Assembly: GCA_903878115.1 (NCBI GenBank)
Contig: CAIRGO010000290.1
Location: 1 to 33,792, forward strand
DNA from: Akkermansiaceae bacterium
GTDB taxonomy: Bacteria; Verrucomicrobiota; Verrucomicrobiia; Verrucomicrobiales; Akkermansiaceae
Direction of reading: 5' to 3'
Length of the DNA: 33,792 bases
The position numbers were made by a program, and so were the translations under genes. Every line of letters begins with the position of its first letter. Position 1 is the stretch's first letter. Under the pieces are notes generated by a model, which was not told where the DNA came from, made no database searches, and saw only the letters and a program-made list of their open reading frames with translations. Shown here in pieces: positions 1 through 33,792 of the stretch.

Positions 1-1127
1 CCCCAGGCGACGAGGGTTTCATCGAGCAGGCCACGGCGCTTGAGATCGATGACGAGCGCGGCACTGGCCTGATCGGTTTCCTTGCAGTTATTGCGGTGAT
101 TTCCGACGACGTCGCTGTGGGCGTCCCAGCCTTCATGGAAGATGTTCACGAAGCGCACTCCGCGTTCGATCATGCGGCGGGCCAGTAGGCAGGCACGGGC
201 AAACGAGGGAACGGCGGGATCGCAGCCATAGAGGTCGAGGGTTTCCTTCGTCTCGCTGCGCAGATCCATGAGCTCCGGCGCGGAGGTCTGCATGCGGAAG
301 GCCATTTCATAGTTGGCAAGGCGGGTGGCGATTTCCGGATCACCGGTCGCATCGAGACGCTTGTGGTTGAGGGCGCTGACGAGGTCGATGGTGTCCCGCT
401 GGAGCTTGGGGTCGATGCCGGCCGGATTGGTGACGTTAAGGATCGGATCGCCTTGATTGCGGAAACGCACGCCGGTGTAGACGCTGGGCAGGAAGCCGCT
501 CGACCACAGGCCGCTGCCGCCACTGATGCCGCTGCCGGTGCTGAGAACCACGAAGGCCGGCAGATCGCTGGTGACGCAGCCGAGTCCATAGGTGGCCCAT
601 GAACCGATGCTCGGGCGACCTGGGACGGCGAAGCCGGTTTGGAAAAAGGTCTGGGCGGGAGCGTGGTTGAATTGATCGGTGTGGCAGGAGCGGATCAGAC
701 AGATGTCATCGACGATCTTGGAAAGATAAGGCAGGGCTTCGGAGATTTCCATGCCCGACTGACCGTGGCGGGCGAACTTGAACTGCGGTCCCATGACGGC
801 GGCATCGGCGCGGATGAACGCGAGCCGCTGGCCTTCCGTGACCGAAGCCGGGAGAGGCTTGCCGTCCATCTTGGTGAGGTCCGGCTTGAAATCGAAGAGA
901 TCGAGATGGCTCGGTGCGCCTGCCATGAAGAGATGGATGACGGCCTTGGCCTTGCCCGCGAAGTGGCCAGGATGTGGCGCCATGGGGTTGACGAAAGCAG
1001 GAGCGGTTTGCGCACCCACTCGTTCTGCGAGCAATCCCGCGAGAGCCATTTTTCCGACGCCAACGCCGCAGTCGCGAAGGAAGTGACGGCGGGTGATATC
1101 AAGACAACGATGTTGAAAAGGGTTCAT
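1..1127 (-). CDS. DUF1501 domain-containing secreted protein (partial, C-terminus off the left edge)
   Basis: About 375 codons are readable from an ATG at 1127 down to base 1; the 3' end lies outside the window. The N-terminus has a twin-arginine motif (TRRHFLRD, Arg13-Arg14) followed by a short hydrophobic stretch, so Tat export is likely. The body carries hallmarks of DUF1501, a family related to the alkaline phosphatase/sulfatase fold and abundant in Planctomycetota and Verrucomicrobiota: KAKAVIHLFMAGAPSHLDLFD near residue 50, then IRSCHTDQFNHAPAQTF, and later RFVNIFHEGWDAHSDV. It starts only 8 bp after the stop of the PSD1 gene upstream, so the two form one transcription unit, as these families commonly do. 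The biochemical role of DUF1501 proteins is not established; a role with the partner in polymer degradation is often assumed. Confidence 0.9.
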   Translation of the reverse strand, partial: MNPFQHRCLDITRRHFLRDCGVGVGKMALAGLLAERVGAQTAPAFVNPMAPHPGHFAGKAKAVIHLFMAGAPSHLDLFDFKPDLTKMDGKPLPASVTEGQRLAFIRADAAVMGPQFKFARHGQSGMEISEALPYLSKIVDDICLIRSCHTDQFNHAPAQTFFQTGFAVPGRPSIGSWATYGLGCVTSDLPAFVVLSTGSGISGGSGLWSSGFLPSVYTGVRFRNQGDPILNVTNPAGIDPKLQRDTIDLVSALNHKRLDATGDPEIATRLANYEMAFRMQTSAPELMDLRSETKETLDLYGCDPAVPSFARACLLARRMIERGVRFVNIFHEGWDAHSDVVGNHRNNCKETDQASAALVIDLKRRGLLDETLVAW

Positions 1128-1135
1128 GCAGGTGA

Positions 1136-4100
1136 TCAGCTTTTGGTGACAAATTCATCCATGTTCATCAAGGCGCGAGCCACGGCGGTCCAGGCTGCGC
1201 GTGGGAGGATGGTTTCGGCAGGTCCGTTTCCGGCGAGGGCCTTGGCCGACTCGGGAGCAGCGGTGAAGCGTTGTTGCTGCTTGTGATAGAAATCGATGAC
1301 CGCAACGAGTTCCTCTGGCGAAGGAGGTCGCGAGAAGCAGCGCACGAAGGCCTCGGACGCCAGTTGCTCGGGAGTGCCCGGGGTTTCCACCAGGTGTTTG
1401 CCGAGAGCCTGGGAGGCCTCGATGATCGTGACATCGTTGAGCAACGACAGGGCTTGGAGCGGCGTGTTCGACTTGTCCCGATTGACAATGCAGGCCTCGC
1501 CGGTGGGTGCATCGAAGGTGTTAGCAAAGGCAAATGGAGCGGTGCGCTTGGCGAAGGTGTAAAGGCTCCGGCGATATCGGTCCTCGCCGTTGCTAGTGTT
1601 CCAGGAGAGGGCTCCAAACGTCCCCTCGGTGGTGACGCTGGCGGGCTGTGGCGGAAAGACACTGGGGCCCATCATTTTGTTGGAAAGGAGGCCAGCCGAA
1701 CGCAGCGCCGAATCGCGCACCTCCTCGGCGTCGAGTCGCAAGCGCGGTCCTCGCCAAAGCAGGACGTTTTCCGGATCCTTTTCCTCACCAGCAGCGGTGG
1801 AGGAGCTCGATTGCCTGTAGGTCTGGCTGGTGACGATCAGGCGGTGGAGTTTCTTGAACGACCAGCCTTCATCCATGAAGCGGATCGCCAACCAGTCGAG
1901 CAACTGCGGATGGGAAGGCGGGCTGCTTTGAAATCCGAAGTCCTCCTGGGTCTTGACGATGCCGCGACCGAAGAAGGTCGCCCAGGCGCGATTGACGACC
2001 ACGCGGGCAGTGAGCGGGTTGTCGCGACTGACCAGCCAGCGGGCAAAGCCGAGGCGGTTCTTCGGAGCTCCGGCAGGTAGGGGATTGAGAATCGATAAAA
2101 CTGCGGGTTCCACAGCATCGGTGGGTTGCGTCCATTCACCGCGATTGTGAATGAAGGTGCGGCGTGGGTTTTCGGCGGGGCGTTCCTGAAGCACCAGCGA
2201 GGTTAGGAACGATTGCGGGCGCCGCAGTTCGTCGATCTCCTTGCGTGAGGCGACAAGCTCGGGGGCATTGAGAAGGAATTCGTTTCTCAGTACCTGGGTC
2301 TCCGCCTCGGTCCGATCCGGCTTGTGGATCAAGGGCTGCACATCGGAGGAAACCTGGCTGGCTACCACCTCGCCCGACTGGGTGGTGAGGGAGATCCGGA
2401 ATTTTCCCAATGAACAGGCATAGTGCCGTCCGAACATCATCGTGAGATTGAGGCTGGAGGCGGTGAGAGGTTTCTCCAATTGGAAGATGGCCTCGTGGGC
2501 GCGGCCTTGGCCTTCCGCGCAGCTCCATCCTGTCTCCGGATTTCCATCGATCGCGAAACTGGCCTCGGCCTGCGAGCCGAAATTGTTCTTCGCATAACTC
2601 TGACTGGCTTTGGCGATCTTGACCGGCTGGCCGTCGGCAGTGAGTTGGAACTCGCCTAACAGGAAATCGCCCTTGGGTCCTTCGTAGTAGGCCATGCCGG
2701 GGCCACGGGCAGGCAATCTCGGATCTGGCAGGGCTTCCAATCGGATGGCGGTGACGGCTTCGGGTGGCTTGCCGAGATCGACCTGATAGGTGTCCGCCTT
2801 GGTGATGTCGCCGGAGACGAAGACAGTGGAATCCGCTTGGATTGTTAGAAGAGGAAGATTCGAGGTGGCTTTGACCGGAGTGACGACCTGCCAACTCGCA
2901 GTATGGGACTTCTGTTGGTCGAGCCACATGGAGAATGCCTTCGCCAACGATTCCTTGCGGAGTGATTCCGGGTCACCGGTGGAAAGTGCCGCAGCACCGA
3001 AGCTGACCTTCATCCGTCCGATGGTGTGCAAGGAGCCGTGCTGCTGTTTGACGACGACTGTCGTGTCGCCAGTCGCGTCGACGGGAGTTTCAAACGTGAA
3101 AGTCGCGGATTTGTTTCCATGGATGTCCTGATCCGGAGCTTGCACAGCCCAACCCGTGTCGTTCCTGCCGTCGATGGCGGCCGTGATGGGGTAGTCGGGT
3201 TGTTCGACGTTGGCGGTCGGCTGCGTGAGCTTCACAATCTGTCCCCCTACGCGGACTTCCAGCTCACTGAGGACAAAGTTGCCGTGTGGTGTTCTTCCGG
3301 GTCCTTTTCCAGGAAGCGAGTCATCTGTTAGAGCCTCGATGCGGAGGCGGGAGAACTTTCCCTTGAGCCCGGCAAACTGCAGGATCGCAGTGCTTGTGGG
3401 CGGTCCAGGTGCGGTGAAGAGAACCGAGCTGTCGTCGAGGGTTCGAGTGGCTTCGGCGGGTTCCGTGGTCATTGTAGGCGTAGGAGTGGTCCAGACCATC
3501 GATGGATCGTTAACCGGCCACTTGAGCGGCAGAGCGGCAACCAGCTCGTCTGCCTTGGCGATCCGTGCTGCTGCCCCTCGCTCCTGATCCGGACTGGGCA
3601 GCTCTAGGGTCGGCTCGTCCGCATTGTCGAGGAACGCCATCATCGAATAATACTCACGATGCGGGATCGGATCGTATTTGTGGGTGTGGCACTGGCAGCA
3701 CTGAAGTGTTAGTCCCAGCCAGGTGGCACCGGTGGTGGCCACTCGATCCACCATGGCCTTGAAGCGGTATTCCAAGGGGTCAATGCCGCCTTCCTCGTTG
3801 AGCATGGTGTTGCGATGAAACCCGGTGGCGATTCGTTGATCTGCGGTGGCGCCAGGGAGCAGGTCGCCGGCGATCTGTTCGATGGTGAATTGATCGAAGG
3901 GCATGTCATCATTGAGTGCCTTGATTACCCAATCGCGATAGGGCCAGATCGTGCGTCCACGGTCCTTCTCGTAGCCGTTGGTGTCGGCATAGCGGGCGAG
4001 ATCGAGCCATTTGCGGGCCCAGCGCTCGCCATATTGTGGAGAGGCGAGCAAGCGATCCACGGCCTTTTCATAGGCATCCGGTGTGCTATCGGCCAGATAC

Positions 4101-4669
4101 GCGGCTAGGTCTTCAGGTGTCGGGGGCAGGCCAATCAGATCGAAACTGACACGTCGGTAAAGAGCCGCCTTATCGGCTTCCGGGGAGGGCTTCAGTCCGC
4201 TCTGCTCGAGGGTCGAGCGCACGAAGGCATCGATCGGATGGGACGCTTCAGACTTGGGAATAGCAGGTGTGACGGGAGCTTGAAACGCCCAGTGCTTTTC
4301 GTATTTCGCCCCGGACGCGATCCACTTTTCCAAGACAACGATTTGCTCCGGGGTGAGTGCCTTCTTCGTGGAGGGTGGTGGCATTTGCTCATCTGGATCA
4401 TTGGAGTGCAGGCGTTTGATCATTTCACTCGAGGAAGGCTTGCCTGAAACGATCGCAGCCTCGCCGGATTTTCCGCCTTTCAGAGCTCCACTTAACTCGC
4501 TGAGCAGGAGTTCACCTTTGCGCTCCTTGTCATCTGGTCCGTGGCACTTGAAGCACGCGTCAGATAGGATCGGGCGCACATCGCGACTGAACGATGGCTC
4601 CTCCGCCCGGATGGTGAGCGCCATGCAGAAAAGGACTGTCAAGATGCGATGGATGTCGGGTGCTGGCAT
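1136..4669 (-). CDS. PSD1 / DUF1549-DUF1553 cytochrome c-like secreted protein
   Basis: This 1177-aa protein begins with a signal peptide (residues 1-22). Next comes a Planctomycete-type cytochrome c domain with the haem-binding motif C39-F-K-C42-H43. DUF1549 follows (about 145-350, ending in CQCHTHKYDPIPHREYY). The middle section has two similar beta-rich modules: one around GKGPGRTPHGNFVLSE, the other around RGPGMAYYEGPKGDFLLGE, each followed by a segment with AIDG and TGW. They look like an internal duplication of a discoidin-like fold. DUF1553 (NRLGFARWLVSRDNPLTARV onward) closes the protein. The ATG at 4669 is preceded by an A/C-rich leader with no Shine-Dalgarno site. It heads an operon with DUF1501. 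The family is thought to be periplasmic or outer-surface and redox-linked; the substrate is unknown. The gene is visibly more GC-rich than most of the rest of the window. Confidence 0.93.
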   Translation of the reverse strand: MPAPDIHRILTVLFCMALTIRAEEPSFSRDVRPILSDACFKCHGPDDKERKGELLLSELSGALKGGKSGEAAIVSGKPSSSEMIKRLHSNDPDEQMPPPSTKKALTPEQIVVLEKWIASGAKYEKHWAFQAPVTPAIPKSEASHPIDAFVRSTLEQSGLKPSPEADKAALYRRVSFDLIGLPPTPEDLAAYLADSTPDAYEKAVDRLLASPQYGERWARKWLDLARYADTNGYEKDRGRTIWPYRDWVIKALNDDMPFDQFTIEQIAGDLLPGATADQRIATGFHRNTMLNEEGGIDPLEYRFKAMVDRVATTGATWLGLTLQCCQCHTHKYDPIPHREYYSMMAFLDNADEPTLELPSPDQERGAAARIAKADELVAALPLKWPVNDPSMVWTTPTPTMTTEPAEATRTLDDSSVLFTAPGPPTSTAILQFAGLKGKFSRLRIEALTDDSLPGKGPGRTPHGNFVLSELEVRVGGQIVKLTQPTANVEQPDYPITAAIDGRNDTGWAVQAPDQDIHGNKSATFTFETPVDATGDTTVVVKQQHGSLHTIGRMKVSFGAAALSTGDPESLRKESLAKAFSMWLDQQKSHTASWQVVTPVKATSNLPLLTIQADSTVFVSGDITKADTYQVDLGKPPEAVTAIRLEALPDPRLPARGPGMAYYEGPKGDFLLGEFQLTADGQPVKIAKASQSYAKNNFGSQAEASFAIDGNPETGWSCAEGQGRAHEAIFQLEKPLTASSLNLTMMFGRHYACSLGKFRISLTTQSGEVVASQVSSDVQPLIHKPDRTEAETQVLRNEFLLNAPELVASRKEIDELRRPQSFLTSLVLQERPAENPRRTFIHNRGEWTQPTDAVEPAVLSILNPLPAGAPKNRLGFARWLVSRDNPLTARVVVNRAWATFFGRGIVKTQEDFGFQSSPPSHPQLLDWLAIRFMDEGWSFKKLHRLIVTSQTYRQSSSSTAAGEEKDPENVLLWRGPRLRLDAEEVRDSALRSAGLLSNKMMGPSVFPPQPASVTTEGTFGALSWNTSNGEDRYRRSLYTFAKRTAPFAFANTFDAPTGEACIVNRDKSNTPLQALSLLNDVTIIEASQALGKHLVETPGTPEQLASEAFVRCFSRPPSPEELVAVIDFYHKQQQRFTAAPESAKALAGNGPAETILPRAAWTAVARALMNMDEFVTKS

Positions 4670-4934
4670 TGTTGGGGTTTGTTACGCAGAGAGCGGAAAT
4701 TATATTACAAAAAATCCGATACACACGGTGATGCAGGGCGCAAGATATTTGTTTGCCGTTCAAAGAAGCTAATTGGAACGAGAGTCACCCGAATGCGGCA
4801 AGACCCTTCCTGATACATCGAGTTTTTCGAGACATGCTCTTTTTTTATCGTTTTTGTTAGGCCTGGGCGTTGATCGCGTTCGCAATCGTTTTGGCGATGT
4901 CCATGGGAAATTTGTGAATGCGATTTTGGGGTGT

Positions 4935-4964
4935 GAAATACTATGTTTGTAGTAAATGTGTCGC
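4935..4964 (-). promoter_or_regulatory. Candidate promoter with BlaI/MecI-like operator for the PSD1-DUF1501 operon
   Basis: The dyad TACTATGTTTGTAGTA occupies 4939-4954. Read leftward it sits between a weak -35 (GCGACA, 4964-4959) and a weak -10 (TATTTC, 4940-4935) with an 18-nt spacer. This is the same geometry as the dyad-containing promoter at 33116-33145. It would give a leader of about 260 nt before the PSD1 start at 4669. The half-site TACTAC/GTAGTA resembles operators of BlaI/MecI/CopY winged-helix repressors. The promoter hexamers are poor matches, so the dyad is better supported than the promoter. Confidence 0.4.
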
Positions 4965-4985
4965 GTTGATTTATCTACCACTAAT

Positions 4986-5064
4986 GGAGCGCGGGATTTA
5001 TCCCGCAATTCTTTCTCATAGGATCTTGAGCATGGATGTTGGTGCGGAATAAATTCCGCGCTCC
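4986..5064. repeat. Facing pair of REP-like palindromes
   Basis: Two 22-nt arms, 4986-5007 and 5043-5064, are inverted copies of each other with two differences. Each arm is also largely self-complementary around a central CGGGATTTATCCCG or CGGAATAAATTCCG. The two differences are a compensated pair within the palindrome, G:C in one copy and A:T in the other. A 35-nt spacer separates them. The arrangement matches REP/BIME-type extragenic palindromes, which are moved in trans by RAYT transposases and can act as transcript ends. No RAYT gene is in the window. Confidence 0.6.
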
Positions 5065-5086
5065 TATTTCAAAATCGATCTATGAA

Positions 5087-5902
5087 TTACTTAGAACGCA
5101 GAGGCGGCGCATCCATGAATTTCTTTATCGTAGGCGCTATGCTTTTGGCCCAGACTTGGTATCCCTCGGCGGTCAAATGGATACCGTCGGAAAACAAGGA
5201 CTTGTTGATCGAGCCATCGGGCATGAGAAACTGATCCTGCAAGTTCAGATACGCCACTTCATCAGGGTATTCGACCGCCGCGTTGATGGCATTGACTTGT
5301 TGGCATTTGGCCCATTTGACTTTATCGGCCACAGGCAGAAGTGCTAACATGATCACACGGGTCTCGGGCAGGCGACGACGAAATGCTTGAGCGATGGCCC
5401 TCTGCGCATGGGCGATGTCTGCGGGCGGACAGTTGGCGCCTAAATCCCATTTTTCCTTGCCGCCGTCACTTTGGGTCACGCCGAAATTATTGATGCCGCA
5501 GAGCAGCACTGCGACTTTTGGTTGTTGTCCCGCGGCAAAATCTAGGTTGCCGTGGGTGACTCTATAAAGCATCACCGGAGTGATATCGCCGGAGTTGCCC
5601 ATGTTGATGGGATTGTATTTTGCATAATTTTCGTTCCACACATCTTTGCCCGTGGCATTGCCGAGCGACCAAAACCAAGTTATGGAATCTCCGAAGAACA
5701 CCAACTTTGTCTGATCTGCGGCAGACACGGCGCGGTTGACTCTTTGAAATTCTCCATTCCAGTAACCGTCCTGCACTTTCTCTGGGATGGTAGTGCTCGG
5801 CGATGGCGGGATTTCATCCCAGAATTTTTGTGCTGCGCTTGCTGTGTTAGAATGAAGGCAAAGCAGGATTTGCAGAAATAATGTTGTGGGAATGAATTTC
5901 AT
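5087..5902 (-). CDS. SGNH/GDSL-type esterase, secreted
   Basis: This 271-aa protein has a signal peptide (cleavage likely after Ala23) and the blocks of the SGNH hydrolase superfamily. Block I is GDSITWFW with nucleophile Ser73, block II is NMGNSGD, block III is CGINNFG, and block V is SDGIHLTAEGY with Asp239 and His242. These proteins hydrolyse esters such as O-acetyl groups on carbohydrates, or act on lipids and platelet-activating-factor-like substrates; the sequence does not show which. It starts 9 bp after the stop of the DUF6288 gene and is probably cotranscribed with it. Export to the periplasm or cell surface fits a polysaccharide-processing role, but this is an inference. Confidence 0.88.
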   Translation of the reverse strand: MKFIPTTLFLQILLCLHSNTASAAQKFWDEIPPSPSTTIPEKVQDGYWNGEFQRVNRAVSAADQTKLVFFGDSITWFWSLGNATGKDVWNENYAKYNPINMGNSGDITPVMLYRVTHGNLDFAAGQQPKVAVLLCGINNFGVTQSDGGKEKWDLGANCPPADIAHAQRAIAQAFRRRLPETRVIMLALLPVADKVKWAKCQQVNAINAAVEYPDEVAYLNLQDQFLMPDGSINKSLFSDGIHLTAEGYQVWAKSIAPTIKKFMDAPPLRSK

Positions 5903-5911
5903 AGAGGCGTG

Positions 5912-8338
5912 TTACTTGAGTTTGATCAGCACGGGTGTTTCTGTTGATGCCTCGATCGCGGCAATGGTTTCTTTTACGCATTTGGCTTTCATGGCCATGA
6001 GTTGAGGCGGAAAGTCTTTCTCGTCTTTTTCAAAATAGTTGCCGATTTTTTTCAACTCAGGAATGACTGCTTTCGCATGGGTGCCATAGCTGAGCAGAAT
6101 TTTCATCAATTCAGGTGTCCGCTCTTGGCTGTCCCATGGATTCTGGTCACGGGTGTATTTGACACAAGCGGCGATTCCTTCCTCGACATGATTTTTTGCT
6201 AAGATGCGTAGCCCCTCTACACGAATCTGGTCAGCAAACATCTCGCCGCTGGGCGAACCGACGACGACTGCCTGAAGGATGGCGGGCAGTAGTGGTTTGA
6301 TTTCTTCTGCAGAGAGATTTTTGTAAACCGAGCAAATGGCACCGCGGGCGCGACCATCTTGGTTGGCAAGACCGATGCGCACGGCATCATAGAGAGCGGT
6401 GCGATCTACCCCTTCTAGCGAGTGGCTAAGCAAGCCGGGACTATGTTCGCCGCCTGCATCGAATAGGGCAAAAGTAATGTAGCGTTGCAGCATCGCGCGT
6501 GGATCATTTTTCGGATCGAATTGACCCAATAAGGCGAGGATTTTTGGCACTGATTTCATAGCGGGTTTACCGATACTTGCCAATGCTTCTGCTGCTTTGA
6601 CTTTCAGCCAGAAGTCATTTTCTGTTAACAATTTTTCTAACGCATCGACCGCAGGTTCACTGCGACCACCAATGGCGATCAGTGCTTGGCAGGCGCCGTA
6701 ACGAGCTTCGATCGTCGGAGATTGGAGCAATTTGATCAACGCGGGAATAGGCACATCTTTGCGACGGGCTAGGGAATTCGCGGCGCGTTCGCGGATGATC
6801 GGCGACCAACTGCTGAGGCATTCGAAGATTTCTTCGCTGTTTAATTTGTCATAGGCAGCATCGCGATCTTTGTTGTTCCAGCCGCGACCATCGTTGACGA
6901 GTGATTGTGCAGCCGTAGCATCGAGTTGCGGGATGATGGAGGGGCGTTTTCCTGTTAGATAAATTTTCTTCAGCGGCATCGCATAGGCGAGTAGATATGC
7001 CCCGCTGGCATCCCAGCCCTGATAGCTGTCATTGTCTTTCTCTGGTGGCCCTTGATGGGCGAATGATCCATCCCAACGACGCGCTAAATCAAAGTACCAT
7101 GTGCCATACTCTTTCATCCATGCTCCCGTTGCTTGAGGACCGGACTGGGCGACGGCTGGCATGGCCCATAAGATATTGAAAAAATTTCCCGTATGCCCGG
7201 TATCGCGCTCAGGTCCGTGACTAGCGCAACCCATGCGCGAGAAAAACTCTGCGCCTTTTGCATCACCGAGTAAGTTGAAAAGGACCGCTGCCATGCCGCA
7301 CTTGCCGTTGTCGTCGTGGTTCTGAATCCAGGGATGATGATCGCCATAGGGAACGGCTCCTTTGCCAATGTAAAAGCGCAGCAGGCGCGCGCTTAGTTCG
7401 ATCGCGGTGTCCACATGCGGATCATTCACGCCAGCGGTGCGTGCCAATACCAAAGAAATTGTCAGCGTAATTCCAGGAGAGTTCATCATCCCGTAGCCGC
7501 CCAGTCGACCATCTGGCAACGCGAAACCATGACCCCACGATCCTACCGCGCTTTGGCTTTTTGCCGCTTCGAGCGCGAGACGTTTCAGCCCGGGCATCAC
7601 TGATTTATCATTCGTGGCCATCACATATTCCGAGAGCAAAATGATGCAGTAGCCATAATGCCACGTCTGAAAACTATCAGCTTCATAATCTGCGGCCCAT
7701 TGCGCTTCTTTTTTCACCAACGACAGGTAGGACTTATCGCCACTGGCTAGCAGGGCGAGTGCATTCAGCGAGCGGATGATCGGGTCCTCATTATCGGTCG
7801 AATCTTTCATTCTTTTCGCCAGTGCTTTGCAGCCTTGTTCCAAAATCAGCGTAGATTTTTTGCAATCATACGGCGCGGTGGCACTGTAGTTACCTAGCAC
7901 TGGCAGTTCGATGCTTACCTCCTCGGTTTTGCCCGCCCGCCAACGGGTTAGGCTCAGTTTGCCCTGAGCGGCATCCGATTCGGCGACGGTTAGCGCCCTG
8001 CCCATTTCCGTGCGCGGGTCGTAGGAAAATGGCTTGCCACCAACGCCGAGAATCACGTCGCCCACTTCAAAAACTTTACCCGCAGGGGATTTTTTGTCCA
8101 CCTGGGTAATTGCGATTTGGCGGGTATCTGAGGTGACCATTTGATCGCAATAAATCCACCCACGCAGCCCCGTAGCCCCGAGGTTCCAGTCGTGAGCGGC
8201 ATCAGCGGGAATTGTCCCGCCATTGGTGAAATCTGGCATGATAAGTTCGCCACTCTTCGCTGCGATTGCAGAATGAATGAGAGAACTGGCAATGGCTAAC
8301 GAGAAAAGTGCCGTGAAGAGAGAATTTTTGGTGGTCAT
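5912..8338 (-). CDS. DUF6288-type secreted protein with PDZ-like domain and HEAT repeats
   Basis: This 808-aa protein has a signal peptide ending near residue 26 (IHSAIAA). A PDZ-like segment follows (about 80-150: SPAGKVFEVGDVILGVGGKPF). The central part (about 170-450) is helical with repeated Trp/Tyr/Gly-rich turns such as GSWGHGFALPDGRLGGYGMMNSPG, suggesting an alpha/alpha toroid. The C-terminal third has HEAT-like repeats (about 510-800: IIRERAANSLARR, VKAAEALASIGKPA). I recognise the N-terminal block as DUF6288, found mainly in Planctomycetota and Verrucomicrobiota; no activity is established. It is the first gene of a leftward pair with the SGNH hydrolase. ATG 8338 follows the signal-peptide frame and has no Shine-Dalgarno sequence. 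The combination suggests a periplasmic scaffold or processing factor, but this cannot be shown here. Confidence 0.8.
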   Translation of the reverse strand: MTTKNSLFTALFSLAIASSLIHSAIAAKSGELIMPDFTNGGTIPADAAHDWNLGATGLRGWIYCDQMVTSDTRQIAITQVDKKSPAGKVFEVGDVILGVGGKPFSYDPRTEMGRALTVAESDAAQGKLSLTRWRAGKTEEVSIELPVLGNYSATAPYDCKKSTLILEQGCKALAKRMKDSTDNEDPIIRSLNALALLASGDKSYLSLVKKEAQWAADYEADSFQTWHYGYCIILLSEYVMATNDKSVMPGLKRLALEAAKSQSAVGSWGHGFALPDGRLGGYGMMNSPGITLTISLVLARTAGVNDPHVDTAIELSARLLRFYIGKGAVPYGDHHPWIQNHDDNGKCGMAAVLFNLLGDAKGAEFFSRMGCASHGPERDTGHTGNFFNILWAMPAVAQSGPQATGAWMKEYGTWYFDLARRWDGSFAHQGPPEKDNDSYQGWDASGAYLLAYAMPLKKIYLTGKRPSIIPQLDATAAQSLVNDGRGWNNKDRDAAYDKLNSEEIFECLSSWSPIIRERAANSLARRKDVPIPALIKLLQSPTIEARYGACQALIAIGGRSEPAVDALEKLLTENDFWLKVKAAEALASIGKPAMKSVPKILALLGQFDPKNDPRAMLQRYITFALFDAGGEHSPGLLSHSLEGVDRTALYDAVRIGLANQDGRARGAICSVYKNLSAEEIKPLLPAILQAVVVGSPSGEMFADQIRVEGLRILAKNHVEEGIAACVKYTRDQNPWDSQERTPELMKILLSYGTHAKAVIPELKKIGNYFEKDEKDFPPQLMAMKAKCVKETIAAIEASTETPVLIKLK

Positions 8339-8525
8339 AACTGGGAAAAAAGTAAAGCAAAAATGGTAACAAAGTAACTACTACGTTAGGTTTTTCCATG
8401 AAATTACGGTATTTCGAAAAGAGTCTCAGATGATGTAAAATGCGCGATTCTACCATGCTAACAGCCTCTTTTACCTATCCAGAGTTAATCTGCTGGAAAA
8501 AAGTTCGATTTCTCACCGATTTTTC

Positions 8526-8553
8526 TTGTCAATTGGCATTCGATCCCTAGATT
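8526..8553 (+). promoter_or_regulatory. Candidate rpsA promoter
   Basis: TTGTCA at 8526-8531 and TAGATT at 8548-8553 are separated by 16 nt and resemble a sigma-70 type promoter. Transcription would begin near 8560 and give a leader of about 120 nt before the rpsA start at 8681. A long leader is expected for an autoregulated ribosomal protein gene. A mapped 5' end would settle it. Confidence 0.45.
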
Positions 8554-8580
8554 TCCCCTCCGTTTTCCTTTCGAAAACCC

Positions 8581-8628
8581 AACGCGCAGATGGAGCCCTG
8601 GTGTGCGTTGGTTACCAAATTCCAGGGC
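8581..8628 (+). promoter_or_regulatory. Structured rpsA leader, possible H-type pseudoknot
   Basis: AACGCGCA (8581-8588) can pair with TGTGCGTT (8602-8609), 8 pairs including one G-U. GCCCTGG (8595-8601), which lies in the loop of that stem, pairs perfectly with CCAGGGC (8622-8628). Together they make a classic H-type pseudoknot: 8-bp and 7-bp helices, a 6-nt loop, no junction gap, and a 12-nt third loop. About 50 nt of unpaired A/C-rich leader follow up to the start codon. Ribosomal S1 represses its own translation in E. coli through leader structure, so feedback control is a reasonable inference, though the E. coli leader is different. Confidence 0.45.
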
Positions 8629-8680
8629 AATGCTGTTAGGAAAACGAACCAATAACCAACCATTAACCACAACTAATATT

Positions 8681-10387
8681 ATGAGCTTTGCTCTGCAAGA
8701 ACCCGTTAATCAAGAACTGATTGACTTGATCGATTCCAAATTCCGCGAATTCCGCGAAGGTTCGATCCTTAAAGGAACTATCCTTGAAATCCGCCCACAA
8801 GTCGTTATCGTCGATATCGGCTACAAATCTGAGGGCGCCATCGCCTCTAACGAATTCGAAGACGATGAAATCGAAATCGGCGATGAAGTAGAAGTGCTTC
8901 TGGAGCGCTTAGAAAACGACGAAGGTATGGTCGTTCTCTCGAAAGAAAAAGCGGCTCATAAACAAAACTGGGACAAGATTGTCAAAGTGTTCCAAGACGG
9001 CGGACTTGTTCGCGGTAAGGTCAAAGCTGCTGTCAAAGGCGGTCTTACTGTTAACGTCGGCGTAGAAGCTTTCCTTCCTGGCTCACAAGTGGACATCATC
9101 CCACCAAAAGATCTCAACGAATACATCGGCAAAATTTACGAATTCAAGATCGTAAAAGTGAACGACGAACGCAAGAACGTGGTTCTTTCTCGTCGCGAAG
9201 TGATCGAAGCAGAACGTTCCGAACAACGTCAACGTTTCCTCGGCACTGTCTCCGCAAACGACAAAGTGATCGGCACCGTGAAAAATATCACCGACTTCGG
9301 CGCATTCGTCGATCTCGAGGGTATGGACGGCTTGCTCCACATCACCGACATGTCATGGGGTCGTATCAATCACCCAAGTGAAATGCTCCACATCGGTCAA
9401 GCACTTGAAGTTCTCATTCTTGAAGTCGATCGCGATAAAGAGCGCGTTTCTCTGGGTCTGAAACAAATGACCGAGAACCCATGGGCCGACATCGAAGCCC
9501 GTTTCCCTATCGGCACCCGCGTCGGTGGCAAGATCACCAAACTGCTCCCTTACGGCGCATTTTGCGAAATCGAAAAAGGCGTGGAAGGTCTGGTTCACGT
9601 TTCCGAACTCTCATGGGTCAAACGCATCACTCGCCCGAGCGATGTTCTTACCATCGGCCAGCAAATCGAAGCTGTGGTGCTTGGCATCAGCATCGACGAG
9701 CAAAAAATCTCCCTCGGCGTGCGTCAACTCGATGCAAACCCATGGGATGCCATCGAAACTCGTTTCCCGATCGGTGCTACCGTCAAAGGTCCTGTGCGTA
9801 ACCTCACAGCTTACGGTGCCTTTGTGGAACTAGAAGAAGGCATCGACGGTATGATCCACGTCTCCGATATGTCGTGGACTCGCAAGATCAATCATCCTTC
9901 GGAAGTCCTCAAAAAAGGCGACGAACTGGAAGCAATCGTGCTCTCGATCGACAAAGCAAACCAACGCGTTTCCCTCGGCATCAAGCAACTCGAAGGCGAC
10001 CCATGGAGTCTCATCGACAAGCGCTTCAAAGTCGGCGACATCGTCAAAGGCAAAGTGGCGAAAATTGCCAGCTTCGGTGCTTTCATCAGCCTGGAAGGCG
10101 ACATCGACGGACTCATCCACATTTCGCAATTGAGCGAAGATCATGTGGAAAAAGTCAAAGATGTGATCAAAGTCAACGACGAAGTAGAAGCCCGCGTGAT
10201 CAAAGTGGACAAAGTCGAGCGCCGCATCGGTCTCTCGATCAAAGCCCTCAGCTACAGCGAAGACCAACTCAAGAAAGAAAGCGCCAGTTTCGAAAGCCTG
10301 CGCCCTGCAAGCGAGATGGTCGGCCTGGAGCACGCCTTCAACCTCGCCTCCTCGACCGTCGAGGAATGGAGCCCAAGCGAAGAGTAA
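8681..10387 (+). CDS. rpsA: 30S ribosomal protein S1
   Basis: This 568-aa protein has six S1 (OB-fold) repeats, as in the 557-aa E. coli protein. They start near residues 28, 110, 194, 280, 366 and 453, with repeated signatures such as TDFGAFVDLEGMDGLLHITDMSW, LPYGAFCEIEKGVEGLVHVSELSW and ASFGAFISLEGDIDGLIHISQLS. S1 captures mRNAs for the 30S subunit by binding unstructured leaders, which fits the A/C-rich, Shine-Dalgarno-poor leaders seen here. I chose ATG 8681 (MSFALQEPV) over an in-frame ATG at 8603 because the 26 extra residues come from the structured leader and look non-coding. The gene is monocistronic, with its own promoter candidate upstream and a strong terminator downstream. Codon use is biased in the way expected of a highly expressed gene. 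Confidence 0.97.
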   Translation: MSFALQEPVNQELIDLIDSKFREFREGSILKGTILEIRPQVVIVDIGYKSEGAIASNEFEDDEIEIGDEVEVLLERLENDEGMVVLSKEKAAHKQNWDKIVKVFQDGGLVRGKVKAAVKGGLTVNVGVEAFLPGSQVDIIPPKDLNEYIGKIYEFKIVKVNDERKNVVLSRREVIEAERSEQRQRFLGTVSANDKVIGTVKNITDFGAFVDLEGMDGLLHITDMSWGRINHPSEMLHIGQALEVLILEVDRDKERVSLGLKQMTENPWADIEARFPIGTRVGGKITKLLPYGAFCEIEKGVEGLVHVSELSWVKRITRPSDVLTIGQQIEAVVLGISIDEQKISLGVRQLDANPWDAIETRFPIGATVKGPVRNLTAYGAFVELEEGIDGMIHVSDMSWTRKINHPSEVLKKGDELEAIVLSIDKANQRVSLGIKQLEGDPWSLIDKRFKVGDIVKGKVAKIASFGAFISLEGDIDGLIHISQLSEDHVEKVKDVIKVNDEVEARVIKVDKVERRIGLSIKALSYSEDQLKKESASFESLRPASEMVGLEHAFNLASSTVEEWSPSEE

Positions 10388-10410
10388 TCCTCGCCCGCAA
10401 CCAAACATTT

Positions 10411-10449
10411 CTAAAAAAGGCCGGAGAGAAATCTCCGGTCTTTTTTTTT
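10411..10449 (+). terminator. Rho-independent terminator of rpsA
   Basis: A perfect stem CCGGAGA / TCTCCGG (10421-10427 with 10432-10438) closes a GAAA tetraloop and is followed by nine T residues (10441-10449). It begins 33 bp after the rpsA stop. An A-run just before the stem could allow some function in the other direction. Confidence 0.92.
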
Positions 10450-10535
10450 GTGATGGGATCTAACGATTATTAGAGTGACGTAGTTTGCTATCTTGCCTAA
10501 GGATTGCAAAAATAAGTAGCGCATGACGGTGAACT

Positions 10536-11693
10536 ATGCTTGATTGCGCGCGCGTGAGTTTTTCTGCTCAATTCGAAGATTTGATGGCGCATCCCACACC
10601 GCTGATGCGGCGATTGGAACGCATGCTGTTGCCGACGAATGCGTTAGAAAAAATGGCGCGGGAAAGTTTGCAAATTACCCGTCGGCATTTCGGAAAAACG
10701 ATGCGACTTTTTGCACCGTTGTATTTATCGAACGAATGCGTGAACAATTGTTCCTATTGTGGGTTCTCGCGCGATAACGCGATTTTCCGCACCACTCTCT
10801 CGGTCGATCAAGTGGAACGCGAGGCGCGACACGTCTATGATCTAGGATTTCGCAATTTGTTGTTAGTCGCTGGCGAGCATCCGAAGTTTGTTTCAGACGG
10901 CTACTTGCAAGCCTGTCTTGATCGATTGAAGCCAATGATGCCCACGCTCGCGATCGAAGTGGGGCCGATGGAAGATCAGCAGTATGCAGAAATTGTCGAA
11001 CACGGCGCGGAAGGGCTGATCGTCTATCAGGAAACCTATCATCGCCCGACCTACCAAACTCTCCACACTGCTGGTCCGAAAAAGAATTTCGATTGGCGGC
11101 TCGACTGCCCCGAGCGCGCCTACGCGGGTGGCTTTCGGCGCATTGGGATTGGTGCGCTTTTTGGTCTCGCGAATTGGAAGTATGAAGCGCTCGCCCTCGC
11201 GGCGCATTTGGAATACTTGATGAAACATTGTTGGAAGGCGCAGTTCACGATTGCCTTTCCGCGGATGCGTCCGTATGCGGGGAATTATCAATACACCGCC
11301 GATCCTGATTTATTTTTGCCTGATGCTGCATTGTTGCAATTGATCGCTGCGTTTCGTATTTGTTTTCCTACTGTTGGCATCGTGCTCTCCACGCGCGAGC
11401 CCGCTCCACTGCGTGATGCCCTCGCGACACTAGGCGTCACCCACATGTCAGCCGGCGCAAAAACCGAACCAGGGGGCTACACCGGTGCTGGCAGCGATGA
11501 TTTGCATCTCACCACCAAAGGTCGTCGCGTGGAACTGACAGAAAAAACGGGTTGTGAAAAAGCCACCGAGCAATTTCAAATCAGCGATACCCGCAGCCCC
11601 GCAGAAGTCGCCGCGATGTTGCGTAGCAAACAACTCGACCCGGTATGGAAAGACTGGGATGAAGCCATCCTCGCCCATGCGGATATTGGTTAG
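10536..11693 (+). CDS. thiH: 2-iminoacetate synthase ThiH (tyrosine lyase, radical SAM)
   Basis: ThiH cleaves tyrosine to dehydroglycine (2-iminoacetate) and p-cresol, supplying part of the thiazole ring of thiamine in the anaerobic-type pathway. The protein is 385 aa (E. coli 377). The radical SAM cluster motif Cys68-x3-Cys72-x2-Cys75 lies in PLYLSNECVNNCSYCGFS, which closely matches the E. coli block. The BATS domain occupies the C-terminal third (FPRMRPYAG, STREPAPLRDALATLGVTHMSAGAKTEPGGY). The other thiazole genes (thiG, thiS, thiF) are not in the window, so this copy stands apart from a thi operon. ATG 10536 gives a full-length protein; an ATG at 10584 is a possible shorter start. The pdxJ gene follows after 95 bp, so both cofactor genes lie side by side but probably have separate promoters. 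Confidence 0.93.
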   Translation: MLDCARVSFSAQFEDLMAHPTPLMRRLERMLLPTNALEKMARESLQITRRHFGKTMRLFAPLYLSNECVNNCSYCGFSRDNAIFRTTLSVDQVEREARHVYDLGFRNLLLVAGEHPKFVSDGYLQACLDRLKPMMPTLAIEVGPMEDQQYAEIVEHGAEGLIVYQETYHRPTYQTLHTAGPKKNFDWRLDCPERAYAGGFRRIGIGALFGLANWKYEALALAAHLEYLMKHCWKAQFTIAFPRMRPYAGNYQYTADPDLFLPDAALLQLIAAFRICFPTVGIVLSTREPAPLRDALATLGVTHMSAGAKTEPGGYTGAGSDDLHLTTKGRRVELTEKTGCEKATEQFQISDTRSPAEVAAMLRSKQLDPVWKDWDEAILAHADIG

Positions 11694-11754
11694 ATGATGG
11701 AATAGGACTGAGCGTTGATTCTGTCAGTATTTTCATCCATTTCATCATAATCAC

Positions 11755-11783
11755 TGGCATATCTTCACTCGCTAGTTTATAGA
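11755..11783 (+). promoter_or_regulatory. Candidate pdxJ promoter placing the start codon at the transcript 5' end
   Basis: TGGCAT (11755-11760) and TATAGA (11778-11783) are spaced by 17 nt. Only 5 nt separate the -10 hexamer from the ATG at 11789, so the mRNA would be leaderless or nearly so. An AGAAAGG just before the ATG could serve as a weak ribosome binding site if transcription starts further upstream. Confidence 0.45.
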
Positions 11784-11788
11784 AAGGC

Positions 11789-12535
11789 ATGTCATTATTG
11801 TTAGGGGTAAATGTGGATCATGTGGCGACTCTGCGGCAGGCTCGTTATGCATTGCTTCCTGATTCGCCGAATGCGGAACCGTGTCCGTTGCAGGCCTCAT
11901 TGGACGCCATTGCTGGTGGGGCCGATTCCATTACCATCCACGTACGTGGTGACCGTCGTCACATGCAAGAGCGTGATGCGTTTCGAATTCGTGAGGCGAT
12001 TTCCGTGCCATTGAATTTAGAAATGGGCGTCACTGCAGAAATGATTGATATCGCCCTGCGCCTGCAACCTGAGTTTGTCTGTCTGGTGCCAGAAACCCGC
12101 GAGGAAGTAACGACCGAAGGGGGATTGGACGTTGTCACCCGCCGCCGTGAAGTAGGTGATTGCATACGACTGATGCAGAAAGCAGGGATCAAAGTGAGCC
12201 TCTTTATTGATCCAGTGATCGATCAAGTCCGCACCGCCGCCGAGCTCGGTGCCGAGATGGTGGAGCTGCACACAGGTTGTTTTGGCAATGCCATCGGTGA
12301 AGATGTGGACAAAGAAATTTCACGTCTCGCCAGCGCCGCGCTGATCGGTCACGAAGCAGGAATCCAAGTCAACGCTGGTCATGGCATCAATTATCAAAAT
12401 TGCCGATTGTTAGAAAATGTCGCGCATTTGAGCGAATACAACATCGGTCATAGCATCGTCGCCCGTGCTATGCGCGTCGGCATGGAACAAGCCGTGCGTG
12501 AGATGAAAATGCTGATGGAGAATTATGCTCAGTAA
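11789..12535 (+). CDS. pdxJ: Pyridoxine 5'-phosphate synthase PdxJ
   Basis: PdxJ condenses 1-deoxyxylulose 5-phosphate with 3-amino-2-oxopropyl phosphate in the last ring-forming step of DXP-dependent vitamin B6 synthesis. The 248-aa protein is a TIM barrel like the 243-aa E. coli enzyme. It keeps the N-terminal GVNVDHVATLRQAR, catalytic His51, catalytic Glu78 in LNLEMGVTAEM, EVTTEGGLDV, and the C-terminal His in VNAGHGINYQN. Two differences from the E. coli protein stand out: HVRGDRRH where HLREDRRH is usual (Gly54 for Glu), and a longer loop after the first motif (LPDSPNAEPCPLQAS). Neither removes a catalytic residue, so activity is expected. It converges with the peroxidase gene, leaving 21 bp between the two stop codons and no clear terminator. 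Confidence 0.96.
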   Translation: MSLLLGVNVDHVATLRQARYALLPDSPNAEPCPLQASLDAIAGGADSITIHVRGDRRHMQERDAFRIREAISVPLNLEMGVTAEMIDIALRLQPEFVCLVPETREEVTTEGGLDVVTRRREVGDCIRLMQKAGIKVSLFIDPVIDQVRTAAELGAEMVELHTGCFGNAIGEDVDKEISRLASAALIGHEAGIQVNAGHGINYQNCRLLENVAHLSEYNIGHSIVARAMRVGMEQAVREMKMLMENYAQ

Positions 12536-12556
12536 GTTCCTAGCTCGTGCCACTTT

Positions 12557-13840
12557 TTAGCGATCATCCTGTGACTCATGCTTGCCACCCTCAGGGCCCA
12601 CGGCTTTATACACGGGATCTAGTCGGTGCGTGGCATCAGTAAACAAATGGCGCACTTGATTGGTGCTGGGCGTGTTAGGCGGAGCTTTGGGCAGTGTCAA
12701 TTTTTGCGCTTTCATAACTAGCAGTGTTTCATCGGTAAAAGCCGACATCAGCGCCACGAGATCATTTTCCTGTTGTTCACTGAGCCCTAAATTGCCCGCA
12801 TCTTTGTGGTTCACGGTGGCGGGATAATCGGTAGTTCCCCAGCGATCTGGTTGCAGATCACGGCGGTTATAAAATTCGATGACTTCACGCAGCGTGGCGA
12901 GCGAGCCATTATGCATATACGGCGCGGTAAGTTCGATATTTCGCAACGAAGGAGCGCGGAATAGTCCCACCTCTTCTTTTCTGCCAGTGATGCCGCCAAG
13001 ACCAAGATCGGCCTTGCCACGACTGGGCACCCCGAGGTTGTCGTAGCCGAAGTCGCTCAACAGCGGGTGAGGCCACGCATCGCTCTCTAACAAATGGCAT
13101 TGCGCACATTTTCCCGCATGCTGAAATACCTCAAGGCCGCGTTTTTCGGCGGCGTTCAGCGCGGCATCGTCACCATCCAAGTAGCGATCGATGCGCGCGG
13201 AAAATGGGCGGAAAAGTGGTTCTTTCAAAAATTCTGCCAATGCCCGAAACGCATAATGATTCACCTGTGCATCATCGGCCCACGCCGCCGCGCCTAACCA
13301 TTGCTGAAATTCCTTGGCGTAAGCGGCATGTCGCAGGCGTTTCGCTAACTCGGCCGCATTTGGCAAATTCATTTCATTGCTGCTAAAAAATGGCGAGTGC
13401 ACTTGTTGAAATATATCGTTCGCCCTGCCGTCATAAAACAATCCGCCTTCGGGAATAAATACTTCTGCCCCCTGCTCGTCGATTTTTTCGTCGCGCATCA
13501 ATGACGGAATCAGTGCGGCATACATAAGCGAAGGGGCATTGCGTGCGCCCTCTTTCCCAGCAACCGCGCCTAACGAAACGGCTCGCGGATCAGCAAAGGC
13601 ATGCTGCGCATCATGGCACGATTGACAACTTTGGCCGATGGGTTGTGAAAGGCTGCGATCCTCAAAAATACGCCGACCAAGCGCAGCAGCACCCTGCATA
13701 CTGCGCGATTCTGCGGACATCACCTCGGCATACCCAAGCAGGGGAGCGCGCGCGATTGGTTTTTCCTCAGCGGCCAGACACGCCACGCCATGGATCACGA
13801 CGAACGCGAGTAGGCAGCGAGAATGATGCAGAGAAGGCAC
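12557..13840 (-). CDS. Di-haem cytochrome c peroxidase / MauG family protein
   Basis: This periplasmic enzyme family reduces hydrogen peroxide with electrons from small cytochromes, or oxidises other substrates in MauG-like members. Two c-type haem motifs are visible: Cys72-x-x-Cys75-His76 (CQSCHDAQHAFADPR) and Cys245-x-x-Cys248-His249 (CAQCHLLESDAWPH). Family landmarks include FYDGRAND, and FRAPSLRNIELTAPYMHNGSLATLREVIEFYN near the C-terminus. The frame is open up to 13987, but I prefer the GTG at 13840. It gives a clean signal peptide (SRCLLAFVVIHGVACLA then AEEKP), whereas the upstream extension overlaps the divergent rlmB start region. The resulting 427 aa fits the family. Whether it is a true peroxidase cannot be told from sequence alone. 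Confidence 0.9.
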   Translation of the reverse strand: MPSLHHSRCLLAFVVIHGVACLAAEEKPIARAPLLGYAEVMSAESRSMQGAAALGRRIFEDRSLSQPIGQSCQSCHDAQHAFADPRAVSLGAVAGKEGARNAPSLMYAALIPSLMRDEKIDEQGAEVFIPEGGLFYDGRANDIFQQVHSPFFSSNEMNLPNAAELAKRLRHAAYAKEFQQWLGAAAWADDAQVNHYAFRALAEFLKEPLFRPFSARIDRYLDGDDAALNAAEKRGLEVFQHAGKCAQCHLLESDAWPHPLLSDFGYDNLGVPSRGKADLGLGGITGRKEEVGLFRAPSLRNIELTAPYMHNGSLATLREVIEFYNRRDLQPDRWGTTDYPATVNHKDAGNLGLSEQQENDLVALMSAFTDETLLVMKAQKLTLPKAPPNTPSTNQVRHLFTDATHRLDPVYKAVGPEGGKHESQDDR

Positions 13841-13892
13841 CAGTGCAGCGTAACGAGTCAGCGAATAAATGGCAAGTCTATCGCTCCCATGG

Positions 13893-13921
13893 TTGCATAG
13901 TTGGCAAAAGTTATCTACACT
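13893..13921 (+). promoter_or_regulatory. Candidate promoter of the rlmB-phosphoesterase unit
   Basis: TTGCAT (13893-13898) and TACACT (13916-13921) are separated by 17 nt. The predicted start of transcription near 13928 coincides with an in-frame GTG, again suggesting a leaderless message. An alternative TTG start at 13901 would lie inside this promoter and is therefore less likely. Confidence 0.5.
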
Positions 13922-13927
13922 TTCGGC

Positions 13928-14524
13928 GTGAAGAATTTCCGGAAAAATCCAAGAGATCGTGATGATACAGCTCGTGAGAACCGCCATGTGCGGAATGTTG
14001 CCCCAGAAGCGGAGGCGATCCCTGCGCGCAATGAAGATGATGTTTGGGATTTATTAACCGCAGCAAAAAATCCGTTAGTGCTGATTCTTGATTGCATTCA
14101 AGACGTGCACAACCTCGGAGCGATCCTGCGCACTGCCGATGGCGCGGGCGTGACGGCAGTCGTTGCGCCTAAGGATAAAGCGGCATCGATCACTGAAACG
14201 GTGCGTCGCGTATCGACCGGTGCTGCTGATTGGGTGCCCTTTTTCCAAGTCACGAACTTGGCGCGGTTCATGGAAAAACTTAAAGAAGTCGGCGTGTGGA
14301 TCGTCGGCACATCGGATAAGTGCGACAAGACAATTTACCAAATGGATCTCAAGGGACCCATCGCCCTAGTCATGGGAGCTGAAGGAAAAGGCATGCGTCG
14401 TTTGACCGAAGAAAATTGCGATTTTCTGTGCAAATTGCCCATGGCGGGAAAAGTCGAGTGCCTGAATGTTTCTGTGGCCACTGGCATTTGCCTCTATGAA
14501 ACAGTGCGACAACGCAAGATGTGA
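13928..14524 (+). CDS. rlmB: TrmH/SpoU-family rRNA 2'-O-methyltransferase (RlmB-like, short N-terminus)
   Basis: SPOUT-class enzymes of this group transfer methyl from SAM to a ribose 2'-OH; RlmB acts on G2251 of 23S rRNA. The three SpoU motifs are intact: HNLGAILRTADGAG, IALVMGAEGKGMRRLTEENCD, and LPMAGKVECLNVSVATGICLYE. The stretch VTNLARFMEKLKEVGVWIVGTSDKCDKTIYQ follows E. coli RlmB closely. The protein is 198 aa from GTG 13928 (207 aa from TTG 13901), shorter than the 243-aa E. coli enzyme, and most of the N-terminal substrate-binding domain is missing. Target specificity is therefore uncertain; a tRNA or another rRNA site is possible. Its TGA overlaps the ATG of the phosphoesterase (TGATG), which implies translational coupling. 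Confidence 0.85.
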   Translation: MKNFRKNPRDRDDTARENRHVRNVAPEAEAIPARNEDDVWDLLTAAKNPLVLILDCIQDVHNLGAILRTADGAGVTAVVAPKDKAASITETVRRVSTGAADWVPFFQVTNLARFMEKLKEVGVWIVGTSDKCDKTIYQMDLKGPIALVMGAEGKGMRRLTEENCDFLCKLPMAGKVECLNVSVATGICLYETVRQRKM

Positions 14525-15321
14525 TGAAGCAACCTGTGCTCATACTTTCTGATCTGCATCTAGGTCATAGCGCGTCTGTGATCGATGATATCACCGCTCT
14601 TGAACCCTTAATCGCAGGTGCAGGCACGCTGATCATCAATGGCGATACTTGGCAGGAGTTAGCCAACGATTTTCGTGTCGTAGGAAAAAAATTGTTAGAT
14701 GATTTGCATACTATGTGCTCAGCGCGAGGGATCGATCTGGTATTGATCCAAGGAAACCACGATCCCGAGACTGGTCAAGTTGGTTACATGCCACTAGCTG
14801 GTGGTAAGATCATTCTGACCCACGGAGATTGCGTATTTCCGGAAGGCGCGCCATGGAGCCGCATGGTCTCAAAGCGCAAAAATGAATTGCGACAGATTTT
14901 TCTTACTACAAACATAGTAACAATCGAAGATCGTATCGCACTTGCGAAAAAAGTAGCGCAGCTATTGATCCCGCCGACGTATCCGAAGAGTCGCAATCGT
15001 TTGCTGCGAATCTGGGATGCTGTCACGCCGCCAAGTCGTGCGCTGCGGATGATCATTTCTTGGCTTTGCATGGTCAGTGAAACCAGAAAATTTCGCAACA
15101 GATTTTTTCCCCAGTGTGAGATTCTTGTCTGCGGGCATTTTCATCGCGCAGGGATCTGGGATGAAAAAAATCTTTTAGTTATCAACACCGGTTCATTCAT
15201 GCCGCCGGGCGGAGCCTATTGGTGCGAGTGGAATGAGGGATTATTCACCGTGGGAATGGTCAAAAAATCCGAATCTGCATTTGCACGCGGAGAAATCCTT
15301 GGAGTGTGGAAAATTCCCTAA
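14524..15321 (+). CDS. Calcineurin-like metallophosphoesterase (UDP-2,3-diacylglucosamine hydrolase-like)
   Basis: This 265-aa protein carries the two-metal phosphoesterase motifs in order: Asp10-x-His12 (SDLHLGH), Gly-Asp41 (INGDTW), Asn78-His79 (QGNHD), HGD (ILTHGDCVFP) and GHFH (CGHFHRAG). The layout resembles LpxH-type enzymes, which release lipid X from UDP-2,3-diacylglucosamine in lipid A synthesis, but the middle insertion (about 105-180) is longer and basic/aromatic. I would not assign lpxH without a search. ATG 14524 shares its A with the upstream TGA; a GTG at 14521 is a less likely start. The first hairpin of the RNA-like array begins 11 bp after its stop and may end this transcript. 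Confidence 0.8.
   Translation: MKQPVLILSDLHLGHSASVIDDITALEPLIAGAGTLIINGDTWQELANDFRVVGKKLLDDLHTMCSARGIDLVLIQGNHDPETGQVGYMPLAGGKIILTHGDCVFPEGAPWSRMVSKRKNELRQIFLTTNIVTIEDRIALAKKVAQLLIPPTYPKSRNRLLRIWDAVTPPSRALRMIISWLCMVSETRKFRNRFFPQCEILVCGHFHRAGIWDEKNLLVINTGSFMPPGGAYWCEWNEGLFTVGMVKKSESAFARGEILGVWKIP
14904..14919. repeat. Dyad TACTAY-N4-RTAGTA inside the phosphoesterase gene
   Basis: TACTACAAACATAGTA here is the exact reverse complement of the dyad at 4939-4954, and the identity extends one more base to 17 nt. It is within codons for LTTNIVT. A role at an intragenic position is uncertain. Confidence 0.5.
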
Positions 15322-15331
15322 CAAAAAAAGT

Positions 15332-15454
15332 GGGTGGCGAATCCTCTGGTACTCAACCGATTCGCCACCCCTTTAGCGTTACTGTCGGAAAACCCATAAC
15401 CAACAGCAACAATCAAAGTTAAGCGAAAAGCGTGCCAACATTTTTCGCTTTTTT
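15332..15454 (+). ncRNA. Tandem structured RNA-like unit 1
   Basis: Hairpin 1 is a perfect 12-bp stem (15332-15343 with 15359-15370) with a 15-nt loop containing GGT/ACC that can pair internally. Hairpin 2 presents the box loop AAAACCCATAA between GG (15387-15388) and CC (15400-15401), extended by GTTACTGT/ACAGCAAC with two A-C mismatches. Hairpin 3 is a perfect 9-bp stem AAGCGAAAA / TTTTCGCTT (15421-15429 with 15442-15450), with GCGTGCCAA in its loop and a T-run after it, as in an intrinsic terminator. No ORF runs through the unit. The strand is assigned from the terminator. Confidence 0.55.
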
Positions 15455-15500
15455 GATTATGAAAATTTTTCTTGTTAGATCGAAATTTGAAAAGTTATTG

Positions 15501-15737
15501 CCCACAGATTTAAAGGATTTTCACAGATAAGAGATTGACGATTTCATCTGATTTTAGCGTGGAAATTTTGTCAAATTTTGCCCTTAATTCTCAACAATCT
15601 CGTTTTTCATCTTTCCTTTATCCTTGGTAAAAAATCAAATCTTAGCTATCTTCGTGTCTTTGCTAGCTTTGCGGTTAATCTAACTGCATTTTTTCTTTGA
15701 AGAAATGATCTCGCGCAGAGACGCAGAGAAGAGGAGA
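15501..15737. repeat. Cluster of three dispersed-repeat-like stretches
   Basis: Three stretches have the look of short intergenic repeats I recall from many unrelated bacterial genomes: CCCACAGATT...TCACAGATAA (15501-15530), TTCGTGTCTTTGCTAGC followed by TTTGCGGTTAATC (about 15650-15680), and TCTCGCGCAGAGACGCAGAG (about 15709-15728). Each is degenerate. Only one copy of each occurs in this window, so the call rests on resemblance and not on repetition seen here. Confidence 0.35.
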
Positions 15738-15839
15738 AATTGACGATTTATGATTTTTAACTGTTGATTTTTGATTTGTGAAAATACATTGCGTTAAAAC
15801 TTACTAATTGTTTTCTAGCTCCATAAAAAACAAAAAAGT

Positions 15840-15960
15840 GGGCGGTGAATCCTATGGTTCATGACCGATTCACCGCCCCTTTGTGTCGCCCAAGGAAACC
15901 CAAAACCAATAAGCGACAAAAATAAATAAGCGATAGCCGTGCCAAGTTTTTGATTTTTTG
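15840..15960 (+). ncRNA. Tandem structured RNA-like unit 2
   Basis: Hairpin 1 is a perfect 12-bp stem (15840-15851 with 15867-15878) whose 15-nt loop again contains GGT/ACC. Compared with unit 1, two base pairs have changed on both sides (T-A to C-G and C-G to T-A), so pairing is kept. The box GGAAACCCAAAACC (15894-15907) is enclosed by TGTCGC / GCGACA (15884-15889 with 15913-15918). The CGTGCCAAG element and T-rich tail follow; the terminal stem is weak here (CAAAAA/TTTTTG). The downstream flank also matches that of unit 1 (ATGAAAATTTT, then GTTAGAT), so the copies arose by duplication of about 150 bp. Confidence 0.55.
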
Positions 15961-16004
15961 ATTGTATGAAAATTTTGCATCATTCGGTTAGATGACCGTA
16001 CAAA

Positions 16005-16134
16005 TGTAACGGGTTGATATCCCCCGACATCAACCCGTTACAAATATATGATGAAATACAAACTTTGGAAAACCCAAGAACCAATAGTCTGCTAAATGAA
16101 TAAAGCGAGATGCGTGCCAAGTATCTCATTTTTG
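16005..16134 (+). ncRNA. Tandem structured RNA-like unit 3
   Basis: Hairpin 1 is a perfect 14-bp stem (16005-16018 with 16029-16042) with a C-rich 10-nt loop. Hairpin 2 pairs ACT-TTGG (16062-16068) with CCAA-T-AGT (16081-16088) around the loop AAAACCCAAGAA. Hairpin 3 is GAGAT / ATCTC (16107-16111 with 16123-16127) around GCGTGCCAAGT, followed by ATTTTTG. Hairpin 1 has a different sequence from units 1 and 2 but keeps the same position relative to the box. Confidence 0.55.
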
Positions 16135-16199
16135 TTACAAATGAAACCTTTTCATGGCTCTGCACGCTCCTCATCGGTAGAAATCACTAGAAAAAGCAA

Positions 16200-16315
16200 C
16201 GGGCTGACTCCCATAGGAGTCAACCCGCAACCATATGAATAGTAACCCATGGAAAACCCAAAAACCAAAAGGAAACTATGCTAATACAACGTTGCCATTT
16301 TGGATTTCTTTCTAA
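16200..16315 (+). ncRNA. Tandem structured RNA-like unit 4 (degenerate 3' part)
   Basis: Hairpin 1 pairs CGGGCTGACTCC (16200-16211) with 16216-16227 around CATA, with one C-A mismatch; it resembles hairpin 1 of unit 3 (CGGGYTGA / TCAACCCG). The box GGAAAACCCAAAAACC is at 16251-16266. The third element is changed to GTTGCCA and no convincing terminator follows, although CCAAAA (16265-16270) can pair with TTTTGG (16298-16303). This copy is probably decaying or processed differently. Confidence 0.4.
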
Positions 16316-16362
16316 AAATTGCAGAAAAAATGATTTTTTTTCAGAAATCGAAAAAAACCTCA

Positions 16363-17361
16363 TTACGAGCCCCAGGAAAACCGCTCGGGGATCCATGTGT
16401 AAGTATCTTTTTTGACTTCCGCGAGGTGCCCCAGCGCTGGCCATGGCAGGTGGAACCCATACAATCGCGTTTTTTCGACGTTTGCTTGGGCATAGACCTT
16501 TTTCCGCGTGATCACCGCCAACTCAGGGTCGTGATCGAAGGCAATCGTCCAGCCGACATTTTCAAACATCAGCAAATGATGATGCGCCAGATCCATGATG
16601 TGCAGCAGTGACTGTCCCGCCGAGCTGATGCGAAAAATCGCATGACCCGCCGTATGACCAGGGGCTAACTCCAGCTTGATATCGCCATTCCAGACGGATG
16701 AACCATCTTTGAGGATATTTGTCACTGGCTTGAGAATTTCAAAGCGATTTCGGTTATCTTTGGTCAGGCCGGGCAGTTCTTTTTTGTCGCGTTTGGATTT
16801 GGAAAAATCTGGCTCTTTGGAAAACCAGAAATCAAGCTCTTCCTGTGTCACGTAGAATGCAGCATTAGGGAAGGTAATGGCATTATCGATGGTGAAGCCG
16901 CCGATGTGATCCACGTGGGCATGGCTCAAAAACGCGGCGGTGACGTCGGTTTTCTTGATGCCGATCGATTCGAGCGCGGCGAAGAACCAGCCGAAATTAT
17001 TATTTTTCACTTTGCCGAAGCCAGAATCGAAAATGGCCACTTCTTTGCCTTTGCGCAGGACTAGAATATTGACGTAAAGCGGAATGCCATCATTGCGTTC
17101 ATAATGTTTTTCTAACGACTCTGCCATCTGTGGTCGATCAGCTTCAGGATACATCATGCCAATCGCCGGACGAATCAGCGAATGACCATCACTGATGGAA
17201 AACGCCTCGATTTCACCAATCTGAAAGCGATAGATGTTAGGGTTGCGAAATGGCAACGGTTCAGACGCCGTTTTTTCCTCTGCAGATGCAGGCAAAAGTT
17301 GAGAGAATAATGCAGCGGAACTACCAAGGAACGTGCGGCGCGACCAAGAATCGGTTGACAT
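16363..17361 (-). CDS. MBL-fold metallo-hydrolase with Tat signal
   Basis: Metallo-beta-lactamase-fold hydrolases use one or two zinc ions; activities range from lactonase to phosphodiesterase. The zinc motif His147-x-His149-x-Asp151-His152 ([10 protein letters not shown]) is present, followed by [17 protein letters not shown] and a C-terminal [10 protein letters not shown]. This order and the wording ISDGH, YVNILVL and IFDSGFG are typical of the quorum-lactonase-like/YtnP-type subgroup of exported hydrolases, though the substrate cannot be read from sequence. The N-terminus [20 protein letters not shown] is a twin-arginine signal, so I start at ATG 17361 (332 aa). The longer frame to 17418 would bury that signal. 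The gene diverges from the TM2 gene and ends next to RNA-like unit 4. Confidence 0.87.
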
Positions 17362-17462
17362 GTTTTCAGTATGGAAAAATCCCACCAAAGAACAAGCGGC
17401 GATTCCAAAATGACACAAATATTTTCATGGCGAATCATGCGATGGGTTATATCATACATCCC

Positions 17463-17840
17463 ATGAAAGGCACACATGACACTGGGTTGGGTTATTTATT
17501 TTGGATTTTTGGATTCACGGGATTGCATCGATTTTATTTTGGCAAAAAAATTACCGGAGCGATTTGGTTTTGCACGCTTGGGGTTTTGGGGATTGGTTGG
17601 TTGATAGATCTGTTCTTGATCCCTGCGATGCGTCGTGAAGCAGATGCGCAATACGCGCAGAAATCTCATGACTATACCATTGCATGGTTGTTGCAAGTAT
17701 TTCTTGGTCCCCTAGGTCTTCACAGATTTTACATGGGAAAATGGATCAGCGGATTGGTGTATCTTTTCACAGGTGGCCTAGTCGGAATCGGCTGGGTGTA
17801 TGATTTTTTCACATTAAATGAGCAATTGAGCGAGAGTTAG
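17463..17840 (+). CDS. TM2-domain membrane protein (two TM2 modules)
   Basis: This 125-aa protein contains two TM2-like modules, each a pair of membrane helices joined by a short turn. The first is [20 protein letters not shown] followed by GIGWLIDLF; the second is [20 protein letters not shown] followed by GIGWVYDFF. The G-x-H-R-F-Y-x-G-K motif in both is diagnostic. The function of bacterial TM2 proteins is unknown. I start at ATG 17463 ([11 protein letters not shown]), which opens directly onto the first module; ATG 17427 is possible. The frame is open back to 17250, but that part overlaps the divergent MBL gene and is not believable coding sequence. Confidence 0.82.
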
Positions 17841-17923
17841 GTAAGAAAATGCAATCATGATTCCGCTTTTCAATCACTGAAGTCAGTAATAGAATTAAAG
17901 ATCGATACTTCCTATCAACGATA

Positions 17924-18391
17924 ATGAAAATTTCCTTTCTACCACTGGTCTCACTATTGCTATTGTTGGTGTCCTGCATCACATCGCCGCAGCGCTTATC
18001 GGGCAAAACCGACATTCCAATGCTACTGCCTAGTGAGAAATATGCGACATGGAAGATCGACGAAGCCGACTTTGACCAATCACGTTACTATGTGATCTCA
18101 AAATATTCGCCCGATGACAAATTCATCAGCGTCTATGCCAGCGATGAGGGTGATCCTATTGCTCCGACTAAAGCAAAAAAAGTGATGATTCCCGAGATCG
18201 GTCTGGTGCCATATCGACGTTGCTCACTCGTTGGCGATGGCGGTCCGCCTCGTTTTGAAACCGACCCGTTCAGTCGCGATGATGGGCACGGCGGAAAGGT
18301 CTATTATTTTGTGCGTGTCGTAACTGGTGATGGTGATCAAGAAGCCATGATGAAATCTGTGAAATGGGCTGCACCGGGTACAGCACCATGA
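17924..18391 (+). CDS. Putative lipoprotein of unknown function
   Basis: This 155-aa protein begins with a lipoprotein signal: Lys-rich start, hydrophobic core, then the lipobox LVSC at Cys18. The mature part (YYVISKYSPDDKFISVYASDEGDPIAPTKAKKVMIPEIG, then YRRCSLVGDGGPPRFETDPF) is hydrophilic, with no motif I recognise. It probably sits in the inner or outer membrane facing the periplasm. A small inverted repeat (18399-18405 with 18411-18417) follows the stop but lacks a T-run. The neighbours share no theme that would suggest a role. Confidence 0.7.
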   Translation: MKISFLPLVSLLLLLVSCITSPQRLSGKTDIPMLLPSEKYATWKIDEADFDQSRYYVISKYSPDDKFISVYASDEGDPIAPTKAKKVMIPEIGLVPYRRCSLVGDGGPPRFETDPFSRDDGHGGKVYYFVRVVTGDGDQEAMMKSVKWAAPGTAP

Positions 18392-18508
18392 TGACCTCTT
18401 ATTCTGGAATAGAATAATCAACGATCGGCAAAAGAAAAAAACAAAGCTTGTGTTTGTGAAAATCTGCACGATGATGCGCTGCGCGGCGTTGGCTGTGTGA
18501 TATAAATT

Positions 18509-19099
18509 ATGACAATTACGATGATTTTATGGCTACTGGCGGGAATGATTTTAGCTGTAGTTTATGCCTCCTTTTTCGAATGGACATTGCACCGCTATGT
18601 GATGCATCGCCCAGTGTGGAATTTCCGCTATGCCTTTCAAGCACACGCCGTGGTTCACCATCAAATTTTTAAAGCAGATCACACTTATCACCTTCAAAAC
18701 GATAAAGACAAAGAGACGATCCCGATGGCGTGGTGGAATGGCCCAGTGCTGATTTTGATTGGCATGACACCGTTTACGCTTTTCGCTTGGGCGATCGGAC
18801 AATGGTCATTTTTGATCGGTGGAGTTACGATGTTTGCAGCCTATTATTGCTTTTACGAATACATCCATTGGTGCATGCATTTGCCGAAAGCGCGTCGCGT
18901 CGAGAAACCGCGATTTTTCCAACTGCTAAACGGCCATCACGTTCTGCATCATCGCTACATGCACAAAAATTTCAACGTCGTGTTGCCCTTGGCGGATTTA
19001 TGCCTAGGAACTTTGTTGCTGCGTTCGAAAACTCATTTTGCCCAAGTCAAAGGCCCTTCGGTGCCAGATGTGCAACCGCTGGCTGTTCCCGAAACTTGA
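18509..19099 (+). CDS. Fatty acid hydroxylase-superfamily (di-iron) membrane protein
   Basis: This 196-aa integral membrane protein has the histidine clusters of the fatty acid hydroxylase/sterol desaturase superfamily: His28-x4-His33 (LHRYVMH), His46-x3-His50-His51 (HAVVHH), HWCMH, and HHVLHHRYMH near residue 150. These His residues bind a di-iron centre that hydroxylates or desaturates a C-H bond of a lipid, carotenoid or sterol. Four hydrophobic segments fit the fold. The protein is short for a sterol desaturase and closer in size to small carotenoid/lipid hydroxylases, but the substrate is not evident. The MATE transporter starts 6 bp after its stop, suggesting an operon. Confidence 0.78.
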   Translation: MTITMILWLLAGMILAVVYASFFEWTLHRYVMHRPVWNFRYAFQAHAVVHHQIFKADHTYHLQNDKDKETIPMAWWNGPVLILIGMTPFTLFAWAIGQWSFLIGGVTMFAAYYCFYEYIHWCMHLPKARRVEKPRFFQLLNGHHVLHHRYMHKNFNVVLPLADLCLGTLLLRSKTHFAQVKGPSVPDVQPLAVPET

Positions 19100-19105
19100 T
19101 TTACC

Positions 19106-20518
19106 ATGGATGGGGCTGAAACAAAGGCTGACATTCCGATTCTGGCTGGTCGTTTGGGCGGTCTCAGCTTGGCGCGGCAAGTCGCTGTGTTAGCAGTTTG
19201 GCCTTTGTTAGAAAATGCATTGGCTTTTCTCGTCGGCGTTACCGATCTGATGGTTTCCAGTCGTATGGTGACGGGCGAAACTCGGGTGGCGGTGATGGAT
19301 GCCATGGGGCTCGGCGGCTATGTCGGGTGGTTTTTTAATATCCTCCAAGGGGCGGTAGCTGTTGGCGTGATGGCATTGGTGTCTCGAGCGGTGGGTGCGC
19401 GCGATGGCGCATTGGCGAAGCGCGGGCTAGGGCAGGGATTGTGGCTCGGGGTGATCGCAGGCATTGGCTCATTGATCGTGTTGCAACTGGGCACGGCATT
19501 ATTGATTAAAGAAATGGGCCTTAGCCCGGCGGCATCGGTCTATGCGGATCAATACCTGCGGATTCTAGCGTGGTCTGGTCCCTTTAGTGGTGCGATGATG
19601 GCGCTGAATGCCGCGCTGCGTGGCTCTGGTGATACGCGTACTCCGTTTCTCTCGATGATCGTAGTGAACGTGGTCAACATGGGCTTGAGTATTTTGTTTG
19701 TCTATGGTCCCGCACCTTTTGGTGGACATGGAGTGTCTGGCATCGCGTGGGGCACGGTCATTGGTTGGTGCTCTGGTTTGTTATCAGTTTCGTTAGTGCT
19801 CGCGGCGCGAAAAGGTGTCGATGAAACGGTGTTGCGTTGGACGCGTGAGGCACTGCGTTTTCATCGTGAAACCATGGCGCGGATTGTGCGCGTGGGCATT
19901 CCTCAATCGATGGAAATTGCAGGTATGTGGGCGATTCATTTTGTTGGAATTCAAACTATTTCAAAACTTCCTGTGTACGGTGCCTTGGGTGCACACATCA
20001 TCGCAATCCGCGTGGAATCGATGAGCTTCATGCCTGGCTTTGCCATTGCCACAGCAGCGGCTGCATTAACGGGTCAATACCTCGGTGCTGGCTCTAAGCC
20101 GATGGCGGTAAAAGTCGTGCGTTTTTGTTGGAAAATCAACATCGCGGTGATGTCGATCATCGGAGTCTGTTTCGTGATTTTTCGCGAACCATTAGTGGCC
20201 ATGCTCGCAGGCGATAGTCCCGAGCATTTGCATTTGGCCGCTCCCTTGTTAGTAGTTTGTGCGTTTGCCCAGCCAGCCTTTGCGACCTGTATTTTGCTAA
20301 AAACCACCATGCGCGGTGCCGGTGCCACACCGCTCGTGATGAAATGGGCTTTCAGCATCATGGTCTTTTTCCGCATCGGAGTGTTACTCTATCTGAAATC
20401 AACTGGCACACTTACCTTAGTTGGCGTTTGGACCGTCTTTGCAGTTGATCTCTGCGTGCAGGCATTGGTTTTCTCATGGCTGCATTTTCGTGGAAAATGG
20501 TTAGATGCAAAAGTTTGA
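19106..20518 (+). CDS. MATE family multidrug/toxin efflux transporter
   Basis: This 470-aa polytopic membrane protein has about 12 hydrophobic segments in two MatE halves. The family signatures include the inner-half block around GDTRTPFLSMIVVNVVNMGLSILFVYG (about 170-200) and the second half opening with RIVRVGIPQSMEIAGMWAIHFVGI. MATE proteins export cationic drugs or metabolites against Na+ or H+ gradients. It follows the hydroxylase gene by 6 bp, so they are probably cotranscribed, and export of a product made by the hydroxylase is conceivable. The start ATG 19106 (MDGAETKADIP) puts a short cytosolic tail before the first helix. Confidence 0.88.
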   Translation: MDGAETKADIPILAGRLGGLSLARQVAVLAVWPLLENALAFLVGVTDLMVSSRMVTGETRVAVMDAMGLGGYVGWFFNILQGAVAVGVMALVSRAVGARDGALAKRGLGQGLWLGVIAGIGSLIVLQLGTALLIKEMGLSPAASVYADQYLRILAWSGPFSGAMMALNAALRGSGDTRTPFLSMIVVNVVNMGLSILFVYGPAPFGGHGVSGIAWGTVIGWCSGLLSVSLVLAARKGVDETVLRWTREALRFHRETMARIVRVGIPQSMEIAGMWAIHFVGIQTISKLPVYGALGAHIIAIRVESMSFMPGFAIATAAAALTGQYLGAGSKPMAVKVVRFCWKINIAVMSIIGVCFVIFREPLVAMLAGDSPEHLHLAAPLLVVCAFAQPAFATCILLKTTMRGAGATPLVMKWAFSIMVFFRIGVLLYLKSTGTLTLVGVWTVFAVDLCVQALVFSWLHFRGKWLDAKV

Positions 20519-20592
20519 TGCGTGGGCGCTGAGAAAATCTTGACACAGATGAGGCTAGGCAAGGCGTGTGATTTCTGTACTATACCGCCGCG

Positions 20593-21555
20593 ATGCTTCC
20601 TGAGAGAATTTTAGAAACCCGTGTTTTTGCACCAGCTACTGTGGCCAATGTGGCTTGTGGTTATGACGTGCTTGGCTTTGCGATTGATGCGCCTGGCGAT
20701 GAAGTGGTGGTGCGTCATTCGACAAAACCTGGACTGCGGATCACCTTGATCACTGGTGATGATGGTAAACTGCCGAAGGATCCCGAAAAAAATACCGCGG
20801 GCGTGGCAGCACTGGATTTTCTCCGACATCTCGGCATGTTGGATCGTGGCATCGAAATGGAAATTCACAAAAAAATGCCTTTCGGTTCAGGACTCGGATC
20901 TTCCGCTGCTTCTTCGGTCGCGGGGGTCTATGCTGTGAATCGCTTGATTGGTGAGCCACTCAGCAAAAAACAGCTGTTGCCATTTGCGATGGCGGGCGAG
21001 GCGAGCGCCGATGGTGCATGGCATGCCGATAACGTGGCTCCTTGTTTGCTGGGCGGCATTGTATTTATTCGTTCTAATGAGGAACTCGATATTGCGCAAA
21101 TCCCCGTGCCAAAAAATCTCTGGGCCGCAGTGGTGCATCCTGACATTGAAATCCTGACAAAAGTAGCGCGGGAAATTTTACCGAAAGATATTCCCTTGGC
21201 GAATGCGACACAGCAAATCGGCAATCTAGGCGGCCTGCTGTGCGGACTCATTCAAGAAGATTACGGTCTCATTTCGCGTTCGATCCATGACGTGATCGCG
21301 GAACCACGTCGTCAAAAATTAATTCCTGATTTCTATAAAGCCAAACGCGCCGCGCTCGCAGCTGGTGCTCTCGGCTTCTCCATCTCAGGCGCAGGACCTT
21401 CGGTTTTTGCGCTGTGCGAAGGGGAAGAAATCGCCCGCAAGGTGGGCGAAGCAATCTCGAAAGTTTTTTCGGCATTGCCGCTCACCAATCAAATCCACGT
21501 CTCGCGCATTAATCCGCGTGGCGTTCATGTGGTCGAGGAAAAAATGAATCAATAA
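20593..21555 (+). CDS. thrB: Homoserine kinase
   Basis: ThrB phosphorylates L-homoserine with ATP, the step before threonine synthase. The 320-aa protein is a GHMP kinase with the N-terminal RVFAPATVANVACGYDVLGFA, the phosphate-binding glycine-rich loop PFGSGLGSSAAS (residues 96-107), and the C-terminal motif ISGAGPSVFAL. Length matches the family. thrC begins 6 bp after its stop, so thrB and thrC form one operon completing homoserine to threonine; homoserine dehydrogenase is not in the window. TATACC at 20581-20586 lies 6 nt before the ATG and could be a -10 for a leaderless message, but no good -35 sits at the right distance. Confidence 0.96.
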   Translation: MLPERILETRVFAPATVANVACGYDVLGFAIDAPGDEVVVRHSTKPGLRITLITGDDGKLPKDPEKNTAGVAALDFLRHLGMLDRGIEMEIHKKMPFGSGLGSSAASSVAGVYAVNRLIGEPLSKKQLLPFAMAGEASADGAWHADNVAPCLLGGIVFIRSNEELDIAQIPVPKNLWAAVVHPDIEILTKVAREILPKDIPLANATQQIGNLGGLLCGLIQEDYGLISRSIHDVIAEPRRQKLIPDFYKAKRAALAAGALGFSISGAGPSVFALCEGEEIARKVGEAISKVFSALPLTNQIHVSRINPRGVHVVEEKMNQ

Positions 21556-21561
21556 GTTGCC

Positions 21562-22866
21562 GTGCGCTATCATTCTACCAATCAACCAAGTCTTCAGGTT
21601 TCGTTGAAAGAGGCTATATTACGATCATTGCCTGCGGATAATGGCCTCTACATGCCGAATGAAATCAAACCGCTGGGCGATGATTTCTGGGATGAGTGGC
21701 GTGATTTATCGTTAGAAGAAATGGGCTTCCGCGTGGCGTCAGCATTTTTTGGCGAAGATGTGCCCGAAGAAGAATTGCGCTCGATCGTTAATGGAACGCT
21801 GGGTTTTGATGTGCCATTGATTCAGTTAGCGCCGGCAGATTTTTTGTTAGAATTATTTCATGGTCCCACGTTAGCATTCAAAGATTTCGGCGCTAGGTTC
21901 ATGGCTCGCTTAATGGCCTACCTCACACGTGAAGATCAACGCGAATTAACCGTGCTCGTCGCGACCTCGGGTGATACTGGTGGAGCGGTGGCATCAGCAT
22001 TTCATCATGTTCCTCATACGCGGGTGGTCATTCTTTTTCCTAAAGGAAAAGTCTCACCGCTGCAGGAAAAACAGCTCACCGCATTGGGCGGAAATATCAC
22101 GGCGTTAGAAATCGATGGCACCTTCGATGACTGCCAGCGGATGGTGAAATCGGCATTTCTTGATCGTGCTTTATCTGAGCAACTTAACCTCACTTCTGCA
22201 AATTCAATTAACCTCGCGCGATTAGTTCCGCAGAGTTTCTACTATTTTCATAGTAGTCGAATTTTGCCCGTTGGTGTTGAACCAGTATTCGTGGTGCCAT
22301 CAGGAAATTTTGGTAATCTCACAGCAGGATTATTGGCAACAAAACTAGGCTTGCGGGTGAAAAAATTTATCGCTGCTACCAATCGAAATGACGTGGTGCC
22401 GCAATATCTTGCCACGGGCCAGTATCAACCACGCCCCAGTGTGGCGACGATCTCTAACGCGATGGATGTAGGCGCGCCATCGAATTTTGCGCGCATGCTG
22501 GCCTTGTTTGGCGACGATGCAAAAGCCATGTCTGCCATGATGTCGGGCTATGCATTTGATGATGATCAAACGCGTGCTGCGATTCGCGAAGTGCAGTCGC
22601 TCTATCAATACCAAATTGATCCACATGCAGCAGTTGCTTGGTTGGCTGCGAAAAAATGGCGCGCGGCGAACCCTGGAAATGCAACGATTGTGCTTGGAAC
22701 AGCGCATCCTGCAAAATTTCTTGAAGTGATGGAATCAGAACTCGGCAGAAACTGTGTGGATATACCTGAGCGTCTATCTTGCCTCGCCAATCAGCCATCG
22801 CACGCGATTCCCATGTCATCTCAGGAATTGCCGTTCCATGAGTGGTTAAAGCAATTTTCTTGTTAG
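21562..22866 (+). CDS. thrC: Threonine synthase
   Basis: ThrC converts O-phosphohomoserine and water to threonine with PLP. The 434-aa protein shows the PLP lysine in HGPTLAFKDFGARF (Lys107), the phosphate-binding VATSGDTGGAVASAF, NSINLARLVPQSFYYF, and FVVPSGNFGNLTAG. The start is a GTG at 21562, giving MRYHSTNQPS, the usual beginning of this type of threonine synthase. It is the second gene of the thrB-thrC operon. Its stop codon overlaps that of the convergent pseudouridine synthase gene: the four bases 22863-22866 provide TAG on this strand and TAA on the other. A perfect TACTAT-N4-ATAGTA dyad lies inside the gene at 22240-22255. Confidence 0.96.
   Translation: MRYHSTNQPSLQVSLKEAILRSLPADNGLYMPNEIKPLGDDFWDEWRDLSLEEMGFRVASAFFGEDVPEEELRSIVNGTLGFDVPLIQLAPADFLLELFHGPTLAFKDFGARFMARLMAYLTREDQRELTVLVATSGDTGGAVASAFHHVPHTRVVILFPKGKVSPLQEKQLTALGGNITALEIDGTFDDCQRMVKSAFLDRALSEQLNLTSANSINLARLVPQSFYYFHSSRILPVGVEPVFVVPSGNFGNLTAGLLATKLGLRVKKFIAATNRNDVVPQYLATGQYQPRPSVATISNAMDVGAPSNFARMLALFGDDAKAMSAMMSGYAFDDDQTRAAIREVQSLYQYQIDPHAAVAWLAAKKWRAANPGNATIVLGTAHPAKFLEVMESELGRNCVDIPERLSCLANQPSHAIPMSSQELPFHEWLKQFSC
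22240..22255. repeat. Perfect dyad TACTAT-N4-ATAGTA inside thrC
   Basis: The 6-bp arms are perfectly inverted around TTTC, and the flanking C/G extends the symmetry by one pair. The stretch encodes part of SFYYFHSS, a conserved part of threonine synthase, so protein constraint may explain some of it. Confidence 0.5.
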
Positions 22867-23627
22867 AGCGTGCTGCCTTCGATGAACTGAAGCATATCTT
22901 TTGCTATCGGGCATTGCCATTCTTTGAAGGTTTCATTCCAAGGAATTTTTAAGCGATGGGCGTGCAGTGCTTGGCGCGGCAATAGCATTTTTTTTCTCAT
23001 CTCATCGCTCCAACCGTGTTCGATGAAAGATAAAAATGTGTTTTCATCGGCACCGTATATTTTATCACCGATGATCGGGTGACCAAGGTGAGAAAGGTGA
23101 ACGCGGATTTGATGAGTGCGTCCAGTAATGGGTTCGCACGCGATGATAGAAAATTTTTCCTGCTGATTTTCGAAACGTTGTTCGACATGGAATTTCGTGA
23201 AGCTTTCGCGCCCACTAGTATGCACGGTGCGCTTCAACCAAATCGCGCTTGGTTCTACGAGTCCTTTGCGAATGATTGGCGCATCGATTTCATGATCGTC
23301 CCATTCTGGCCAACCGTGAACGATGGCGATGTAAGATTTTTCTGCTTCACGGTTTTGCAGACTCATGGCTAATTCACGGGCTGCTTGGGTGTGTTTTGCG
23401 ACGAGCACCAAACCACTCGTCTCACGATCGAGTCGTGTGATGATCGCTGGTTTTTTGCCATTGGCTATTTCAAAGGCTAACAATCGTTCTAGCCCGCATA
23501 GAAGTGTCGGTTCGATGCGCCCGTTCGATGGATGAACGATAAGCGGCGCTGGTTTATCGATCACGATGTAATCATCGCTTTCGTCAATGATCACAAATTC
23601 TAGAATTGCATCCGGTCCATCGCTCAC
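22863..23627 (-). CDS. RluA-family pseudouridine synthase
   Basis: Members of this family isomerise uridine to pseudouridine in rRNA or tRNA. The 254-aa protein has YIVIDKPAPLIVHPSNG near residue 20 and the catalytic motif ITRLDRETSGLVLV with Asp67, where many members have HRLD. Other landmarks are GRTHQIRVHLSHLGHPIIGDKIYG and the C-terminal RQALHAHRL. There is no N-terminal S4 domain, so it is closer to RluA/TruC-like short members than to RluD. The RNA target cannot be predicted. It diverges from the flavoprotein gene with a 72-bp shared promoter region. Confidence 0.9.
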   Translation of the reverse strand: MSDGPDAILEFVIIDESDDYIVIDKPAPLIVHPSNGRIEPTLLCGLERLLAFEIANGKKPAIITRLDRETSGLVLVAKHTQAARELAMSLQNREAEKSYIAIVHGWPEWDDHEIDAPIIRKGLVEPSAIWLKRTVHTSGRESFTKFHVEQRFENQQEKFSIIACEPITGRTHQIRVHLSHLGHPIIGDKIYGADENTFLSFIEHGWSDEMRKKMLLPRQALHAHRLKIPWNETFKEWQCPIAKDMLQFIEGSTL

Positions 23628-23664
23628 AGCGCTAGGGTATCATCTGCGCACATTCCCGCAAGCA

Positions 23665-23693
23665 TTGACTCATGACGTGACTTTGTTCTATCG
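23665..23693 (+). promoter_or_regulatory. Candidate promoter of the HI0933-type flavoprotein gene
   Basis: TTGACT (23665-23670) and CTATCG (23688-23693) are separated by 17 nt. The -35 is strong and the -10 is weak. The GTG start at 23700 is 6 nt beyond the -10, again predicting a message that begins at or next to its start codon. Confidence 0.4.
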
Positions 23694-23699
23694 TGTGGC

Positions 23700-24911
23700 G
23701 TGAGCGAAGCGAGAGCGCGAAGGGTGATGGTGGTAGGCGGCGGTCCAGCGGGATTGTTTGCTGCGGAAACCCTTGCCAAAAATGGCGCTGAGGTGCTGCT
23801 CTGTGAAGCGAATCCATCAGTCGGCAGGAAATTTCTCGTCGCGGGGCGAGGGGGCTTGAATCTAACACATTCTGATTCGCACGATGTTTTTCTTACGCGT
23901 TATAGCGGTGTTGATATGCCAGTTGCGTTGTGGCCAGAGTTGCTTGCTGAATTTGATAATGTCAGCATTCGTGAGTGGGCTGCGGGTCTAGGCATTGAAA
24001 CATTCCAAGCGTCCAATGGAAGAATTTATCCGCGTGAAATGAAAGCTGCACCATTGCTTCGGCGTTGGGTGGAGCGTTTGCGCGCGCTGGGCGTGCAGAT
24101 GAAAATGCGCCATCGACTCACGCAGCTTGTTCCCTCAGACGATCATCTGGCGTTGACATTTGAGACGCCCGTGGGTCCAGTGGAATATAGTGTGGATGCA
24201 GTCATTCTTGCACTTGGTGGTGGCTCGTGGCCCATCACTGGATCGGATGGAAAATGGGTTCCTTTGCTGGAGTCGCTCGGTGTAGCGGTCAGGCCATTGG
24301 TCTCAGCGAATTGTGGTTGGGAACTCGATTGGTCGCCAGAAGTGTTAGAAATGGCGGAGGGCAAACCTCTAAAAAATATTGCAGCTTCCGCAGGAATGGA
24401 AAAGGCAGTAGGGGAGTTGTTAGTGACAAAGTATGGATTAGAAGGTGGCGTGATCTATCAATTAGGTCCAGCATTGCGCGGGATGAACGAGGCATGCCTC
24501 AGCATTGATTTGAAACCAGCTTTCACTCATGATCAGTTATTGAAAAAAATGGAATCAGTACGCTGTGATTTTCTCTCCGCTGCGCGGATCCGCTGGAAAT
24601 TAAGTGACGCGGCGTTTGCTCTCTTGCGCGATTCAGCACAACATCTTGAGCATGTGGATGTGACAACTTTGGCATACCTAGCGAAAAATTTATGTTTGCC
24701 CTTACTCCGACCTCGTCCGCTTGCGGAGGCCATTTCCTCTGCTGGTGGCGTGAGTTGGAAATCTCTAACGGAAAATTTTTCACTGTCGAACGATCCTCGA
24801 ATTTTTCTTGCGGGAGAAATGATCGATTGGGAGGCGCCGACGGGTGGCTATCTAATGCAAGGGTGTTTTGCTACGGCCCACCGTGCGGCGCTGCGGGCAC
24901 TTGCATTATGA
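23700..24911 (+). CDS. HI0933/BaiN-family NAD(P)/FAD-dependent oxidoreductase
   Basis: This 403-aa flavoprotein has the Rossmann FAD-binding motif VVGGGPAGLFAAETLA (residues 11-26), then the family block GRKFLVAGRGGLNLTHSD, the second signature VILALGGGSWPITGSDG, and the C-terminal FLAGEMIDWEAPTGGYLMQGCFATAHRAA. This pattern matches the HI0933-like group; the better-known member BaiN acts on bile-acid intermediates, but most homologues are uncharacterised and the substrate here is unknown. The start is GTG 23700; a second in-frame ATG lies at codon 10, just before the glycine-rich motif. A small membrane protein follows after 29 bp. Confidence 0.88.
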   Translation: MSEARARRVMVVGGGPAGLFAAETLAKNGAEVLLCEANPSVGRKFLVAGRGGLNLTHSDSHDVFLTRYSGVDMPVALWPELLAEFDNVSIREWAAGLGIETFQASNGRIYPREMKAAPLLRRWVERLRALGVQMKMRHRLTQLVPSDDHLALTFETPVGPVEYSVDAVILALGGGSWPITGSDGKWVPLLESLGVAVRPLVSANCGWELDWSPEVLEMAEGKPLKNIAASAGMEKAVGELLVTKYGLEGGVIYQLGPALRGMNEACLSIDLKPAFTHDQLLKKMESVRCDFLSAARIRWKLSDAAFALLRDSAQHLEHVDVTTLAYLAKNLCLPLLRPRPLAEAISSAGGVSWKSLTENFSLSNDPRIFLAGEMIDWEAPTGGYLMQGCFATAHRAALRALAL

Positions 24912-24940
24912 AGAATTTCGTCTAGCATACGCACTCATCC

Positions 24941-25474
24941 ATGTGGAGCATTTTGATCATCATCGGCATCATTCCTGTAGCAGCTTACTGGGCGGGTCGA
25001 TATTTTATTTATCAAAAAACTACCTTAGCTCTTGGTCAGCACGACTGCCGAATCAGCACAGAAGACTTAGCGCAGCGCATGGGTCTTGTGCAAAAAATCC
25101 CACGTTCATTGCGTGGAAAACGCCATTCGTCCGCTCTCGCGGAGATTGTCATGCTCGCTGGTCTCGCAGTTCTAAAGCGTGATCATCTAAAAGCTGTTTC
25201 CATGCGCGAGCGAGCCGATCTTTTTGCGATGGCGATCGCGCCGCTGTCATTGCTTGTGGCGGTTTTCGCGATTTTTGTGGGTAAAAGCATTATCATTTCT
25301 CTCGTGTGCGTGGTGATCGTGAATGCCATCGCAGCGTTGATGAAATTTACCTCAATGACCATTGCGAAACACGCCGCAGTGGTCGGCACGAAATTGCTGC
25401 AGGAGGCGCGCATCCCTCGTATTTCAGATGAGCAGTTGATCGAAAATTGCGTCAAGGTTCTAGCGTGGAAATAA
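24941..25474 (+). CDS. Small membrane protein of unknown function
   Basis: This 177-aa protein has an N-terminal membrane helix (about 2-20) and two further hydrophobic segments (about 95-135: LFAMAIAPLSLLVAVFAIFVG and IIISLVCVVIVNAIAAL). It then has a basic/amphipathic C-terminal part with FTSMTIAKHAAVVGTKLLQEARI. The order of segments and the final helix recall the YugP-type neutral zinc metallopeptidases, but there is no HEXXH zinc motif. If related, it has lost catalysis. I do not assign a function. Its neighbours (flavoprotein upstream, secretion ATPase downstream) give no clear hint. Confidence 0.6.
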   Translation: MWSILIIIGIIPVAAYWAGRYFIYQKTTLALGQHDCRISTEDLAQRMGLVQKIPRSLRGKRHSSALAEIVMLAGLAVLKRDHLKAVSMRERADLFAMAIAPLSLLVAVFAIFVGKSIIISLVCVVIVNAIAALMKFTSMTIAKHAAVVGTKLLQEARIPRISDEQLIENCVKVLAWK

Positions 25475-25652
25475 AATATTCCGAGTGAATCTATTTCTTT
25501 TTGGCAAGAAAATTCGGTGCTGATTGGCAAAGAAAAAAAAACATGCTTCTCGCCAGTTGACATTTGCTGCACTTCTGAACAAAGTCGTTTCCGCAATCTT
25601 GGAGAAACTGTTTTTCCAAAACTTACAGATCATCAAAAAACTACTAAATCTC

Positions 25653-27305
25653 GTGTTTTCCAACGAAGACTACATTCTGCAATTACTGACCGAAGCTGGC
25701 CTGGTCAGCGATCATGTGATCGACTCTGTTCGCCAATCTGGCGGCAATCAATCAGTGATCGATAAGCTCATCCGCGATGGTCACATCGATCAGGTCGAGA
25801 TCGCCAAGGTGCTTGCATCTAGCAATGCTCTGGAGTTTTTTGATCTAGCAAATACTTCTGTCGCACCAGAGGTGGCCAATAGTATTACCGATGAAGTAGC
25901 GCGTCGCTATAAGGTGATACCTGTTTTTGATGATGGCTCCACGTTGACGCTTGCCATCGCTGATCCGTTTGATTTTGAAACGCTGGATGCATTGCCTCAT
26001 GTGCTTACCCGTGAGATCAATTTTGTGGTTTCTACGCCCGATTCCATCAATTCGATGCTGAAAAATTTCTACGGTGCGCAAGACCAAGGTGCGGCTGGTG
26101 CTGTGGATGAATCGATCGATGTCGAAGGCACTGATGCCCCCATCATCAAACTCGTTCTTGGCATGTTGGTGGATGCGTTTAACAACAGAGCATCTGACAT
26201 TCACATCGAGCCGTTAGAGACCTCGGTGCGTATCCGCTACCGGGTAGATGGTAAGCTGATCGAAGTGGCCAATCATCCGAAAAAATTGCTGCCATCCATC
26301 ATCGCTCGTCTTAAGGTTATGAGCACCAGCATGAGCATTGCGGAAAAACGCATGCCTCAAGACGGACGAATTCAGGTTAAGATCGCTGGAAAAGATGTGG
26401 ACCTGCGTGTTTCCTCGGTGCCGTCGAATCATGGTGAATCGATCGTCATGCGGATTTTGGATAAATCGGGTCTGGTGCTTGGTTTGCCAGAGCTTGGGTT
26501 TTTCTCAGATGACCAAGCTACCTTTGAACGCTTGCTTGGTTTGCCCGATGGCATCATCCTCGTCACAGGTCCTACTGGTTCTGGTAAGACTACTACACTT
26601 TACGGTTGCTTAAATGCGATCAATAAACCGGATAAAAAAATCATTACCGTGGAAGACCCCGTCGAGTATGAAATGGCCGGCATCAATCAGGTGATGGTCA
26701 GAACCGAGATTGGGATGACCTTTTCCAATGCTCTGCGTGCCATGCTTCGCCAAGCTCCTAACATCATCATGATCGGAGAGATTCGTGATGCGGAAACCGC
26801 AAACATTGCCATCAACGCCTCGCTCACGGGTCACCTTGTGTTCTCCACGCTGCACACCAACGATGCTCCTTCTGCGGTTGCGCGTTTGGCAGATATTGGC
26901 GTCAAACGTTTCCTTATCGCCTCGGCAGTGCGTGCGGTGCTGGCACAACGCTTGGTGCGTAAACTTTGCCCTGCATGCAAAACTCCGATAGAACTTTCCG
27001 ATAAAGAATTGCGCGCGCTTCGTCTCGATGCTTCACGTATGGTTGACGCCACCATCCAAGGGCCTGTTGGTTGCGAAAAATGCCGCAAAAAAGGCTTCCG
27101 CGGACGTATGGGAATTTTCGAGATTTTTGAAATCGATGACGAAGTCCGCCACTTGATTAACTCCGAGTTATCATCGTCTCATCTGCGCAAACGTGCTCGC
27201 GAAATGGGCATGCGCTCGATGCGCGAAGATGGCATTCGCAAGGTCCTCGCTGGTCTCACATCTGCTCAAGAAGTCATCCATGTCACCATGGCTGATGCCG
27301 ATTAA
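25653..27305 (+). CDS. pilB: GspE/PilB-type secretion or pilus-assembly ATPase (copy 1)
   Basis: This hexameric ATPase powers pseudopilus or pilus assembly at the inner membrane. An N-terminal MshEN/GspE-N domain (about 1-140) is followed by an ATPase core with Walker A GPTGSGKTT (residues 306-314), VEDPVEYEMAGINQV, Walker B IIMIGEIRDAET and [15 protein letters not shown] zinc-type CPAC...CEKC module lies near the C-terminus. I prefer GTG 25653, which gives MFSNEDYILQLLTEAGLVSD, a typical N-terminus, and follows the same ATCTC as the other two cluster genes. The frame extends to a TTG at 25524, which would add a 43-residue basic/hydrophobic segment. It heads the cluster that continues with ATPase 2, PilC and GspG. 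Confidence 0.93.
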   Translation: MFSNEDYILQLLTEAGLVSDHVIDSVRQSGGNQSVIDKLIRDGHIDQVEIAKVLASSNALEFFDLANTSVAPEVANSITDEVARRYKVIPVFDDGSTLTLAIADPFDFETLDALPHVLTREINFVVSTPDSINSMLKNFYGAQDQGAAGAVDESIDVEGTDAPIIKLVLGMLVDAFNNRASDIHIEPLETSVRIRYRVDGKLIEVANHPKKLLPSIIARLKVMSTSMSIAEKRMPQDGRIQVKIAGKDVDLRVSSVPSNHGESIVMRILDKSGLVLGLPELGFFSDDQATFERLLGLPDGIILVTGPTGSGKTTTLYGCLNAINKPDKKIITVEDPVEYEMAGINQVMVRTEIGMTFSNALRAMLRQAPNIIMIGEIRDAETANIAINASLTGHLVFSTLHTNDAPSAVARLADIGVKRFLIASAVRAVLAQRLVRKLCPACKTPIELSDKELRALRLDASRMVDATIQGPVGCEKCRKKGFRGRMGIFEIFEIDDEVRHLINSELSSSHLRKRAREMGMRSMREDGIRKVLAGLTSAQEVIHVTMADAD

Positions 27306-27364
27306 TTCATTCGCTGTTTGCCTCTAACAATTCTTTTCCTTTTCACTCAAAAAATTCTCATCTC

Positions 27365-27655
27365 ATGGACAACCAACAGGTTCTAGATCTCTTTATCAAT
27401 CGCGGCATGATCGATCGATCACTTGCCCAGGATATGCTTCACGAAATCGACAATAGTGGCAAAGAGATCGGCGAAATTCTCGCTGATTATCAAGTCATCG
27501 GTCATCGCAATGACATCTGGCCAGTGATTGCACAGGAGCTTTCCGCGGAAATGGTCGATATCTCAGAATGGTCACCACCAGAGGAAATTCTTGCGCTGGT
27601 TCCCGCTGGTATGGCGCGGTTGCATGGCGCATTGCCAGTGAATTTTACCAATTAA
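27365..27655 (+). CDS. GspE/PilB-type ATPase copy 2, N-terminal fragment (before in-frame TAA)
   Basis: These 96 residues form the MshEN/GspE-N domain of a second secretion ATPase: MDNQQVLDLFINRGMIDRSL, then GEILADYQVIGHRNDIWPVIAQELSAEMVDISEWSPPEE, ending HGALPVNFTN. The frame stops at TAA 27653-27655, and the next codons continue the same domain in the same frame ([18 protein letters not shown]). The normal gene would therefore run 27365-29038, about 557 codons. Either the gene is broken, or the two parts are made as separate polypeptides, or the stop is a sequencing error. The start ATG 27365 follows ATCTC, as in the neighbours. Confidence 0.8.
   Translation: MDNQQVLDLFINRGMIDRSLAQDMLHEIDNSGKEIGEILADYQVIGHRNDIWPVIAQELSAEMVDISEWSPPEEILALVPAGMARLHGALPVNFTN
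27653..27655 (+). other. In-frame TAA interrupting the second secretion ATPase
   Basis: The reading frames on both sides are identical modulo 3, so this is a nonsense codon and not a frameshift. The coding sense continues across it, with LPVNFTN before and [13 protein letters not shown] after. A one-base change from CAA, GAA or AAA would explain it. No other stop interrupts the following 460 codons. Confidence 0.85.
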
Positions 27656-27697
27656 GGGCTCTTTGTCTGTCTCGTCGATCCACTGAATCCCCAAACG

Positions 27698-29038
27698 GTG
27701 GAAGATTTGCGCTTCGCCTTGGGACGTGAAATCATCGTGATGATCGCGCCAGATTATCTGGTGGAGGATCGCATCAGTGAGGCTTACGGCGGCGATGGCA
27801 AAGCGATGGAAGATATTCTCGGCCAACTCGAATTTGGTGGTCCATCTGACCCTAACAGTGTTGATCTAGAAGCTGAGGCTAACTCAGCCCCAATCATCCG
27901 CTACGTCGACCTTGTTCTTTATCAGGCGATTAAGGAGAAGGCCTCTGACATTCACTTTGAACCATTCGAAAAGGAATTCAAAATCCGTTACCGGATCGAT
28001 GGCTCACTTTATGAAATGGCCCCGCCGCCAGTGCACCTTGGCAATTCGATTATTTCTCGTGTAAAGGTAATGTCGAACATGAATATCGCTGAGCGACGCA
28101 TCCCGCAAGACGGTCGGATCGTTAAGCAATTTGGTGATAAACAAGTTGATATGCGCGTTTCTTCACTGCCAACTCAATATGGAGAATCGGTGGTATTGCG
28201 GGTGCTCGATCGCTCATCGGTCAATCTTTCGTTAGAGAATTTGGGACTGCCGCCACACATTTATGAATATATCGGTGATACGATCGAAAAACCAAACGGA
28301 ATTTTCATCGTTACTGGTCCTACGGGAGCGGGAAAAACCACCACACTTTATGCCGCGCTGAGTCGAATCAATACGGTTGATTCGAAGCTTCTTACGGCGG
28401 AAGATCCCGTGGAGTATGACATTGATGGCATTATTCAAATTCCCATCCATGAATCGATTGGACTCGATTTCCCGCGTGTGTTGCGTGCCTTCCTTCGTCA
28501 AGATCCAGACCGCATTATGATCGGGGAAATGCGCGATATTGAAACCGCGCAAATCGCGATTCAAGCAGCACTTACAGGTCACTTGGTGCTCTCCACCCTG
28601 CATACCAACGATGCAGCTGGCGCTGTCACACGTTTGATCGACATGGGTTGCGAGCCTTTCTTGGTGGCCGCTTCTCTGGAAGGTGTCCTGGCGCAACGTC
28701 TGGTGCGAACCATTTGCAAGGAGTGCAAATCTCCCTATGAACCGAACGAAGCAATTCTCACACAGCTCGGCGTTTCTTCGCACGAAATTGGTGACAAGAG
28801 TTTCTATACAGGACGTGGTTGTGCCGCCTGCGGTCAATCGGGTTACCGTGGTCGACAAGGGCTTTATGAGCTTCTCAACATCACCGACCCTGTGCGTGAT
28901 CTGATCATTGATCGTGCCCCATCGGTCGTGATCAAACAAAAAGCCGTTGAGCTAGGAATGCACACCTTGCGAGAAGATGGTTTACGAAATATATACCTTG
29001 GCAATACAACGATCGAAGAAGTGCTCAAATACACCTAA
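27698..29038 (+). CDS. pilB: GspE/PilB-type ATPase copy 2, catalytic fragment (after in-frame TAA)
   Basis: This 446-aa part holds the complete ATPase: [21 protein letters not shown], Walker [10 protein letters not shown] (from 28316), [15 protein letters not shown], Walker [31 protein letters not shown], and the CKECK...[14 protein letters not shown] metal-binding module. GTG 27698 is the first plausible restart codon, 42 nt after the TAA. Every catalytic motif is intact, so the fragment could work if translated, but it would lack the first part of the N-terminal domain that contacts the platform complex. Having two ATPases of this type before PilC and GspG suggests two machines or a mixed function. 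Confidence 0.88.
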
Positions 29039-29115
29039 GCGATTGGGTTGCTCAACTTATGCTAAGGATAAAAAATGCAAAAAAAGTAAAAAAATCATCG
29101 CCATCATCAAACATT

Positions 29116-29145
29116 TTGTATTAAATCACCTCGTTACTTTATAAC
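29116..29145 (+). promoter_or_regulatory. Candidate promoter before the platform protein gene
   Basis: TTGTAT (29116-29121) and TATAAC (29140-29145) are separated by 18 nt and lie in the 129-bp gap after ATPase 2. The ATG at 29168 would have a leader of about 16 nt ending in AGATCTC. This would let the platform and pseudopilin genes be expressed independently of the ATPases. Confidence 0.5.
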
Positions 29146-29167
29146 TTAAAACCGCTAGACAGATCTC

Positions 29168-30439
29168 ATGCCAAATTTCCAATACCTTGCAATGGATGCC
29201 AAAGGAGAGCAAACCTCCGGAACAATTGAAGCATCTAACGAAACCGATGCGTTAGCAAAACTCCGTGCAGGTGGACTGTATCCGACACAAATTGCTGAAG
29301 CTGGTAAAAACGCCAAAAAAGGTGCTGCGAAAAAAAGCGGTGTCAAAGGTGCTCCTAAAAGCAAAACTGGTGGCCGCATCAAGCCGAAAGTGCTGATGAT
29401 TTTCACGCGTCAGTTGGCAACACTGATCGACTCTGGTTTGCCATTGCTTCGTGGTCTGACAGTTCTTGGCAAGCAAGAGCCAAATCCAGTTCTGCGCGGC
29501 ACTCTCTCCGCTCTATCGGATTCGGTGCAAGGTGGTTCTACGTTCTCCGAATCTCTCGCACAGCACCCACGTATTTTTAATAAACTCTACGTCAACATGG
29601 TCAAAGCTGGTGAGCTAGGTGGTGTGTTGGAAGTCGTTCTTCGTCGTCTAGCAGAATACCAAGAAAAAGCGCACAAGTTGAAAAACAAAATTGTGTCCGC
29701 CATGGTCTATCCAGTGATCGTGATGTTCATCGCGGTTTCGATTCTGTTGTTCCTAATGATTTTCATCGTGCCGAAATTCAAAGACATGTTCTCGGAAATG
29801 GGCGATGCAGAATTGCCATTGATTTCTCAAGTTGTCTTCGGCTTCTCCGATTTCCTCATTAAGCCGACGATTTGGATCATTCCTAACATTGTCTGGATTC
29901 TTCTATTCTTCTTCGGCGTCTACATGGGATTTGCCGCTTGGGGTCGCACGCCAAAAGGGAGAACCTTTATTGATAATCTGAAATTGCGTTTGCCAATTTT
30001 TGGCGATATCCAACGAAAGAGTGCTGTTTCCCGTTTCTCGCGAACTCTCGGCACTCTGGTCACTTCGGGTGTGCCCATTTTGCAAGCTCTTAACATCACC
30101 AAAGAAACCGCAGGAAACGTGGTGATCTCCAAAGCCATCGGCCAAGTGCACGAGGCCGTGAAAGAAGGTGAGTCGATTGTCACCCCACTGCAAGCTTCTG
30201 GTGTGTTCCCGAACATGGTGATTTCCATGGTCGACGTGGGTGAGGAAACAGGACAATTGCCAGAAATGTTATTGAAAGTTGCTGATGTTTACGATGACGA
30301 GGTTGACAATGCAGTAACCGCGCTTACTTCTATTCTTGAACCGGTGATGATTGTTTTCCTAGCTCTTGTTGTCGGCTCGGTTGTATTTGCTCTCTTCCTA
30401 CCACTGATCAAGATCATCAATACCATGGGTGCGCAGTAA
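29168..30439 (+). CDS. pilC: GspF/PilC inner-membrane platform protein
   Basis: This 423-aa polytopic protein anchors type II secretion or type IV pilus machinery in the inner membrane and couples the ATPase to pilin polymerisation. After a short N-terminal domain (MPNFQYLAMDAKGEQTSGTIEA), a Lys/Gly/Ala-rich linker (about 47-73) leads into the first GspF domain (FTRQLATLIDSGLPLLRGLTVL). The membrane segments around 175-200 and 220-260 follow. The second GspF domain (FSRTLGTLVTSGVPILQALNI, then MVDVGEETGQLPEMLLKVADVYDDEVD) and a final helix close the protein. All parts are intact. The pseudopilin gene starts 37 bp after its stop. ATG 29168 is chosen by the family N-terminus. Confidence 0.95.
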   Translation: MPNFQYLAMDAKGEQTSGTIEASNETDALAKLRAGGLYPTQIAEAGKNAKKGAAKKSGVKGAPKSKTGGRIKPKVLMIFTRQLATLIDSGLPLLRGLTVLGKQEPNPVLRGTLSALSDSVQGGSTFSESLAQHPRIFNKLYVNMVKAGELGGVLEVVLRRLAEYQEKAHKLKNKIVSAMVYPVIVMFIAVSILLFLMIFIVPKFKDMFSEMGDAELPLISQVVFGFSDFLIKPTIWIIPNIVWILLFFFGVYMGFAAWGRTPKGRTFIDNLKLRLPIFGDIQRKSAVSRFSRTLGTLVTSGVPILQALNITKETAGNVVISKAIGQVHEAVKEGESIVTPLQASGVFPNMVISMVDVGEETGQLPEMLLKVADVYDDEVDNAVTALTSILEPVMIVFLALVVGSVVFALFLPLIKIINTMGAQ

Positions 30440-30476
30440 TCTGCCGCCCCTGTCTCTCCCCAACCAAAAAAACACC

Positions 30477-31073
30477 ATGAAAAAACCAAATCGTATCGCA
30501 TTGCGCTCGTCGCTATTGATTTCTGCACGCGCCTCACGCGGCTTCACTCTGATGGAGCTACTCGTGGTGGTCGCGATTATCGTGATCCTTGCCGCGCTCT
30601 CTCTGGGCGGTTTGGGCTTTGCTCAGCGCAAACAAGCGCTAGAGAAATGCAAATCACAGATCAAAATGCTGGAGACCGCTTTGGAAGAATATAAGCTCGA
30701 TACTGGTCGTTATCCTGTAGCCGTAGACAATGGATCAAATACACTTTATCGAGCTCTCTACTGGGATAGTAACAACGATAACAGCGGAGTTGGCACGGAT
30801 ACGCTGCAAAAAGTTTACTTGGCGGAGCTTGACCCTTCCAGCAATAAGCAAGGATGGAGCAGCAATCCAATCGCCTCAGCCGCGAATACGATCAAAGATC
30901 CTTGGGGCAATGATTACAATTATCGTTCAGGTGCTCTCGCTTCTGGTGCTACCAACACTGCGGCGATGAATCCTGATTTTGATATCTGGTCATTCGGTCC
31001 TGATGGCCTACCTGGAACCACCACCGCTGGCACTGACAAAGCTTCGTTAGATAATATCACGAACTGGAAGTAA
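30477..31073 (+). CDS. gspG: GspG-like major pseudopilin
   Basis: This 198-aa prepilin has a 22-residue leader, a prepilin-peptidase site Gly22|Phe23 and Glu27 at mature position +5, followed by the hydrophobic helix FTLMELLVVVAIIVILAALS. The C-terminal half matches type II secretion GspG: DTGRYPV, DPWGNDYNYRSG and FDIWSFGPDGLPGT, the region that binds calcium in GspG. This argues for a type II secretion-like pseudopilus instead of a motile pilus. The ATG at 30477 is preferred; an upstream in-frame ATG at 30429 would lie in the end of pilC. The leader before the ATG is A/C-rich without a Shine-Dalgarno site. No GspD secretin, GspC or minor pseudopilin gene is in the window. Confidence 0.9.
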   Translation: MKKPNRIALRSSLLISARASRGFTLMELLVVVAIIVILAALSLGGLGFAQRKQALEKCKSQIKMLETALEEYKLDTGRYPVAVDNGSNTLYRALYWDSNNDNSGVGTDTLQKVYLAELDPSSNKQGWSSNPIASAANTIKDPWGNDYNYRSGALASGATNTAAMNPDFDIWSFGPDGLPGTTTAGTDKASLDNITNWK

Positions 31074-31080
31074 CTTTGGC

Positions 31081-31097
31081 GGAGGCGTCTCGCCTCT
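31081..31097. terminator. GC-rich hairpin between convergent gspG and hscB-like genes
   Basis: GAGGCG (31082-31087) pairs with CGCCTC (31091-31096) around TCT, in the 38-bp gap between two convergent stops. It lacks a T-run on either strand, so it would be a weak intrinsic terminator or a barrier to read-through and 3' decay. Confidence 0.4.
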
Positions 31098-31111
31098 TAG
31101 CCTGCATTCTC

Positions 31112-31654
31112 TCAAAAGCACTTGCCATAACGTTCACGCAATTGCGCTTGCCATTTTTCAATAAATGCCAAGTCGCGCACAAGAATCCACGCTTCTTCAT
31201 TCGTGATTTGACCGTTTTCCATAGTGGTAAAATGGTCTGTTTTTTCTGACATCAATGTCTCCAGTGAGGCCTGCAAACTGTCAATTTTTTCACGGCAGTG
31301 CAGAACTTCGTTTTCTAACAATGCGCGTGCTAAATGGCTCTGCGCTTTGTCTTTTTTGCGCAATACTTCATCAATCTCTTGCAGGGTTTGTCCTACTACG
31401 CCAAACCAATCAAGCAATGCACCATCGACAACACCACGCGCTTCACCGTGGATTTCACGGAGTTCTAACCAATGCTTGAGCCGTTTCGATGGGCTACGCA
31501 AAATCTTATACGCTTCGCCAAGCTCGGAAAAATCTTTTTCGGAACCTCCTTCGTCGGGATGATGCATGCGACCTGCTTGACGAAATGCCGCACTCAATGC
31601 CGATTCGCTGAGATCCAGGGTTTCAGTAAGTCCTAGCAAAAAATATGCATTCAT
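31112..31654 (-). CDS. HscB-like J-domain co-chaperone
   Basis: This 180-aa protein has an N-terminal J domain with the HPD tripeptide (residues 32-34, in RMHHPDEGGSEKDFSELGEAYKIL) and a helical C-terminal domain rich in charged residues, as in HscB. HscB delivers the Fe-S scaffold IscU to the Hsp70 HscA. The placement directly after an ErpA/IscA-type gene, with stop and start overlapping as TGATG (31656-31652), supports a role in Fe-S cluster assembly. The start is ATG 31654; a GTG at 31657 is less likely. HscA and IscU are not in the window, so the identity as hscB is probable but not certain. Confidence 0.75.
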   Translation of the reverse strand: MNAYFLLGLTETLDLSESALSAAFRQAGRMHHPDEGGSEKDFSELGEAYKILRSPSKRLKHWLELREIHGEARGVVDGALLDWFGVVGQTLQEIDEVLRKKDKAQSHLARALLENEVLHCREKIDSLQASLETLMSEKTDHFTTMENGQITNEEAWILVRDLAFIEKWQAQLRERYGKCF

Positions 31655-32013
31655 CACGCCGCGAAACTTTCACCGCAAGAGCAGGTTACCACCGCATTCG
31701 GATTGCTGACTTTAAATCCGCCTTGCTGCAAGTCGTCTGACCAATCCAATTCACTACCGCTGACAAATAAAGCGCTTTTTGGGTCGATCACTACATTGAC
31801 ACCATTGCTAGGCACTAAAATATCTCGATCGCGCGGGCCATCGACAAGGTCCATTTTATATTGCAAACCGCTGCATCCGCCGCCGATGACAGCAATCCGC
31901 AACGCCCCTGAAGCACGCCCCTGTTTTTCTAGCAAGCCACGCAAATGCGCCGATGCCGGATCGAGCACGCGCACCAGTTTTTCGTTGCCAACTTTGTAGT
32001 TAATTTCTGCCAT
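31654..32013 (-). CDS. erpA: A-type iron-sulfur carrier (ErpA/IscA family)
   Basis: A-type carriers pass [4Fe-4S] or [2Fe-2S] clusters to target apoproteins. The 119-aa protein has the three invariant cysteines: Cys47 in GGGCSGLQY and Cys111/Cys113 in TCSCGESF. I choose ATG 32013 (MAEINYKVGNEKLVRVLDPA); the open frame to 32097 adds 28 residues not typical of the family. A hairpin lies 5 nt before this start (32018-32035). On this strand TTGACT followed 17 nt later by CAGATT is a possible promoter with a short leader. The J-protein gene is translationally coupled downstream. Whether it is ErpA or IscA cannot be decided from sequence reading. Confidence 0.9.
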   Translation of the reverse strand: MAEINYKVGNEKLVRVLDPASAHLRGLLEKQGRASGALRIAVIGGGCSGLQYKMDLVDGPRDRDILVPSNGVNVVIDPKSALFVSGSELDWSDDLQQGGFKVSNPNAVVTCSCGESFAA

Positions 32014-32017
32014 GTAA

Positions 32018-32035
32018 GGGACAACAATCTGTCCC
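32018..32035 (-). promoter_or_regulatory. Hairpin just upstream of the erpA-like start
   Basis: GGGACA and TGTCCC (32018-32023 with 32030-32035) form a 6-bp stem with a 6-nt loop, ending 4 nt before the ATG at 32013. It occupies the place of a ribosome binding site and could limit translation or be part of a protein-binding operator. The stem is short, so chance remains possible. Confidence 0.3.
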
Positions 32036-32190
32036 TGTAAGTCACGAAAGTCAAATACCATCTTGCATTTCCCTAGAATGTGGCCACTGCCATACATCGC
32101 AACTCGGCTCTCCTTTCACATCTCCACAAAAAGTTCTCACCGCGCAGACTTTGCTCTTTCCCTAGGCACGGTTTGTGCTAATTTTCACGC

Positions 32191-33114
32191 ATGGCTCGTC
32201 GCAATCATTGCATTTCCTATTTCGCCCTCATCGCCGCACTGCTGATTGCTTCTTGCGGCGGCAATCCCGATCCGTCACCGCGCGGCAAGACTGATAAGGC
32301 AAATCAGGGGAAAACGGCTCCCATGCCGCAACCTTTGCCTGGCTCGATTCCTTCCATGCCGCCGCCACCGATCGCAGGGGAGTCGGCCATCGTTGTCGAC
32401 ATTGGCTCGGGCCGCGTGCTCTATGCAAAAAATGCCGACCTGCAACGCCCTGTCGCTTCAACTCAGAAAATCATCACCGCGCTCTGCGTGATGGAGGGCG
32501 GCGATATCGACAAAAAAGTCACTGTTGAGGCGAGCGATTCACTCTGCGAGCCGACAAAACTTGGCCTCAAAACGGACGAAGTATACTCACGTCGCGATTT
32601 GTTAAAAGTGTTGATGGTAAAAAGCGCCAACGATGTAGCCCGCTGCCTAGCGCGTGATGTCGCCGGTTCACAGGAGAATTTTTCCGCCATGATGAATGCG
32701 CAAGCCGCGAAACTTGGCATGCGTCAATCACATTTCATCAACCCACACGGCTTGCCGGATCCAGGTCAATTTTCCACCGCTAGGGATATGGCCATCGCCG
32801 CCCGCCAGGCGTACCGCTCGCCGCTGCTGCGTTCGTTTGTTGCCATGAAAGAAATGGACTTTCGCTTCGCTTCAGGAAAAACCATCCATTTAGAAAATAC
32901 CAATCGTATCTTAAAATCGGTGCCGTATTGCAATGGCATGAAAACCGGCACCACGAATGCCGCGGGACGTTGCCTGGTCTGCACGGGTGAACTCGGTAAC
33001 CGTGCTGCCATCGTTGTGGTGCTGAAATCCAATACGCCTAATATCTGGAAAGATTCAGAAAAGCTTCTGCGTTGGGCCTTGGAGCGCCCTGAGCAAGCAG
33101 CCGCGCAGCAGTAA
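32191..33114 (+). CDS. D-alanyl-D-alanine carboxypeptidase lipoprotein (peptidase S11)
   Basis: This penicillin-binding enzyme removes the terminal D-Ala from peptidoglycan pentapeptides. The three active-site motifs are present: Ser90-x-x-Lys93 (VASTQKI), Ser145-x-Asn147 (KSAND) and Lys251-Thr-Gly (GMKTGTT). The N-terminus is a lipoprotein signal with lipobox IASC at Cys22 and a Pro-rich linker (about 24-62), so the enzyme is anchored to a membrane by lipid instead of by the C-terminal amphipathic helix of classic PBP5. The protein ends soon after the catalytic domain, at 307 aa, with no PBP5 C-terminal domain. GCTAAT at 32177-32182 could be a -10 only 8 nt before the ATG. Confidence 0.9.
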   Translation: MARRNHCISYFALIAALLIASCGGNPDPSPRGKTDKANQGKTAPMPQPLPGSIPSMPPPPIAGESAIVVDIGSGRVLYAKNADLQRPVASTQKIITALCVMEGGDIDKKVTVEASDSLCEPTKLGLKTDEVYSRRDLLKVLMVKSANDVARCLARDVAGSQENFSAMMNAQAAKLGMRQSHFINPHGLPDPGQFSTARDMAIAARQAYRSPLLRSFVAMKEMDFRFASGKTIHLENTNRILKSVPYCNGMKTGTTNAAGRCLVCTGELGNRAAIVVVLKSNTPNIWKDSEKLLRWALERPEQAAAQQ

Positions 33115-33115
33115 A

Positions 33116-33145
33116 TTGCCTTAATTACTATATTCATAGTATACC
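33116..33145 (+). promoter_or_regulatory. Promoter with a perfect operator-like dyad before the thioredoxin-fold gene
   Basis: TTGCCT (33116-33121) and TATACC (33140-33145) are spaced by 18 nt. The perfect dyad TACTAT-ATTC-ATAGTA (33126-33141) fills the spacer and overlaps the -10 by 2 nt. A protein bound there would block RNA polymerase, as BlaI/MecI-type repressors do at TACTAC/GTAGTA half-sites. The start ATG at 33157 would have a leader of only a few nucleotides. Confidence 0.55.
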
Positions 33146-33156
33146 TCCGTTTGTTC

Positions 33157-33738
33157 ATGAAAGTTTCCTCTACCTTTACTCTGCCACTGGGCGCGAAAGC
33201 ACCCGATTTTTCTCTGCCTGATGCCCATGGTCAATGGCATTCGCTCGCTGATATTCGCGGTGCTAGCGGCACTTTGGTGGTGTTTGCCTGCAATCATTGC
33301 CCGTTTGTCATTCACCTCGCCACACAGCTCGGAGCGGTGGCTGATCAGCTCGGGCGTTGTGGTATCGCGACGGTAGTCATCAACTCGAATGATCTCGCAG
33401 CTTTCCCGCAAGATGGACCAGAGCCGATGAAGGAATTCGCGGCGCAGCGCGGTTGGGATTTCCCCTACCTGATCGATGCCAGTCAGCAAGTAGCGAAGGC
33501 GTACGGTGCTGCCTGCACTCCAGATTTTTTCCTTTTTGATGCGAATCTAGCTTTATACTACACAGGCCAGTTTGATGAATCGCGCCCCAACAATGGCAGT
33601 GTCGCTACTGGCACCGTACTCTCTATGGCCGCTGATCACATGTTGGCCAATATGCCGCCTGACCCTTCGCCCGTGCCCTCCACCGGTTGCAATATCAAAT
33701 GGATCCCCGGCCAAGAACCGCAATGGTTTTTGAAGTAG
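33157..33738 (+). CDS. Thioredoxin-fold (AhpC/TSA-like) redox protein
   Basis: This 193-aa protein has a thioredoxin-like fold of the peroxiredoxin/resuscitation group: GAKAPDFSLPDAHGQWHSLADI, the redox-active Cys45-x-x-Cys48 in FACNHCPFV, VVINSND, and YGAACTPDFFLFDANLALYYTGQFD. Members with the ACNHCP motif are cytosolic or periplasmic thiol proteins of poorly defined role; there is no signal peptide here. ATG 33157 (MKVSSTF) is chosen over a TTG at 33151. The operator-like dyad in its promoter suggests repression by an unlinked regulator, possibly of the BlaI type. The last 54 bases of the window after the gene show nothing recognisable. Confidence 0.87.
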   Translation: MKVSSTFTLPLGAKAPDFSLPDAHGQWHSLADIRGASGTLVVFACNHCPFVIHLATQLGAVADQLGRCGIATVVINSNDLAAFPQDGPEPMKEFAAQRGWDFPYLIDASQQVAKAYGAACTPDFFLFDANLALYYTGQFDESRPNNGSVATGTVLSMAADHMLANMPPDPSPVPSTGCNIKWIPGQEPQWFLK

Positions 33739-33792
33739 TTTTTTTCTGGCCTAGCGCCACAAAAATCTTAGTTGTATCCCTTATCAAACTCA

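Follow-up and report, generated by a model that had tools for sequence, protein, structure and literature searches.

A candidate family of tandem sibling small RNAs, mostly with sigma-54 promoters, in a Verrucomicrobiota family

Genes and repeat units at the locus

The window analysed here, the whole stretch of 33,792 nucleotides from an Akkermansiaceae bacterium, holds four tandem repeat units in an interval between positions 15321 and 16300 that contains no open reading frame of at least 80 amino acids. On its left lies a metallophosphoesterase gene (14521–15321, plus strand), a conserved neighbour in several genomes of genus g1 that we treat as context only, while on its right a gene for an MBL-fold protein of the AidB/YtnP-like lactonase family (16363–17418, minus strand), likewise conserved next to the array in genus g1, is located upstream of the units. 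Elsewhere the window encodes a large PSCyt1/PSCyt2/PSD1 protein with an F5/8 type C domain (1136–4669, minus strand), a DUF6288 protein with HEAT and PDZ domains (5912–8338, minus strand) and a di-haem cytochrome c peroxidase or MauG-like protein (CCP_MauG; 12557–13987, minus strand), as well as a type II/IV secretion ATPase (MshEN and T2SSE; 25524–27305, plus strand) and an inner-membrane T2SSF gene (29168–30439, plus strand), both belonging to a pilus or secretion locus.

A search of the entire window for the box pattern AAACCCAN{1,2}AACCAA returned four matches, all within 15390–16268, where none was expected from 100 shuffles, and on the plus strand a strong hairpin precedes each of the four boxes (fold z-scores −3.2 to −7.1). 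The initial annotation had described four units of hairpin, box and a GTGCCAA-type element; box and hairpin are indeed present in all of them, but the third element occurs in units 1–3 only, at a constant box-to-GTGCC spacing of 28–29 nt. Units 1 and 2 are separated by an A/T-rich spacer of 340 bases (15460–15800) without open reading frame, in which degenerate repeats AGATAAGAGATTGACGATTT were noted at 15525 and 15730.

Minus-strand promoters and predicted transcripts

Comparison with relatives from the same genus revealed that CGTGCCAA always lies 28–30 nt after the box, with a GC shortly before it, and that both elements, read on the other strand, form TTGGCACG-N6-GC, a sigma-54 promoter of the −24/−12 type. 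The consensus for such promoters is YTGGCACG-N4-TTGC with GG-N10-GC spacing. Units 1–3 each carry an exact −24/−12 match with this spacing on the minus strand, namely TTGGCACGCTTTTCGC (15423–15438), TTGGCACGGCTATCGC (15930–15945) and TTGGCACGCATCTCGC (16105–16120), placed 35–37 nt from the box; TTGGCACG and the GC are invariant in 10/10 aligned genus copies (alignment A2), and the element recurs in other genera. Only three exact TTGGCACG-N6-GC sites were found, and the GTTGCCA of unit 4, previously counted as the same element, is not among them; orthologues of unit 4 lack it as well. From the sequence, we consider it probable that these promoters drive minus-strand genes for small RNAs. Not all copies are under sigma-54, as some relatives appear to have a sigma-70-type promoter or none. 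RpoN is encoded in the host genome (G000:C318, E = 1.2e-50) and in 182 of 195 family genomes, and because it is nearly universal in the family, its co-occurrence with the units is uninformative. A search for upstream 7-mers shared within the genus, as a candidate activator site, gave only weak A/T words such as TTTTCAT.

Counting 12 nt from the promoter GC placed the predicted +1 at the first base of the box hairpin, or within one or two bases of it. On the minus strand, the order in units 1–3 is promoter, small hairpin with a conserved G/U-rich loop GGUUNUUGGGUUUUCC, and a strong 3' hairpin; a T-run follows this last hairpin in units 1 and 2, and also in unit 4. For unit 1, the predicted sRNA (15325–15411, minus strand) starts at 15411 and comprises a hairpin (15410–15378) with the loop box at 15403–15387, followed by a terminator hairpin (15370–15332) and T-run. 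The predicted sRNA of unit 2 (15833–15918, minus strand) has its loop box at 15909–15894 and a terminator hairpin at 15878–15840, again with a T-run, and this terminator is about 82% identical to that of unit 1 over 51 nt; the predicted transcripts of these two units measure 86–87 nt. Unit 3 (16000–16093, minus strand; +1 at 16093, loop box 16084–16067, 3' hairpin 16042–16005) ends in a weak T-run, which leaves its 3' end uncertain. The features by which trans-acting sRNAs are recognised, i.e. an own promoter, an intrinsic terminator, conserved structure and no open reading frame, are all found here, the terminator of unit 3 being weak.

Unit 4 (16190–16283, minus strand; loop box 16268–16251, terminator 16228–16199) is a sibling without a sigma-54 promoter that adjoins the downstream end of the MBL-fold gene. 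Its orthologues in four other genomes lie 35–50 nt after the same gene and also lack a sigma-54 promoter, so unit 4 probably derives from a 3'UTR or is read from a different promoter.

These findings place the units on the strand opposite to the one originally proposed. The earlier version envisaged sRNAs or attenuators on the plus strand, in which GTGCCAA occupied the loop of a hairpin followed by a T-run, and the plus strand of unit 3 does contain a terminator-like site whose loop holds GTGCCAA, while unit 1 folds similarly. Among 51 related copies, however, this loop placement recurs in only two and a terminator downstream of GTGCCAA in three, which makes the layout coincidental, whereas a terminator on the sRNA strand is present in 42 (9.75 on average in shuffles, at most 17). 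As relatives do not keep the key hairpin, we rejected both the plus-strand sRNA and the attenuator as candidates. GTGCCAA, with its fixed spacing to the GC, is the sigma-54 −24 element read in reverse complement and as such falls outside the RNA; the long stem-loop taken for a 5' element corresponds to the terminator hairpin that closes the minus-strand RNA at its 3' end, and the exposed box, described as C-rich, is rich in G and U in the predicted transcript. Since all conserved features are explained by the minus strand, we regard the plus-strand reading as very improbable. Leader or attenuator modules are likewise unsupported, because the units follow rather than precede the same-strand gene upstream and face a convergent gene downstream.

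Conservation, distribution and sub-classes

A covariance-model search, which had been suggested as the check, recovered structurally conserved homologues in related genomes, and the idea of small RNAs that form a family of tandem siblings and share a conserved exposed loop is upheld. Genus assignments of the loci follow the labels of the sequence collection. Model R1 found 19 strong copies, often in tandem, in 9 of 10 genus genomes. In the genus alignment of the hairpin (A6), 86% of cells were paired compared to 72% after shuffling, with a covariation score of 0.486 versus 0.228 and 35 versus 13 two-sided cells, although both R1 and A6 were fitted to the same structure that they test. Covariation was stronger in the ungapped, MAFFT-aligned cross-genus alignment of the box hairpin (A5), in which 90% of cells were paired, two-sided changes affected six of seven pairs and the score reached 0.648 versus 0.269, with slid versions of the structure nowhere near. 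The loop UU(N)NUGGGUUUU, of 11–13 nt and closed by G-C pairs, is nearly invariant, while the stem sequence varies freely.

With model R2, the box hairpin was detected in 60 of 195 family genomes and in 8 of 16 genera (E ≤ 0.001). Among 388 genomes of the phylum, those outside the family gave only marginal matches (E ~1e-3 per genome), which were treated as chance. A scan of named genomes for the promoter-plus-box pattern yielded 38 stretches, 36 of them genuine and all of these from Verrucomicrobiota; besides freshwater MAGs, 'Prosthecobacter' MAGs and entries titled Akkermansiaceae or Verrucomicrobiaceae, they include one isolate, Luteolibacter pohnpeiensis KCTC 22041, which carries two copies (L150:1791–1898 and 2151–2262) with predicted starts at L150:1818 and 2178. 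The other two, from Bacteroidales (L170) and Sphingorhabdus (L181), lacked a box hairpin despite matching the pattern and were set aside as chance. The genes next to the copies differ between genera, and genomic context accordingly gives no function; that copies adjoin unrelated genes argues for independent genes.

The copies fall into three sub-classes. In class I, found in the host genus, the box hairpin is followed by a separate terminator, and in most copies the predicted +1 coincides with the first base of P1 or the base before it. Class II, the Luteolibacter type, uses the same promoter with UGUCGCGACA at the predicted +1, and the terminator hairpin itself carries the box as its apical loop; this loop, GGUUAAUGGGUUUUC, is invariant in 17 aligned copies, and tandem arrays reach 3–4 copies. 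Class III, mainly from genus g7, shares the class II layout with the loop GGUUUUUGGGUUUUUCC and, as judged by eye, a sigma-70-like TTGAC upstream. Two loop positions vary by sub-class, being either AA or UU. The host genome also contains one class II-like copy (L118) and one copy located in a terminator loop (contig C183).

Several further occurrences were recorded. Five more box hairpins with a loop like GTTAATGGGTTTTC are present in the host genome (L114–L117 and L119, on contigs C211, C162, C17, C67 and C231), most of which have CCGG-type stems, and they are followed by a terminator-like hairpin of the GGGTCGCYGG..CCGGCGGCCCC type; promoters were not identified for them. At five loci of genus g7 (L067, L068, L070, L071 and L072), the box hairpin sits within a REP-like repeat (TTCTGCAGAACRAGYCGTCCACC ... 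GGGTGGGCGG), has neither promoter nor T-run, and may represent a mobile copy of the module. A palindrome, TGTCGCGACA, is found exactly at the predicted class II (sigma-54) start, for example at L150, L159, L163 and L168, and at the matching place upstream of class III hairpins, which could make it an operator or the 5' end of the RNA.

Possible mode of action and relation to known systems

The sequence is best read as a family of trans-acting sibling sRNAs that appears to be undescribed and would depend mostly on sigma-54, with the exposed loop as the proposed recognition element. The promoter match, fixed spacing, start position, hairpins, terminators, covariation and family distribution are features of the DNA itself, and it is from these that we infer transcription, a regulatory role and pairing as the mode of action. 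In such a scheme, sigma-54 RNA polymerase, opened by an enhancer-binding protein, would start at the foot of the small hairpin, 12 nt past the promoter GC, and produce an RNA of about 70–92 nt that ends at the intrinsic terminator. The variable stem would display the near-invariant G/U-rich loop, whose likeliest use may be pairing with several mRNAs at A/C-rich sites, and a sigma-54 signal could in this way adjust translation or stability of the targets without Hfq. A higher dosage, and room for paralogues to diverge, would come with the tandem arrangement. Pairing with mRNA as the mode of action itself we rate at roughly even chances. The 10-nt loop complement GGAAAACCCA occurs at seven sites of the host genome outside the sRNAs, which is near chance, and none of these lies clearly at a translation start.

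The lack of a conserved mRNA complement at gene starts would suit the main rival reading, in which the loop is a binding site for an RNA-binding protein; the sRNAs would then sequester or deliver the protein in a manner similar to CsrB/RsmZ, and copies at mRNA 3' ends would offer it additional sites. A loop kept nearly invariant on stems of any sequence is what a protein site would predict, the loop also appears beside terminators after genes, as in unit 4, and in other contexts, and no match to Hfq (PF17209) was found in the host genome (95.3% complete), yet two RRM proteins are encoded there, either of which might be the partner. Each RNA, however, offers one site only, whereas sponges of the CsrB type have many, and the AA/UU difference between sub-class loops would also be explained by base-pairing to different targets; we consider a protein site possible but less likely than pairing. 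More tentative still is a wider reading, in which one Verrucomicrobiota family possesses an Hfq-independent regulatory RNA system whose loop UUNNUGGGUUUU docks a dedicated RNA-binding protein, perhaps of the RRM type, and sigma-54 tandem sRNAs, sigma-70 sRNAs and mRNA 3' ends share this loop module. That the units lack a regulatory RNA function, being mere terminators or a mobile repeat of the REP type whose hairpin loop is conserved, would agree with unit 4 and its orthologues directly following a gene and with the g7 loop lying inside a repeat-like element with shared flanks. A terminator would need no promoter, however, and here one is found at fixed distance with the +1 at the hairpin foot; moreover, the stem covaries while the loop is invariant, and copies with their own promoters adjoin diverse genes, all of which renders this explanation improbable.

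The trans-acting sibling sRNAs favoured here match no Rfam family tested, and the initial annotation had likewise proposed a candidate new family: at the curated gathering score, Rfam 15 gave no match in the window and a single tRNA in 16 related loci, low-threshold matches in the array region remained far below that score, and the Qrr model was absent from the cmscan matches at gathering or at E ≤ 5. No description of this RNA family was found in the papers searched for sRNAs of Verrucomicrobiota or Luteolibacter, and a 2022 survey listed only eight distinct Rfam sRNAs for the PVC group as a whole (PMC9029176). In this family the promoter can be recognised and the start site predicted, and a covarying stem bears an invariant loop, so that sigma-54-dependent sRNA regulation in bacteria without Hfq becomes directly testable, including in L. 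pohnpeiensis KCTC 22041.

The Qrr sRNAs are under sigma-54/LuxO control. Vibrio carries four to five of these siblings (PMC4211561), and they resemble the present family in their shared exposed pairing region, intrinsic terminator and sigma-54 control, but Qrr genes are dispersed and their RNAs use Hfq, while the array described here is tandem, has another loop sequence and comes from a genome in which Hfq was not found. Sigma-54-dependent sRNAs also include NrsZ and GlnZ, the latter derived from a 3'UTR (PMC9731577). Together with GlmY/GlmZ these represent an sRNA output of the sigma-54 regulon, and unit 4 may be 3'UTR-derived like GlnZ, although sequence, structure and phylum are different. 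OmrA/OmrB, PrrF1/PrrF2 and AbcR1/AbcR2 are proteobacterial and are not known to be sigma-54-driven. As tandem sibling sRNAs (PMC4211561), they compare with the present units in their paralogous arrangement, similar length and mixture of conserved and divergent segments, but up to 3–4 copies and a single invariant loop are found here. CsrB/RsmZ likewise show a conserved motif in hairpin loops, but there the CsrA motif ANGGA occurs at many sites per RNA, and here one UGGGUUUU loop is present in each.
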